Positions 1-64,000 of a stretch of 64,000 bases of DNA are shown one piece after another. A model generated the notes under the pieces. It saw nothing but the letters and a program-made list of their open reading frames with translations. It searched no databases and was not told where the DNA came from. Source of the stretch: an uncultured bacterium (lineage in GTDB: Bacteria; Fidelibacterota; Marinisomatia; Marinisomatales; Marinisomataceae); NCBI GenBank assembly GCA_943841495.1, contig CALSYL010000001.1, positions 62,001 through 126,000 of the forward strand, read 5' to 3'. Each line of letters opens with the position of its first letter. Within the stretch, counting starts at the first letter, position 1. The translations under genes and the position numbers were made by a program.

Positions 1-489
1 GTTATTTTTTTTATTAGAAAATTTGGAAAAAGATAAAAAATCATGTTCACCAATAATTAATTTTGAGACACTATTTAAAATGTCAATGTTTACATTTTTT
101 ACAAAAAAATGATTGTTTACAGATAAAGGGTTTTCATCTAATGTGCAATGATAATTATACTCCTTACCTTTTGCATCAAATCTACTATGAAAATCCTTAT
201 CAACTATTTTGATATCTGAAATTCTAATTTCTTTTTCAAGTCTAGCATTGATCGCTTTCCTTAAATCATTTTCTGACAAACTTGTATTTAAATCAAAGTG
301 AGCAACTTGTCCTAATGCATGAACACCAGAATCTGTTCTACTTGCACCATATAGTTTTACAAAATTTTCATTATTTAAAATTGCAATTGATGATTCAATT
401 TTATTTTGAATACCAGACTTATCTTTTTGAGATTGAAAGCCAGAAAAATTACTTCCATCGTATTGAATTTTAATTTTATATCTATTCAT
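1..489 (-). CDS. truA: tRNA pseudouridine synthase A, 3' end beyond the window
   Basis: My reverse translation from ATG at 489 gives MNRYKIKIQYDGSNFSGFQSQ...LYGASRTDSGVHALGQVAHF, the TruA active-site region; open at the window edge. Confidence 0.9.
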   Translation of the reverse strand, partial: MNRYKIKIQYDGSNFSGFQSQKDKSGIQNKIESSIAILNNENFVKLYGASRTDSGVHALGQVAHFDLNTSLSENDLRKAINARLEKEIRISDIKIVDKDFHSRFDAKGKEYNYHCTLDENPLSVNNHFFVKNVNIDILNSVSKLIIGEHDFLSFSKFSNKKNN

Positions 490-1880
490 TTTATTTTAAC
501 TAATGCGTCAAAAGTACTTCTTTGATCGATGTCAGATTTTATTAGAACTTCTCCAGATGGAAGAATGACTCCTGAAATACCATTATTTGCACTCTGAACA
601 ACAGGAACTCCAAGCTCAATAGCTCTAAGTTTGGCATGTTGAAAATGCTGATAAGGCATTGCCTTTCCAACATATGAATCATTTGTTATAACAAAAATAA
701 TTTCAGCTCCATTATCTACCATCTTTTTAGCAAGATTGTAGCTACTTGAATCGTAACAAATCAATATTGACATTTCCACATCATTAACCTTAAAGGTCTT
801 ATAGCTATCGCCTGGAGAAAAACTGCCCATTTCATCATATTGATTAATTTTTGAGAACCATTTTTTAAAAAAAGGTACGTACTCAGCAAACGGAACTAAA
901 AAAATCTTTTGATAAGTATCATAAAAACCATCACCTTTTATAAAAATGGCACTATTATATATTTTCAATTCTGTGTTATCATATACTCTCTGAGGAATAC
1001 CTGCTATAATAGATGATTCCTTTAGCTTTGCTTGAATTTTTTTTCTTTCATTAGAAGCAGGAGCAGCTAAGAAAGATGTAAGAGCGGCTTCTGGCCATAC
1101 TATTATGTCAGGATTTTTTGATAATGATTCTTCAAAAAGTTCATTCATAATTTGTTTGTTTCTATCTTTTAGCATTGGATTCCATTTTTCCTCTGGATAG
1201 ATAACTGGTTGAGCAATAGATATTTTGATATCTTTGCTAAAAACTAAATTATTATATTTTAAAATTATTAACTGACCAATGATTATTGAGCTGATTAAAA
1301 TTGAGAGAAAATAAACTAAGTATTTTTTTCTTCTATAAGCAATGAAGTTGAATAACATGAAGTTAAAAATAATTACAACAAATGCTGATAAATGTTCATT
1401 AATACTAATTAATTGTATTAATCTATCATAATTTGATTGAGATAAAGAAAGATTTAGCCATGGTGCAGCCATCGGACCTATAGACCTTATCATTTCAATA
1501 ACAATCCACATTGCTGGCCAAAGTAAAAATTCAATTTTATCAAAAGAAATAACTTTTCTTGCTAAGTGAAAAAGTATTAGATAAAGAACCCAATAAAATG
1601 AATAAAAAGTACATAATGCAAGATAAGAAAATATTGCAACCTGTATAGAAGTTCCAGAGTTCAACGCTACCCAATGTGTTATCAGAGCATGACTAACAAA
1701 TGAAGCTATATAGAATGATAAGAATTTTTCTCTAAAATCAACTTCTGAATAGTAAATATGTAAAAGTGGTATTAAAAAAATCCAAGCAAGAAAACCAAGA
1801 TTAAATGGAGGAAATGATAAGCCAAACAATATTCCACTAGAAATAGATAGAACTAAGTTTTTTTTACCTATCACAATCAA
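486..1880 (-). CDS. lnt: apolipoprotein N-acyltransferase
   Basis: 464 aa, N-terminal TM segments then nitrilase-like domain (VWPEAALTSF, FAEYVPF, SILICYDSS). Confidence 0.88.
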   Translation of the reverse strand: MIVIGKKNLVLSISSGILFGLSFPPFNLGFLAWIFLIPLLHIYYSEVDFREKFLSFYIASFVSHALITHWVALNSGTSIQVAIFSYLALCTFYSFYWVLYLILFHLARKVISFDKIEFLLWPAMWIVIEMIRSIGPMAAPWLNLSLSQSNYDRLIQLISINEHLSAFVVIIFNFMLFNFIAYRRKKYLVYFLSILISSIIIGQLIILKYNNLVFSKDIKISIAQPVIYPEEKWNPMLKDRNKQIMNELFEESLSKNPDIIVWPEAALTSFLAAPASNERKKIQAKLKESSIIAGIPQRVYDNTELKIYNSAIFIKGDGFYDTYQKIFLVPFAEYVPFFKKWFSKINQYDEMGSFSPGDSYKTFKVNDVEMSILICYDSSSYNLAKKMVDNGAEIIFVITNDSYVGKAMPYQHFQHAKLRAIELGVPVVQSANNGISGVILPSGEVLIKSDIDQRSTFDALVKIK

Positions 1881-2305
1881 CCCTTATCTAAAAATGCTTG
1901 TAAAATTATAGTTGAAGCAATTAGATCGATTTTTTCTTTATTATTACCTGTTTTAATATTTTGTTCATGCATAATCTTTTTAGCAGATTCACTTGATAAT
2001 CTTTCATCTTGCAAAAAAACTTTAAAACCTAATGCGGTTAACTCATCTTTGAATTTATCTACAAGCAAAGTCATATCATTTTTTTTATTATTCATATTTA
2101 ATGGATAGCCAACAACAAAAGTGTCTACATTATTTTCTAAAGCAACAGCCTGTAATTTTTCAATAAGATTTTTAGAATTTTTATACCTCAAAACTTTTAA
2201 TGGCATCGATATTATTTTTAATGGATCTGAGATTGCCAATCCTACTTTCGACAAACCAAAATCTATTCCAATATATCTATTCATGTACTCTCTCAACAGA
2301 ATCAA
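1877..2305 (-). CDS. ruvX: YqgF/RuvX Holliday junction resolvase-like protein; probable start at internal Met (2284)
   Basis: MNRYIGIDFGLSKVGLAISDP ... VVGYPLNMN ... QDERLSS motifs. Confidence 0.88.
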   Translation of the reverse strand: MILLREYMNRYIGIDFGLSKVGLAISDPLKIISMPLKVLRYKNSKNLIEKLQAVALENNVDTFVVGYPLNMNNKKNDMTLLVDKFKDELTALGFKVFLQDERLSSESAKKIMHEQNIKTGNNKEKIDLIASTIILQAFLDKG

Positions 2306-4442
2306 CGTGCTTGATATTTTGAATTGCTTTAATAACTGTGTCTAATTTTTTTCTGCTTTCTACCTTGCAAATTATCCAAATGTTGGCCATTCCACCTTCT
2401 GTAACATCAGTAGATACATCTAGTATATTAACCTTGTTTTTAGATATGACATCAGCAATTTCATTAAGCATTCCAGCAGTATCATTGCATGTAATATGAA
2501 TTTTTGATCTAAAAGATAGATTTTGTTTAGCATTCCAATTAACTGAAACAAGCCTTTCTTCTTTTGAAGATAGCGATGAAAGATTTGAGCAAGAATGCAT
2601 ATGAACAATAAGACCTCTTCCTCTTGATATATATCCAATTACCTCGTCTCCAGGAATTGGGTTGCAACACTTTGCATATTCAACAACTAAGTTTTTAACA
2701 CCATCTAGATCAATTCCATCAACATCAGATCTTGCAGCATCGATAAACTCAATATCTTCAATATCTTTATTCTTATTAGTTTTTAAATCAGGAAATACCT
2801 TAGGAAGAATATCTTTTACAGTAGATCCTCCTCTTCCAATATCTGATATCATATTATCTAGTGTTTTATAGCCAGCCTTAGAATAGTTTTTCTTGAACTC
2901 TAATAACCTATCTAATATTTTTAATTTCCTAAAATTTTTTCCAATAAGTTCGCTACCAATTTTGAGACTTTCTTCAAGTTCAATTTTTCGCAGATATTTT
3001 GAAATTTCATGTTTAGCTCTTGAAGTTTTCACAAATTTCAACCATCCACTATTAGGAGTTTGATTTTTATTTGTCTCAATTTCGACAATATCTCCACTCT
3101 GAAGATTATAGCTTAATGGAACTAGCTTTTTATTAACCTTAGACCTGACAGTTGTAAACCCTAACCCTCCATGAATTGCAAATGCAAAATCAAGAGGAGT
3201 AGAATTAATTGGAAGTTTCATTAAATCTCCTGCTGGAGTAAAAACAAATATTTCATCTTCAAACATATCAATTTTTAATAAATCCATTAACTCTTCAGGT
3301 TCAGCACTATCGCTACTAAGAATTGATAGCAAATCTCTCAACCAAGATACCTGTGAATCAAATTCGCCTATCTCATCATTACCTTTATAAAGCCAATGAG
3401 CTGCAACTCCGACCTCAGCTGTATAATCCATATCTTTTGTTCTAATTTGAACTTCTGTTAATCGATTATCTTTTGTTAAGACAGTGGTGTGAATAGATTG
3501 ATATCCATTTGTTTTTGGTGTTGCAATAAAATCTTTAAATCTATCCTGAATCGGAGGATAGGTGTTATGAATTACGCCTAACGCCAAATAACATTCCTCA
3601 ACTTTATTAACAACAATTCTTATTGCATATAAATCATATATTTCTTCAAATTTTTTACCACTATTATTAATCTTTCTATGGATTGAAGAAATTGACTTAT
3701 ATCTTCCAAAAATACTTGATTCTATATTATACGAATCCAGTTCTGATTTAATTGGTTTTATTGCACTAGATAATATATCTTCATTTAATTTAGAAGAAGT
3801 TTCAATTTTCTTTTTTATACTATTATATGCCCTCAAATCTAAACACTTAAGAGATAAGTCTTCTAATTCCCATTTAACCTTCGCCATTCCCAGTCTATGG
3901 GCTAACGGTACAAAAATCTCTTTGGTTTCCAGAGCAATTTCTTTTCTTTTTTCTGGAGATAAAAATTGAATTGTTTCCATATTATTTAATCGATCAGCAA
4001 ATTTTATAATAATCACTCTAAGATCATTAGCTAGAGATAAAAATAGTTTAGTAAAATTTTCTGCTTGCTTATGCTCTATTGATCGAAATGCAATATTTTC
4101 CACTTTTGTAACACCGTCAACAAGAGTAGCAACATCTGAACCAAATTCTTTTTTGATATCTTTGAGGGTTACTTCAGTATCTTCAACAACATCATGTAAT
4201 AGCGCACTTATAATTGTTGTTTGATCCATCTTCCAGTCCAACAATTTATTTGCTACATCAATACAATGACTAACAAAAGGAAGTCCAGATTTTCTTATTT
4301 GCCCATGATGCATTCTTATTGAAAATTCTAATGCATTTTCTAATTCTTTTTTATTTTTCTTAGATGAAATTCTTTGAAGTAAAAAATTGCTTTTATCAGC
4401 TATTACATCTGAATCTTTATTTTTAACAACTTTATCGCTCAT
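2277..4442 (-). CDS. spoT: RelA/SpoT family (p)ppGpp synthetase/hydrolase
   Basis: HD domain (LLHDVVEDTEVT), synthetase domain, TGS and ACT domains; 721 aa. Confidence 0.92.
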   Translation of the reverse strand: MSDKVVKNKDSDVIADKSNFLLQRISSKKNKKELENALEFSIRMHHGQIRKSGLPFVSHCIDVANKLLDWKMDQTTIISALLHDVVEDTEVTLKDIKKEFGSDVATLVDGVTKVENIAFRSIEHKQAENFTKLFLSLANDLRVIIIKFADRLNNMETIQFLSPEKRKEIALETKEIFVPLAHRLGMAKVKWELEDLSLKCLDLRAYNSIKKKIETSSKLNEDILSSAIKPIKSELDSYNIESSIFGRYKSISSIHRKINNSGKKFEEIYDLYAIRIVVNKVEECYLALGVIHNTYPPIQDRFKDFIATPKTNGYQSIHTTVLTKDNRLTEVQIRTKDMDYTAEVGVAAHWLYKGNDEIGEFDSQVSWLRDLLSILSSDSAEPEELMDLLKIDMFEDEIFVFTPAGDLMKLPINSTPLDFAFAIHGGLGFTTVRSKVNKKLVPLSYNLQSGDIVEIETNKNQTPNSGWLKFVKTSRAKHEISKYLRKIELEESLKIGSELIGKNFRKLKILDRLLEFKKNYSKAGYKTLDNMISDIGRGGSTVKDILPKVFPDLKTNKNKDIEDIEFIDAARSDVDGIDLDGVKNLVVEYAKCCNPIPGDEVIGYISRGRGLIVHMHSCSNLSSLSSKEERLVSVNWNAKQNLSFRSKIHITCNDTAGMLNEIADVISKNKVNILDVSTDVTEGGMANIWIICKVESRKKLDTVIKAIQNIKHVDSVERVHE

Positions 4443-4445
4443 AAA

Positions 4446-5792
4446 TTAAAATTCAGTATAGTTGTCAAATCTTGCGTAAGTATCAATGAATGTAGCTGTA
4501 ACCCTACCAGTTGGACCATTTCTTTGTTTAGCAACAATTAAATAAGCTAAACCTTTCAGATCTTGATCTTCTTTATCATAAACAGAAGGTCTGTAAAGAA
4601 ATATAACAACATCTGCATCTTGCTCAATTGCTCCACTTTCTCTCAAATCTGATAGCATTGGCTCTTTTTTAGTTCTTTGCTCTACAGCTCTTGAAAGCTG
4701 AGATAAGGCAATGACTGGAATATTTAGTTCTTTGGCGAGAGCTTTTAATGATTGAGTGATTTGAGAAATTTCATTTTGCCTATTTTCAGAATTTTTTGGT
4801 CCTTGCATTAACTGTAAATAATCCACAATTATTAATTCAATATTTCTTTCTCTTTTTAGTCTTCTTGCTCTTGAACGTAAATCTAAAATAGACAAAGCTG
4901 GGGTATCATCTATATATAAAGGAGCTTGGGCAAGCTTGCCTGAAGCTATATTAATATTTTTCCACTTACCTGATGGTAAACTACCTCTTCTAACGTGAGA
5001 ATTATCTACTCTAGCTTCAGAAGTTAGAAGTCTTTGGCCAAGTTGATCGCTAGACATTTCAAGACTAAAAATAGCTGTTGGAGACTTACTTTCAATGGCT
5101 GCATTTCTAGCCACTGTAAGAGCTAAAGCGGTTTTACCCATTGATGGTCTTCCAGCTATAATTACTAAGTCACCTTTTTGAAACCCTGCAGTCAATTTAT
5201 CTAAATCAATAATTCCAGAGGGAACACCAATAGTAGACCCTGGATTCGCAGCTATTTCTTCAATTCTTTTAACAGTGCTAGATAAAATTGGTTCAATATG
5301 TTGATAAATTTTAGAATCTTTTTGTTCCGTTAAATTAAAAATTGATTGTTCTGCTTGATCGAGAATTGAACCAACTGAATCTCCAGCATCTAAAGCTTTT
5401 TTTGAAATCTCATGAGAAGTTGTTATCAAATCTCTCAACATTCCTTTTTCTTTAACAATTTCAGCATATGTTTCTACTCTAGCTGATGTTGGAACCTTAT
5501 CTACAAGACCAGTCAAATAATAAATACCACCAATTGATTTTAGACTCTTGACTTTCTTAAGCTCATCTGACACTGAAACCGTATCGATAGGATTACTATT
5601 ATTCATTAATTCCAGCATAGCATCAAATATTTTTCTGTGTGAATCTTTATAGAAATAATGACTTGATCCTAAGATACTAATTGCTTTATTAGCAGCATCT
5701 TCATCTATCATCATTGACCCAAGAACAGCTTCTTCTGCCTCAAGTGCTTGCGGTTGCAAGTTTAAACCTTCATTTTTTTTCATTTCAGCCAT
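4446..5792 (-). CDS. dnaB: replicative DNA helicase DnaB
   Basis: LEAEEAVLGSMMID N-terminus; GRPSMGKTALAL Walker A; DYLQLMQG; ALSQLSRAVEQR. Confidence 0.95.
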   Translation of the reverse strand: MAEMKKNEGLNLQPQALEAEEAVLGSMMIDEDAANKAISILGSSHYFYKDSHRKIFDAMLELMNNSNPIDTVSVSDELKKVKSLKSIGGIYYLTGLVDKVPTSARVETYAEIVKEKGMLRDLITTSHEISKKALDAGDSVGSILDQAEQSIFNLTEQKDSKIYQHIEPILSSTVKRIEEIAANPGSTIGVPSGIIDLDKLTAGFQKGDLVIIAGRPSMGKTALALTVARNAAIESKSPTAIFSLEMSSDQLGQRLLTSEARVDNSHVRRGSLPSGKWKNINIASGKLAQAPLYIDDTPALSILDLRSRARRLKRERNIELIIVDYLQLMQGPKNSENRQNEISQITQSLKALAKELNIPVIALSQLSRAVEQRTKKEPMLSDLRESGAIEQDADVVIFLYRPSVYDKEDQDLKGLAYLIVAKQRNGPTGRVTATFIDTYARFDNYTEF

Positions 5793-5892
5793 TTATATTT
5801 ATCCACACTCTTTCAACAATTTTAAAATTCTATTTTTATAGATTAGCAATGTTTTAATTACATGACAAGATAATCCTGCTGAGCTTAGTAAT

Positions 5893-6666
5893 TTATTTGA
5901 TTAGCCAATTGATTGGTTTTCTGCCATTTTCTTTCAAATAATTATTGGCAGTTGAAAATGGTTTTGAACCAAAAAATCCTCTATGTGCGGATAAGGGAGA
6001 AGGATGAACAGATGTCAAAATAAGATGTTTTTTATTATCAATATTTTTAGATAAGGCTTGTGCTTGCTTTCCCCATAAGATAAAAACAACATTATCAAGC
6101 TTAGATGAAATTAATTCAATACATCTTTCTGTAAAAAATTCCCAACCTATATCTTTATGGGAATTTGGCTTATCTTTTTCTACAGTTAAAACTGAATTAA
6201 GCATCAAAACTCCTTGATCTGCCCATGCTTGTAAATTGCCAGATTTAGCTACAGGTATGTTTAAATCTTCTTGAAGTTCTTTATAAATATTAAGCAATGA
6301 TGGAGGAATTTTTATTCCGCTGTTTACGCTAAAAGACAAACCATTAGCCTGCCCTTCTCCATGATATGGATCCTGACCAATAATTACAATCTTAATTTTT
6401 TCAAAAGGGGTAGAATTAAATGCATTAAATAATAAAGCAGGTTTAGGAAATATTGTTTTACTACGATAATTCTTTCTTATCAAATCTGATAATTTTATCC
6501 AGTAATCTTTGTCAAATTCTTTTTTGAGCTGCAAATACCAACTATCTTCAATTTTTACTTTTTTTTTAACTAGTTTGGGGGGAGTCAAGGAATGTAGATA
6601 CATTTCTTTTCCAAATAACTGCCTATTTTGATGAATATATTTTTTTTTGAAAGACTTATTAATCAA
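5893..6666 (-). CDS. ung: uracil-DNA glycosylase family 1
   Basis: GQDPYHGEGQANGLSFSV; HPSPLSAHRGFFG. Confidence 0.94.
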   Translation of the reverse strand: MINKSFKKKYIHQNRQLFGKEMYLHSLTPPKLVKKKVKIEDSWYLQLKKEFDKDYWIKLSDLIRKNYRSKTIFPKPALLFNAFNSTPFEKIKIVIIGQDPYHGEGQANGLSFSVNSGIKIPPSLLNIYKELQEDLNIPVAKSGNLQAWADQGVLMLNSVLTVEKDKPNSHKDIGWEFFTERCIELISSKLDNVVFILWGKQAQALSKNIDNKKHLILTSVHPSPLSAHRGFFGSKPFSTANNYLKENGRKPINWLIK

Positions 6667-6943
6667 GAGATTCTTCAGATTTATCCCAATCTACATCACC
6701 TTCAAGAAACTCATCTAAAGCAATTGAAGTAACTTTTTCTTCTTTATCGAAATCAATATATTCTCTTACTACAGGCTCAGTAAGAATACCTTCGTCATTC
6801 ATTTCTTCATTATCATCAATCATCTGCTTTACAATTCTATCTTGTAAAATTTGTTTAGCTCTTTTCGATGAGACTACGACAGCCTCATAGATATCGTCTG
6901 TTTTTTTCAATAATTTATTAAATGATATTGGTTCAACAGCCAT
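6659..6943 (-). CDS. rpoZ: DNA-directed RNA polymerase omega subunit
   Basis: Small protein directly downstream of gmk; YEAVVVSSKRAKQI motif. Confidence 0.75.
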   Translation of the reverse strand: MAVEPISFNKLLKKTDDIYEAVVVSSKRAKQILQDRIVKQMIDDNEEMNDEGILTEPVVREYIDFDKEEKVTSIALDEFLEGDVDWDKSEESLD

Positions 6944-6945
6944 TT

Positions 6946-7506
6946 TTAGTCCTCTTTTTTATTTCTATTTATAATTTCTTTAATATTCTCAAATGTGGTT
7001 TCGAAGTTATCATTTATAAGATTATAGTCAAATTCTTTTTTTAAACTATCTTCTTCTTCAAACCTGCTCAACCTCTTATTGATTTCTTGATCTGTTTCAG
7101 TAGATCTAAGCTCCAATCTCTTTCTTAGCTCATCTAAATTTGGTGGTGATAAAAAAATTGAAACTGTATTATTTGGGTAATACTTCATTAAGCTTACCGC
7201 TCCATTGACATCTAGCTCTAAAAAAAGCTGTTTATTATTATCTACATACTCTGATAAACTACTAAGCGCTGTTCCATATAAATCGCCATGTACATTTTCA
7301 AATTCAAGAAATAATTTTTTATCAATCATTTCTTTAAACTTTTCTTCACTGATAAAATTATAATGTACTCCGTCAATTTCATATTTTCTCTTTTTTCGAG
7401 TAGTATAAGAAACAGATATTTCTATGCTTAAATCCCTTGAAAGTAATTCAAGTAGTGTAGTTTTTCCCGATCCTGAAGAGCCAGAAATTATATAAAAATT
7501 TTTCAT
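6946..7506 (-). CDS. gmk: guanylate kinase
   Basis: SGSSGSGKTTLLELL; SVSYTTRKKRKYEIDGVHYNFI. Confidence 0.93.
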   Translation of the reverse strand: MKNFYIISGSSGSGKTTLLELLSRDLSIEISVSYTTRKKRKYEIDGVHYNFISEEKFKEMIDKKLFLEFENVHGDLYGTALSSLSEYVDNNKQLFLELDVNGAVSLMKYYPNNTVSIFLSPPNLDELRKRLELRSTETDQEINKRLSRFEEEDSLKKEFDYNLINDNFETTFENIKEIINRNKKED

Positions 7507-8303
7507 AAAATGTTTCCTACTTGTTCTCTCAATTTCTCTGCTTGCATTTTTAAGCTAATGGCATGCTTAGAAACTCTTGTATCTAAAAATTTTGATAAAA
7601 TTGTATTTGATTCTCTATTAATTTCTTGCAAAATAAAATTTATTTTTTTACCAGATAAGCTTGGAGATTTAATAGATTGTGAAATCTGCTTAAGATGACT
7701 ATTTACTCTATCAATTTCTTCTGAAATATCTATTTTTTCAATTTCTTCAATGTTGTCAATATTTGATTTTGAATTAACTTTCATTGTATGAACTTTATGT
7801 TGAATATGTTCTATTTTAACTAAATCTTTTCTAGCAACATCTAAATATTTGTGAAATTCTTTTTCTATCTGCATTCCCTCTTTTTTTCTCATTTCGATCA
7901 ATTCGTTGGCAGCCTCTTTTACAGCTTTAAAAATTTTCTTCTGTCCTGAAGTGGATAATGGAACATAGCTTAAAATATCATTGTTACGAAGTAATTGGCT
8001 ATAATTAAGATTGAGATCATATTTATTTTCTATAGCTTTATATGCTTTTAGCACACTTTCAGTTTTGTACTGATTAAACTTAAAATAATCTTTACTATCT
8101 ACTCTAATCATCAATGTAACAGAACCTCTTGATAATTTTTTCTTTAAATATTCTCTAATTTTATACTCAAAAGTACCTGACAAATCAAAAGATTTTGTAT
8201 TCAATTCAAAGTATCTTGAGTTAAACGATTTTAACTCAACATTAATAGAAAGCTTTGCGTCTTCAAAGTTTGAAGATCCAAAACCTGTCATACTAACTAA
8301 CAT
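7503..8303 (-). CDS. YicC/YloC family endoribonuclease-like protein
   Basis: MTGFG start, NSRYFELN; gene neighbourhood yicC-gmk-rpoZ. Confidence 0.85.
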   Translation of the reverse strand: MLVSMTGFGSSNFEDAKLSINVELKSFNSRYFELNTKSFDLSGTFEYKIREYLKKKLSRGSVTLMIRVDSKDYFKFNQYKTESVLKAYKAIENKYDLNLNYSQLLRNNDILSYVPLSTSGQKKIFKAVKEAANELIEMRKKEGMQIEKEFHKYLDVARKDLVKIEHIQHKVHTMKVNSKSNIDNIEEIEKIDISEEIDRVNSHLKQISQSIKSPSLSGKKINFILQEINRESNTILSKFLDTRVSKHAISLKMQAEKLREQVGNIL

Positions 8304-9442
8304 TAAACTCTAACCTTTCTTTTTTCATTTAAAAAATATAACAACAAGATTCCAATTGGAAATAACAATGCAAATATAGGAAAAATTAATTTAAAACTAT
8401 AGTTATCTGCTATTAAACCTCCAAGATATGCTGCAAGGCCGGACAAACCAAACATTAAGAAAAAATTAAGTCCAAATACTACTGACCTAATTTTTACTGT
8501 AGTTATATCCTTAATTATCGAATTAATTAGTGGTTGAATTGAATACATAATCATTGCTAATAACACTGAAATAATAATTAATAAATTTTTTCCTACAAAC
8601 ATGATTGAGATAAACAAAGGAAGCAATAAAACGAATACGAATGATAATAATTTGATTCTATCAAATCTATCACCAAGATATCCAGATAATACCTGCCCAA
8701 ATAGTCCTGTCAGCATTATAGCTGAAACTATTGAATTAGAATTTTCTCCAAAGTCTATGCTAAAAACTGAAGGTATAAATGTGTTAAATATTGTAAAGGA
8801 TAAACCAACAACAAATGATATCATGAAAAAAATCTTTAGTATTGAATTTTGATACCCATCTTTAAAATCTTTTAGCTTTAATATGTCTATTTTTTCAGTG
8901 TTTGGTATAACCTTTAAAGTTAAAGGTATTAGCAAAACATTAAAAAAAGCTGTAAATATAAAAGCATGATTCCAACTGTAATGAATCAATGCATAGTAAG
9001 AAATTAACGGACCCAATGAAACTCCTATAGATCCAAAAACACCATGAAAAGCATTAGCTTTTGATATATTTTTTTCGAATACCTCAGATATTAAGGTTAA
9101 AGAAACTGGATGATGAATACTTGCAAATAGTCCTAAAAAAATATTACTAATTGAGAACATTATAATATTATCTGAAAATCCAACTAATAGAGCTGATATA
9201 AATATACCAATTTGTGAGAAAGCAATTAAAATTTTTGGACCATACCTATTATACAAAAAAGACATTGGAAGGGAGCCGATTCCAAAACAAAAACTTGCCA
9301 CACTAAAAACGAGTCCAACTTTAGAGGCGTTCAGTGAAAAGAAATCAATTAAATGAATGTACATACTTGGTATCAACATCATTATGATGTGAACGGACAT
9401 ATGTGATAGGCTTAAAACAAAAAGAATAATTCTAGAAGACAA
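8303..9442 (-). CDS. MFS transporter
   Basis: About 12 hydrophobic segments; FLYNRYGPK and GYLGDRFDR cytoplasmic loop motifs. Confidence 0.8.
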   Translation of the reverse strand: MSSRIILFVLSLSHMSVHIIMMLIPSMYIHLIDFFSLNASKVGLVFSVASFCFGIGSLPMSFLYNRYGPKILIAFSQIGIFISALLVGFSDNIIMFSISNIFLGLFASIHHPVSLTLISEVFEKNISKANAFHGVFGSIGVSLGPLISYYALIHYSWNHAFIFTAFFNVLLIPLTLKVIPNTEKIDILKLKDFKDGYQNSILKIFFMISFVVGLSFTIFNTFIPSVFSIDFGENSNSIVSAIMLTGLFGQVLSGYLGDRFDRIKLLSFVFVLLLPLFISIMFVGKNLLIIISVLLAMIMYSIQPLINSIIKDITTVKIRSVVFGLNFFLMFGLSGLAAYLGGLIADNYSFKLIFPIFALLFPIGILLLYFLNEKRKVRV

Positions 9443-9444
9443 TT

Positions 9445-9765
9445 TTATTTCTTCTCAGCAAGCCTTGCAGCTTTACCTGATAAACCCCTAAGATAATATA
9501 ATTTTGCTCTTCTAGCTTTATTGATTCTATCAACTTTCATTGATGCAATAGATGGTGAATGTAGAGGAAATATTCTTTCAACTCCTACACCATTTGAAAT
9601 TTTTCGCACAGTAATTGTTTCAGCAATACCTGAACCTTTCCTAGCTATGACAGTGCCTTTAAAAAGCTGTTGTCTAACTTTTTGTCCCTCTCTAACATTT
9701 ACATAAATTGATAGAGTGTCACCTGATTTAAAGTTGGGTATGTCTTCTCTTAATGTGTTACTCAT
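9445..9765 (-). CDS. rplS: 50S ribosomal protein L19
   Basis: [16 protein letters not shown]...[10 protein letters not shown]...[21 protein letters not shown]. Confidence 0.96.
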
Positions 9766-9774
9766 TTGTATTCT

Positions 9775-10458
9775 CTATTTCTCTTTTAAAAGATCAGGTC
9801 TTCTGTCTTTTGTAATTTCAATTTTTTTATCATTTCGCCATTTTTTAATAGCATCATGATTGCCAGATAATAATACTTCTGGAACCTTAAGTCCATCAAT
9901 TTCATTAGGCCGCGTAAAATAAGGAGCATCTAGTAAATCGTCAACAAAAGAATCTGTCATAGCAGAATTAATATCATTCAAAACTCCAGGAACTAATCTA
10001 GCAATAGAATCAAAAATTATCATTGATGACAGCTCTCCATTTGAAACAATATAATCACCAATCGAAATCTCTAAATCAACATATTTTTCTATAACTCTTT
10101 CATCTATACCTTTGTAATGACCGCAAATAAAAATTAAAGACTTTTCTTTGCTTAATTTACTACTAATATCATGATTTAATTTTTCTCCTCTTGGAGAAGG
10201 GAATATAATTTGAGGTCTACCATCACAAAGAGCTATACAATGATCTATTGCGTCAAATAATGGCTGGCACATCATTACCATTCCACTTCCACCTCCATAT
10301 GGCTCATCATCAATTTTTTTATAATTGTCTTTAGCAAAATTTCTCAAATTGATAATATTTACATTTAGTAGATTTTTTTTAATCCCTTGATTTGCAATAT
10401 TATTCTCAATAAGAATATTTATTGTTTCAGGGAATGGAGATATGATAAAAATTTTCAT
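9775..10458 (-). CDS. trmD: tRNA (guanine-N1)-methyltransferase
   Basis: DDEPYGGGSGMVMM; GHYKGIDERV; SIGDYIVSNGELSSM. Confidence 0.95.
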   Translation of the reverse strand: MKIFIISPFPETINILIENNIANQGIKKNLLNVNIINLRNFAKDNYKKIDDEPYGGGSGMVMMCQPLFDAIDHCIALCDGRPQIIFPSPRGEKLNHDISSKLSKEKSLIFICGHYKGIDERVIEKYVDLEISIGDYIVSNGELSSMIIFDSIARLVPGVLNDINSAMTDSFVDDLLDAPYFTRPNEIDGLKVPEVLLSGNHDAIKKWRNDKKIEITKDRRPDLLKEK

Positions 10459-10499
10459 TTTTACAACTTCTTAAGGAAACTTTACTGAAAAGTTTACTA

Positions 10500-11110
10500 T
10501 TTATCTTCTTTGGGCTCTTCTTCAGCTGGTACTTCTTCTACAGGAGCTTCTTCAGCATCGAGCTTCTTCAGCTGGTGCTTCTTCTACAGGAGCTTCTTCA
10601 GCATGGCTGCTTCTTCTACAGGAGCTTCTTCAGCTGGTGCTTCTTCTACAGGAGCTTCTTCAGCTGGAGCTTCTTCAGCATCTGCAGCTTTTTCAGCTGG
10701 TGCTTCTTCTACAGGAGCTTCTTCAGCTTGCTTCTTCAGCTGGTGCTTCTTCTACAGGAGCTTCTTCAGCAACTTTCTCTGCAGCTTTTTCAGCTGGTGC
10801 TTCTTCTACAGGAGCTTCTTCAGCTGGTGCTTCTTCTACAGGAGCTTCTTCAGCTGGAGCTTCTTCAGCAACTTTCTCTGCAGCTTTTTCAGCTGGTGCT
10901 TCTTCTACAGGAGCTTCTTCAGCTGGTGCTTCTTCTACAGGAGCTTCTTCAGCAACTTTCTCTGCAGCTTTTTCAGCTGGTGCTTCTTCTACAGGAGCTT
11001 CTTCAGCTGGAGCTTCTTCACCTTCTCTGCAGCTTTTTCAGCTGGTGCTTCTTCTACAGGAGCTTCTTCAGCTGGAGCTTCTTCAGCAACTTTCTCTGCA
11101 GCTTTTTCAG
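10500..11110. repeat. Tandem 30-bp-unit repeat array forming the rpsP tail
   Basis: 12 copies of a cttcttctacaggagcttcttcagc-like core, with interspersed aactttctctgcagctttttcagc segments. Confidence 0.93.
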
Positions 11111-11492
11111 CTTGTGCTTTTTCTTTTTTGACTTGAATTGCCTTAATTCTGTCTTGGATTACTTTATCTCTATCTTTTTTCCAATCGGCAACAGCTTTTT
11201 CAATATCTTTATCTGACATTCCTTGACCCATTAAATGCCATTTAAGAGCAAGTCCAGATCTTTTCATTAATTTATTTACAGGGTCAGTAACTTGAGCACC
11301 TAATTTCAGCCACTCAATTATTCTATCTTCCTTAAGGTTATAATTCGATTCTTTATTTTTTTCAAGAGGATTATACCAACCTACTTGTTCAATAGCAGAT
11401 CCGTCTCTTCTTTTCCTAGAATCAATAATAATTATTCTATAAAAAGGTCTATTTCTACGACCTATTCTTTTAAGTCTTATTTTTGTTGCCAT
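10989..11492 (-). CDS. rpsP: 30S ribosomal protein S16 with acidic Ala/Glu/Pro-rich repeat tail; the tail is frame-disrupted and may originally have reached the stop at 10497-10499
   Basis: MATKIRLKRIGRRNRPFYRIIIIDSRKRRDG...GWYNPLEK core; tail EEAPAEEAPVEEAP; last residues KKLQLKKLL are out-of-frame repeat. Confidence 0.92.
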   Translation of the reverse strand: MATKIRLKRIGRRNRPFYRIIIIDSRKRRDGSAIEQVGWYNPLEKNKESNYNLKEDRIIEWLKLGAQVTDPVNKLMKRSGLALKWHLMGQGMSDKDIEKAVADWKKDRDKVIQDRIKAIQVKKEKAQAEKAAEKVAEEAPAEEAPVEEAPAEKAAEKVKKLQLKKLL

Positions 11493-11574
11493 AAAGTTTA
11501 TTTCTCTTTTTTTATTATGTTATTAAAACAGGCGTAATTTGTTTAAAACTATTGAATACTACAAATGATTTATT

Positions 11575-13638
11575 TTATGAAAAATCAATAGACATCAACT
11601 TAGAAATACCTCTTTTTTCAGCAGTCACACCATAAATACAATCTGCTGACTCCATAGTAAGCTTATTATGAGTAACCATTATAAACTGCGTTGATTTGCT
11701 ATAATCTCTAATAACCTCAGTAAATTTTCTAATATTAATATCGTCAAGGGGTGCATCAATTTCGTCTAGTATGCAAAATGGACTTGGTTTATATTGATAA
11801 ATTGAAAAAAGCAATGCAATTGCTGTCAATGACTTCTCACCAGCAGAAAGCATTTTGAGAGATTTATTTCTTTTACCTGGAGGTTGAGCAAAAATATTTA
11901 TTTCAGAATTTAAAGGGTCATCTGTGTTAGATAATTCAATGCTACCATTTCCACCATTAAAGAAAACAGTAAACATTTTTTCAAAATTTTCTTTTACCTT
12001 GCTAAATGTTTCAAAAAATTGCTCCTGTGCAACTTTATCAATTTTCTTGATAGCTTCTTTAAGATTGCTTTCAGCTTCAACTAGATCTGCTTTTTGCTCT
12101 AACAAAACATTTAACCTGCTACTCTTTTCTTCATATTCATCTTTAACAGCCCAATTAATAGGTCCAATAGATTCAATACTTCTTTTAATCTTATCTACCT
12201 TATAAATCATATCAGAAATATTATAATTTTTGGGAGTTGACAGCTTTACTTCCTTGCCAAATTTCTCAATTAAATTTTGTTCAATTTGAGCTTTCTTTAT
12301 TTTAGATTCTGCTATCTTCATTTCAGCATCTTTTATTTCGTAAAAAAGGTCGTCTTTGCTAAACTTGTCAGAATCTAATTTTGCTCGAATAGACTCCATT
12401 TTAATGAATGCTTTATTTACAGCATTTTCTTTTTTCTCAAGCTCTAAATTATTTATGTTAATTTTTTTCTGAATACTTTTAATTGATTCATCCATTTTTG
12501 AAAAATCAACCTCTTTTTCTTTTTTATAGATGTCAATCTTGTCTTTATAGTCTTGTATGCTTGCTTTGAGCTTTTCATATTTTTTATCAGTTTGAATAAC
12601 ATTCTTTCCACATTCATCACACTCAGAAACAATTTTGATATAATCCTTATCAAATTGATTAAGCTGGTTAATTTTTAATTGCAATTCATCCTCAAGTAAG
12701 CCTACTCCTTTTGAAGACTCTTTATTTTTAAGCTGAATTTCAGCTAATAATTCTTCTGTCAACTTATCTACTTTACTTTTCATTTTAGAAAGTGAATCTT
12801 TTTCATTTAAATAATTTTCTCTTGCATTATCAAATTCAATACTTTCAACTTTTTTCTTGGATGTATTTTTTTTCAAAAGTTTATTTTTTTCTTTAAGCAT
12901 TTCTTCAAGCGGGACAATAATTTCTTTTAGCTCTACAATTCTTGCAGAAGATAAATTGATTTCAAGATTTTTTAATTCATCAGTTAGCTTTTCATGTCTT
13001 TTAAATCTTTTTAACTGAAGCTCTAAAGCTTTAACTTGAAATTGAATTTCTACAACAATATCATCAATTCTTTCTAAATCTCTTGAATTGAGGTCAAATT
13101 TTTTCAATGCTGATTTTCTCTTAGCTTTGTATTTATTTACTCCAGCTGCCTCTTCAAACATTTGTCTTCTACTATCATCTTTATCTGACAAAATTTGTTC
13201 AATCATGTTTAACTCAATAACAGAATAGGCATCTGATGTTAAGCCAGTATCGACAAATAGATTTGAAATATCTTTTAATCGACAATTGTTTCTATTAATA
13301 AAATATTCGCTTTCCCCTGATCTATAAAGTCTTCTACCAATTTCAACCTCTTCATACTCGACAGGAAGCAGGCCTTTATTATTTTCAATTGTTAGAAATA
13401 CTTCGCACAGACCAAGCGGTTTTACATTTGAGGCTCCATTAAAAATAACATCTTCCATTTTTGAACTTCTTAACCTAGATGTTTTTTGTTCTCCTAAAAC
13501 CCATCGGATTGCATCTACTATATTGGTTTTACCGCAACCATTTGGTCCAACTATTCCAGTGATGCCACTGTCAAATAAAACTGTTTCTTTTTTTGCAAAA
13601 GATTTGAAACCAAATAATTCTAATTTAGAAATATGCAT
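11575..13638 (-). CDS. smc: SMC-family chromosome segregation ATPase, short form without a hinge and with a central CxxC
   Basis: GPNGCGKTNIVDAIRWVLGEQ, EEAAGVNKYKAKRK, LSAGEKSLTAIALLFSIYQ, PFCILDEIDAPLDD; 687 aa; CDEC at residues 340-343. Confidence 0.9.
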   Translation of the reverse strand: MHISKLELFGFKSFAKKETVLFDSGITGIVGPNGCGKTNIVDAIRWVLGEQKTSRLRSSKMEDVIFNGASNVKPLGLCEVFLTIENNKGLLPVEYEEVEIGRRLYRSGESEYFINRNNCRLKDISNLFVDTGLTSDAYSVIELNMIEQILSDKDDSRRQMFEEAAGVNKYKAKRKSALKKFDLNSRDLERIDDIVVEIQFQVKALELQLKRFKRHEKLTDELKNLEINLSSARIVELKEIIVPLEEMLKEKNKLLKKNTSKKKVESIEFDNARENYLNEKDSLSKMKSKVDKLTEELLAEIQLKNKESSKGVGLLEDELQLKINQLNQFDKDYIKIVSECDECGKNVIQTDKKYEKLKASIQDYKDKIDIYKKEKEVDFSKMDESIKSIQKKININNLELEKKENAVNKAFIKMESIRAKLDSDKFSKDDLFYEIKDAEMKIAESKIKKAQIEQNLIEKFGKEVKLSTPKNYNISDMIYKVDKIKRSIESIGPINWAVKDEYEEKSSRLNVLLEQKADLVEAESNLKEAIKKIDKVAQEQFFETFSKVKENFEKMFTVFFNGGNGSIELSNTDDPLNSEINIFAQPPGKRNKSLKMLSAGEKSLTAIALLFSIYQYKPSPFCILDEIDAPLDDINIRKFTEVIRDYSKSTQFIMVTHNKLTMESADCIYGVTAEKRGISKLMSIDFS

Positions 13639-13641
13639 AAT

Positions 13642-13995
13642 TTATCCTGGAGGCCAATTTAATAATCTTCCACCAATTAAATGCAAATGAATATGATAAA
13701 CAGTTTGCCCTCCATCATTATTGCAATTGAAAATTGTTCTATAGCCTGATTCGTCAATATTTAATTTTTTTGCCATTTCCTTAGCAACTTGAAATAATTT
13801 TCCTATTAAATTAGTATCATCATCAGTTAAATCATTTAATGTTTCAATTCTTTTTTTTGGAATGATAAGTAGATGAATAGGGGCAGTTGGATTTATATCG
13901 TCTATAACAATTACATCCTGATCTTCAAAATGAATATTAGCAGGAATTTCTCTTAAAATAATTTTTTCAAAAATAGTTTTATTCATTATTGGCAA
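13642..13995 (-). CDS. HIT family (HinT-like) protein
   Basis: IFEKIILREIPANI...VYHIHLHLIGGRLLNWPPG (HxHxH). Confidence 0.93.
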   Translation of the reverse strand: MPIMNKTIFEKIILREIPANIHFEDQDVIVIDDINPTAPIHLLIIPKKRIETLNDLTDDDTNLIGKLFQVAKEMAKKLNIDESGYRTIFNCNNDGGQTVYHIHLHLIGGRLLNWPPG

Positions 13996-14743
13996 TTAAC
14001 TCATTCACGATTGCTATTAAAGAAACTATAGCAGTTTCAGTCCTTAATATAGTTCTACCTAAATTAACTTGAATAAAGTTTTTTTCATTTAGAAAAATTT
14101 TTTCAATATCAGTAAAATCTCCTTCTGGCCCAATAATTAAATTAATTTTAGTAGAATTATTATTTAATCTAAAAATTGAATTTTTTTGCTCTGTTAATGT
14201 TTTTTTAGCATCAATAATACATGCAATATTTATAGCAGAATCATCATACCACTGATACAAGTCTTTAATATTATTTAATTTTGGAAATATTGGTCTCATA
14301 CTTTGTTTGCATGAAGTTTGAATTAAATATTCAATTTTTTTAGTATTTATTGAAGCTTTTACCGATCTATCAAATTTTATTGGTGTTATTTCATCTACCC
14401 CCAACTCTACAGATTTTTCAATAGCAATTTTAAGTTTATTATTTTTTATTAGCGGTAAACCAAGGTGAACATGATAATGTTTATTTTTTGAGAATTTCTC
14501 AATTGAAAGTATTTTTCCTTTGACAGATTTTTTACCAACAATCTCAATTAAACCATAATATATATTACCTCTTCCATCAGTTAAGGTAATATTAGAGCCT
14601 TCTCTAAGCCTAAGAACAGAAATTATATGATGAGACTCTTTTTCATCTAAAATAAATGAAGAGTCTTTGATATTTCTTGAATCAATAAATGAAAAATTAC
14701 TCACGATTAATCTGATATTTAAGGTATAAAAACCCTCCACCAA
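13979..14743 (-). CDS. rsmE: 16S rRNA (uracil1498-N3)-methyltransferase
   Basis: ESHHIISVLRLREG...LIIGPEGDFTDIE...LGRTILRTETA. Confidence 0.9.
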   Translation of the reverse strand: MVEGFYTLNIRLIVSNFSFIDSRNIKDSSFILDEKESHHIISVLRLREGSNITLTDGRGNIYYGLIEIVGKKSVKGKILSIEKFSKNKHYHVHLGLPLIKNNKLKIAIEKSVELGVDEITPIKFDRSVKASINTKKIEYLIQTSCKQSMRPIFPKLNNIKDLYQWYDDSAINIACIIDAKKTLTEQKNSIFRLNNNSTKINLIIGPEGDFTDIEKIFLNEKNFIQVNLGRTILRTETAIVSLIAIVNELIANNE

Positions 14744-15281
14744 AATCTTTCTTGGAATGAATTTCTTTTTCTACTGTCAAATGATCGTATCCAAATCCTA
14801 AAGAAAGATTATTTCCAGAGGATTGAGAAAAGCTTACTCCAAAACCGAATGAACCGCCCAGATTAGTTTGAGATTCAGTACTTCTCCATTTTTTTGAAAA
14901 ACTTGAAATTGTTTCATCTCCATCAACAGCAATAAAAGGGCCAATTGAAAATGTTAAAAAAGGACGAAAATTATTAGCAATTCTACCCTCGAATAAATAG
15001 TAATTTGTTCGAAAAAACAAAGGGAACATTAAGATGTCTTTCTCTCCAGCAACTGTAAACTGATTAAAGTAAGGGTCATAAATTGGAAATTCATCGTTTC
15101 TGATATCATACCACCTTAAGTCGGCACCAATAGAAAGATTTGACCGAATAAATGATTCATATTCATAGCCAAAACCATAACCATTGTTTGCAAAAATAAA
15201 ATTTAGATTTTGAATTTTATTCTGAGCATTTAAGGAACAGGCAAGACATAGGGTAAAAATAATATAATAAATCTTATTCAT
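14697..15281 (-). CDS. Outer-membrane beta-barrel-like exported protein
   Basis: Signal peptide MNKIYYIIFTLCLACSLNAQ (start chosen at internal Met 15281); alternating aromatic/Gly strands. Confidence 0.6.
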   Translation of the reverse strand: MNKIYYIIFTLCLACSLNAQNKIQNLNFIFANNGYGFGYEYESFIRSNLSIGADLRWYDIRNDEFPIYDPYFNQFTVAGEKDILMFPLFFRTNYYLFEGRIANNFRPFLTFSIGPFIAVDGDETISSFSKKWRSTESQTNLGGSFGFGVSFSQSSGNNLSLGFGYDHLTVEKEIHSKKDFGGGFLYLKYQINRE

Positions 15282-15417
15282 TATCTTCAAACTCTGCATC
15301 TTTCACTTTTTTAAAGTCAATTTTGGTATCTTTTTTCATAATTACTCTATCATTTTTTTTTGAAGAAAACCTATAAATCAACCATACTATTACCAGTGCT
15401 ATTATTATTTTTATCAT
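15274..15417 (-). CDS. Small single-TM protein of 47 aa, absent from the ORF track
   Basis: Reverse translation MIKIIIALVIVWLIYRFSSKKNDRVIMKKDTKIDFKKVKDAEFEDNE*; lies in the gap between the beta-barrel ORF and the dNK gene. Confidence 0.5.
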   Translation of the reverse strand: MIKIIIALVIVWLIYRFSSKKNDRVIMKKDTKIDFKKVKDAEFEDNE

Positions 15418-15419
15418 AC

Positions 15420-16061
15420 TTATGATGGATTAAAATACTTTATTCCCTGATGAGATTGATGTATTTCATTTAATAAATTGTCAAAATCTTCTGAATTTTC
15501 AACAAAATCAATATTGTTTGTATTAATAATAAGCAGCGGTCCTTCTTCATAGTTAACAAAAAATTCTTGGTATCGCTCATTAACTTGGTTTATGTAATCT
15601 TGTGTTACATGTTTCTCAAAATCTCTTCCTCTTTTTTTTATATTTTGCATTAAACGAGGAGTATCTGCTTGCAAATAAACAACTAAATCAGGCTTCACTA
15701 TATCTTTTTCAAGAATATCGGCTACATGTGAATATAATTTAAATTCAGCTTCAGAATTAAGAGTAAAATCGGCAAATAATCTATCTTTTTCAAACATGTA
15801 GTCTGTAACAACTCCTTTTTGAAGTAGATTTAATTGCCTAATATCCTTTTGTTGCTGTTGATATCTTTGTAATAAAAAAAATACTTGAGTTTGGAAAGCA
15901 TTAGACTCTGGATCATCGTAAAAATCTTTTAAAAAAGGATTATCTTCAAATTTTTCAAATACTTTTCGAGCGTTTAATTTATCAGCTATTCTTTCAGCTA
16001 AGCTTGTCTTTCCAACCCCTATAGGACCTTCAATTGCAATATATGTATCTAATTCTTTCAC
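15420..16061 (-). CDS. Deoxynucleoside kinase
   Basis: IAIEGPIGVGKTSLAERIA; VTDYMFEKDRLFA; KPDLVVYLQADTPRLMQNIKKRGR. Confidence 0.88.
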   Translation of the reverse strand: MKELDTYIAIEGPIGVGKTSLAERIADKLNARKVFEKFEDNPFLKDFYDDPESNAFQTQVFFLLQRYQQQQKDIRQLNLLQKGVVTDYMFEKDRLFADFTLNSEAEFKLYSHVADILEKDIVKPDLVVYLQADTPRLMQNIKKRGRDFEKHVTQDYINQVNERYQEFFVNYEEGPLLIINTNNIDFVENSEDFDNLLNEIHQSHQGIKYFNPS

Positions 16062-16561
16062 GCTTTTTTATCAATCATGTATTTTTCAACTACTGAAGTA
16101 TCAGGACACTTTTCAAGTAAATCAACAATTTTAATATTTGTTTTTGGAAAAATTTCATTAGGAATTAACTCTGCCAAAGGTATCAAAACAAATTTTCTGT
16201 ATAATGATCCTGGATGAGGAATTTGTAGTTCGCTTGTTTCAATAAAGCTATTCTTAAAAATTATAATATCTATGTCAATTGTTCTTGGTTGATTTTTTTC
16301 TCTTATTTCTTCTCTACCAAGCATTTTTTCAATCTCTTTAATTTTATCTAATAATTGAAATGGTGAAAAAGTTGTCTCATGCTCTAAGACTATATTTAAA
16401 AAAGATGGTTGATTTTGATTAAATAAAGGTTCAGTTAAATAAAAAGATGATGTTTTAATATTTGTTATTTCAACATAAGATCCAAGCATCGCAATACATG
16501 AAGCTATATTTGATTCTTTATCGCCCAGATTTGAACCAATAGATAAGTAAACTTTATTCAT
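16058..16561 (-). CDS. folK: 2-amino-4-hydroxy-6-hydroxymethyldihydropteridine pyrophosphokinase
   Basis: VYLSIGSNLGDKESNI; IEKMLGREEIREKNQPRTIDIDIIIF; IPHPGSLYRKFVLIPLAEL. Confidence 0.94.
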   Translation of the reverse strand: MNKVYLSIGSNLGDKESNIASCIAMLGSYVEITNIKTSSFYLTEPLFNQNQPSFLNIVLEHETTFSPFQLLDKIKEIEKMLGREEIREKNQPRTIDIDIIIFKNSFIETSELQIPHPGSLYRKFVLIPLAELIPNEIFPKTNIKIVDLLEKCPDTSVVEKYMIDKKA

Positions 16562-16576
16562 ATAAGTATTTTACAA

Positions 16577-16608
16577 ACAAAAAACCCTCAATATAGAGGG
16601 TTTTTTGT
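16577..16608. terminator. Rho-independent terminator downstream of groESL
   Basis: acaaaaaaccctc-aatata-gagggttttttgt; perfect 13-bp stem with T-run on either strand. Confidence 0.85.
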
Positions 16609-16640
16609 ATTTATTTTAGACATACTGACTGTCTTTGCTT

Positions 16641-18603
<1,963 letters not shown>

Positions 18604-18775
18604 AATTATATCCTTTTTTTTTGTTAATTAACTTCCAATTTAATTAATGCAAAAAATATGCCAATTATAAAAAAATAAGATGTATGACATACTTTTATGC
18701 AAAAATGGCATTTTAGCTCATTTTTAGTACGACAATTTTATAGTTTAGTGACAATAATATCAATTGAAATATAAA

Positions 18776-19213
18776 TTATCTTCCGGTACTTCCAAATCCG
18801 CCCTCACCTCGACTGGAGTCCGATAAAATATCTACTAATTCAAATTCAATCGGAGAGCTATCTACAGCAACTAATTGGAAATATCGCTCTCCTCTTTTTA
18901 TTTGATAATCTTCATCATAGATATTATCGACCATTCCAATAAGCTCTCCTCTATAACCGCCATCGATTAGTCCAATTGAATTTGCTAATCTCAATGGAGT
19001 TTTAGATATGCTTGATCTAGGAAATAAGTAATATGCTTTGTTATCTAAATTTTCACAAGCAATTTGCAATGGAATAGGATGAGTACTTCTGGCAGGAATG
19101 GTTTGATCCTCAACAACAAATAAATCTAATCCTGCATCGCCAGCATGAAAATGAGAATGATTTTCGTATAATTCTTTAGCTCTGTCGTTGAAAGCTTTAA
19201 TTCTTAACTTCAT
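18776..19213 (-). CDS. dut: dUTP diphosphatase
   Basis: HAGDAGLDL; PRSSISKTPLRLANSIGLIDGGYRGE; RGEGGFGSTGR. Confidence 0.94.
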   Translation of the reverse strand: MKLRIKAFNDRAKELYENHSHFHAGDAGLDLFVVEDQTIPARSTHPIPLQIACENLDNKAYYLFPRSSISKTPLRLANSIGLIDGGYRGELIGMVDNIYDEDYQIKRGERYFQLVAVDSSPIEFELVDILSDSSRGEGGFGSTGR

Positions 19214-20243
19214 TTTTATGAATTAAAGTTCTTATTGGATACGGAATATCTATTTTTTCTTCCTTAAATTTTTTATGAAGTTTTTTGATATAACTATTAA
19301 GTATAGTGTTATGGTCTCCAAAATTTTTACCTTGAAAATATATAAAGAAATTTATACTTGAGTCTGCAAACTCTCTAAATCTAATTACAGGCTTGTAGGA
19401 TTTACTTATACAATCAAGATTATCATATAAATCATTCGCCACCTCTAATGCAACTTTTTCAACATGATCAAGATCGCTATCATATGAAACTCCAATTTGA
19501 ATAGGCACCCTGAACGAAGCATCCATAGATGAAAAATTCTTAGAAATCGAACCAGATAGTACAGAATTTGGAATAGAAATAATATTATTTGCTCTTTCTC
19601 GAATAGTTGTATATCTCCAACCTACATTTTCAACATATCCTTGATAGCCATTATCAAGCTGCACATAATCGCCCTCTTGCATTGTTTTACTCAATAATAT
19701 GTTAATTCCTCCGAATAAATCAGATAAGGTGTCTTTTAGTGCCAAAGAGACGGCTAAACCACCAACACCTAAAGCTGTAATCAAAGGAGTAATTGAAATT
19801 CCAAAGGATTGAAGAATAAATAAAATACCCAAAGAAAAAATAGCAAAATTGGTTAATCCTTTAAAAATACCAGTCGAAGGTAGAGATTTATTAGTTTTTG
19901 ACCAAACATCTAGCAGACCAAGCACAATATTGGACGCAGTAAAGCTGATTGAAATAATTAAAAAAGCAGAAATAATTTTTTGGTATAAATCTTCAGGACC
20001 AGGTAAGCTAGCATTGCCGATTGCAATAGTAGAAAAAGCTAGAAAAAACCAAAAAACTACAACAGAATCAATAGCATTTATTATAACATCATCACTCTCC
20101 CAATCATTTTGCATAGAAAGAGATTTTAATTTAGATACTAAAAATTTTTTAAAAATTTTTCCAAGGATGAGACCTAAAGCAATTGTAGTCAATGGTTCAA
20201 TCCAAATTAACATCTGTTGTGGTATATAGTTTTCTAACCCCAT
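19197..20243 (-). CDS. Small-conductance mechanosensitive channel (MscS family)
   Basis: TM domain then GVGGLAVSLALKDTLSDLFGGINILLSKTMQEGDYV. Confidence 0.9.
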   Translation of the reverse strand: MGLENYIPQQMLIWIEPLTTIALGLILGKIFKKFLVSKLKSLSMQNDWESDDVIINAIDSVVVFWFFLAFSTIAIGNASLPGPEDLYQKIISAFLIISISFTASNIVLGLLDVWSKTNKSLPSTGIFKGLTNFAIFSLGILFILQSFGISITPLITALGVGGLAVSLALKDTLSDLFGGINILLSKTMQEGDYVQLDNGYQGYVENVGWRYTTIRERANNIISIPNSVLSGSISKNFSSMDASFRVPIQIGVSYDSDLDHVEKVALEVANDLYDNLDCISKSYKPVIRFREFADSSINFFIYFQGKNFGDHNTILNSYIKKLHKKFKEEKIDIPYPIRTLIHKNEVKN

Positions 20244-20288
20244 GAAAGGACTTTACACATAAAAGTTTAATTGGTCAAGCAATGTAAG

Positions 20289-22082
20289 TTAATTTTTTGG
20301 GTCAATCCAATCGTCATTATCTTTAATTAAATGAATAAGTTCATTCACAGCGTTTTTGCTAGAAATGTTTCTTTTGACTAATTCTTTACCCTTATATAAA
20401 GAAATAACACCATCTCCAGATCCTACATAACCATAGTCAGCGTCGGCCATTTCGCCAGGCCCATTGACAATACAGCCCATTACAGAAATTTTTAATCCTT
20501 TTAAGTGATTAGTATATTTTTTAACCAAAGCAGTGGTCTTCTGAAGATCAAATTTTGTTCTTCCACATGAAGGGCAAGATATGTAATCCGTTTTAAAAAT
20601 TCTTGTTCTAGTATTTTGTAAGATAAGGAAAGATAGTTCATTAATTTTATCATCAAATTTTTCAGATTGAATCCAAATACCATTTCCCATTCCTTCTAAA
20701 AAAATGGAGCCTAAATCTATTGAGGCATCTATTGCAATTTGTTCAAAATCTGAGCTATCATAATTTCCTTTTAAAATAATTGGTACTTTAATCTCTTTTT
20801 CTTCTAAAAAAGTAAATGCATTTAAAAAATCATGTCTACTGCATTCATTTATATTAAACACTAAAACTATATTGCTTGAAATAGTCTGAATAATAGTATT
20901 AGTTATTTTTTTTATGTCTACTTCAATAAAATTTAAGACACCAGATGTGTTTTTAGATTTTCTAAAATCTTTAAGTGAGGAATAATATGGAAAGACATTT
21001 TTAAGCTGTTTTTTATTCCAATCTTTATTGTTTGTAATATATTTTTTTGATTTATCTAGATTTTTTAAATCTTTAATAAATATGAAATCAGGATAGTTGC
21101 CTTCAAAAGCTTTTGAATTTGATGAAATAACTAACGGTGGATTTTTTCCTCCAAAATTACCTACTAAAAGTGTTTCTCTTTTAGAGAAAGAAAAAGCTCT
21201 TTTATTATTATTTTGAACTCTAACCTTTTCAGGAATGGTATTAATTTTTTTGATAATCTTTTCAGCTGCAGGTATTTCAAATTCAGGGTCCTCCGTTAAT
21301 GAAACTCTGATTGTATCACCAATACCTTCTGAAAGCAAAGTTCCTATACCCAAAGCAGATTTTATTCTTCCATCTAAACCATCCCCTGCTTCTGTAACAC
21401 CTAAGTGCAAAGGATAGTGCATATTTTCATTTTCCATTGATTTAACTAATAATCTATAAGCATGTATCATAACAATCGGATTGCTTGATTTCATAGAAAG
21501 CACAATTTGATTATAGTCATTATCCTTACTAATTCTTAAAAACTCCATTGCTGATTCAACCATACCTAATGGAGTGTCTCCAAATCTATTCATAATTCTA
21601 TCCGATAAAGAACCGTGATTAGTACCAATTCTCATAGCAACATTATTATCTTTACAAGAATTAATTAAAGGAATAAACTTTTCTTTTATTTTTTCTATCT
21701 CATCGCTATAAGATTTATCGTCATACTCTTTTACTTCAAATTTTTTCTTGTCAACATAATTTCCAGGATTTATTCTAACTTTTTCAACAATAGTTGAAGC
21801 CTCTAATGCAGCATTTGGAGTAAAATGAATGTCAGCAACTAAAGGTGTATCATATCCTTTTTCTTCTAAGGTATTTTTAATATTTAATAAGTTTTTTGCT
21901 TCGTTGATATTTGGAGCAGTAAATCTTACTAATTGACCGCCTGCTTTAATTATTCTAATTGCTTCTTCAACGCTTTTATCTGTATCCATTGTAGAAACAG
22001 TAGTCATAGATTGGGTTTTAATGCTATGATCGCTTCCAATTAGAACATTGCCGATTTTAACACTTAAGGTTTTTCTTCTCAT
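20289..22082 (-). CDS. ispG: 4-hydroxy-3-methylbut-2-en-1-yl diphosphate synthase, long form
   Basis: SMTTVSTMDTDKSV; PLVADIHF; C-terminal SCPSCGRTKFDLQ, MGCIVNGPGE; 597 aa implies the large-insert form. Confidence 0.94.
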   Translation of the reverse strand: MRRKTLSVKIGNVLIGSDHSIKTQSMTTVSTMDTDKSVEEAIRIIKAGGQLVRFTAPNINEAKNLLNIKNTLEEKGYDTPLVADIHFTPNAALEASTIVEKVRINPGNYVDKKKFEVKEYDDKSYSDEIEKIKEKFIPLINSCKDNNVAMRIGTNHGSLSDRIMNRFGDTPLGMVESAMEFLRISKDNDYNQIVLSMKSSNPIVMIHAYRLLVKSMENENMHYPLHLGVTEAGDGLDGRIKSALGIGTLLSEGIGDTIRVSLTEDPEFEIPAAEKIIKKINTIPEKVRVQNNNKRAFSFSKRETLLVGNFGGKNPPLVISSNSKAFEGNYPDFIFIKDLKNLDKSKKYITNNKDWNKKQLKNVFPYYSSLKDFRKSKNTSGVLNFIEVDIKKITNTIIQTISSNIVLVFNINECSRHDFLNAFTFLEEKEIKVPIILKGNYDSSDFEQIAIDASIDLGSIFLEGMGNGIWIQSEKFDDKINELSFLILQNTRTRIFKTDYISCPSCGRTKFDLQKTTALVKKYTNHLKGLKISVMGCIVNGPGEMADADYGYVGSGDGVISLYKGKELVKRNISSKNAVNELIHLIKDNDDWIDPKN

Positions 22083-22083
22083 A

Positions 22084-23193
22084 TTATCTAACTTTGAAAG
22101 TAGTCAAAGACATTAGAGCGAATAATATTCCAATTATCCAAAATCGTGTAACAACTCTGGATTCTGGCCAACCTTTTAATTCAAAATGATGATGAATTGG
22201 TGCCATAAGAAAGAATTTTTTTCCTTCTCCGTATTTCTTTTTAGTGAACCTAAAATAAAGTACCTGAATTATTACTGACAAAGTCTCAATAACAAAAACT
22301 CCTCCAACAATTAATAATAATACTTCTTTCTTCAGAAGTATTGCTAAAGTACCTAAAGCGGCACCAGTTGATAGTGATCCAACATCGCCCATGAAGATTT
22401 CTGCTGGCTTAGCATTAAACCATAAAAAGCCTAAACACCCGCCAAAAAATGCTGTAGCAAAAATTGTTAGTTCGCTAGCTAGTGGCAAATAGGCAATATA
22501 AAGATAGTCGGTAAAATCAACTCTACCAGAAATATATGCAATAACTCCAAAAACGCTTACAGAAATTGCCAGCAGACCAGAAGCTAAGCCATCTAGACCA
22601 TCAGTAAGGTTGACTGCATTAGAAGTTGCTGCAACAACTAAAATAACAAATAATGCATAAATGATTGGATAGAAAAAGTTTATTGAAACATTTTTTAAAA
22701 ATGGTACAAATGTTGAAAGCGTGTAATCTCCATAAATATTTGAACTAATTAATAAATATGAGATAAAAATTCCTAAAATAGTTTGAGCTAGAAGCTTATA
22801 TCTCCCGCTTAATCCATCTTTTCTCTTTTTTACAACTTTTAAATAATCATCATAGAATCCAACAATACCCATCCAAACCATTGAAAGACAAACTATTTGA
22901 ATAAACATATTATCTAAGTCTGCTAAAAGAATAGTTGGTATAATTGTTGAGAGAATTATAAGCACCCCTCCCATGGTAGGTGTTCCTTGTTTTTCTTTGT
23001 GAGAATCTGGACCATGATCTCTTATCGATTCACCAATTTGTAGATTAATTAATTTTCTGACAATAAAAGGTCCAAAAATAAAGCTGATTAATAGAGCTAA
23101 GATTGCACTTGCACCAGCTCTAAAGGTGATATATTCAAATAAATTTAGAAAACCAAAATAATCTCTAAGTGGTATTAATAATTCATTTAACAT
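22084..23193 (-). CDS. mraY: Phospho-N-acetylmuramoyl-pentapeptide-transferase
   Basis: KQGTPTMGGVLII; NAVNLTDGLDGLA; FMGDVGSLSTGAALG; APIHHHFELKGWPESRVV. Confidence 0.96.
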   Translation of the reverse strand: MLNELLIPLRDYFGFLNLFEYITFRAGASAILALLISFIFGPFIVRKLINLQIGESIRDHGPDSHKEKQGTPTMGGVLIILSTIIPTILLADLDNMFIQIVCLSMVWMGIVGFYDDYLKVVKKRKDGLSGRYKLLAQTILGIFISYLLISSNIYGDYTLSTFVPFLKNVSINFFYPIIYALFVILVVAATSNAVNLTDGLDGLASGLLAISVSVFGVIAYISGRVDFTDYLYIAYLPLASELTIFATAFFGGCLGFLWFNAKPAEIFMGDVGSLSTGAALGTLAILLKKEVLLLIVGGVFVIETLSVIIQVLYFRFTKKKYGEGKKFFLMAPIHHHFELKGWPESRVVTRFWIIGILFALMSLTTFKVR

Positions 23194-24424
23194 TTTTTAA
23201 CTCATTTATTATTAGATCAAGATTCATACTTCTAGAGCCTTTGACTAGAATCATATCATTATCTACTAAAAGCTTTTTCAATTTTTTAATTAAAGAAAAA
23301 ATATCATTGAAATGTAAGCTTAAAGAAAAGTTATTACTATTAGAATGTGCATTTTTGGATAATGTGCCAACCGTAAGAAGGATGTTGGTCTTACCAATAG
23401 CATATTTTCCAATTTCAGTATGAAAATATTCTTTATTTTCTCCAAGCTCTTTCATGTCTCCAAATACGAAAATTTTTCTTCGACCTTTAAAAGTACATAA
23501 ATAATCTAATGCAGCTTTTACAGATTCAGGATTAGCATTGTAAGAGTCATCTACAATCTGAATATTCCTTTCAAGAGCTATAATTTCTCCTCTTCCTGAA
23601 GGCATTTTAAAGCCTTTCAAAGTGTCATCTGATAAATCCATTTTAGTGTCACTTTGGTTTAAATCCTTAAAAATTTTACTAACTACATGAAAAGAAATTT
23701 CTAAATTTTTAATATAAACCTTACTTTTATTTTTTTTAAAACTATCGTTAATAGCATTAGGTTTATTTTCTTTGAAATTAAATTTCTCTTTAGAGTATAA
23801 AAAAATAGATTTTTTTTCTTTTTCAATATTTTTATATGACCCAAATCCTTTAAGATGGGCTTCGGAAATACTTGTAATAATCCCATAGTCCGGTTTTACC
23901 ATTGAAGATAAGTACTCTATATCTCCAACTTTATTAGCGCCTAATTCAAGTACATAGATATCTGAATCCAATGAAAATGAAAAAATTGAAAGCGGTACAC
24001 TAATAGATGTATTATAATTTCCAAGTGTTTTTTCAACTTTAAGCTTAGATTGAAGTATATGGAAAACTAGATCTTTTGTTGTAGTCTTTCCATTAGAACC
24101 TGTTATACCAACAATTTTACCATTAAAACCCTTAAGCCAATGAATACAAAGATTTTTTATAAATAATTGAATATCATTAATAAAAATATGATTGGATTTA
24201 TCACTTGCAATCGATGTTAATGCATAGCTTGCGCCATTATTGAATGCATCATTAATAAAGTCGTTACCATCAACATTTTCACCATTCAATGCAATGAAAA
24301 TGTCATTTTTTTTAATATTTCTACTATCTATAGAAATTCCACCTATAGGTAAATCAAAAGATCGATTTAAACAATCCTCAAGGACTTCTAAGAAGTGTTT
24401 TTTTTCTTTAATTTCAATGCGCAT
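23183..24424 (-). CDS. murF: UDP-N-acetylmuramoyl-tripeptide--D-alanyl-D-alanine ligase
   Basis: GITGSNGKTTTKDLV; DDSYNANPESVKAAL; GDMKELGE. Confidence 0.93.
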   Translation of the reverse strand: MRIEIKEKKHFLEVLEDCLNRSFDLPIGGISIDSRNIKKNDIFIALNGENVDGNDFINDAFNNGASYALTSIASDKSNHIFINDIQLFIKNLCIHWLKGFNGKIVGITGSNGKTTTKDLVFHILQSKLKVEKTLGNYNTSISVPLSIFSFSLDSDIYVLELGANKVGDIEYLSSMVKPDYGIITSISEAHLKGFGSYKNIEKEKKSIFLYSKEKFNFKENKPNAINDSFKKNKSKVYIKNLEISFHVVSKIFKDLNQSDTKMDLSDDTLKGFKMPSGRGEIIALERNIQIVDDSYNANPESVKAALDYLCTFKGRRKIFVFGDMKELGENKEYFHTEIGKYAIGKTNILLTVGTLSKNAHSNSNNFSLSLHFNDIFSLIKKLKKLLVDNDMILVKGSRSMNLDLIINELKNVK

Positions 24425-25856
24425 AGAATTTTTTTATAATTTTTTTATCTGAGTAAAAATATTTAACACCTTCTATTTCTTGATATTCTTCATTTCCTTT
24501 ACCAAAAATGATCAATATTTCATTAGTTAGTAAATTAGATAAAGCAAACTTTAGTGCTTTTTCTCTATCATCAAAGCAATGATAGTTATTATTTGAAAAA
24601 CCCTTTATTACATCTGCATTAATTGCATCAATACTTTCATATCTAGGATTATCAGGTGCTAGATAACATTCTAAAGAATATTTTTCAACCACTTCCGCCA
24701 TTTTTGATCTCTTAGAATGATCTCTTCCGCCACCTGCTCCAAATAACACTTTAATTGGAAGCTTATATTTTTCTTTAACTGCTTCAAGTGCTTTAAAATA
24801 AGCATCAGGAGTATGTCCATAATCTAATAAAATTTTATAATCTCCTAAATTTTCTACTATATGCATTCTACCATCTATTGAAGAACAATTTTTAATACCT
24901 TTTTCAATGCTTTTTTCTGGAATATTCAATTCAAACGAAATTGCAGCTGCAAGAACGATATTCTCAAGATTAAATCTTCCCATCAGCTTTGATTGTATAT
25001 CAATTTTTTTACTTTTGCAGGTCATTATACCTTTAATTTCTTCATTACCTAACTCAACATTCCTGCAAAAATATTTTACATTTTTATTTTTAAAAGAAAC
25101 TTGATTTATTGATGGCTTTAGGTACGAAATTTTTTGACCGTATTCACTATCAACTAAAACAACTGAAGATCCATTCTTTTTATTCATACTAAAAAGTTTC
25201 AACTTTTCTTTAAAGTAATTATCAATTGTTTGATGATAATCTAAGTGATCTAAACTTAAATTTGTAAAAGCTGTGACATCAAATTTTAAACCAAAAATTC
25301 TTTTTTGAGCTAAAGCATGAGATGAAACCTCTAGGATGGCATATTCAAATTTATTTTCTATCGCACAATGCAAAATTTTAAATAATTCAAAGATATTAGG
25401 AGTAGTCAAATTTGTGCTTAATTCCTTTATTTTTGGATTTACACCAATAGTTCCAATTTGAATAGCTTTTTTATTAGCTGCCTCTAAAATGCTTTTTAAA
25501 ATAAGAGTGGTAGATGTTTTTCCATTTGTTCCCGTAACACCTATAAGCTTAATTTTTTTTTGAGGAAAATTGTAAAAATTTGAACATGCTTTTGCTGCAG
25601 CATCGTTTAAATCTTCAACTTTAATTATATTTTGACTGATATCTATTTTTTTTGAATCTGTAATTGCTAATATTGCACCGTTTTTAAATGCTTCATTGAT
25701 AAAATTATTTCCATCAAATTTATCACCTTGAAATGCAAAAAAAATAAAACCCTCTTTCACTTCACATGAATTATTAGTAATTCCTTTTACGATATGCTTG
25801 CTCATTGAGGAGCCTATCGATGATATTCCTTCTAAAACTTTATCTATTGCGATCAT
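24414..25856 (-). CDS. murE: UDP-N-acetylmuramoyl-tripeptide synthetase
   Basis: GVTGTNGKTSTTLIL; EVSSHALAQKRIFGLKFDVTAFTNLSLDHLDYH; DYGHTPDA; DNPRYE. Confidence 0.94.
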   Translation of the reverse strand: MIAIDKVLEGISSIGSSMSKHIVKGITNNSCEVKEGFIFFAFQGDKFDGNNFINEAFKNGAILAITDSKKIDISQNIIKVEDLNDAAAKACSNFYNFPQKKIKLIGVTGTNGKTSTTLILKSILEAANKKAIQIGTIGVNPKIKELSTNLTTPNIFELFKILHCAIENKFEYAILEVSSHALAQKRIFGLKFDVTAFTNLSLDHLDYHQTIDNYFKEKLKLFSMNKKNGSSVVLVDSEYGQKISYLKPSINQVSFKNKNVKYFCRNVELGNEEIKGIMTCKSKKIDIQSKLMGRFNLENIVLAAAISFELNIPEKSIEKGIKNCSSIDGRMHIVENLGDYKILLDYGHTPDAYFKALEAVKEKYKLPIKVLFGAGGGRDHSKRSKMAEVVEKYSLECYLAPDNPRYESIDAINADVIKGFSNNNYHCFDDREKALKFALSNLLTNEILIIFGKGNEEYQEIEGVKYFYSDKKIIKKFYAH

Positions 25857-26379
25857 AAATTGTATTTATCTCAGAATGTTTTAGTGTTGGAGGAGTGTGA
25901 AGATACCTGATGTAATCATCAACGCCTCTTTGATTCCATGGATCTTTAAAGTAATTATCGGTGTCTAAAAAAGTTTTTCTAGTATTATAATATGAAAATT
26001 TTTCAATTGAAGAATTAAAGAATCCTGTTGAATACATACTGTTATTATTTGAAATATACTTACTAGCTTCCATCCAACCTTCAATTCCCGCATCAAGATA
26101 GATTGACGAAGAGGTATTTAATGGTACTAATATTCCTAAATTATTCTTTTTAGCAAACCTGTCATAAACAGGAGCATTTAACTGAAACGACTCGTTGATT
26201 ATACTCAATTCAAAAAATTTCTTTAATGTAGAATTAGTATTTATATCAGCAATTAGCATAAGTTCTAAATCTGATAATTCTTCAACCGTCAAAGGCTCAA
26301 TATTAGATGAAAAAACATTATCTTTTTCTTGAGAAAAAAGATTACTCATAATCATAAAAATTATAAAAAATTTAGTCAT
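25840..26379 (-). CDS. Uncharacterised exported protein
   Basis: Intact 179-aa ORF with signal-like N-terminus MTKFFIIFMIMSNLFSQ; overlaps both neighbours as in an operon. Confidence 0.6.
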   Translation of the reverse strand: MTKFFIIFMIMSNLFSQEKDNVFSSNIEPLTVEELSDLELMLIADINTNSTLKKFFELSIINESFQLNAPVYDRFAKKNNLGILVPLNTSSSIYLDAGIEGWMEASKYISNNNSMYSTGFFNSSIEKFSYYNTRKTFLDTDNYFKDPWNQRGVDDYIRYLHTPPTLKHSEINTIYDRNR

Positions 26380-26770
26380 CTAAGCTTACTTTCATTCTAC
26401 TTTTCTTTATTTGTGCTCTTTTTTTCTTCACTTCTACTCTTTTAACCTTAGAATTTCTTGAAGGTTTCGTAGGAATTCTTTTTGCATGTATTTTAATATC
26501 ACTAAAAAGTTTTTCTAATCTATTTACAGCATCATCCTTATTTTTCTTCTGCGATTTAAATGATTGTGCTATTATAGTCAAGAACCCATTTTTTGAAATC
26601 CTTTTATTATAGTTATCTATAAATCTTTGTTTTATATCTTCAGGAATATCTGAGTTCGTGACGTTATACTTTAACTGAACAGCAGTTGAAACCTTATTAA
26701 CATGTTGCCCGCCCGGACCGCTTGATCTTACGTAAGAAAAATGTAGCTCTGATTCTTTAATTTTTATCAT
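26372..26770 (-). CDS. arfB: Peptidyl-tRNA hydrolase / ribosome rescue factor (RF-1 GGQ domain)
   Basis: SYVRSSGPGGQHVNKVSTAVQL and Lys/Arg-rich C-terminus. Confidence 0.87.
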   Translation of the reverse strand: MIKIKESELHFSYVRSSGPGGQHVNKVSTAVQLKYNVTNSDIPEDIKQRFIDNYNKRISKNGFLTIIAQSFKSQKKNKDDAVNRLEKLFSDIKIHAKRIPTKPSRNSKVKRVEVKKKRAQIKKSRMKVSLDD

Positions 26771-26802
26771 TAAAATCTTTTATAAAATTTAGTGAATTTT
26801 TT

Positions 26803-27546
26803 ATGAATAACTTTACAAAACATCGTATTGAAGTATTTGGCATAAATGGATGCCATGATGCAATTAAGTCATCATTGGTACATGTGAATCAAATAATCAT
26901 AGAAAAAAATTCTCCTGCTGATAAAAATATTAAAATGAATGAAGCTATTGATTTACTTTCTTCAAATCTAATTCAGAAAGTTGATTCAGAAAGTTTTAAA
27001 AAATATATAGATAATAATAGATCGCAAGGAATATTTATTAAGGCGCAGGTCAAAACATTTACAGAGCTTCCATTAATTGAAAAAGAAACAGCATGCTATG
27101 TTATTCTAGATCAGGTTCAAGACCCGCACAATTTAGGACAAATTTTAAGGATTTGTGCTGGAGGAAATATTGATGGTGTAGTTATTACTGATAGGAATAG
27201 CGTATCTATGACTAGCGCAGTAGCTCAGGTTAGTCAAGGCGGATTTTCAAAAGTTCCTTTATTTGCAGTTACAAATATTAATAGAGCAATAAATCATTTT
27301 AAAGGTAATGATTTTTGGATTACGAGTTTTGAAAATAAGATTGAAGCTAAAAATTGGTACTCTATTGACTTAAGAGGAAGGTCTGTATTGATTTTTGGAG
27401 GTGAAGGAAGCGGTGTAAGCAGTCAAGTATTAAAAAATTCTGACTTCTTAGCTACCATACCTATGTCTCACGATATGAATTCCTTAAATGTTGCTACAGC
27501 AGTGAGCGCAATAGTGTTTGAAAGATTAAGACAAGTTCTCAGTTAA
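26803..27546 (+). CDS. rlmB: SpoU-family rRNA 2'-O-methyltransferase (RlmB-like)
   Basis: LDQVQDPHNLGQILR; FGGEGSGVS; IPMSHDMNSLNVATAVS. Confidence 0.9.
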   Translation: MNNFTKHRIEVFGINGCHDAIKSSLVHVNQIIIEKNSPADKNIKMNEAIDLLSSNLIQKVDSESFKKYIDNNRSQGIFIKAQVKTFTELPLIEKETACYVILDQVQDPHNLGQILRICAGGNIDGVVITDRNSVSMTSAVAQVSQGGFSKVPLFAVTNINRAINHFKGNDFWITSFENKIEAKNWYSIDLRGRSVLIFGGEGSGVSSQVLKNSDFLATIPMSHDMNSLNVATAVSAIVFERLRQVLS

Positions 27547-27591
27547 ACTGAGCAACCTTCCATAGTACATTCATTTTTTGGTATACCGCAA

Positions 27592-28803
27592 TCACAAATT
27601 CATTTTTGCAAAATCTTCTGTGGCTTTCCATACTCTCCAAATATTTTTATAGCAAATTTTTTCAATATCCTCCTCTGAATATCCTCTTTTAAGAAGATGA
27701 TAAATTAAATTTGGAAAAGTTGAAGCATCTTTCAATCCATATGGAAGCGTATCTCCTACTCCATCATAATCTGAACCAAAAGCGACATGATCAATACCAA
27801 CTAAATTAACTACATGATCAAAATGATCAGCAACATCTGTAACATCACAAAAAACAGGATTATTTAAAGCAACTTGCTTAGCATACTCTTTAACCTTAGA
27901 ATCATCGCTTTCTAAATTATTCTCTTTAGCAAATGCTGCTACGACTTCTGCATTTTTTGATCTTTTATCTTGTGATTCTTTAGTAACAAAACTTGAGCCG
28001 AAATTAATTTGAATCACACCGCCATTTTCAGCCAATCTTTTAATCATTTCATCGCTCATATTTCTTTCAAAACCTGGAGTAAAATGTCTTGCAGAAGAGT
28101 GAGAAGCAATAGCTGGTACTTTAGTAACATCCATCACTTGATAAAATGCTTCATCCGATACATGAGAAATATCCACCATAACACCTACTCTATTCATTTC
28201 TAAAACTACTTCTTTTCCAAAATTGCTAAGACCTTTATGTGTTCTTTCGCCTAAATTATATGAAGAGTCGCAAATATCATTATCTTCCGAATGAGTCAAT
28301 GTTATATATCTTATCCCTTCATCAAAAAAGAATTGAATATTATTTAGGTCGCCTTCAATTGGTGCTCCATTTTCCATACCCATTGGTAAAGCAATTTTAC
28401 CTTCATTGAAAATTCTCTCAACATCTGATATACTATAAGCCATTTCAAACTTATCGGGATGATCAGTAGTAATTCTTTTTACAGAATTCATTAACTCAAG
28501 AGCCATTTCCTTTGCACCGCCGGTTACTTGATATGTTGCAGGTACATAAATTGACATAAAAGGAGCATCTAAACCTCCTTGCTTAGCTCTTATATAATCA
28601 AAATCTCCTCCAGGAGTTCTAACAGAAACATCTTCATAACCATTTTTATGAAGCCTCCAAGGAAGATCAATATGTCCATCTGTAATAATAAATTTTTGAG
28701 ATAGTTCTTCAGCTTTTTTCATTAACTGTTCATCATTATTTGTATTACAATTCACGATTAAAAGAGTTAAAAAAATGACTAAAAAAGACTTGTGTAGTTT
28801 CAT
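27592..28803 (-). CDS. Membrane dipeptidase (M19 family), predicted lipoprotein
   Basis: Lipobox LLIVNC; DGHIDLPWR; TLTHSEDN; DISHVSDEAFYQV; HSSARHFTPG; GSDYDGV. Confidence 0.92.
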   Translation of the reverse strand: MKLHKSFLVIFLTLLIVNCNTNNDEQLMKKAEELSQKFIITDGHIDLPWRLHKNGYEDVSVRTPGGDFDYIRAKQGGLDAPFMSIYVPATYQVTGGAKEMALELMNSVKRITTDHPDKFEMAYSISDVERIFNEGKIALPMGMENGAPIEGDLNNIQFFFDEGIRYITLTHSEDNDICDSSYNLGERTHKGLSNFGKEVVLEMNRVGVMVDISHVSDEAFYQVMDVTKVPAIASHSSARHFTPGFERNMSDEMIKRLAENGGVIQINFGSSFVTKESQDKRSKNAEVVAAFAKENNLESDDSKVKEYAKQVALNNPVFCDVTDVADHFDHVVNLVGIDHVAFGSDYDGVGDTLPYGLKDASTFPNLIYHLLKRGYSEEDIEKICYKNIWRVWKATEDFAKMNL

Positions 28804-28833
28804 TACTGTTATCCTTTTTCATTTGGAGGTTAG

Positions 28834-28907
<74 letters not shown>

Positions 28908-28934
28908 ATCTACTTGAATAATAAGTATAAAAAG

Positions 28935-28955
28935 AAAAAGGCGGAACCTTTTTTT
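28935..28955 (-). terminator. Putative intrinsic terminator after the acyl-CoA dehydrogenase operon
   Basis: Minus strand aaaaaaaggttccgcctttttctttttata; 7-bp stem with U-tract. Confidence 0.6.
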
Positions 28956-29048
28956 GAAAAAGTCATTAGTATTATGAGGAGTAAATTAAAGTTTAAAATT
29001 ACCTCTTAATTCCTTTCTCTTACCCTTGGTTAGGTTTTAGTTTGCTCC

Positions 29049-30203
29049 TCAGCTTTTTTTAGGAAGAGTTTTCATATACTTTGAAATAATTTGTAACATC
29101 ACTTCATCAGAACCGCCCCCAATAGAATGCAATCTACCATCTCTAAATTGCTGAGATACTGGATTTTCCATTGTATAGCCCATACCACCCCAAAATTGTA
29201 GACAGGAATCTGATACTTCTCTAATTAACCTTCCGCTTTTTAATTTTGCCATAGATGCAAGCATTGTGACATCTTTACCATCAACAAACCTATCACAAGC
29301 TTTATAGACCAATGCCCTTAAAGATTCAAGCTCTGTCTGATGTTCTGCTAGCTTAAAGTGAATTACCTGGTTATCTAAAAGGGGTTTACCAAAAGCTTTT
29401 CTTTCTTTACAGTATTCAATAGTGTCAGTAATACAATTTTCAGTTGCAATTAATGTTGAAGCAGCAATGAATAATCTTTCTTCCTGAAACTGTTGCATCT
29501 GCATGGTAAATCCAGCCCCTTCATCACCAATTCTAAACGATTGAGGTACCCTGACATTGTCAAAATAAACAGGAGCTGTATCAGAGGTTCTCATTCCAAT
29601 CTTATCAATTTTTTCTCCAACACTTACACCTGGAGTGTTTGAAGGTATTATAATTAATGATTTATTTTTATGAGATTGATCATTGCTAGTATTTACCAAT
29701 GTACAGAAATAGTCAGCTTGTGTAGAATTTGTAATCCACATCTTTTGTCCATTAATTACGTAGTCATCTCCATCTTTTTTTGCAGAAGTTTTAATCGATG
29801 CTACATCCGAGCCGCTATTTGGTTCGCTAACAGCAACCGATGCAACATATTCTCCTGAAATTGATGGTGCTAAAAATTCTTTTTTAATTAAATCTGAACC
29901 ATATCTATCTATTGCTGGAGTTGCCATATCAGTTTGAACTCCAATACCCATAACAACAGATGCATTGCATGAATGCCCTAATGCTTCAGCAAATACTATT
30001 GAATAAGAATAATCTAATCCCATTCCTCCGTAATTAGGATCTTTTGTAATACCCAATAAATTTAAATCTGCCATTTTTTTAAAAAGTTCTTTACCAGGAT
30101 AAATACCAGCTTTTTCCCATTCTTCATTGAATGGTTTAATTTCTTTTTCACCAAACTCTTTAACTGTTTTGTAAAGCGCGTGGTGCTCATCAGTAAATTT
30201 CAT
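29049..30203 (-). CDS. Acyl-CoA dehydrogenase
   Basis: YVASVAVSEPNSGSDVASIKTSAKKDGDDYVINGQKMWITN; QFWGGMGYTMENPV. Confidence 0.94.
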   Translation of the reverse strand: MKFTDEHHALYKTVKEFGEKEIKPFNEEWEKAGIYPGKELFKKMADLNLLGITKDPNYGGMGLDYSYSIVFAEALGHSCNASVVMGIGVQTDMATPAIDRYGSDLIKKEFLAPSISGEYVASVAVSEPNSGSDVASIKTSAKKDGDDYVINGQKMWITNSTQADYFCTLVNTSNDQSHKNKSLIIIPSNTPGVSVGEKIDKIGMRTSDTAPVYFDNVRVPQSFRIGDEGAGFTMQMQQFQEERLFIAASTLIATENCITDTIEYCKERKAFGKPLLDNQVIHFKLAEHQTELESLRALVYKACDRFVDGKDVTMLASMAKLKSGRLIREVSDSCLQFWGGMGYTMENPVSQQFRDGRLHSIGGGSDEVMLQIISKYMKTLPKKS

Positions 30204-30222
30204 TTTATCTCCTTAATTAATT

Positions 30223-31050
30223 TTACTTTTTCCAATTAGGCTCTCTTTTTTCAACAAAAGATAATATTCCTTCTCTTCCTTCGCCGTCAACAATCTGATC
30301 AACAAAGTTTTTACTAGCGTAATCGATAAAATCTTGATTAATCCCTTCAAATGCTAGATCAAGAATTTTTTTTGTTTCGATGATTGCTCTTGGAGCGCAC
30401 TGAAGGATTTGTTTTTTCAATTTTTCTTCAATTTCATTTAACTCTTCCATTGAATTAAATAAATAGTCAGCAAGCTTGTACTCTTTTGCCTCATCTCCTG
30501 CAAATATCTCAGCGGTTATCATCAATTTTTTTGCATTAGCAAAACCTGCTTTTTTAATAACATAAGGGGATATTTGTGCTGGTGTTAAACCTATCATAGT
30601 TTCTGTTAAAGAAAATTTAGCTTTAGAATGAACAATTGAAATATCTCCTGCGCACATAATTCCAAAACCACCAGCCATAGCTGCGCCTTCAACAATCATT
30701 ATTGTTACCTGTGGTAGTGACTGAATTCTTTTTAAAAGCTTTCCAATACTTGTTGAAATATCATAGGCTTTAACTTTAGGGTCGTTTGCTTCAAAGATTT
30801 CATTAATCTCTTTTAAGTTTGCCCCTGAACAAAACATTCCATTTGACCCTTTAAAAGAAATGCCTCTTATTTTATCATTACATTCTACTTGGTCAAGAAA
30901 ATTATTTAATTCATTTATCATATTTTCTGATAATGCATTTTTGGAAGAAGGGTCATCAAATTCGACATTCACCCAAGATTCATTAAAATTAAAAATACTT
31001 ATATTATTAAATTTTTTATCTACTTTCATTTTACATTCTCGCAATACCAA
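30223..31050 (-). CDS. Enoyl-CoA hydratase/isomerase; probable start at internal Met
   Basis: Crotonase fold: MFCSGANLKEI; EGAAMAGGFGIMCAGDISI; FSLTETMIGLTPAQISPYV. Confidence 0.9.
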   Translation of the reverse strand: MVLRECKMKVDKKFNNISIFNFNESWVNVEFDDPSSKNALSENMINELNNFLDQVECNDKIRGISFKGSNGMFCSGANLKEINEIFEANDPKVKAYDISTSIGKLLKRIQSLPQVTIMIVEGAAMAGGFGIMCAGDISIVHSKAKFSLTETMIGLTPAQISPYVIKKAGFANAKKLMITAEIFAGDEAKEYKLADYLFNSMEELNEIEEKLKKQILQCAPRAIIETKKILDLAFEGINQDFIDYASKNFVDQIVDGEGREGILSFVEKREPNWKK

Positions 31051-32656
31051 ATGTATTAGACTTTAATTTTCTAGCTTTTGACTCCTTACAAGTTTGAAGT
31101 AAAAAAGCCAAAATCTTTCTAGTATTTCTTGGATCAATTATTCCCATATCAAGCAATCTTCCTGAAGTGTAGAATGCGCTAGATTGATTATCAAAATGTT
31201 CTGAAATTTCTTTTTGTTTTTGATCAATTTGTTCTTGATCAAAATCATCACCACGCTTTTTAGCAGCTGCTACCATAACTTGCGCCATCGTTGATGAAGC
31301 CTGCTGGCCTCCCATTACCCCCGTGACGGCATTTGGCCATGATAATAAAAAATCTGGATTGTAAGCATAACCACACATTCCATAATTACCTGCACCAAAA
31401 CTAGCACCAACATAAAGCGAAATCTTAGGTACGGTAATATTTGTAACAGCTTGTATCATTTTTGAACCATGTTTGATCATACCTGCTTGCTCATATTTCT
31501 TTCCTACCATAAAACCTGTAACATTATTCAAAAAAATTATTGGTATATCTGATTTGTCGCACAACTGAAAAAATTGCGCTGATTTAGTTGCACCATCGGT
31601 ATCAATAGGTCCATTATTGGCAATGATTCCACAAGAATTTCCATTTATATGTGCCTGAAAACAAAGAGTTGTAATACCATATCTAGGTTTAAATTCTAAA
31701 AAGCTTGAGTTGTCAACCAACCTTAAGACTATTTCTCTTGCATCATATGGTTTTTTATAATCTAAATTTACTATACCAGCTATTTCATCGATGTCATACT
31801 TAGGATCTTTAAAATCATTATTTTCGATTATTGAAAAGCCGGAATTCCAATCTAAAGAATTAACAACATCTCTTGCGATTTCAATAGCATCAGAATCATC
31901 TTCTGCAAGATATTCAACCAATCCAGATACTGTAGCATGCATTTCAGATCCACCCAACTCGTCATTGGATGCAATTTCATTTGTTGCAGCTTTTAGTAAA
32001 GCTGGACCAGCTAAGGCTGCCATTCCATTTTTCTTAACACCAATTACATAGTCGCTCATGCCAACATTATAAGCTCCACCTGCAGTTGAAAGACCATGTA
32101 AAACAGTTATAGTGGGAACTCCAGCTGCACTTAGCTTAGCTAAACCTGCAAACATTCCTCCTGCTTTAGCCCAAATTTCAACCTTATAATTCATAAGATT
32201 AATACCTGCGCTTTCTACTAAATGAACAAATGGTAATTTCTTTTCAAGTGAAATTTCTAAACACCCAACACATTTATCTACCGTAGTACTAGTCGCAGCG
32301 CCTGCATTGATTCCACTGTCATCAACCATAATCATACATCGAACACCCTTGATAAATCCTATCCCTGCAATGACGCTTGCTCCAGGAATACTGGTCTCAG
32401 GATTGTTATCTTCGACTAAAAAACCAGCCATATTATATAGTTCTATAAATTCCGAATCAGGGTCAATAAGAGCATTTAATCTTTCTCTTGGAGTAAGCTG
32501 ATTTCTGTCTTCAAATTTTTTTCTTTTACTTTCAGACGCATTGAAGCTTCTTTTTTCTAAATCATGCATTTCTTTAATTTTTTCAAGCATCTCAGCACGA
32601 TTCTTTAAAAAGCTTTCTGATTGAACATCAATTTTAGATTTGAATTCTTTTGACAT
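31031..32656 (-). CDS. Acyl-CoA carboxylase carboxyltransferase (beta) subunit
   Basis: Carboxyltransferase motifs: LTPRERLNALIDPDSEFIEL, ANNGPIDTDGATKSAQFFQLCD, GASFGAGNYGMCG, WPNAVTGVMGGQQAS. Confidence 0.92.
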   Translation of the reverse strand: MSKEFKSKIDVQSESFLKNRAEMLEKIKEMHDLEKRSFNASESKRKKFEDRNQLTPRERLNALIDPDSEFIELYNMAGFLVEDNNPETSIPGASVIAGIGFIKGVRCMIMVDDSGINAGAATSTTVDKCVGCLEISLEKKLPFVHLVESAGINLMNYKVEIWAKAGGMFAGLAKLSAAGVPTITVLHGLSTAGGAYNVGMSDYVIGVKKNGMAALAGPALLKAATNEIASNDELGGSEMHATVSGLVEYLAEDDSDAIEIARDVVNSLDWNSGFSIIENNDFKDPKYDIDEIAGIVNLDYKKPYDAREIVLRLVDNSSFLEFKPRYGITTLCFQAHINGNSCGIIANNGPIDTDGATKSAQFFQLCDKSDIPIIFLNNVTGFMVGKKYEQAGMIKHGSKMIQAVTNITVPKISLYVGASFGAGNYGMCGYAYNPDFLLSWPNAVTGVMGGQQASSTMAQVMVAAAKKRGDDFDQEQIDQKQKEISEHFDNQSSAFYTSGRLLDMGIIDPRNTRKILAFLLQTCKESKARKLKSNTFGIARM

Positions 32657-32657
32657 A

Positions 32658-34478
32658 TTATCCCTTTTTTAATAATTCATTATATATTTCTTCTGGAATT
32701 GGAACCATAATATCAAGAAGCTGTTGAGCATAGGCCTTTCCTTGTGGATCAATATTAAGGCTAGCCATACCTCCTCCACCCAATGAATGCTTCAATAAGA
32801 AATTAAGTCCACAGATACCTGGAACTTCCCAGCACTGAACATCGCCTTTTGCAACATGAGAAAAATAGTTTTTAACTACTTGATGAGTTAAATGATTTTT
32901 TATAAATGAGAAATACTCTGGCTTCCTTGAAATAACTCCAATATTGCTATGATCACCTTTGTCTCCGCTTCTAGCAAAAGCAAGCTCATATAAAGGCACC
33001 TCTTTTGTAAAAGTTGTATTGTTTAATGGGCTATGAACAATCTCATTTGTATGTTGAAAATTATCACTGCCATTATCATCTATAAGTACTTCTATATTTT
33101 TATTATCAATTTCAATTGACATCTTTACATCTTTTTTTAATGTAAGAAATGAAAATAGCTTTATTGATGGAGAAACTGAAGGTCTACCTCCAAGCATATT
33201 TGCAAATCCTGGGGTCATTCCAGTTGAACCCTGCGCAATTTCTCTAGACAGTAAGACTAAAGCTTCTTTTTGTGGATGAGTTGCAATTATTCTTAATAAA
33301 ATCTCCCTTGGACTTAATTCTTGAGAATTATCTCCATACATTGCTTCAGTACCAATAATTGATACTTTTTTATCTGAAAGATCTTGCATACCTCTATCTT
33401 TTAACATTCTTGAAGTTTTTTTAAGAATTGCATCTGCAGTTATTTTTGCTTTTTGAGGTGCATTGATTCCGCCTATGATAACAGATGCTTGAGTTCTATA
33501 CCCATTAAGATACGTTGCTGAGACTTTATATGTTTTTGTTGGTGGCTTGCCTTTGGCTCCACTAACTAAAACTTTATCTTTCTCAATTTCTTTAATTGTT
33601 ACATTTCTAAAGTCACAAACAACATCAGGTAAAATGTATGATCCTGGATCTCCAATTTCATATAAAAACTGTTCTGCTACGGTTCCAAATGAAACAAGGC
33701 CGCCAGTGTTTTCAGGCTTAAAAACAGTAAAATCTCCATTTGAAACTACTTCAATTATTGGAAAACCAATATTGTCAAAATCTTGAACTAAATGCCAATC
33801 TGTAAAATTGCCTCCATTGCATTGAGCTCCACATTCAATAATATGACCAGCTAAGCTACCAGCAGCAAGCAGGTCATAGTCTGTTGATTTCCATCCAAAC
33901 TCAAACATTAGTGGACCCAAAGTTACAGCACTATCTACACATCTCCCGGTGATGATAATGTCTGCACCTTCATCAAGAGCTCTCCTTATTGGTTCAGCAC
34001 CTAAATATGCATTAATACTTGTTACTGATTTTGGCATGTCAACGGCTGTATCTATATCTTGAACTCTATTTTCAAGAAAATTATTTTTTTGATGAAATAA
34101 ATTGTCTCCTTCTACAATAGCAATTTTAAAGCTTAGCCCTTGTTTATCCGCCTCTCTGATTAAAGCTTCCCTGCAAGCAATTGGATTTATGCCACCAGCA
34201 TTGCTTATAACTTTTATTCCTTGTTCTTTTATTTCACTTAATAATGGTCCGGTTTGACTAATAAAATCAGTGGCATATCCTAAGTCTGGATTTTTCATTT
34301 GAGAAGCAGCTAGAATTGACATTGTAACTTCAGCTAAATAATCAAAAACTAAATAATTAAGCTGTTTACTATTAACGAGTTGCGCAGCTGAATCATTTGT
34401 GTCTCCCCAAAATGCTGAGGCACATCCAATTTTAATTTTTTTATTTTCTACCATGCTTAACAACCCTTGATAATTCAT
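32658..34478 (-). CDS. AtuA family (DUF1446) protein, N-terminal AtuA domain fused to C-terminal AtuA-like domain
   Basis: IKIGCASAFWGDTNDSA; YLGAEPIRRALDEGADIIITGRCVDSAVTLGPL; C-terminal LAFARSGDKGDHSNIGVISR. Confidence 0.88.
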   Translation of the reverse strand: MNYQGLLSMVENKKIKIGCASAFWGDTNDSAAQLVNSKQLNYLVFDYLAEVTMSILAASQMKNPDLGYATDFISQTGPLLSEIKEQGIKVISNAGGINPIACREALIREADKQGLSFKIAIVEGDNLFHQKNNFLENRVQDIDTAVDMPKSVTSINAYLGAEPIRRALDEGADIIITGRCVDSAVTLGPLMFEFGWKSTDYDLLAAGSLAGHIIECGAQCNGGNFTDWHLVQDFDNIGFPIIEVVSNGDFTVFKPENTGGLVSFGTVAEQFLYEIGDPGSYILPDVVCDFRNVTIKEIEKDKVLVSGAKGKPPTKTYKVSATYLNGYRTQASVIIGGINAPQKAKITADAILKKTSRMLKDRGMQDLSDKKVSIIGTEAMYGDNSQELSPREILLRIIATHPQKEALVLLSREIAQGSTGMTPGFANMLGGRPSVSPSIKLFSFLTLKKDVKMSIEIDNKNIEVLIDDNGSDNFQHTNEIVHSPLNNTTFTKEVPLYELAFARSGDKGDHSNIGVISRKPEYFSFIKNHLTHQVVKNYFSHVAKGDVQCWEVPGICGLNFLLKHSLGGGGMASLNIDPQGKAYAQQLLDIMVPIPEEIYNELLKKG

Positions 34479-34833
34479 TTTTAATCCCTTTTAAATCATT
34501 CAACATAATATCAATTTCTTTATATTGTTCTTTAAGAGAATTCATTCTTTTTTCAACAATATCTAATCCATTTTTTGCCTGCTGCTTATGATTAGAATTT
34601 ACTGCATACAAATCGAGGAAGTCTTTTATTTCCTTAAGTGAAAATCCAACTTTTTTTGATCTCATAATGATTGTTAATCTTGTTCGATCGCCATAAGAAA
34701 AAATTCTTGTATTTCCAGCTCGCTTTGGTGAAATAAGACCTTTAGATTCATAGAATCTAATTGCACGTTCAGTTATACCAAGATCTTTGGCTAGCTCAGG
34801 AACAGTAAATATTTTTTCTCTATTAATTTTCAT
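34441..34833 (-). CDS. MerR family transcriptional regulator (LiuR-like by context)
   Basis: FTVPELAKDLGITERAIRFYESKGLISPKRAGNTRIFSYGDRTRL HTH. Confidence 0.88.
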   Translation of the reverse strand: MKINREKIFTVPELAKDLGITERAIRFYESKGLISPKRAGNTRIFSYGDRTRLTIIMRSKKVGFSLKEIKDFLDLYAVNSNHKQQAKNGLDIVEKRMNSLKEQYKEIDIMLNDLKGIKNELSRVVKHGRK

Positions 34834-34857
34834 TATATTACGTCTTAGTGATACAAC

Positions 34858-34871
34858 TTACGTTAACGTAA
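34858..34871. promoter_or_regulatory. Perfect palindrome ttacgttaacgtaa, candidate MerR/LiuR operator
   Basis: 14-bp self-complementary sequence 25 bp upstream of the merR start, next to a -35-like TTGCAC (34884..34879, minus). Confidence 0.55.
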
Positions 34872-34911
34872 TATAATTGTGCAAGAATTTTAAGTATTCG
34901 ATTTTTTGATC

Positions 34912-36009
34912 TTAATAGATTCGTTTTGGTCTAATTCCAATACCAGTAACAATGACATATGGAGTTGAATCTATTGCTTTAGCAATTTTATTTGTACCAA
35001 TAGTTCCGTTTGAATTGGATCCAAATATTAAGACTTCATCTCCAATAGAAACATCTGATGATCCTACATCGATCATTAACTGATCCATGCAAACTCTTCC
35101 AGTGATTTTAAATTTTTCATTTTTGAATTTTACATATCCTTCAGTATACCATGGTCTTGGAACACCGTCAGCAAATCCCGCTTGAATGACTGCTATTCTT
35201 GTGTCATACTCTGTAATATACACTCCTCCATAACTGATTGGAGTACCAGCTTTCACATCTCTAATCTCAACAACCGGAGCTGTAAGTGTCATTACTGGCT
35301 TAATTTTTAAATCCTGCGGTACTTCATTTGAAGGGAATGCTCCGTAAAGCAACATGCCTACTCTACATAAGTTAAATCTTGATTCTGGTAAATTCAAAAT
35401 TGCTCCACTATTACTGCAATGTATTAATGAAGGGTTAATATTTAATTTTTTAGATAATTCAATTACTGAATTAAAACGATTTAATTGTTTTTTAGCATAA
35501 GAAAGGTCTCCTTCATCCCCAGTTGCAAAATGAGAGTAGAGGCCTTCAATGATTATACAATCAAGCTTGGTCGCTTCTTTTAAAAATTCTTCAGCTTTTT
35601 TATGAGAAACACCCAGGCGAGTCATTCCAGTATCAATTTTTAAATGAATCTTTAGCAACCCATCTTGAAAGTCTTTCAAATGATTTAAATCTTCGAAAGA
35701 GGAAATATTTAAGGTTAGATTGTATTTTTTAGCTTCAGATAAAGCCGTATGATTTAATTTTGAATAAATAAAAATGTCCGTTTTTACTCCTGCCTTACGA
35801 AGCTCTATTCCCTCTTCTATTGTAAAAACTGCTAAATATCTTACACCCAACCTTTCAAATGTTTTAGATACTTCAACTGCTCCATGTCCATAAGCATTAG
35901 CTTTCACAGTGGCCATTATTGGAATATCATGTAAACCTTTTGACAATAAATTGTAATTATTTTCTAAATGATTTAAGTCTATATATACTTTTGGGCCTAT
36001 GTATTCCAT
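34912..36009 (-). CDS. alr: Alanine racemase
   Basis: MEYIGPKVYIDLNHLENNYNLL...ATVKANAYGHGAVEVS; HIDTGMTRLG-like and GRVCMDQLMIDV; start chosen at internal Met overlapping the polA stop. Confidence 0.94.
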   Translation of the reverse strand: MEYIGPKVYIDLNHLENNYNLLSKGLHDIPIMATVKANAYGHGAVEVSKTFERLGVRYLAVFTIEEGIELRKAGVKTDIFIYSKLNHTALSEAKKYNLTLNISSFEDLNHLKDFQDGLLKIHLKIDTGMTRLGVSHKKAEEFLKEATKLDCIIIEGLYSHFATGDEGDLSYAKKQLNRFNSVIELSKKLNINPSLIHCSNSGAILNLPESRFNLCRVGMLLYGAFPSNEVPQDLKIKPVMTLTAPVVEIRDVKAGTPISYGGVYITEYDTRIAVIQAGFADGVPRPWYTEGYVKFKNEKFKITGRVCMDQLMIDVGSSDVSIGDEVLIFGSNSNGTIGTNKIAKAIDSTPYVIVTGIGIRPKRIY

Positions 36010-38723
36010 TAGTGAGCCTCGTACCAAGATGGTCCAATACCATAATCAATTTCAATAGGTACATCTAATTTCATTGCGTCTCTCATATATTTAATAACCA
36101 TTTTTGTAATATAATCAACTTCATCTTTATGCACTTCAAGCAACAATTCATCATGAATTTGCATAATAAGTTTTGACTTTAAATTTTCTGACTTAATCTT
36201 GCGATGAATTTTAATCATTGCCAGCTTAATCATTTCTGCAGCTGTTCCTTGAATAGGCATGTTTATGGCCATTCTTTCAGCAGCATCTCTTCTAATCTTA
36301 TTCTGGCTATCTGAGTCCCAAACAGCTCTTTTTCTTCCAAGCAATGTTTCTACTGACTTGTTATCCTTAATTTGAATTTTAGAATTTTCAATATACTCTT
36401 CAATGCCTTTATATTTATCAAAGTATGCATCTTTTATTTTCTTTGCTTCTCCAAAAGGAATATCTAGCTCTTGACTCAGCCTAAAAGGTCCTGCTCCATA
36501 CATAATACCGAAATTTACAATTTTCGCAATTCTTCGCATTTCAGGAAGCACTTGATCGTCATCATCTACGCTAAATATATTCTTTGCAGTAAACGTATGA
36601 ATATCTTCACCATTATTTAATGCATTTATTAATGATTCATCTCCGCTTAGGTGAGCCATCACTCTTAACTCTACCTGTGAATAATCAGCAGAAAAAATTT
36701 GATAATCATTTGATTGTGCTTTGATTGCCTTTCTGATTTCTTTACCATCCTCTGTTCTAATGGGAATATTTTGAAAGTTTGGGTTGCTTGTAGAAAGTCT
36801 ACCGGTTGCAGTCATTGTCTGATTAAACGATGAATGAACTCTATCTGTAGTAGGTACGATATTTGATGGCAAAGGATCTAAATATGTATTCTTTAATTTA
36901 TAAAGCTTTCTATAGTTTAAAATCAACTCAGGAAGAGGATGCTTCTGCTTCAATTCTTTTAATACTGCTTCTGCAGTAGAGCGCTTCTTAACCATCGGTA
37001 ATTGCAGTTTGTCAAAAAGTATCACTGCAAGCTGTTGAGATGAATTAAGATTAAAGTTTTCACCAGCTAAATCAATAATTTCGATTTGGATTGATTCAAT
37101 TTTTTTTCCAATCTCTAATGAACGATTTTCTAAATATTCTTTATCAATAAAAATACCATTAAACTGCATATCAATTAGTACTGGTAATAAATCAATTTCA
37201 ATAGACTTAAAATAATTGAAAAGTTTTTGCTTTTTTAAATCTTTCATAAAAATCTCGGTTAACTCAATTACGACATCTGCATCTTCTGCTGCGTAAAATG
37301 AAATATCTTCAAGAGTCACCTGATCCATAGTGATTTGATTTTTACCAGAACCAATCAAATCTTTGATTGGAACCATCTTATAATTTAAGTGTGACAACGA
37401 AAGATTATCTAGCTTATAAGATCTCGCATTTGGATTAAGCAAGTGTGCTGCAATCATAGTATCAAATTCAATTCCTTGTAGTTCAATTCCAAAACGCTTT
37501 AAAATTAATGCATCGTATTTAATATTTTGACCAGTCTTAGGAATATTTTCATCTTCTAAAAATGGCTTTAATATTCTTATTACTTCTTTAAGATCGTTGT
37601 TCCCAAATAAATTTTCTTCCTTATCTTTGAAATCAATAGGTATATAAAATCCTGTGTCTTTTTTTAAAGAAAAACTGAATCCTACAATTTTTGCTAACAT
37701 AGGATTTATTGAAGTAGTTTCCAAGTCTACAGATAGCCATTTTCCCTGCTCAAGAGATTCGGTAAACTCAATAAGCTGATCCAAATTTAAAATATTTCTA
37801 TAATCTTTTTTTCTATCAATGGACTTTTGTTCAGGAACTGCTGAAGAGCCTATTTTTTTTAATAAACCTGTAAATTCAAGCTCTTTAAAAATATCCTCCA
37901 TTTTAGCAAAATTCATATCTTTTATTTTGAAATCTTCTACTGAAGCTTCAATATTTACATCAGTAAGAATTGTTACTAATTGCTTGCTTAAGATTGCATT
38001 GTCTTTATCTGATAACAACTTATCTCTCATTTTTTCATTTTTAATCGAATCAATATTTTTATAGATATTTTCGATGGTGCCATACTCTTCTATAAGCTTC
38101 ATTGCAGTTTTAGGACCAACTCCTTGCACTCCAGGAACGTTATCAGAACTATCACCCATCAAACCTAACAAATCAATGATATTTTTTGGACCAACACCCC
38201 ATTTTTCAATTACTTTATTAGAATCAAAAATTTCTTTTTCTCTTTTTCTAGCTTGAGGAGCATACAGAAAAGTAGAATCATTGATTAGTTGCATAAAATC
38301 TTTATCTCCACTTACAATATTGCATTGAAAGTCTTTATCATTACATTGCTTGGCTACAGTACCGATGATATCATCTGCCTCGACTCCCTGAACTCTTAAA
38401 ACAGGTATATTCATACCTTCAAGCAAATTCCATAAGTATGGAAGTTGAGTTTGAATTTCATCAGGCATTTCAGATCTGTTTGCTTTATAATCGGAAAATA
38501 TTTCGTGTCTAAAATTTTTACCTTTTGAATCAAATGCTGCAACTAAATAATCAGGATTTTCCTCTTCAATGAGTTGAAATATTTGATTGGCAAACCCAAA
38601 AATAGCACTTGTAGGTGTACCTGCTGTATTTGTTAAAGGATTTCTAATCAATGCGTAGTGCGCTCTGTATAAGGTGGCATAACCATCAATAATAAATAAA
38701 CGTTTTTGTTTTTCTGGACTCAT
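36009..38723 (-). CDS. polA: DNA polymerase I
   Basis: 5' nuclease, DETTS-type 3'-5' exonuclease and polymerase motifs (SADYSQVELRVMAHLS, AKIVNFGIMYGAGPFRL, IMQIHDELLLEV). Confidence 0.97.
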   Translation of the reverse strand: MSPEKQKRLFIIDGYATLYRAHYALIRNPLTNTAGTPTSAIFGFANQIFQLIEEENPDYLVAAFDSKGKNFRHEIFSDYKANRSEMPDEIQTQLPYLWNLLEGMNIPVLRVQGVEADDIIGTVAKQCNDKDFQCNIVSGDKDFMQLINDSTFLYAPQARKREKEIFDSNKVIEKWGVGPKNIIDLLGLMGDSSDNVPGVQGVGPKTAMKLIEEYGTIENIYKNIDSIKNEKMRDKLLSDKDNAILSKQLVTILTDVNIEASVEDFKIKDMNFAKMEDIFKELEFTGLLKKIGSSAVPEQKSIDRKKDYRNILNLDQLIEFTESLEQGKWLSVDLETTSINPMLAKIVGFSFSLKKDTGFYIPIDFKDKEENLFGNNDLKEVIRILKPFLEDENIPKTGQNIKYDALILKRFGIELQGIEFDTMIAAHLLNPNARSYKLDNLSLSHLNYKMVPIKDLIGSGKNQITMDQVTLEDISFYAAEDADVVIELTEIFMKDLKKQKLFNYFKSIEIDLLPVLIDMQFNGIFIDKEYLENRSLEIGKKIESIQIEIIDLAGENFNLNSSQQLAVILFDKLQLPMVKKRSTAEAVLKELKQKHPLPELILNYRKLYKLKNTYLDPLPSNIVPTTDRVHSSFNQTMTATGRLSTSNPNFQNIPIRTEDGKEIRKAIKAQSNDYQIFSADYSQVELRVMAHLSGDESLINALNNGEDIHTFTAKNIFSVDDDDQVLPEMRRIAKIVNFGIMYGAGPFRLSQELDIPFGEAKKIKDAYFDKYKGIEEYIENSKIQIKDNKSVETLLGRKRAVWDSDSQNKIRRDAAERMAINMPIQGTAAEMIKLAMIKIHRKIKSENLKSKLIMQIHDELLLEVHKDEVDYITKMVIKYMRDAMKLDVPIEIDYGIGPSWYEAH

Positions 38724-38757
38724 AATTTAGCGGGTTTTTTTACCCGCTAAATTATGA
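38720..38757. promoter_or_regulatory. 16-bp perfect hairpin containing the polA start codon
   Basis: tcataatttagcgggt-tttttt-acccgctaaattatga. Confidence 0.8.
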
Positions 38758-38767
38758 AAATAAGACA

Positions 38768-40924
38768 TTAGAAACTATATGTTAATGACATTCCAATTTC
38801 TCTTGGAGGAGCAAAAGACTTATATAGTTTCTCTTCATACATTGGAGGCTCTAATCCAAAAATAAATCCTCTATCTGCATAACTCTCATCAAGGATATTT
38901 TTAGCATAAACTCCCAATTTTACTTTATTAATTGCGTGAGAATAATATGCATTTAATAAATGATATGGGTCAGATTTATACTCCCCATGTGCTGAGTCAA
39001 ATACAAAACTATCTTTTCCTGCAACCTCAACCATCAAAGAACTATCTTGATTGAAACTATAGTTAAAGGATATACTGTAATTCCAGTTAGGTGAATGCGC
39101 TTTAGGTCCATGTAAATGATCTTCATCTCCGTGATCGTCATGATCTTCATCTCCATGGTCGTCATGATCATCATGACCTAATTCAATTTCAGCGCTCAAT
39201 AGACCTAGTGTAGCATTAATGCTAAATTTATCACTAAATCTAAATTCACCAGAAGATTCTGAACCATACTCATAACCAGAATCAGCGTTAGCTTTAAAAA
39301 ATGCAAATGCATTTGGATTTTCCGGATCTAATTGCTCGCTTGTTTCATAAATATGTCCGTCATGTTTCAGGTAAAATAATGAACTAGATAATTTAATATT
39401 GTTCTTGTACCATCTGATACCAGTTGTGACATCGTAGTATGTTTCTTTTTCGTATGTTCTTTCATCATCGTCAAGATAAGGATTCTGATTAATTCCTCCA
39501 GGATGATAGCCTTCTGCATAATATGCAAACCAATGTAGATTTGAAGAAGGATGCATTTCATATGAAATTTTATATGAAACATTATTTTTAGCTCTGATTT
39601 CAAAGTCATTACTTTTATCATCATAATCAGTGTAGGACATATTTCTTCTTTCATTTCTTAGAGCAAGAGACAATGAAGAATCATTATCAAAATTAAATGC
39701 CAACTCACCATATACAGATGAAGTATTGATATCATAGCCATTAGTAAGCGAAGTTGATGAACCGCCATACAAATATCCTTCTGCATCAGTAGTTTCATCA
39801 TAGTTGGACTGATAAAGTCCAAATACGTAATCTACTTTATTGCTATTCATTCTGTTTGATCTAAATCTTAAATCATAAGTTCTAGTATCAATCTCTCTAT
39901 CAAATGAATCGAAAAAGTCATATGCATACCCTTCGTTGGTTGGATTAAAATTATATGGACTATTTGACCAAAATTGATAATTGCCCCAATCTGAATCATA
40001 ACTATGAAGCATTTCATTGCTTGTAAAGCCAATATTTAAATCTACAATTTGTTCATTTAGGTCATAACTATAGTCTGCAATAAAAACTTGTGATTTTTGA
40101 GCATCTTTTCCTGGATTATCTGAATATGTAATATTGTCAGTATTATTATCCGGAGCCCAATTATCATAACCGTTATCATAGTCAGATACAATCATTGTAT
40201 ACTTTTGAGTAATATTATTATCACCCTCTTTCATTAATTTGACTCTAAATGAGGTTTCATCTCTACTTGCTGAAGCATAACCATTTAATGCTACATTTTC
40301 TTTAAATCCATCAGAAACATTTGAATGTCCAACTAAACGAAGTTTCCATCCGTTGTCAAATGGCAAATTATAAACTAACCCATTTGTGTAGGTACTATAA
40401 GAACCAAATTGAGTCATTGCATACCCTTCTTTTTTATCTGTTGGATCAACGGTTTTAAAATTAATTAAACCGCTTGATGCTGCCGCACCAAATAAGCTAG
40501 TTTGCACACCCATTAAAACTTCGACTTGCTCCATATCAAATAATGGTGTAACCATTCCAAGTTCTGATAAGTCTGCTCCATCTAAAACAAGTCCAACATA
40601 AGTACTTGGTGGACCTTGATCTGCATATCTACTTACAGAACCTTCACCTCTAATTTGAAAGTATCGAGGTCTTGATGTTCCTCCAGCATAATTAAGATTA
40701 GGCACTTTTTGGATTAAATCGCTAAAGTGTTGACCTTGAAACACATCTAACTCATCATTAAAAATAACTGCTGATGCTGCCAGATCTCCTTCATTAACTT
40801 GCATTAATGAAGAATATACCTCAACCTCATCTAATGCAATTGGATTCAATGAGTCTGAATCAGCAACTACATTCTGAGCAAATAAGGCACTTGTTATAAA
40901 TATTAAACTAAATAAATTTTTCAT
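38768..40924 (-). CDS. TonB-dependent outer-membrane receptor with His/Asp-rich loop
   Basis: Signal peptide, plug domain, C-terminal barrel ending MSLTYSF; HDDHDDHGDEDHDDHGDEDHLHG loop. Confidence 0.9.
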   Translation of the reverse strand: MKNLFSLIFITSALFAQNVVADSDSLNPIALDEVEVYSSLMQVNEGDLAASAVIFNDELDVFQGQHFSDLIQKVPNLNYAGGTSRPRYFQIRGEGSVSRYADQGPPSTYVGLVLDGADLSELGMVTPLFDMEQVEVLMGVQTSLFGAAASSGLINFKTVDPTDKKEGYAMTQFGSYSTYTNGLVYNLPFDNGWKLRLVGHSNVSDGFKENVALNGYASASRDETSFRVKLMKEGDNNITQKYTMIVSDYDNGYDNWAPDNNTDNITYSDNPGKDAQKSQVFIADYSYDLNEQIVDLNIGFTSNEMLHSYDSDWGNYQFWSNSPYNFNPTNEGYAYDFFDSFDREIDTRTYDLRFRSNRMNSNKVDYVFGLYQSNYDETTDAEGYLYGGSSTSLTNGYDINTSSVYGELAFNFDNDSSLSLALRNERRNMSYTDYDDKSNDFEIRAKNNVSYKISYEMHPSSNLHWFAYYAEGYHPGGINQNPYLDDDERTYEKETYYDVTTGIRWYKNNIKLSSSLFYLKHDGHIYETSEQLDPENPNAFAFFKANADSGYEYGSESSGEFRFSDKFSINATLGLLSAEIELGHDDHDDHGDEDHDDHGDEDHLHGPKAHSPNWNYSISFNYSFNQDSSLMVEVAGKDSFVFDSAHGEYKSDPYHLLNAYYSHAINKVKLGVYAKNILDESYADRGFIFGLEPPMYEEKLYKSFAPPREIGMSLTYSF

Positions 40925-40953
40925 TTTTTCTCCTAAAATGATAATTAAAGATA

Positions 40954-40980
40954 TTTTGATATCAAAAAAATTGATATCAA
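40954..40980. promoter_or_regulatory. Two copies of the palindrome TTGATATCAA, 15 bp centre to centre
   Basis: ttttgatatcaaaaaaattgatatcaa between the small Cys protein gene and the TonB receptor. Confidence 0.5.
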
Positions 40981-40997
40981 CTTGTAAAACTATTCAA

Positions 40998-41279
40998 CTA
41001 AACTGTTGGCGGAGATTTATTCTGAAAACAGAAAATGTTTCGAGTTATATAGCTAGCTAAATAACCTTGATAGCTAACATTTTTAAAATTTATTTCTACA
41101 GAATTATCCAGAAACTCTGCGAAAGTTTTATCGCTATTAAACTCACAAAACTCACAAACTTCTTCGCTTATATTTTGAGAAGATGAATGACCCAATATAT
41201 CTAAGTCATTCTCTAAATGTACATGCAAACTAAAGAGTGAAAAAGAAAGGAGTAATAAATGTAAAATAGTTTTTTTCAT
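40998..41279 (-). CDS. Small exported protein with CEFC motif, upstream of the TonB receptor
   Basis: 93 aa: MKKTILHLLLLSFSLFSLHVHLENDLDILGHSS...EEVCEFCEF...FQNKSPPTV. Confidence 0.6.
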   Translation of the reverse strand: MKKTILHLLLLSFSLFSLHVHLENDLDILGHSSSQNISEEVCEFCEFNSDKTFAEFLDNSVEINFKNVSYQGYLASYITRNIFCFQNKSPPTV

Positions 41280-41310
41280 TTTTTTTTAAAAATATTAGTA
41301 AGTTGATATT

Positions 41311-43152
41311 ATGAAAAATGAGATAACTGTTAAAGCTTTTTTTCTTAGTATCATATTATCTATTGTTTTGTCATCTGCAATGACATATTTAGGTTTATAT
41401 GCAGGTATGACAATTTCTGCGTCTATTCCTGCGGCTATTATGTCAATGGGTATTTTAAGACTTTTTAAAGATTCAAATATTTTAGAAAATAATATTGTTC
41501 AAACTGCTGCTTCAGCAGGAGAATCATTAGCTGCTGGAGTCATTTTCACTTTACCTGCTTTACTTCTTGTAGGCTATTGGGATACCATTAGTTATTGGGA
41601 AGTAACAAAAATTGCAATGGTTGGAGGAATTTTAGGCGCCTTATTTACTGTACCATTAAGAAGAGCCTTAATATTAAAAGCGCAACTACGATTTCCAGAA
41701 GGAGTGGCAACAGCTGCTGTTTTAAAAACCGGACATGAAACTGATGCAGAGAAATCTCAAGAAAGTTTAAAATTAATTGGTTTATCAGCTCTTGTTGGAG
41801 GAGTGGTGAAACTCGGTGAACTTGCATTTAGTATTTGGTCTAGTGCAATTGGCGGAGCAATTGCCTTTAAAGGAGCAATTTTTGGAATGGGTGCCAGCTT
41901 ATCCCCCTCTTTGTTTAGTGTTGGGTATATAGTTGGAAGAAACATTGGTATATTAGCTTTTACTGGTGGATTAATTTCTTGGGCAGTTGCTATACCAATC
42001 TATTCTTACCTTTATGGATTTGAAGGTGATAATTATTTTGAAAGTGCCAATATTATATGGAATGCTAAAATTAGATATTTAGGTGTTGGTGCAATGGTAG
42101 TCGGTGGTATTTGGTCAGTTATTCAGCTTGCAAAACCGCTAATTGAAAGTATTCAATTAAGCTTAAAAACATTAGGAGAAAGTTCTGACAATATTTTGCT
42201 TGAAGAGAGAGATTTACCTATCAACTATGTATTTATTGCTATCCTTGCAATGTTAATTCCTATTTCATTGACATATTATGGCATTATAGGCTCTTGGGGT
42301 TCAGCAATGATTTTATCAATCATTATGGCAATTTTTGGATTCTTATTTTCAGCTGTCGCTGCATATATGGCAGGAGTAGTCGGATCGTCAAATAATCCAA
42401 TTTCAGGAGTGACTATTGCTACAATTTTATTCAGCTCTCTACTAATCATTACTTTCTTTGATGTTGATTCATCAAAAGGTGCTGCTGCTGCTATTTTAAT
42501 TGGTGCAGTAGTATGTTGTGCTGCTGCAATTGGTGGCGATAATTTGCAGGATTTAAAAACTGGAAATATTGTTGGTGCAACTCCATGGAAGCAACAGATT
42601 ATGCAACTTGTTGGAGTTGTTAGCGCTGCACTTACGTTGGGGATTGTTTTAACCTTACTTCACGAAGCTTACGGCATTGGTAGCTCTGATTTACCTGCAC
42701 CGCAAGCAGTATTAATGACAAATGTTGCTAATGGAGTGTTTTCAGGTAATTTAGAATGGGGAATGATTTATGCCGGAGCAGTACTTGGTGTAATAATTAT
42801 TCTTATTGATCAATATCAGGCTTATAGAAAAGCTGACTTTAGAGTGCCAATTTTAGCAGTTGCTATAGGTATTTACCTTCCAATCGAATTAACATTACCA
42901 ATTTTTATCGGCGGAATGATTAATCATTTAGCAAATAGAACAGCATCTGAAAGTGGTAAAAATAATGGTCTTTTAATTGCTTCAGGATTAATAACTGGAG
43001 AAGCATTAATGGCTATATTTATAGCAGTTCCTTTATTTTTTGATAAAAATTATTGGCCAACATTATCACTATCTTCACCTTATAATGACATCGTAGCAAT
43101 AGCAATTATATCAATAATTATTTATAGACTCTATCAAATAGCTAGAAGATAA
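41311..43152 (+). CDS. OPT family (oligopeptide / metal-chelate type) transporter
   Basis: 613 aa, many TM segments; GMTISASIPAAIMSMGILR; AASAGESLAAGVIFTLPALLL; GGDNLQDLKTGNIVGATPWKQQ. Confidence 0.88.
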   Translation: MKNEITVKAFFLSIILSIVLSSAMTYLGLYAGMTISASIPAAIMSMGILRLFKDSNILENNIVQTAASAGESLAAGVIFTLPALLLVGYWDTISYWEVTKIAMVGGILGALFTVPLRRALILKAQLRFPEGVATAAVLKTGHETDAEKSQESLKLIGLSALVGGVVKLGELAFSIWSSAIGGAIAFKGAIFGMGASLSPSLFSVGYIVGRNIGILAFTGGLISWAVAIPIYSYLYGFEGDNYFESANIIWNAKIRYLGVGAMVVGGIWSVIQLAKPLIESIQLSLKTLGESSDNILLEERDLPINYVFIAILAMLIPISLTYYGIIGSWGSAMILSIIMAIFGFLFSAVAAYMAGVVGSSNNPISGVTIATILFSSLLIITFFDVDSSKGAAAAILIGAVVCCAAAIGGDNLQDLKTGNIVGATPWKQQIMQLVGVVSAALTLGIVLTLLHEAYGIGSSDLPAPQAVLMTNVANGVFSGNLEWGMIYAGAVLGVIIILIDQYQAYRKADFRVPILAVAIGIYLPIELTLPIFIGGMINHLANRTASESGKNNGLLIASGLITGEALMAIFIAVPLFFDKNYWPTLSLSSPYNDIVAIAIISIIIYRLYQIARR

Positions 43153-43158
43153 TTCTTG

Positions 43159-43800
43159 TTAAAATCCAGAAATGGTAAATTGAATATTACCTTTAAGTTT
43201 CTTACTTGCCTTAAGTGCCATATCATAGGTTTTAAAGTGAGAACTTCTTACATAATATATCATACTACCGCTATTGAATACTTGGTCAATTTGGATATTT
43301 TTAATACGATCTTCGATTAGCGAATCTTTCAAAATTTGAGCATTTTCTTTCGATGAGAAAGCTCCAAATTGAATAAACCATACGCTGTTATTTTTTTGAA
43401 AAGATTTTCGTTTTTTTGTTGATGATTTTTTTGAGCTTAAAATACCTTGATAGACCTTCAATGAATCATTTTGGCCTGCAGCATTTAAAGATCGTAAAAA
43501 AAGATCTTTAGAAGACGCAGTTTGAAGATGACCAGGTCCAAATAAATTAAACTCTTTCAATATTTTAGATGATGTAATATATGCACCTTGAGCATAGAGC
43601 ATTTCAGCTTTTTTTAGCTTAGATAGCCATACGTAGTCTGACTGCTTATTTGAATCAATTATTTGCTGATATATCACAAGAGCCTCTTTTGCATCGACTA
43701 ACTTTGTAGCTCTTTCATACTTTAAAGCTAAGTCTTCACCTTGAGCATAAATCAAGCATGTGCTGATAAAAAAAATTGATATATTAAATAATAATTTCAT
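43159..43800 (-). CDS. SPOR-domain exported protein
   Basis: Signal peptide, TPR-like segment, C-terminal WFIQFGAFSSKENAQILKDSL...YYVRSSHFKTYDMALKASKKL. Confidence 0.75.
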   Translation of the reverse strand: MKLLFNISIFFISTCLIYAQGEDLALKYERATKLVDAKEALVIYQQIIDSNKQSDYVWLSKLKKAEMLYAQGAYITSSKILKEFNLFGPGHLQTASSKDLFLRSLNAAGQNDSLKVYQGILSSKKSSTKKRKSFQKNNSVWFIQFGAFSSKENAQILKDSLIEDRIKNIQIDQVFNSGSMIYYVRSSHFKTYDMALKASKKLKGNIQFTISGF

Positions 43801-44869
43801 CTCTAATCATTTCATTGCAAAGAGTTGAAATGGATTTACGTACTTCAAAGTTGTCTATTTCTAATTTTAACTTGTTTAAACGAATTGAATGGCAAGCATG
43901 CTCACTTTTCATAAATCTATCTACAAGTTCAGATGCTTCAGATTTTTCATTTTTTTCTAACATAATATCTATTAGCCGATTAAACGCAAATCCATCAAAT
44001 CCATCATTCAATAATTCTTTGTACAAAATTTCTACATCATCAAAACGTTGATTGTCAAATAGAAGATTTTCAACTTTATTATATGCCATAGTTCTTTTTG
44101 ATGGCTTATTCTTTGCATAAAGCTTGTAATATGTTATTGCTAAATCAGTGTTGTTAATATTATGATTTGCAAGTTCTAATAATGAATCTGGATGAATTTT
44201 TTCACAAGCAGCACTTTTCTCAAGATAGTATGCATAATTTTTAATGTTATCTTTAGATTTATAGTCCATTGCTATATAGTAATTAAGCATAGATTCGTCA
44301 TTCTTTTTATGATCTGAGTCTATCTTCATTAATTTTTTTTCATAATTTAAAGCATCTTTCCAATTCTTATTTTTTGTGGCTATCTCTTTAAGGTTTAATA
44401 ATGCCCATTTGTTAGAACTTTCCAATTTAATTATATTATTCAATTCATTCTCCGCTCTAATCAAATTACCTCCAACTAAAAAATCTTTGCTTAAAGCTAT
44501 ATGAGCTTCAATTTTTTTGTCTTTGGCAATCTGCGGTCTCAAAACAACAGTTTGATGAATTTTAATTGCTTGCTGAACATCTTTTTCTCTTACAATATCA
44601 CCCAACAAAAGGTATGCATCAATATTACTAGAGTCTTTAGCGATAATTTCTCTTAAAAGCATATAGGCTTTATCTTTATTGCCATCTACAAGCGCTTTTA
44701 AGGCTAAATTGAATGCTTCAGCATCTGAAGGAATATTTTTTGATCTATTATTTACAAGATAAAATATTAGCAGGGCAAGAAATAATGTTATTATTAAAGT
44801 TATTTGAAGATTGCTTAAAGATAAAAATTCCAAAAAGTTACTCCTTGTCGGAAAAACTAAACTCTTCAC
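43784..44869 (-). CDS. TPR-repeat membrane protein, LapB/YciM-like by context
   Basis: N-terminal TM LQITLIITLFLALLIFYLV, TPR repeats, adjacent to LapA-like protein. Confidence 0.65.
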   Translation of the reverse strand: MKSLVFPTRSNFLEFLSLSNLQITLIITLFLALLIFYLVNNRSKNIPSDAEAFNLALKALVDGNKDKAYMLLREIIAKDSSNIDAYLLLGDIVREKDVQQAIKIHQTVVLRPQIAKDKKIEAHIALSKDFLVGGNLIRAENELNNIIKLESSNKWALLNLKEIATKNKNWKDALNYEKKLMKIDSDHKKNDESMLNYYIAMDYKSKDNIKNYAYYLEKSAACEKIHPDSLLELANHNINNTDLAITYYKLYAKNKPSKRTMAYNKVENLLFDNQRFDDVEILYKELLNDGFDGFAFNRLIDIMLEKNEKSEASELVDRFMKSEHACHSIRLNKLKLEIDNFEVRKSISTLCNEMIRDEIII

Positions 44870-45152
44870 CTACAGCAACATTTCTTAAACTATCAAGTTC
44901 TTCAGAAATTTCTTTATTTGACTTTACAAGCTTTGAAATTTCTCCTCTATATGAAAATACCGATTTTAAAGAGATAATATAGCCAACGATTACACCAATC
45001 ATTACAAAGCCAATAAACGCAAGATATCCAGGAATTTCATAACCATTATCTCTAAAAAAATAAATAGTGATATTTTCACTATTCTTATCAAATAATAAAA
45101 ATGTTCCAGCCAGTGCTGCTAATAATATTAATACTCTTAAAACTCTAAACAT
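44838..45152 (-). CDS. LapA-like (DUF1049) inner-membrane protein
   Basis: Two TM helices, LLFDKNSENITIYFF...FIGFVMIGVIVGYIISL. Confidence 0.65.
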   Translation of the reverse strand: MFRVLRVLILLAALAGTFLLFDKNSENITIYFFRDNGYEIPGYLAFIGFVMIGVIVGYIISLKSVFSYRGEISKLVKSNKEISEELDSLRNVAVGEEFSFSDKE

Positions 45153-46477
45153 TATGCTCCTGTAATTTCTTTTCCATGCAATATCACTCCTGTAGCATCA
45201 ACTATTTCAACAGGAACAATATCTTTAATATTACTATTATTTTTTTCAACTATCACCCATTCATTAGAATCGGTTCTCCCGGCCCAATGTAAATTAGATT
45301 TTTTACTTTCTTTTTCAATTAACACCTGCTGAAATGAACCAACCATTTTTTGATTTAGTTCAAGGGTGTGCTTTCTTTGAAGAATTAACATCTCATCCAA
45401 TCTTTCTTTTTTAAGATTTTCATCAATCTGATCAGAAAATTGCTCTGCTTTTGTATAAGGTCTTGGCGAATACTTAAAAGTAAAAGCTGAATTAAATTTT
45501 ATTGATTCCATTAAATCTAGAGTCTCTCTAAACTGCTGATCTGTTTCTCCTGGAAATCCAACTATAATATCTGTTGAAAGACCGCAATTTGGCATAATTT
45601 CTCTGATTTTCATGGCCATATCAAAGAATCTTTCTCTAGTATAAGTTCTATTCATTCTTTTAAGGACTTCATTTGAACCAGACTGCATAGGAAAATGAAC
45701 ATAATTACAAATATTTGATTTTGATGCCATAACTTCTAATAATTCAACATTAATATCTTGAGGATGAGGTGAAGTGTATCTGATTCTTTTAACACCTTTA
45801 ATTTCAGAGACTGTTAACAATAAGTCTGCAAAACTTTTTCCATCAAAGTTATATGAATTAACATTTTGGCCTAAAAGAGTAATTTCAACAAATCCTTGGT
45901 CTACTGCTTTTTTTACTTCTGTAACAATACTTTTAACATCTCTGCTTCGTTCTCTACCTCTTGTAAATGGAACAATACAAAAAGAACAAAACTTATCGCA
46001 ACCTCTCATAATTGAGACCCAAGCATTAAAGGTATCACCCCTACTAGGAAATAAATTTTCATAAACCTCAAATCTTGAAAGCTTTGTATCAACAATACTT
46101 TTATTATCTGCTATATGTCTATTAATTAAATCAGGTATTTTTCTATATGAATCAGGACCAAGAATAATATCGACATATGGTTTATTTTTTAATAAATCAT
46201 CTTTAAGATTTTGAGCCATGCAACCAAGCACTCCAATAATAAGATGAGGTTTATTAAGTTTTATTTTATGAAGATTTCCTAATTTAGAATGCACTTTTGT
46301 TTCTGCATTTTCTCTAATTGCACATGTGTTTAAAAAAATTGCATCAGCTTCATCGTAATTTGACGTTTTTTCTAAACCAAGATTAGTTAAGATTCCCTCA
46401 ACTAATTCAGAATCAGCAACGTTCATTTGGCATCCATAAGTCTGAAGCGCAAATTTTTTAATTTGAATATTATTCAT
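45152..46477 (-). CDS. miaB: tRNA-2-methylthio-N6-dimethylallyladenosine synthase
   Basis: TYGCQMNVADSE; RGCDKFCSFCIVPFTRGRERSR radical-SAM CxxxCxxC; TRAM domain. Confidence 0.95.
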   Translation of the reverse strand: MNNIQIKKFALQTYGCQMNVADSELVEGILTNLGLEKTSNYDEADAIFLNTCAIRENAETKVHSKLGNLHKIKLNKPHLIIGVLGCMAQNLKDDLLKNKPYVDIILGPDSYRKIPDLINRHIADNKSIVDTKLSRFEVYENLFPSRGDTFNAWVSIMRGCDKFCSFCIVPFTRGRERSRDVKSIVTEVKKAVDQGFVEITLLGQNVNSYNFDGKSFADLLLTVSEIKGVKRIRYTSPHPQDINVELLEVMASKSNICNYVHFPMQSGSNEVLKRMNRTYTRERFFDMAMKIREIMPNCGLSTDIIVGFPGETDQQFRETLDLMESIKFNSAFTFKYSPRPYTKAEQFSDQIDENLKKERLDEMLILQRKHTLELNQKMVGSFQQVLIEKESKKSNLHWAGRTDSNEWVIVEKNNSNIKDIVPVEIVDATGVILHGKEITGA

Positions 46478-47371
46478 TTACTTGATATAACCCGTGAAAA
46501 AATATTTTTTAGGATCAACGGTTTTATTATTTTTATGCACTTCATAATGCAAGTGAAAACCTGCTGCTCTTCCGCTATTTCCCGATTTTCCTACTATATC
46601 TCCTCGTTTAATTCTTTGTCCCTTTTTCACTTTAATTTTATAAAGATGGGCATATACTGTTTCATAACCATAACCATGATCAATTTTAACATATCTTCCC
46701 CATCCGGAGTCGTATTGAGCTTTGGTAACTACTCCATCTCCAGTGGCTAAGACGTCTGAGTTAAGATTAACTGCAAAATCTAAACCAGAATGCATTCTTC
46801 TTTTTCCATCAATAGGATCAGTTCTATAACCGTAACCTGAACCAATATACCCTTTAACGGGCGATATGGACGGAATATGAGAATACATTTCTTCATTAGA
46901 TTTAATTTTATTAAAAATAGTATTATAGCTATCTTTTTGTACATCTACTGCATATGCTAGCGAGTCTACTTTATCCTTAAGCTGCGTCAATAAATTACTA
47001 TCAGTTTTTTCAATATTAACATCATCAATGATAGCACCTCCTGTACCCTTAGCTTTGACGTCTTTACTTAAAGGAGATAAAGTGGCGTAAGTTCTTAATT
47101 CAGCATCTTTTTCTTCTATCAATTTAAGTTCGGCTTCTAAATTGGCTATTTTATCTAATAATTCTTGAGAGATTTCTGAATATTTTTGATCAGTCTCATT
47201 TAATTTATCTAGATAATATTCTGCTGAAAATTTTTGAGATAAATAATAATTAAATCCTAAAAAAGATAGAGTAAAAATACCTAAAGCTATCATTACGTTT
47301 GAAAAAGAAAAGTTTACTTGGTGCAATCTTTCAGATGACAAAAATTGAAATGAAAAATATTTTTTATTCAT
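46478..47371 (-). CDS. M23 family peptidase; probable start at internal Met 47371
   Basis: GYGYRTDPIDGKRRMHSGLDFAVNLNSDVLATGDGVV...HLHYEVHKNNKTVDPKKYF. Confidence 0.9.
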   Translation of the reverse strand: MNKKYFSFQFLSSERLHQVNFSFSNVMIALGIFTLSFLGFNYYLSQKFSAEYYLDKLNETDQKYSEISQELLDKIANLEAELKLIEEKDAELRTYATLSPLSKDVKAKGTGGAIIDDVNIEKTDSNLLTQLKDKVDSLAYAVDVQKDSYNTIFNKIKSNEEMYSHIPSISPVKGYIGSGYGYRTDPIDGKRRMHSGLDFAVNLNSDVLATGDGVVTKAQYDSGWGRYVKIDHGYGYETVYAHLYKIKVKKGQRIKRGDIVGKSGNSGRAAGFHLHYEVHKNNKTVDPKKYFFTGYIK

Positions 47372-47690
47372 TGCTATCTTCTTCCGAAGCTTCGCTTTTA
47401 TTTTCATGATTGATTTCATTTTTTATGTCGGAAATATTCAATTTAATTAATTCAATACTCTCAATTATAGTTGAATATTTTTTATCACCAACAAAATTCA
47501 AAACATTTTTTTCTTTTGTCTTAGAAAAAACGTATAAACCCAACTTTACATACGAACTTGATAATTTTCTTTCTAATTGAAGAATATCAATTCTTAGTTT
47601 ACTGGCATGAGTGAATTCCTCAGCTTTTTCAGAAGCAACAATTCCCCATTCCGTAATATTTTTTTTTAGATCTTCAAAAAAGTTTGCCAT
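47364..47690 (-). CDS. Conserved-looking hypothetical protein, operonic with M23 peptidase
   Basis: Intact 108-aa ORF, overlapping the M23 start. Confidence 0.55.
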   Translation of the reverse strand: MANFFEDLKKNITEWGIVASEKAEEFTHASKLRIDILQLERKLSSSYVKLGLYVFSKTKEKNVLNFVGDKKYSTIIESIELIKLNISDIKNEINHENKSEASEEDSNE

Positions 47691-47714
47691 AGTTCAGAAT
47701 TTAATAGAACAAAG

Positions 47715-47771
47715 AAAGATAGCAAAGGTTAAAAGATGCCCCCCATTTCATTGAAATGGGGAGCTATCTTT
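47715..47771. terminator. Nested hairpin between ftsA and the M23 operon
   Basis: Inner ccccatttc-att-gaaatgggg (47741-47761), outer aaagatagc/gctatcttt. Confidence 0.65.
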
Positions 47772-47792
47772 TTTTATGGTAGCCAACCAAAA

Positions 47793-49034
47793 TTATTCAA
47801 AGATTCCTTTCCAAATAGATGAAATACTTTTTTTAATACCACCAAGGTCTTTAATTTGAAGGGACGATGATTTATCTTCTACATTGAATATTGGCCAGGC
47901 TAATAGGCCTAATAGAGTTACATATTCTCTTTTTTCTTCAAAATCTTCCTTATAAACAACATTTTTCATCTTTATAAAATCAATTGGGGTATCTGAAAAG
48001 TGTTTTTTGAATAATAAGTCTATATTTCGGATTTTAGAACCTCCTCCAGATAGCTTAATTCCTGACTTAAAATCTGTATAGACTTTTCCAATATTTTTTA
48101 TCTGGACATTTATTTCATCAATAATATCCTCAAATCTCAATTCAGCAATTTTTGATATTTCTTTTTCATTTATGATTTTTCTTAAATCGTCATTTGGAAT
48201 TTCAACTTCAAAAGTATTTGTTTCTTCAGCAAAATCAGAAAAAGCTGAAACATGTTGCAACTTTACCCTTTCAGCTTCTTTTAAAGATGTTTGTAAATAA
48301 GCTGCCATATCCTTTGTTACCAATTTTGAACCCAGGGGTATTACTTTTGAATGAATAAGATAATTATTTTTATAAATCATAATATTTGTCTTATCTGAAC
48401 CTATATCTATAAAAATAACACCTAAATCTTTTTCATCTCTTGTAAGATTGGATGAAGATGCTGCATATCCGTCAAAGACTGGAAATGGCTCTATGCTAAG
48501 ATCTTCTTTAAAGCAATAATCTAGTTGTGATAGATTGAAATTTCTTACATGAATAACGTGTGTTTTTGCATCTATTGATTTGCCGATCATCCCTATAGGA
48601 TTTCTGATTAATGGAGAGCTTCCTATAAAGTATCCTTGCTCAATATTATGGAGAACATATCGATCTGATGAAACCTGAACATCTGCACATTGATTTAAAA
48701 GTTCTTGCTTAATTTCTTCGCTAATCTCTACGTCAATATTATCCGCAAATCTCTTTCTTGTTGAACTATTAATAGATCTTATTCCTTTTCCAGAAACTGA
48801 AACCCATGCATCTTCATCAATATTAATTTTAGCGTCTTTTTCCATCTTTTCTATTAGAATCTCAAGGTGTGTTAGAAGAAGATCTTTATCAACAATGTCT
48901 CCAAAATCGATACTATTACTTTCAATTTCAGCAACAGATAAGATTTCAATTTTATTATCTGGAAGAATTCTTCCAACAGCGCTTTTAATACTGTGAGATC
49001 CTAAATCGAATGCTATTTGTATTTTATTTCTCAT
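47793..49034 (-). CDS. ftsA: Cell division protein FtsA
   Basis: IAFDLGSHSIKSAVG; VIFIDIGSDKTNIMIY; GIKLSGGGSKIRNID. Confidence 0.93.
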   Translation of the reverse strand: MRNKIQIAFDLGSHSIKSAVGRILPDNKIEILSVAEIESNSIDFGDIVDKDLLLTHLEILIEKMEKDAKINIDEDAWVSVSGKGIRSINSSTRKRFADNIDVEISEEIKQELLNQCADVQVSSDRYVLHNIEQGYFIGSSPLIRNPIGMIGKSIDAKTHVIHVRNFNLSQLDYCFKEDLSIEPFPVFDGYAASSSNLTRDEKDLGVIFIDIGSDKTNIMIYKNNYLIHSKVIPLGSKLVTKDMAAYLQTSLKEAERVKLQHVSAFSDFAEETNTFEVEIPNDDLRKIINEKEISKIAELRFEDIIDEINVQIKNIGKVYTDFKSGIKLSGGGSKIRNIDLLFKKHFSDTPIDFIKMKNVVYKEDFEEKREYVTLLGLLAWPIFNVEDKSSSLQIKDLGGIKKSISSIWKGIFE

Positions 49035-49777
49035 TATGACTCTTTGACTATTACTTGGTTATCAAATCTCAAATCGATATAATTATAATCAGTTAGCTCT
49101 TTTTCCCCATTAAATGCCATTTCAAAAGAATTTAAATACTTCATTTTTGTCGATAGGTTATTTATTCCAAGCATAATTCTTGTTTTACCGTTTTTTAGTA
49201 TAACTTCATATTCACTATCTTCATTAAAAACGAACTCTGAAATCTCATCGTAGATATTTGAGAAATTGTCCTTAGTATATTTCATTAATTGAACTGAAGT
49301 CATTACATTGTTTGATGCTGTTTTGAATCCTTTTGGGTATAATTCTGGATTAGTTTTAAAATTAGTGAGAATAGGCAAAGATAGATCGCAATATTCAACA
49401 GGCAAACATACTCCTTCGGCATCTAAAATTATTAATTCGTCACTATTAATTAAAGCAATGGGCTCTCTTTCATATATTATAATATTTATAGTTGAAGGAA
49501 ATTCTCTAGATACTTTACAATCAACTATGTGATCTAACTCTAGAATTTTATTTTTAAAACTTCTTAAGTCACTTCTTAAAATATTGCTGGATATTATTGC
49601 CTCATTTTTCTCTTCAATAATTGATCTATCAAAAAAATTTGCTCCTTGAATATTTATTTTTTTCACATTATAAATATTTTTAAAGTCAGCCCATTTAAAT
49701 GCAGTAAAACAAATAAAGATAATTATTGTAAAAGTTGAAATAACTGAAATCATAGGAATTAATTGATACTTTTTCAT
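49034..49777 (-). CDS. ftsQ: Cell division protein FtsQ (POTRA)
   Basis: Single TM plus POTRA-like region; between murB and ftsA. Confidence 0.82.
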   Translation of the reverse strand: MKKYQLIPMISVISTFTIIIFICFTAFKWADFKNIYNVKKINIQGANFFDRSIIEEKNEAIISSNILRSDLRSFKNKILELDHIVDCKVSREFPSTINIIIYEREPIALINSDELIILDAEGVCLPVEYCDLSLPILTNFKTNPELYPKGFKTASNNVMTSVQLMKYTKDNFSNIYDEISEFVFNEDSEYEVILKNGKTRIMLGINNLSTKMKYLNSFEMAFNGEKELTDYNYIDLRFDNQVIVKES

Positions 49778-50703
49778 AATCCCTCAACTTCGCTTTTATT
49801 AAAACCCATCAATTTCACTTCAAGCTCAAGATTTATGTTAAATTTTTCCTTCACTGTTTGATGAGCTTTTTTAATTAATTGCAACATATCCTTAGATGAG
49901 GCATTCCCTTCATTTATAAAAAAATTAGCGTGCTTATCAGAAATTTTAGCTTGACCAATACTAAAACCTTTTAGTCCTGCTTCGTCGATAAGTTTTCCTG
50001 CAGAATGGCCTTTTGGATTCTTAAACAAACTTCCTGCAGATCTCTTATTCAAAGGCTGTGTTGATTTTCTTCCAGTTTGAGCTTCAACGAAATTTTTATT
50101 TATAATTTCCTTATCAGCTTTCTTAAGTAAAAATTCAGCAGATAATAAGATGTCTTTTTTATTAAATGAAGATTGTCTATATGAAAAATTAATTTCATTT
50201 TTTTGTAAATATCTCAGTTTTCCATCTTCATCTATAAGCTCAACTTGAACAAGATTTTCTGATATTTCTCCTCCCCATGCTCCAGCATTCATAACTAATG
50301 CACCACCTAATGTTCCAGGAACACCGTTTAAATTCTCTAATCCTATCAAATTATGCTTAACTGCTTGCTTAACAATTCTTCCAAGCATTGAACCGCATTC
50401 TGCATACAATTTTTGATTTTCAATCTCAATTAATTTCAGAGTATTCTTCAAAGAAATTACAACTCCCTTAATGCCATTATCACTGATTAAGATATTTGAG
50501 CCTGATCCTAAAATTGAAACTGGTTGGTTCATCTTTCTTGCAGTTCTGATTATCTGAATTAAATCAGTTTTATTTTCTGGAAAAACCATAATTTCTGCAG
50601 GTCCACCAATTCCATATGTAGTATGCTTACTCAATGGCTCGTTAATAGCCACTTCTGCTAATGTATTTTTTTCTATTGTTTCAAATAATGAATTATTCAT
50701 CAA
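49774..50703 (-). CDS. murB: UDP-N-acetylmuramate dehydrogenase
   Basis: LSKHTTYGIGGPAEIM; ILGSGSNILISDNGIKG; GSLFKNPKGHSAGKLIDEAGLKG. Confidence 0.95.
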   Translation of the reverse strand: MMNNSLFETIEKNTLAEVAINEPLSKHTTYGIGGPAEIMVFPENKTDLIQIIRTARKMNQPVSILGSGSNILISDNGIKGVVISLKNTLKLIEIENQKLYAECGSMLGRIVKQAVKHNLIGLENLNGVPGTLGGALVMNAGAWGGEISENLVQVELIDEDGKLRYLQKNEINFSYRQSSFNKKDILLSAEFLLKKADKEIINKNFVEAQTGRKSTQPLNKRSAGSLFKNPKGHSAGKLIDEAGLKGFSIGQAKISDKHANFFINEGNASSKDMLQLIKKAHQTVKEKFNINLELEVKLMGFNKSEVEGL

Positions 50704-52075
50704 AATGTTTTCCTAAATCTTCTGAATATCTCCAAATATCTCCAGCACCCAAAGTCAAAATGATATCATCTTTTTTAGCAGTTGATTTTAACTTATCAAC
50801 CACATCAACCAGTGATAACGATATTACATCTTTATGATTTTTATTAATTAATTCTTCAACAATTTTTTGAGATGTAATCGATTTATCATCTTTTTCTCTT
50901 GATGCAAAAATTTCCGTCACAAATATTTTATCTGCATGCATTAATGCATCTGCAAATTCTTTATAAAATTCTTTTGTTCTTGAAAATAAATGAGGTTGAA
51001 AAATTACAATCAAATTTCTGTCCCAATTATTTTTTACAGCACTTATTACACTTTTAACCTCAACAGGATGATGTGCATAGTCATCTACTACCATTACATC
51101 TTTATCAACTTTAATATCAAATCTTCTTCTTACTCCACTAAATTTTTTTAATGCATAGCTTACATTTTCTATATCTAATCCCATTGTATGAGATACAGCA
51201 ATCGCTGCTAATGCATTATAAACGTTATATTTTCCTGGAATATTTAGCTTAAATGAATGGACGACATGATTAATCTCTACTTTGAAAGATACACGTCCAT
51301 TTTTATGTTCTATATCCACTGCTTTGAAGTCAACTTCATCTGAATCGATACCATAAGTAAGTTTTGGCTTATCAATCTTATTTATAATTGAAGCAACATT
51401 TTTAGAATCCATGCACAGACAAACAGTTCCATAAAAAGGGATTGAATTTGCAAAATCTATAAATGTATTTTTTAAATCATTTAGATCTTTGTAGCATTCT
51501 ATATGTTCAAAATCAATATTATTAATCACAGCAATAGTTGGATTTAAGTGTAATAAACTCTTATTATATTCATCCGCTTCCACAACAAATATATCTCCAC
51601 TTCCTAATACAGAATTTGATTCGATTGATTTAACAACTCCTCCAACAATAATAGTTGGATCTAGATTTAGACTTTTCAAAATGCTGCCAATCATAGAGGT
51701 AGTTGTTGTTTTTCCATGTGTTCCAGCAACTCCAACAGTTGAATTATTAAGTTTTGCAATTTCCGATATCATTTTAGCTCTTGAATAAACCAATAAACTC
51801 TTAGCCTTAGCAGCATTTAGCTCAATATTATCTTTAGGAATTGCATCTGAATAAATTACAAGCTCAGCATTTGCAATATTTTTATCACTATGTCCAATAA
51901 ATATTTCAATACCTAAATTTCTCAATCTTTCTACATTTGGAGAATTAGATAAGTCTGATCCTGAAACGATAAAATCTTTATTTGATAGTAATTCTGCAAT
52001 TCCGCTCATCCCAATTCCACCAATACCAATAAAATGAATTCTTTTAACACTAAATAACATATTTTTCCTCAACAA
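50693..52075 (-). CDS. murC: UDP-N-acetylmuramate--L-alanine ligase
   Basis: HFIGIGGIGMSGIAELL; GVAGTHGKTTTTSM; DDYAHHPVEVK. Confidence 0.96.
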   Translation of the reverse strand: MLRKNMLFSVKRIHFIGIGGIGMSGIAELLSNKDFIVSGSDLSNSPNVERLRNLGIEIFIGHSDKNIANAELVIYSDAIPKDNIELNAAKAKSLLVYSRAKMISEIAKLNNSTVGVAGTHGKTTTTSMIGSILKSLNLDPTIIVGGVVKSIESNSVLGSGDIFVVEADEYNKSLLHLNPTIAVINNIDFEHIECYKDLNDLKNTFIDFANSIPFYGTVCLCMDSKNVASIINKIDKPKLTYGIDSDEVDFKAVDIEHKNGRVSFKVEINHVVHSFKLNIPGKYNVYNALAAIAVSHTMGLDIENVSYALKKFSGVRRRFDIKVDKDVMVVDDYAHHPVEVKSVISAVKNNWDRNLIVIFQPHLFSRTKEFYKEFADALMHADKIFVTEIFASREKDDKSITSQKIVEELINKNHKDVISLSLVDVVDKLKSTAKKDDIILTLGAGDIWRYSEDLGKHFDE

Positions 52076-53132
52076 TAAAGTCAGAAATAATATCTAAAGT
52101 ACTAGGAGTTGAAATTTTTTGAAAATTTTGAATCATTGAATTCAGTATTCTGTCGTTTGAACATATATTTTTTACTTTTTCTAAAAAAATTTTAGAATCA
52201 AATGACTCCTCTTCAATTAAGTGAGAACATAAATTGTCTTGAAGATATTTTGCGTTATAATATTGGTGATTTTCAGCTGAAAACTTGAAAGGCACTAAAA
52301 TTGAAGGTTTTTTAAAATGAACTAATTCTGATATTGTCATAGCGCCAGACCTCGAAATAACTAAGTCAACTTTTTGATACAAAGAAGACATTTTATTACA
52401 ATAATGCATAATTGAAATATTTTTACCACTTAAATGCTTTAGTGAATCATAATTATTTTTGCCAACTATCCATACTATATTTGCAAAATCAAGCTTATTA
52501 TTTTCTATCAAAGCTTTAATTTTATCGTTTAAAAATTTAGAACCTTGGCTTCCACCAAAAATTAAAATAGTTCTAATTGAAGGATTAAATTCTAATTGTA
52601 CATCATCTTTTTCAGTTAATAGAATAGGATTTCCTGAAAATATAGTTTTGGATTTTTGTAAATAATTTTTTGCATTTTCAAACCCTAAAAAAACTACTTT
52701 AGCTTTATTGCTAAACATTTTTGTTACAAGACCAGGATATGAATTTTGTTCATGTAAAACATATGGTACTCTTAAAATTTTTGCAATCTGTAATGGCAAA
52801 AATGATGAATATCCTCCTGTAGAAATAACAAGATTAGGTTTATGTTTAATGAAAAAAATCATGACAATAAAGAAGCTAAAAAATATTGATATTAGCGTTT
52901 TGATATTTTTAAAAATTGCTTCAGGAGATAATGATCTTTGTATTCCTGAAATAGAAACTAACTTAAAGTCTATTTCTTCATTTTGTATTCTAGAGTTTTC
53001 AATACCTTTTTTTGCTCCAACATAACAAAAATTATATTTAGACCTAAGCTCAAGATCTTTTTTAATTGCCATTAGAGGATAGTAATGTCCTCCAGTTCCG
53101 CCTCCGCATAATAATATATTTGTATTATGCAT
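52050..53132 (-). CDS. murG: UDP-N-acetylglucosamine--lipid II GlcNAc transferase
   Basis: LLCGGGTGGHYYPLMAI; GGSQGSKFLND; LVISRSGAMTISEL. Confidence 0.94.
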   Translation of the reverse strand: MHNTNILLCGGGTGGHYYPLMAIKKDLELRSKYNFCYVGAKKGIENSRIQNEEIDFKLVSISGIQRSLSPEAIFKNIKTLISIFFSFFIVMIFFIKHKPNLVISTGGYSSFLPLQIAKILRVPYVLHEQNSYPGLVTKMFSNKAKVVFLGFENAKNYLQKSKTIFSGNPILLTEKDDVQLEFNPSIRTILIFGGSQGSKFLNDKIKALIENNKLDFANIVWIVGKNNYDSLKHLSGKNISIMHYCNKMSSLYQKVDLVISRSGAMTISELVHFKKPSILVPFKFSAENHQYYNAKYLQDNLCSHLIEEESFDSKIFLEKVKNICSNDRILNSMIQNFQKISTPSTLDIISDFIVEEKYVI

Positions 53133-54258
53133 TTACTCTCAATCTCCATCTTTTAACATTAATTTTACGTTGAGCTTTACTAATATTTAACAAAACAGCA
53201 ACCATCATTAGATTGATGATTAATGAAGATCCTCCGTAACTAACAAAAGGAAGTGGCACTCCAGTGACTGGAATTATACCAATTACAACTCCTATATTTA
53301 TAAAAGCATATATTGTTATACTAAGTCCAAAACCAATAGACAATAATATTCCGAAAATGTCATTAGATTTTTTTGAGATTTGAACAGCTCTGTAAAAAAT
53401 TATATAGTATGCTATCATTAATAAAATTCCTGTAATAAAACCCATTTCTTCTCCAATTATTGCAAAAATAAAATCTGTATGAGTTTCTGGCAGATAAGAA
53501 TATTTTTGAATGCTCTCTCCAATACCCATTCCTGCTAGTCCACCCTGCTTTAAACCAATCATTGCCTGGCTTGATTGATAGCCTACTGCTACAGAGCTCG
53601 ATGGATCAATAAAAGATAGAATTCTACCTAACGCATAATTTTTTTCATTTAAAATAAAAATTCCAATTGTACCAACAGAAAGAGCTCCAATTGTTGCTAG
53701 CTGCATTATAGAAGCTCCTCCAATGAATAACATCATAAAAGCAATCATTAACATGATTAAGGTTGTTGAATTATCAGGTTGAATAATTATCATTAAGGCA
53801 ATAGGAGCTATTGCTGTAAGCGGAACAAATATACCTTTTACAAACTGATGCATATATTTGTAATTATTATCAATATAGCTAGCTAAAAATAAAATCATTG
53901 AAAAACGTGCTATATCAGATGTTTGAAAAGATATTGGACCTATGGATAGCCATCTACATGAATCTCCAGCACATCCTTGAAACTTTGTATAGACTAGCAA
54001 TAAGAATGACAAAAAAAGTAAGTAAGGAGATAGAAATTGTAATTTTCTGTAGTTTATTTTTGTCAGAAAAATAAAAATAAAAAAAGCAGGGATAAGCTTC
54101 ATCATCTGACTTGTTAAGAAATAAGTTCTTGATTCTCCGGCAGTGATTTCTAAAGATTTCACCCAACTTGCACTAAAAAGCATAAATAAGCCAAAAGAAA
54201 TCATGGCTATAACGGTGAAAAATAAAAATCTATCTTGTTTTTGCTCTTTAATATTCAT
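53125..54258 (-). CDS. ftsW: Lipid II polymerase / division protein FtsW
   Basis: SEDS family: QPDNSTTLIMLMIAFMMLFIGG; GITGVPLPFVSYGGSSL-like motif. Confidence 0.93.
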   Translation of the reverse strand: MNIKEQKQDRFLFFTVIAMISFGLFMLFSASWVKSLEITAGESRTYFLTSQMMKLIPAFFIFIFLTKINYRKLQFLSPYLLFLSFLLLVYTKFQGCAGDSCRWLSIGPISFQTSDIARFSMILFLASYIDNNYKYMHQFVKGIFVPLTAIAPIALMIIIQPDNSTTLIMLMIAFMMLFIGGASIMQLATIGALSVGTIGIFILNEKNYALGRILSFIDPSSSVAVGYQSSQAMIGLKQGGLAGMGIGESIQKYSYLPETHTDFIFAIIGEEMGFITGILLMIAYYIIFYRAVQISKKSNDIFGILLSIGFGLSITIYAFINIGVVIGIIPVTGVPLPFVSYGGSSLIINLMMVAVLLNISKAQRKINVKRWRLRVNA

Positions 54259-55589
54259 GCATAAAACCTTTCTACCATATTTTTAAAAACTGTTCCTCTT
54301 TCTTCAAAATTTTTGAATTGATCAAAACTTGAACAGGCAGGAGAAAGCAGAATAGTACTTTCTTTGCCTGCATACTTAATTGACATATTAACTGCATCTT
54401 TGAAATTCTCAATCATTTTAACATTCATTTGTTTTGACAATGAATCACTTATAGATTGAGATGCTTTTCCATAAGCAATAACAGCTTTAATTTTATTTTT
54501 AAACTTTAGAATGCTTGAAAAATCTTCTTCTTTTGGTATACCGCCCATAATTAAAATGATACTATTATCTATTGATTTTATAGCTTTGACTGCTGAATCT
54601 ATATTAGTTGATTTTGAATCATTTATAAAATCTATGCCATCTTTAGTTAGAAAATGTTCAAACCTGTGAGACAATCCTTTAAAATTCTTAATTATTTTAA
54701 ATATATTATTATCACGGATTCCAACTTTTTTTGCAATTGTAGCAGCAGCTACAAAATTTGAAATATTATGCACTCCCTTAAGATTGCATTTGTCAATATC
54801 TAATGTATAATTTGAATTAACAGATTTTATTTTATTATTATCTAAATAAAAACTTCCATGTCCTTTTTTTAATGAAAATGCATAAACATTGCTATTATTA
54901 GAAGTAACACTTTTTTTAATTTTTTCATCATCAAAATTGTAGATACAATAGTTTGAATTTTCAAAAATTTTCATTTTGGTATTAAGATAATGTTCGAAAG
55001 AATCATATCTGTCCATATGGTCAACTGAAATATTCAATATTGCTGAAATTTCTTTTTTAAGAAAATTAGAGTGTTCCAATTGAAAACTTGATAATTCGAT
55101 TATGCAAAAATCAAATTTATTTTCTTTGTACAACATATTTTCAAAAACAACTTTTGAAAATGGAATTCCGATATTGCCTGCTTTTAACACATTTAACTCA
55201 CTATTTAAAATATCAAATATCAATGATACCGTGGTTGTTTTACCATTGGTTCCAGTTACGCAAATATTTTTAACCTTTGAATGCAATGAAGCAAACTCAA
55301 TCTCACTAATTATAGGAATATTTAGATTTGAAATCTTATTTATAATATCTATTCTATTTGGAATGCCTGGTGATTTTATTACTAAATCGCAATCTAAAAA
55401 TCTATCAGAATGTTTACCTAGCTCTACTTCAATATTCAATTGCTTAAGATCATGAACATATGGATGATTAATATCTAAATTTATATCAGATATAAACACG
55501 TTACAATTAAGGCTGCTGGCCAATTTTGCAGACCAATATCCACTTTTTCCTAAACCAATAATTCCAATTTTTTTACCATGAAAGTTCAT
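54255..55589 (-). CDS. murD: UDP-N-acetylmuramoylalanine--D-glutamate ligase
   Basis: GIIGLGKSGYWSAKL; CVTGTNGKTTTVSL; NDSKSTNIDSAVKA; LLSPACSSFDQFKNFEERG. Confidence 0.95.
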   Translation of the reverse strand: MNFHGKKIGIIGLGKSGYWSAKLASSLNCNVFISDINLDINHPYVHDLKQLNIEVELGKHSDRFLDCDLVIKSPGIPNRIDIINKISNLNIPIISEIEFASLHSKVKNICVTGTNGKTTTVSLIFDILNSELNVLKAGNIGIPFSKVVFENMLYKENKFDFCIIELSSFQLEHSNFLKKEISAILNISVDHMDRYDSFEHYLNTKMKIFENSNYCIYNFDDEKIKKSVTSNNSNVYAFSLKKGHGSFYLDNNKIKSVNSNYTLDIDKCNLKGVHNISNFVAAATIAKKVGIRDNNIFKIIKNFKGLSHRFEHFLTKDGIDFINDSKSTNIDSAVKAIKSIDNSIILIMGGIPKEEDFSSILKFKNKIKAVIAYGKASQSISDSLSKQMNVKMIENFKDAVNMSIKYAGKESTILLSPACSSFDQFKNFEERGTVFKNMVERFYA

Positions 55590-56779
55590 CGGTTTTGTTT
55601 TCTTATGTATGCTGGAACTTCTAAATCAGCGCTTTGATCAAAATCATCAAATACTAAAGTTGGGCCATCATTTTCTTCTACGTAATCATCTTCTGAATGA
55701 ATAGGACTTTGATTCTTTTGATTATATAAGGTGGTATTTCTAGAATCCATCAATTCATTTGTGTCATTATGAAATCTTCTTTTCTCAATTTCTTTTTTAA
55801 CCTCAATTTCTTCAATAGGTCTTCTGTTAAATCCAGTTGCAATAACTGTTACTTTAAGCTCATCAACCATATTTTCATCAATAACACATCCAAAAATAAG
55901 GTGGACATCTTGGCCTGCTTCCTCATAGATTAATTTTGTTGCTGCATCCACTTCTCGCATAGTCATTTTTTTATTTCCTGTAACATTAACGAGTGCTGCT
56001 TTTGCGCCTTTTATCGATTGATTATCTAGCAAAGGACTACAAATTGCCTGTTGTGCTGCAAGAACTGCTCTTTCTTCACCTCTAGCAGTTCCTGTTCCCA
56101 TAACAGCATCTCCCATTCCACTCATAACCGTTTCAACATCGGCGAAATCAATATTTACATTTCCTTGCTTGTTAATTAAATCTGAAATACTCTGTGCAGC
56201 TTGCAATAATACCGAATCAGACTCAGAAAAGCCTTCCTCAAGCGTTGTATTGTAATCAATAACTGATAATAGTTTTTCATTAGGTATTACTATTAATGTA
56301 TCACAAAAGTTCCTCATAGTTGATACGCCTTTTAGTGCTGCAGACATTTTTTTAGGACCTTCAAAATTAAACGGAAGCGTAACAATACATACGGTTAAAA
56401 TGCCTAATTCTTTGCAAATTTTTGCCACAACAGGCGCTGCTCCTGTTCCAGTTCCTCCTCCCATACCAGCAGTCACAAAAACAAGATCTGATCCAGCAAC
56501 AATAGATGAAACAGCTTCTTTATCATGCATAATTGCCTTTCTTCCAACTTCTGGTTTAGCACCAGCACCAAGACCTTTTGTCAAATCTTTTCCAATTTGG
56601 ATTTTAGTTTCTGCTGGATTATTATCAAGATCCTGAGCATCAGTGTTAATAGCTATAAACTCAACTCCATCCATTCCAGATGTAATCATTCTATTGATTG
56701 CATTACCTCCGGCGCCACCAACACCTAAAACCTTAATTCTTGCCTTCTGTGCTGCAAATTCGTCAAATTCAAATAACAT
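55586..56779 (-). CDS. ftsZ: Cell division GTPase FtsZ
   Basis: GVGGAGGNAINRM; AGMGGGTGTGAAPVVAK; C-terminal peptide DLEVPAYIRKQNR. Confidence 0.98.
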   Translation of the reverse strand: MLFEFDEFAAQKARIKVLGVGGAGGNAINRMITSGMDGVEFIAINTDAQDLDNNPAETKIQIGKDLTKGLGAGAKPEVGRKAIMHDKEAVSSIVAGSDLVFVTAGMGGGTGTGAAPVVAKICKELGILTVCIVTLPFNFEGPKKMSAALKGVSTMRNFCDTLIVIPNEKLLSVIDYNTTLEEGFSESDSVLLQAAQSISDLINKQGNVNIDFADVETVMSGMGDAVMGTGTARGEERAVLAAQQAICSPLLDNQSIKGAKAALVNVTGNKKMTMREVDAATKLIYEEAGQDVHLIFGCVIDENMVDELKVTVIATGFNRRPIEEIEVKKEIEKRRFHNDTNELMDSRNTTLYNQKNQSPIHSEDDYVEENDGPTLVFDDFDQSADLEVPAYIRKQNR

Positions 56780-56788
56780 AATTTCTCC

Positions 56789-58705
56789 TTATTCTTTTAG
56801 CTCTGCTTTTAAAATGCAGATTGATTTTTTTTCTACTTTTTTTCCAGGAGCAATGCTCTGGCTAACAATTAAACCTCTACCGCTAATCTGTGGCTTTATA
56901 CCAATTTTTTTAAGAGTTGTGAATGCATCTCTTACTGTTTTTCCTAACAAATCTGGCATTTCAACATATTCTATCTTTGTTTGTAAATTTTTCTGAATCA
57001 ATACAGGCTCATTTTTTTTAGTTTGATATTGTGATCTAGAATTTTTTATAGATTTATCAATGCTAATCACTCTATCCATTACAGATTTAAATACTGGAGC
57101 AGCAGACATAGAACCCCAGTGCATACTCTTAGAAGCATCTGCTCCATCTAGAACTATATAACATAATAGTTGAGGATTATCTGCAGGAAAAAATCCAACA
57201 AAACTTGAAATAAATTCTTTATCTGAATATTGTCCGTTAACTATTTTTTTAGATGTTCCAGTTTTTCCAGCAACATCCCAGCCTTTAATTTCAGCTTTTT
57301 TACCGCTACCTTCTTTAACAGTATGAGAAAGCATTATTTTTAATTTTTCAGCATTAGACTGAGAAAGAACTCTTTTTTTTGCACTTCTTTGGTTTTTAAT
57401 AATAGTATCATCATGTTTCTCAATTCTTTCAACTACATATGGCTTAAGTAAAAATCCTCCATTTGCTATTGCAGCATATGCCATTGCTATTTGAAGTGGT
57501 GTTGTTGAAATTTCATAGCCAAGAGGAATGCTATGCATTGATGATAAACTCCACTTTGAGGGATCTCTAAAAATTCCAGAAGCTTCTGATGTAGAATCAA
57601 ATCCTGTTTTAATGCCAAAACCGAATTCTCTAGCTTGATTGTACAAACTATTCTTTCCTAAACTTTCGGCAATTTTTATAGTACCTATATTACTTGAAAA
57701 TGCAAGGATTTCTTTAACATTTAAAACATTATGCGGTTCAGAATCTTCAACCATTTTAATGTTATGAAAATTATAAGGCCCCTCAACATTATACTCATCC
57801 ATCAAATCAATATTATTTTCTAAAGCTGCAGCCATCGTAACAATTTTAAAAGTAGAACCTGGCTCTATTAAATCGGTTACAAGTTTATTTTTTTGAAATT
57901 CTATCTCAAAATCATTCGGCGAATTAGGATTATAGTCAGGTAGATTAACCATAGATAATACTGCTCCGTTTTGTGGATTAATTATAATACCCATTGCTGC
58001 TGATGCTCCCGTATTTTCCATTTGCATTATAAGCTCATCACGTAAAATTGCTTGATATTCTTTATTTATGGACAATGTGATATTTGCACCATTTTTTGCA
58101 TCCTCGCTTGGAAGAGTTGGATCTGATATTCGCAAACCCAAACCATTTCTTTTAGAAAGCTTGGACCCACTAATAGGCTCAAGATATTTATTATATTTTG
58201 ATTCTAAGCCTGAAATTCCATAGTCATCAACATTTGTAAAACCTATAAGCTGAGATACAAGATTATCTTCTGGATAATATCTTTTATAACTCTTTCTTAT
58301 GACAATTTCATTTGGGTATTTCTTTTGAAGGTTTTCACAATTTTTATTTGTTTTTCTTTCGAGTTCGATATAGTCTTTATTAGCACTATAAATTTTCAAG
58401 TAGCTGTCAATTGAGCTCCCTGTACAATTTGAAAGGTCTTTAAATAAATCATCAATATTAAGTACTTTTTTTGGATGTACCCCTATACGATAAAAGGTAA
58501 GATTTTGAGTTAAACTTTCGCCATTTGTATCATAAAAATTTCCCCTAAAACCTTTTACAGATTCTAATTTAATTCCTTGAGGATTATCCATTTTATTAAT
58601 GATTTGAATATTAAATAACTTCACTCCAAATCCAATCCAAACTACCATAACAATAATATGGAGAAAAATAATTCTATTTTTAAATTTTAAATAATTTTTA
58701 GTCAT
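56789..58705 (-). CDS. ftsI: Division penicillin-binding protein FtsI (PBP3 type) with one C-terminal PASTA domain
   Basis: EPGSTFKIVT (SxxK), SSN, KTGTSKK (KTG); PASTA segment VEMPDLLGKTVRDAFTTLKKIGIKPQISG. Confidence 0.95.
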   Translation of the reverse strand: MTKNYLKFKNRIIFLHIIVMVVWIGFGVKLFNIQIINKMDNPQGIKLESVKGFRGNFYDTNGESLTQNLTFYRIGVHPKKVLNIDDLFKDLSNCTGSSIDSYLKIYSANKDYIELERKTNKNCENLQKKYPNEIVIRKSYKRYYPEDNLVSQLIGFTNVDDYGISGLESKYNKYLEPISGSKLSKRNGLGLRISDPTLPSEDAKNGANITLSINKEYQAILRDELIMQMENTGASAAMGIIINPQNGAVLSMVNLPDYNPNSPNDFEIEFQKNKLVTDLIEPGSTFKIVTMAAALENNIDLMDEYNVEGPYNFHNIKMVEDSEPHNVLNVKEILAFSSNIGTIKIAESLGKNSLYNQAREFGFGIKTGFDSTSEASGIFRDPSKWSLSSMHSIPLGYEISTTPLQIAMAYAAIANGGFLLKPYVVERIEKHDDTIIKNQRSAKKRVLSQSNAEKLKIMLSHTVKEGSGKKAEIKGWDVAGKTGTSKKIVNGQYSDKEFISSFVGFFPADNPQLLCYIVLDGADASKSMHWGSMSAAPVFKSVMDRVISIDKSIKNSRSQYQTKKNEPVLIQKNLQTKIEYVEMPDLLGKTVRDAFTTLKKIGIKPQISGRGLIVSQSIAPGKKVEKKSICILKAELKE

Positions 58706-59003
58706 TTACAGTCACAATAATTGTTTCGGGTTTACTTGGAACAAGACCGATTTCTTTTCCTTTTTTTGATATTACATCGGCCCTTTTTAATCTCTCAACA
58801 GCATTTCTTTTAACCTTAAATTCTTCATCAAGTTTAGCCAAAGTTTTTTTATTAAAATCAATACTAGACTGGGTTTTATCTACCTCAACAAAAGAAGCTA
58901 AATATACTGCAATAGTCATAACGATAACGCTAAACATAAATACCCATTTAAAATTTTCTCTTTTTTGCTTTTCAGCCTTACTCAATCTTCTCTTTTTAGC
59001 CAA
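58698..59003 (-). CDS. ftsL: FtsL/DivIC-like division protein
   Basis: Single TM plus short coiled coil between rsmH and ftsI. Confidence 0.7.
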   Translation of the reverse strand: MAKKRRLSKAEKQKRENFKWVFMFSVIVMTIAVYLASFVEVDKTQSSIDFNKKTLAKLDEEFKVKRNAVERLKRADVISKKGKEIGLVPSKPETIIVTVND

Positions 59004-59886
59004 TTTTTTCCCCTACTCTCATTTTTGCACTTCTAGATCTTTTGTTGGTTTGTATTTCTTCATTAGTAGGAATTAATGGTTTTTTAAAAATTAACTTAAT
59101 TGCTTTTTCATTTTTTAGGTCTTTTAACTTATGCTTTACAATTCGATCCTCAATAGAGTGATAGCTTATAACAACTAATCGTCCCCCAGGATTAAGCAAA
59201 TCAGTAAAATCACTTAAAAAACTTTCTAAATGCTCGAGCTCTTTATTTGTTTCAATTCTTAAAGCTTGAAAAATTCTTGAATAGGTCTTAATTCGAAATC
59301 TGTAAGGAGTAACCTTATCAATAATTGACGTGATTGATAAAACATTAATTTCAAAATCTGACTCTTTAATCATTTTAGCTATTCTATATGCGTTTCTTTC
59401 TTCGCCAAATTCTCTAAATATTCTTGTTAAATTTTTTAGGTCATACTTTTTAATGATTTTATCTGCTGTATTACTATCTATTTCCTTATCAAATCTCATA
59501 TCAAGCTCAGAACTATGTTTATGAGAAAATCCTCTTTGATTATTTTCTAATTGAAATGATGAAAGACCTAAATCTAGCAAAATACCATCTACGGCTTTAA
59601 TATCTAATTCTATGAGAATATTCTTTAAATTTTGATAACTATCATGAAATAATTTATAGTTATTATAACTAGAGAGACGTTTATTGGCTAGGTCAATCGA
59701 TTCGCTATCTCTATCTATTCCTAGTAAAAATCCAGAATCAATTTGTTTTAAAATTTCTTCGGAATGCCCTCCAAGACCTAATGTTCCATCAACATATATT
59801 CCATTATTTTTAATATTTAAGTTTTCTAATGACTCCATCAACATAACAGGTAAATGTCTGCTTTGTGTTGATGGCTGTGAATTCAT
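58996..59886 (-). CDS. rsmH: 16S rRNA (cytosine1402-N4)-methyltransferase
   Basis: RHLPVMLMESLENL; YVDGTLGLGGHSEEIL; LLDLGLSSFQLE; VISYHSIEDRIVK. Confidence 0.96.
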   Translation of the reverse strand: MNSQPSTQSRHLPVMLMESLENLNIKNNGIYVDGTLGLGGHSEEILKQIDSGFLLGIDRDSESIDLANKRLSSYNNYKLFHDSYQNLKNILIELDIKAVDGILLDLGLSSFQLENNQRGFSHKHSSELDMRFDKEIDSNTADKIIKKYDLKNLTRIFREFGEERNAYRIAKMIKESDFEINVLSITSIIDKVTPYRFRIKTYSRIFQALRIETNKELEHLESFLSDFTDLLNPGGRLVVISYHSIEDRIVKHKLKDLKNEKAIKLIFKKPLIPTNEEIQTNKRSRSAKMRVGEKIG

Positions 59887-60344
59887 CAGATATTCACTCT
59901 TTCAGAAAGTTGATCGTAGGATTGATCATCGACTTTTTCAGTTTTATCTATTTTCTGCAATAATGTAGAATTCCAAACCTCAATTTTGTTTAATACGCCA
60001 ATTATTGTTATGTCTTTTTTGATAGAAGCATAGTCAATCAATGATTGAGGCAAGACAAATCTTCCTTGCTTATCAAACTTTAAAATATTTGCATGTCGTA
60101 AATGATTTCTTAAAAAAATTCTATTTGTCTTCGATAAAGAGGAAAGTTGTTGTAATTCATTTTGTATTTTTTTCCATTCTGTAATTGGATAAATCCATGC
60201 ACAATTATCAACACCTCTAGTTATAACAAATGTCTTTTTATCCTTACTTGAAAATTGTTTTCTTAGGGCTGCAGGAATATTGATTCTGTTCTTAGAATCA
60301 ATATTAAACGTGTACTGTCCTGTAAATGTATATTGGCTACTCAT
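59886..60344 (-). CDS. mraZ: Transcriptional regulator / division protein MraZ
   Basis: FTGQYTFNIDSKNRINIPAALRKQF; DKQGRFVLPQSLIDYA. Confidence 0.95.
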   Translation of the reverse strand: MSSQYTFTGQYTFNIDSKNRINIPAALRKQFSSKDKKTFVITRGVDNCAWIYPITEWKKIQNELQQLSSLSKTNRIFLRNHLRHANILKFDKQGRFVLPQSLIDYASIKKDITIIGVLNKIEVWNSTLLQKIDKTEKVDDQSYDQLSERVNI

Positions 60345-60360
60345 AACTAAATAAGGGATT

Positions 60361-60411
60361 TTAACCCACTATTAACCACTTATCTTACGATATAGTGCGA
60401 GTTTATGTCAA
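60361..60411 (-). promoter_or_regulatory. Candidate dcw promoter (TTGACA-18 nt-TAAGAT) with two 10-bp MraZ-box-like direct repeats over the predicted start site
   Basis: Minus strand: TTGACA (60411-60406), TAAGAT (60387-60382), AGTGGTTAAT/AGTGGGTTAA repeats (60380-60361). Confidence 0.6.
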
Positions 60412-60447
60412 TAAAATTGTGCAATAAATGAAAATAATTTTTGAATA

Positions 60448-61257
60448 TTATTTTTTAGGCAAATACTTGACAACAGTCAAGGTGTAAGGATTGGCATCTA
60501 AAATGATTTCTACAGGAAAGTCATTTATTATATTTTGAGAAAAATCTCTGTAATAATCGTCTGAAAAAAAGATTAATTCAAAATCTATTGTATTAGCTAC
60601 TAAAAAGGATTTTGACTCACCATTCCATATTTCTGTAAATGAATTTGATTGAGTATTCATTGTTTCTTCAAAAATAAAAAATTCTTTTCCGGAAAAACTA
60701 TCATAATAATTGATGTAATTTTCATTTTCAGACTGAAAACGAATTGTTATTGGAAAATCTATATTATCAATTGAAATAACCTCTTCGCTTCTTTCTACAT
60801 AATATTCAATTAAATCAGATTTTTTAATTCTGAGCTCGTTTTCAAGATCAGATTGTGACAATTCATTATTTGAATTGAGTGAAAAGCTTAGTAATAAAAC
60901 CAGTGCAAAAAAACCCATACCCATCAAAATACTAGAATTGAATAAATTTTCGCTGTTTAAATTATTAAATAATTTAAATCTTTTTTCCTCTGAGTCAGGA
61001 ACAAATTTTAAATTTTTTGAAGATGTTTTTTGATTTAAAAAACTATTTAGCTCATCTAATGCTTCTTCAATATCAACTCCAATCTCATTAATGTAAGCTT
61101 TGAAAAATAATTTTACATACACTCCTGGTATTTCTGCAAATTTTCCTTTTTCGATAGATTGAAGGTACTTTATATCAATTTTAGTTCTTTTAGAAACATC
61201 TGAAAGATCAATATTATTATCGATTCTAAATTTTTTATATTTATTGTAAAAAATCAT
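60448..61257 (-). CDS. RodZ-like protein (N-terminal HTH, TM, C-terminal DUF4115-like domain)
   Basis: KFRIDNNIDLSDVSKRTKIDIKYLQSIEKGKFAEIPGVYVKLFFKAYINEIG, then TM. Confidence 0.8.
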   Translation of the reverse strand: MIFYNKYKKFRIDNNIDLSDVSKRTKIDIKYLQSIEKGKFAEIPGVYVKLFFKAYINEIGVDIEEALDELNSFLNQKTSSKNLKFVPDSEEKRFKLFNNLNSENLFNSSILMGMGFFALVLLLSFSLNSNNELSQSDLENELRIKKSDLIEYYVERSEEVISIDNIDFPITIRFQSENENYINYYDSFSGKEFFIFEETMNTQSNSFTEIWNGESKSFLVANTIDFELIFFSDDYYRDFSQNIINDFPVEIILDANPYTLTVVKYLPKK

Positions 61258-61820
61258 ATTTTATCAAGTACGCTTTTTATTTTACTTATTAAAAATTTTT
61301 GCTCTGGGAAACCTACGATATTATTGTAACATCCGTCAATATTTTTAATAAAATACTCTTTCGCATCTTCAACATTATAAGAACCTGCCTTATCCATAAC
61401 ATTAAAATTTTTAATATAGTTTTGAATGGAATTATCATTTAAAGATTTAAATGAAACTTTAGTGCTATCAAAAATAGTTATTTGATTTTCCAGATAAGTT
61501 AAAGACAGTGCGCTTATTACAAAATGATGTTTACCTGAAAGTAACTTTAATGTTTTTATTGCATCAAGATTTGATTTAGGTTTTCCTATAATTTGATTTT
61601 CAAATTCAATTATCGTATCTCCTGAGAGTATATAATCATTAGGATATCTTTGATGAACTTTTAATCCTTTTCTCATTGAAACGTCTATCGCATAATCTAT
61701 GGGATTCAAATTATTAAAATTATTCTCATCAATATTTGGTACTTGAATTTGAAAACTGTATCCTAACTTTTGTAGAATTTTCTTTCGTCTTGGAGAACTA
61801 GATGCTAATATTATACCCAT
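61254..61820 (-). CDS. maf: Maf-like nucleoside triphosphate pyrophosphatase
   Basis: ILASSSPRRKKILQKLG; SGDTIIEFENQIIGKP; DKAGSYNVED. Confidence 0.94.
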   Translation of the reverse strand: MGIILASSSPRRKKILQKLGYSFQIQVPNIDENNFNNLNPIDYAIDVSMRKGLKVHQRYPNDYILSGDTIIEFENQIIGKPKSNLDAIKTLKLLSGKHHFVISALSLTYLENQITIFDSTKVSFKSLNDNSIQNYIKNFNVMDKAGSYNVEDAKEYFIKNIDGCYNNIVGFPEQKFLISKIKSVLDKI

Positions 61821-61864
61821 AAAATCATTTTTTTATGGCTAAATTTAAACAATAAAGAGTAAAA

Positions 61865-64000
61865 ATGAATCAGACAGATCTAATAAAAAAAATTTATGCT
61901 AATTATATTCAAAAAATTGGTGATGCAAGATCATTTTTTGACAGGCCATTAACCTATACTGAAAAAATACTTTTTTCTCACTTATCTGAAAATCTTACAT
62001 CCGTTCCAAGCAGAACAAAAACATTTTGTACATTAAAGCCAGATAGAGTTGCCATGCAAGATGCAACTGCGCAAATGGCTTTACTACAATTTATAAATTC
62101 TGGAATGCAAACTACAGCAGTTCCAACTACTGTTCACTGCGATCATTTGATCACAGCAATTACCGGTGCAGATGATGACTTGAGTAATGCGCTGATAACG
62201 AACAAAGAAGTTTATGATTTTCTAATGTCAGTTTGTGCCAAATATGGGATAGGTTTTTGGAAACCTGGAGCTGGAATTATCCACCAAACAATTTTAGAAA
62301 ACTATGCTATTCCAGGAGCAATGATGATAGGAACTGACTCTCATACTCCAAACGCAGGTGGGCTTGGAATGATTGCAATAGGTGTAGGTGGAGCTGACGC
62401 AGTTGATGTAATGACTGATTCTCCTTGGGAAGTAAACTGGCCTGGTATTATTGGCGTTAAACTAACAGGAAAATTGAGCGATTGGTCTTCTCCAAAAGAT
62501 ATTATTCTAAAACTTGCAGGTATATTAACTGTTAAAGGTGGCACTGGTAAAATAATAGAATACTTCGGAGAAGGAACTAAAAATATCAGCTGTACAGGAA
62601 AAGCAACGATTACTAATATGGGAGCCGAAGTAGGTGCTACTACCTCTCTCTTTCCTTATGATAGAAAAATGTATGAATACTTATCGGCAACAAATCGAAA
62701 AGATATCGCTGACTTAGCAGAAAATATCAAAGAACATTTAAAAGCGGATGATGATGTTCATTCAAATCCAGAAAACTATTATGATGAAGTAATTGAAATT
62801 AATTTATCTGAACTAGAACCTCATATTGTTGGTCCATACAGCCCTGATTTATCGAGAAAAATCTCAGAAATTCCTTCGGCCATAACTGATAATAATTATG
62901 ATGATGACCTTAAAGTTGGACTAATTGGTAGTTGTACTAATTCATCCTATGAAGATATTGAAAGAGCTGCCCATGTGGCTAAACAAGCTCTTAGCGTTGG
63001 ATTGAAAGCAAAATCAGAGTTCTATATTACTCCAGGTTCAAACCAAATTAAAGCAACCATGGAAAGAGATGGGTATACTAAAATTTTTGAAGAACTTGGA
63101 GGAAAAGTTTTAGCAAATGCTTGTGGTCCTTGCATTGGGCAATGGAAAAGGTCAGACATAAATGAAGGTGAAAAAAATACTATTATTACTTCTTTTAATC
63201 GAAATTTTGCAAAAAGAAATGATGGAAATGCTGCAACTGAATCTTTTGTTGCAAGTCCAGAAATAGTAACTGCTTTAACAATAGCTGGAAAATTAAGCTT
63301 TAATCCAACCTCAGATAAAATCTCGCTTAGCGATGGAAGTAGTTTTAGTTTCAAGTCACCAACTGGATCTGAATTACCTGATATGGGATTTGAAGAAATT
63401 GGTAGTGATGATTTTTTAAAAGCTGAATTGAGACCTGATACTCAAGTCGTTATTAATCCAGACAGTGAAAGATTGCAAGTGCTTACTCCTTTCTCAGCTT
63501 GGGACAATAATGAAATGAAAGACTTAAAAATTCTTCTTAAAGCGAAAGGAAAATGCACTACAGATCATGTATCTCCTGCTGGTCCTTGGCTCAAATATAG
63601 AGGGCATCTTGAAAATATTTCTCAAAATATGTACTCAGGTGCTCTGAATGCATTTACCGAATCCAATGGAGAAGCAATTAATTTAATTTCTGGCGAAACT
63701 GAAAATATTTATGAAGTATCAAAAGCTTATAAAGAAAATAACATAAATTGGGTCGCTATTGCTGATGAAAACTATGGAGAAGGATCTAGTAGAGAACATG
63801 CAGCAATGGAGCCAAGATTTATGGGTTGTAAAATTGTTTTAGCTAAAAGCTTTGCAAGAATCGCTCAAACAAACTTAAAGAAACAAGGAATTATTCCAAT
63901 TATTTTCAAAAATAAAAATGACTACGATAAGATTGACGCTAATGATACTATTTCCACATTAAACCTTAAAGAATTTGATAGTGAAACAAATTTAAAACTA
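61865..64000 (+). CDS. Aconitate hydratase (mitochondrial-type), 3' end beyond the window; not in the ORF track because it is open
   Basis: My translation MNQTDLIKKIYANYIQKIGDARSFFDRPLTYTEKILF...IGTDSHTPNAGGLGMIAIGVGGADAVDVM...LIGSCTNSSYED...ANACGPCIGQW...GEGSSREHAAMEPRFMG. Confidence 0.96.
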   Translation, partial: MNQTDLIKKIYANYIQKIGDARSFFDRPLTYTEKILFSHLSENLTSVPSRTKTFCTLKPDRVAMQDATAQMALLQFINSGMQTTAVPTTVHCDHLITAITGADDDLSNALITNKEVYDFLMSVCAKYGIGFWKPGAGIIHQTILENYAIPGAMMIGTDSHTPNAGGLGMIAIGVGGADAVDVMTDSPWEVNWPGIIGVKLTGKLSDWSSPKDIILKLAGILTVKGGTGKIIEYFGEGTKNISCTGKATITNMGAEVGATTSLFPYDRKMYEYLSATNRKDIADLAENIKEHLKADDDVHSNPENYYDEVIEINLSELEPHIVGPYSPDLSRKISEIPSAITDNNYDDDLKVGLIGSCTNSSYEDIERAAHVAKQALSVGLKAKSEFYITPGSNQIKATMERDGYTKIFEELGGKVLANACGPCIGQWKRSDINEGEKNTIITSFNRNFAKRNDGNAATESFVASPEIVTALTIAGKLSFNPTSDKISLSDGSSFSFKSPTGSELPDMGFEEIGSDDFLKAELRPDTQVVINPDSERLQVLTPFSAWDNNEMKDLKILLKAKGKCTTDHVSPAGPWLKYRGHLENISQNMYSGALNAFTESNGEAINLISGETENIYEVSKAYKENNINWVAIADENYGEGSSREHAAMEPRFMGCKIVLAKSFARIAQTNLKKQGIIPIIFKNKNDYDKIDANDTISTLNLKEFDSETNLKL

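Follow-up and report, generated by a model that had tools for sequence, protein, structure and literature searches.

A hinge-less SMC protein with an apical CxxC motif in a genus of Marinimicrobia

The hinge is usually regarded as a feature of all SMC proteins. Engineered complexes point to a more modest role, either that of a mere clamp or that of an obstacle gate dispensable for extrusion. The clamp role is illustrated by Smc(Zh) from Bacillus subtilis, in which the hinge was exchanged in 2017 for the zinc hook of Pyrococcus furiosus Rad50, and which supports normal growth (PMC5344682). The gate role is illustrated by the core of the Wadjet protein JetC, described in 2025, which lacks residues 348-686 and retains cleavage only while a disulfide closes the ring; this cleavage has been read by its authors as loop extrusion, and the core loses obstacle bypass (PMC12647877). 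Natural hinge-less SMCs were published in 2025 for marine Actinobacteria, explicitly without a CxxC motif (PMC12153180). Proteins holding a hook are also known in the archaeal ASRPs, which form a separate family (PMC9389158).

The SMC described here adds a CxxC-bearing variant to the hinge-less proteins already published. It belongs to a member of the Marinimicrobia (SAR406, Neomarinimicrobiota) with a genome of 0.96 Mb, 95% complete, whose named relatives are metagenome and single-cell genomes of Candidatus Marinimicrobia, a group of oceanic bacteria with small genomes, in which parallel streamlining is known (PMC6143742). In the literature searched, a limited collection, hinge-less SMCs with an apical CxxC or with varying apex types are undescribed.

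The short smc gene, its locus and its partners

The gene lies in the window (the whole stretch of 64,000 nucleotides that was analysed) at 11575-13638 on the minus strand, which also encodes all features given below, and consists of an intact, uninterrupted reading frame of 687 aa. A first-pass annotation had recognised this frame, without stating its strand, and the SMC head motifs that it quoted are confirmed: the Walker A motif GPNGCGKT (residues 31-38; 13525-13548), the ABC signature LSAGEKS (residues 597-603; 11830-11850) and, at residue 621, where FCILDEIDAPLDD starts, the Walker B motif FCILDE (residues 621-626; 11761-11778). The N-terminal half-head (residues 1-165; 13144-13638) was delimited by alignment with B. 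subtilis Smc, which is ungapped over residues 1-212 of both proteins, and 104 of its 165 columns are invariant in the genus. For the C-terminal half-head (residues 526-687; 11578-12063), the match to the corresponding half-head of B. subtilis Smc begins at residue 484 and runs to 685.

Between the heads, the N-terminal arm (residues 166-338, about 173 aa; 12625-13143; predicted helices 168-256 and 261-339) and the C-terminal arm (residues 346-525; 12064-12603; predicted helices 344-374, 379-422, 428-460, 474-491 and 498-559) meet at an apex module (residues 327-358; 12565-12660), defined by the conservation of its flanks FDxDYIKIVS and VIxTDKKYxxLK. At its tip, followed by GK, is the CxxC motif CDEC (12610-12621), whose cysteines C340 and C343 map to the fold-back point, as had been claimed. 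The shortness of the arms is supported as well, at about 170 residues by the present count. A CxxC within five residues of the centre arises in 0.09% of random placements of seven Cys over 687 positions; the remaining five Cys are all located in the heads. An AlphaFold2 model of the monomer (mean pLDDT 67, pTM 0.44; apex 53-56) ends one helix at residue 339 and begins the next at 344, so that the predicted break falls at the CxxC, in a region of low local confidence. A fold search with this model matched SMC heads, as expected, and was uninformative for the apex.

The initial identification of the protein as a true SMC that lacks the hinge has held. In Pfam, it matches SMC_N (213 bits), with no match to SMC_hinge (PF06470); the zinc hook model (Rad50_zn_hook, PF04423) does not match either. 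The NCBIfam model SMC_prok_B (TIGR02168) gives 713.3 bits in two stretches, one of them covering residues 3-297, against a cut-off of 567.35 bits, a score that makes a MukB or MksB identity unlikely. A Rad50/SbcC identity was rejected with Rad50 models below 50 bits, and an ASRP identity with 69.7 bits against a cut-off of 300. The protein is thus an SMC by descent, and not a canonical one, because PF06470 is absent both from it and from all 24 genomes of the genus.

The hinge-less copy is the only smc in the genome, and a search for a second, full-length one found none. A paralogue standing beside a full-length gene was rejected, since SMC_N otherwise matches only ABC transporters and one RecF-like frame of 344 aa, to which the family search gave no name. 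The gene order folK-dnk-omp-rsmE-hinT-smc, represented in the window by an HIT-family (HinT-like) gene directly upstream (13642-13995), is common to the genus and to most of the checked relatives with a full-length smc. As the upstream order matches that of full-length smc loci, the short gene is an ortholog that was changed in place.

The first-pass annotation noted that neither ScpA nor ScpB is encoded in the window, and nothing contradicts this. The lack of SMC partners that it implied is wrong for the genome, where ScpA and ScpB are encoded side by side on another contig (G000:C3:122686-123333 and 123366-123833), so that a system missing ScpAB was rejected. ParB is found in 22 of the 24 genomes of the genus, this one included, and the window genome contains one parS-like site (TGTTTCACGTGAAACG, 15 of 16 positions matching). 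The machinery around this SMC is therefore standard, and the presence of ScpA, ScpB, ParB and the parS-like site elsewhere in the genome points to a hinge-less Smc-ScpAB condensin. The genome search extended to sbcCD found no SbcC (TIGR00618) above the cut-off in any of the 24 genomes.

A separate observation concerns the neighbouring region 10510-11492, in which rpsP (10989-11492, minus strand) encodes a bS16 protein with a long acidic tail of Glu-Glu-Ala-Pro repeats. The length of this tail varies throughout the genus, with frames of 145-266 aa. The tail in the window is probably frameshifted or misassembled, since the 15/99-base tandem array underlying it continues past the stop codon in shifted frames.

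Distribution, selection and arm length

An smc gene was detected in 23 of the 24 genomes of the genus, and all 23 copies lack the hinge, so that relatives with equally short SMCs, which the first-pass annotation had pointed to as a check, do exist. Most of these genes are intact frames of 687-709 aa, while a few are interrupted or run off the end of a contig. PF06470 is found in none of the 24 genomes versus 95 of the 106 other genomes of the order, where full-length SMCs with a hinge have about 1,170-1,200 aa. In a tree built from the heads, the genus is placed within its own order, among the SMCs of Marinimicrobia.

For the genus smc, pairwise dN/dS lies at about 0.01-0.24 for the heads and the arms and rises to as much as 0.39 in the apex when compared within one apex type. 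The middle of the N-terminal arm is the least conserved region outside the Cys motif. These low ratios indicate that the protein is functional and no relic, and that it is kept under strong purifying selection. An internal deletion of a full-length gene or an assembly artefact, which had been named as what could undo the claim, is rejected by these ratios and by the recurrence of the short form in 23 genomes, obtained both as MAGs and from single cells.

Counted from a head boundary at residue 165, which is our own definition, to the apex, the arms measure about 173-178 aa in the window SMC, about 263-274 aa in a second hinge-less lineage (see below) and about 340 aa in full-length proteins. 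The deletion appears to have been roughly symmetric about the hinge, because the BLAST alignments are free of net insertions or deletions as far as residue 295 and again beyond residue 372. It has been reported that natural SMC arm lengths fall into modes of 163, 238, 341, 423 and 515 aa, those of 163 and 423 being minor, and that functional B. subtilis Smc arms measure 253-267 and 321-344 aa, with a period of ~91 aa (PMC5344682). The two natural hinge-less cases are compatible with this arm-length rule, an agreement that is only suggestive because the boundary from which the arms were counted is of our own making.

Apex types and a second hinge-less lineage

The two flanks of the apex (residues 327-338 and 346-358) match the ATPase heads in conservation. 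Conservation of the flank at 327-338 is above that of every other arm window, and that of the flank at 346-357 is reached by only 3% of arm windows. What lies between them differs among the 22 genus sequences compared: seven hold two CxxC motifs (C-x2-C-x9-C-x2-C), six, including that of the window, hold a single CxxC, and nine hold about 20 residues with no Cys. Non-conservation of the two cysteines among close relatives, which the first-pass annotation had named as a refutation, is thus partly borne out, by these nine sequences; each motif Cys is retained throughout the species with one or two CxxC. Neither a hidden hinge nor a zinc hook was detected with Pfam, including searches with isolated apex peptides, which returned only sub-threshold zinc-ribbon matches, and the AlphaFold model of the form with two CxxC gives an apex structure without confidence.

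The apex with two CxxC is probably ancestral, and it is found in divergent basal members of the genus. Apex types require five changes on an smc tree built without the apex and six on one built from five genes of the neighbourhood, where shuffled labels require a mean of ten. Between close relatives, they change more often than simple descent predicts, as seen in L021 (genome G011) and in L010-L012. Outside the apex, the G011 gene has mostly 79-92% DNA identity to relatives with two CxxC, but only 51% within it, where it resembles the Cys-free apices of another clade (79-80% DNA identity). Recent gene conversion of this apex is unsupported, as 79-80% is also the identity of much of the remaining gene between the clades. 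Both a short-tract exchange from an unsampled donor and an old shared polymorphism fit; since the identity of the cassette only matches that of the rest of the gene, the event would be either old or derived from such a donor. A broader idea, which we put forward tentatively and consider rather improbable, is that the apex is an exchangeable cassette (a ribbon with two CxxC, a hook with one or a Cys-free loop) that is exchanged whole between species and leaves everything else in the gene, the flanks included, in place, so that the chemistry of dimerisation would be polymorphic and its variability kept by selection.

A scan of named genomes revealed another hinge-less SMC (L101) in a different order, with 867 aa and a CxxC at residue 428. 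A sister species also carries a hinge-less SMC, and the CxxC is central in both. The apex has 81% identity between the two species versus 60-64% in the neighbouring arms. The heads of L101 are placed inside its own family (support 98/95), where the other members that possess smc encode a full-length protein. A common origin of both hinge-less lineages is disfavoured (joint clade, p-AU 0.03; both branches are long), and the second lineage appears to have lost its hinge independently. Of its two genomes, one encodes ScpA; the one in which ScpA was not found is 80% complete.

In the family of this second lineage (f16), several genera (genomes G159-G163, G165, G166, G168, G172 and G173) have neither smc nor ScpA; completeness is 87-93% for some of these genomes. 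Among them, G173 is a third member of the second lineage's own genus and is 92% complete. Complete loss of smc therefore also occurs in the phylum. One genome of a genus otherwise without smc contains a partial SMC match of 1,002 aa (G164:C2:20934-23924) and no ScpA; this match may have come in as contamination during binning, or be a remnant.

Proposed mechanism and comparison with known systems

The reading that we favour, with a probability of roughly 60%, is that the window SMC is a chromosomal condensin with a minimal apical dimerisation module, clamped by zinc in some species. According to this model, the hinge was lost from the lineage together with the outer half of each arm, so that the heads, the neck and the proximal arms remain. 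The SMC would work with ScpA and ScpB and would probably be loaded by ParB at parS. The small apex module, with its flanks conserved across the genus, would hold together the tips of two short rods. In the window species, each monomer would contribute one CxxC, and the two could clamp one Zn2+ between them as in the Rad50 hook, while in sister species the tip may be a zinc-ribbon-like element with four Cys or a Cys-free loop. With two CxxC, a single monomer could complete its own zinc site; with a Cys-free apex, the flanks would have to keep the two monomers together. The ring apparently needs to be closed. The complex would keep ATP-driven capture of DNA segments or loop extrusion, the core function of SMCs, and the passage of obstacles through the hinge would be lost. 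Put most simply, this would be a naturally occurring core-only condensin with alternative ways of making the clamp at its tip.

The proposal of the first-pass annotation that a zinc-hook-type site replaced the hinge stands in part. The apex with CxxC followed by Gly is present, and the central CxxC of the second, apparently independent hinge-less SMC lends support to a hook-type motif. Nevertheless, no general rule emerges: judging from the nine sequences without apex Cys, the zinc hook cannot be the universal replacement of the hinge in the genus, nor can zinc be generally required, and a Cys-independent apex element must serve in those species. In the strongest alternative, doubtful but to be taken seriously, the complex has the same function, and its monomers meet in every species through the flanks of a Cys-independent mini-hinge, zinc knuckles being an optional structural or redox decoration. 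The flanks do stay invariant, or almost so, irrespective of what is inserted between them, the Cys-free apices are also under constraint (dN/dS 0.05-0.39), and the published actinobacterial SMCs do without CxxC (PMC12153180); however, CxxC recurs at the centre of the second lineage, within a conserved apex, and every motif Cys is kept in the species that have one or two of these motifs.

Two further explanations fare far worse. That the SMC is decaying towards loss, which a chromosome as small as about 1 Mb might tolerate, would accord with the absence of smc and ScpA from genera related to the second lineage, G173 included, but it is very improbable in view of the strong purifying selection in every region, the intact ATPase motifs and the retention of the gene in 23 of the 24 genomes, with ScpAB and ParB. 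Least credible of all is a repair protein of Rad50/SbcC or ASRP type whose CxxC would descend from an ancestral hook, a reading for which short arms, no hinge, a central CxxC and a genome without SbcC could be invoked, against profile scores that favour SMC_prok_B over the ASRP and Rad50 models, the smc gene order of the locus and the nesting of the protein among Marinimicrobia SMCs in the head tree.

Two or more losses of the hinge have apparently occurred within this single phylum, and the window genus has kept ScpAB and ParB, so that three questions become testable with natural proteins: what a minimal extruding SMC consists of, what the loss of the hinge gate costs and whether the ~90-residue arm-length rule holds.

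Among the known systems, the Rad50/SbcC zinc hook (PMC6969161) and archaeal ASRP/coalescin (PMC9389158) share with the window SMC a CxxC at the apex of a coiled coil, but they are not orthologous to it, their models score far below the cut-offs, and the genus has no SbcC. The Wadjet JetC core resembles it in that the region from elbow to hinge (348-686) is absent and cysteines join the rods near residue 346, the window SMC being cut after 339; unlike it, the JetC core is engineered, belongs to a defence SMC with a nuclease subunit, and is joined by a disulfide instead of a possible zinc site. Smc(Zh) likewise has the heads and arms of an SMC and an apical CxxC, a hook that dimerises it and may do the same in the window SMC, and it depends on arm length, but it is artificial, whereas the window SMC is natural, with arms of about 173 aa, near the minor natural mode of 163. 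The marine actinobacterial SMC is alike in its natural loss of the hinge, in abundant marine bacteria and with no full-length copy alongside. It comes from a different phylum and is set apart by its published description, as the window SMC has a CxxC and its heads group with Marinimicrobia (in a tree built without actinobacterial sequences); that description mentions neither alternative apex types nor a second origin, both found here, the latter as the more probable history. The closest system is the Smc-ScpAB condensin of B. subtilis, with which the window SMC shares an orthologous gene in the same position, both ATPase half-heads, ScpA, ScpB, ParB and a parS-like site, and from which it differs in lacking the hinge, replaced in the genus by an apex module of 10-30 residues, and in having arms of about 173 instead of about 340 aa.
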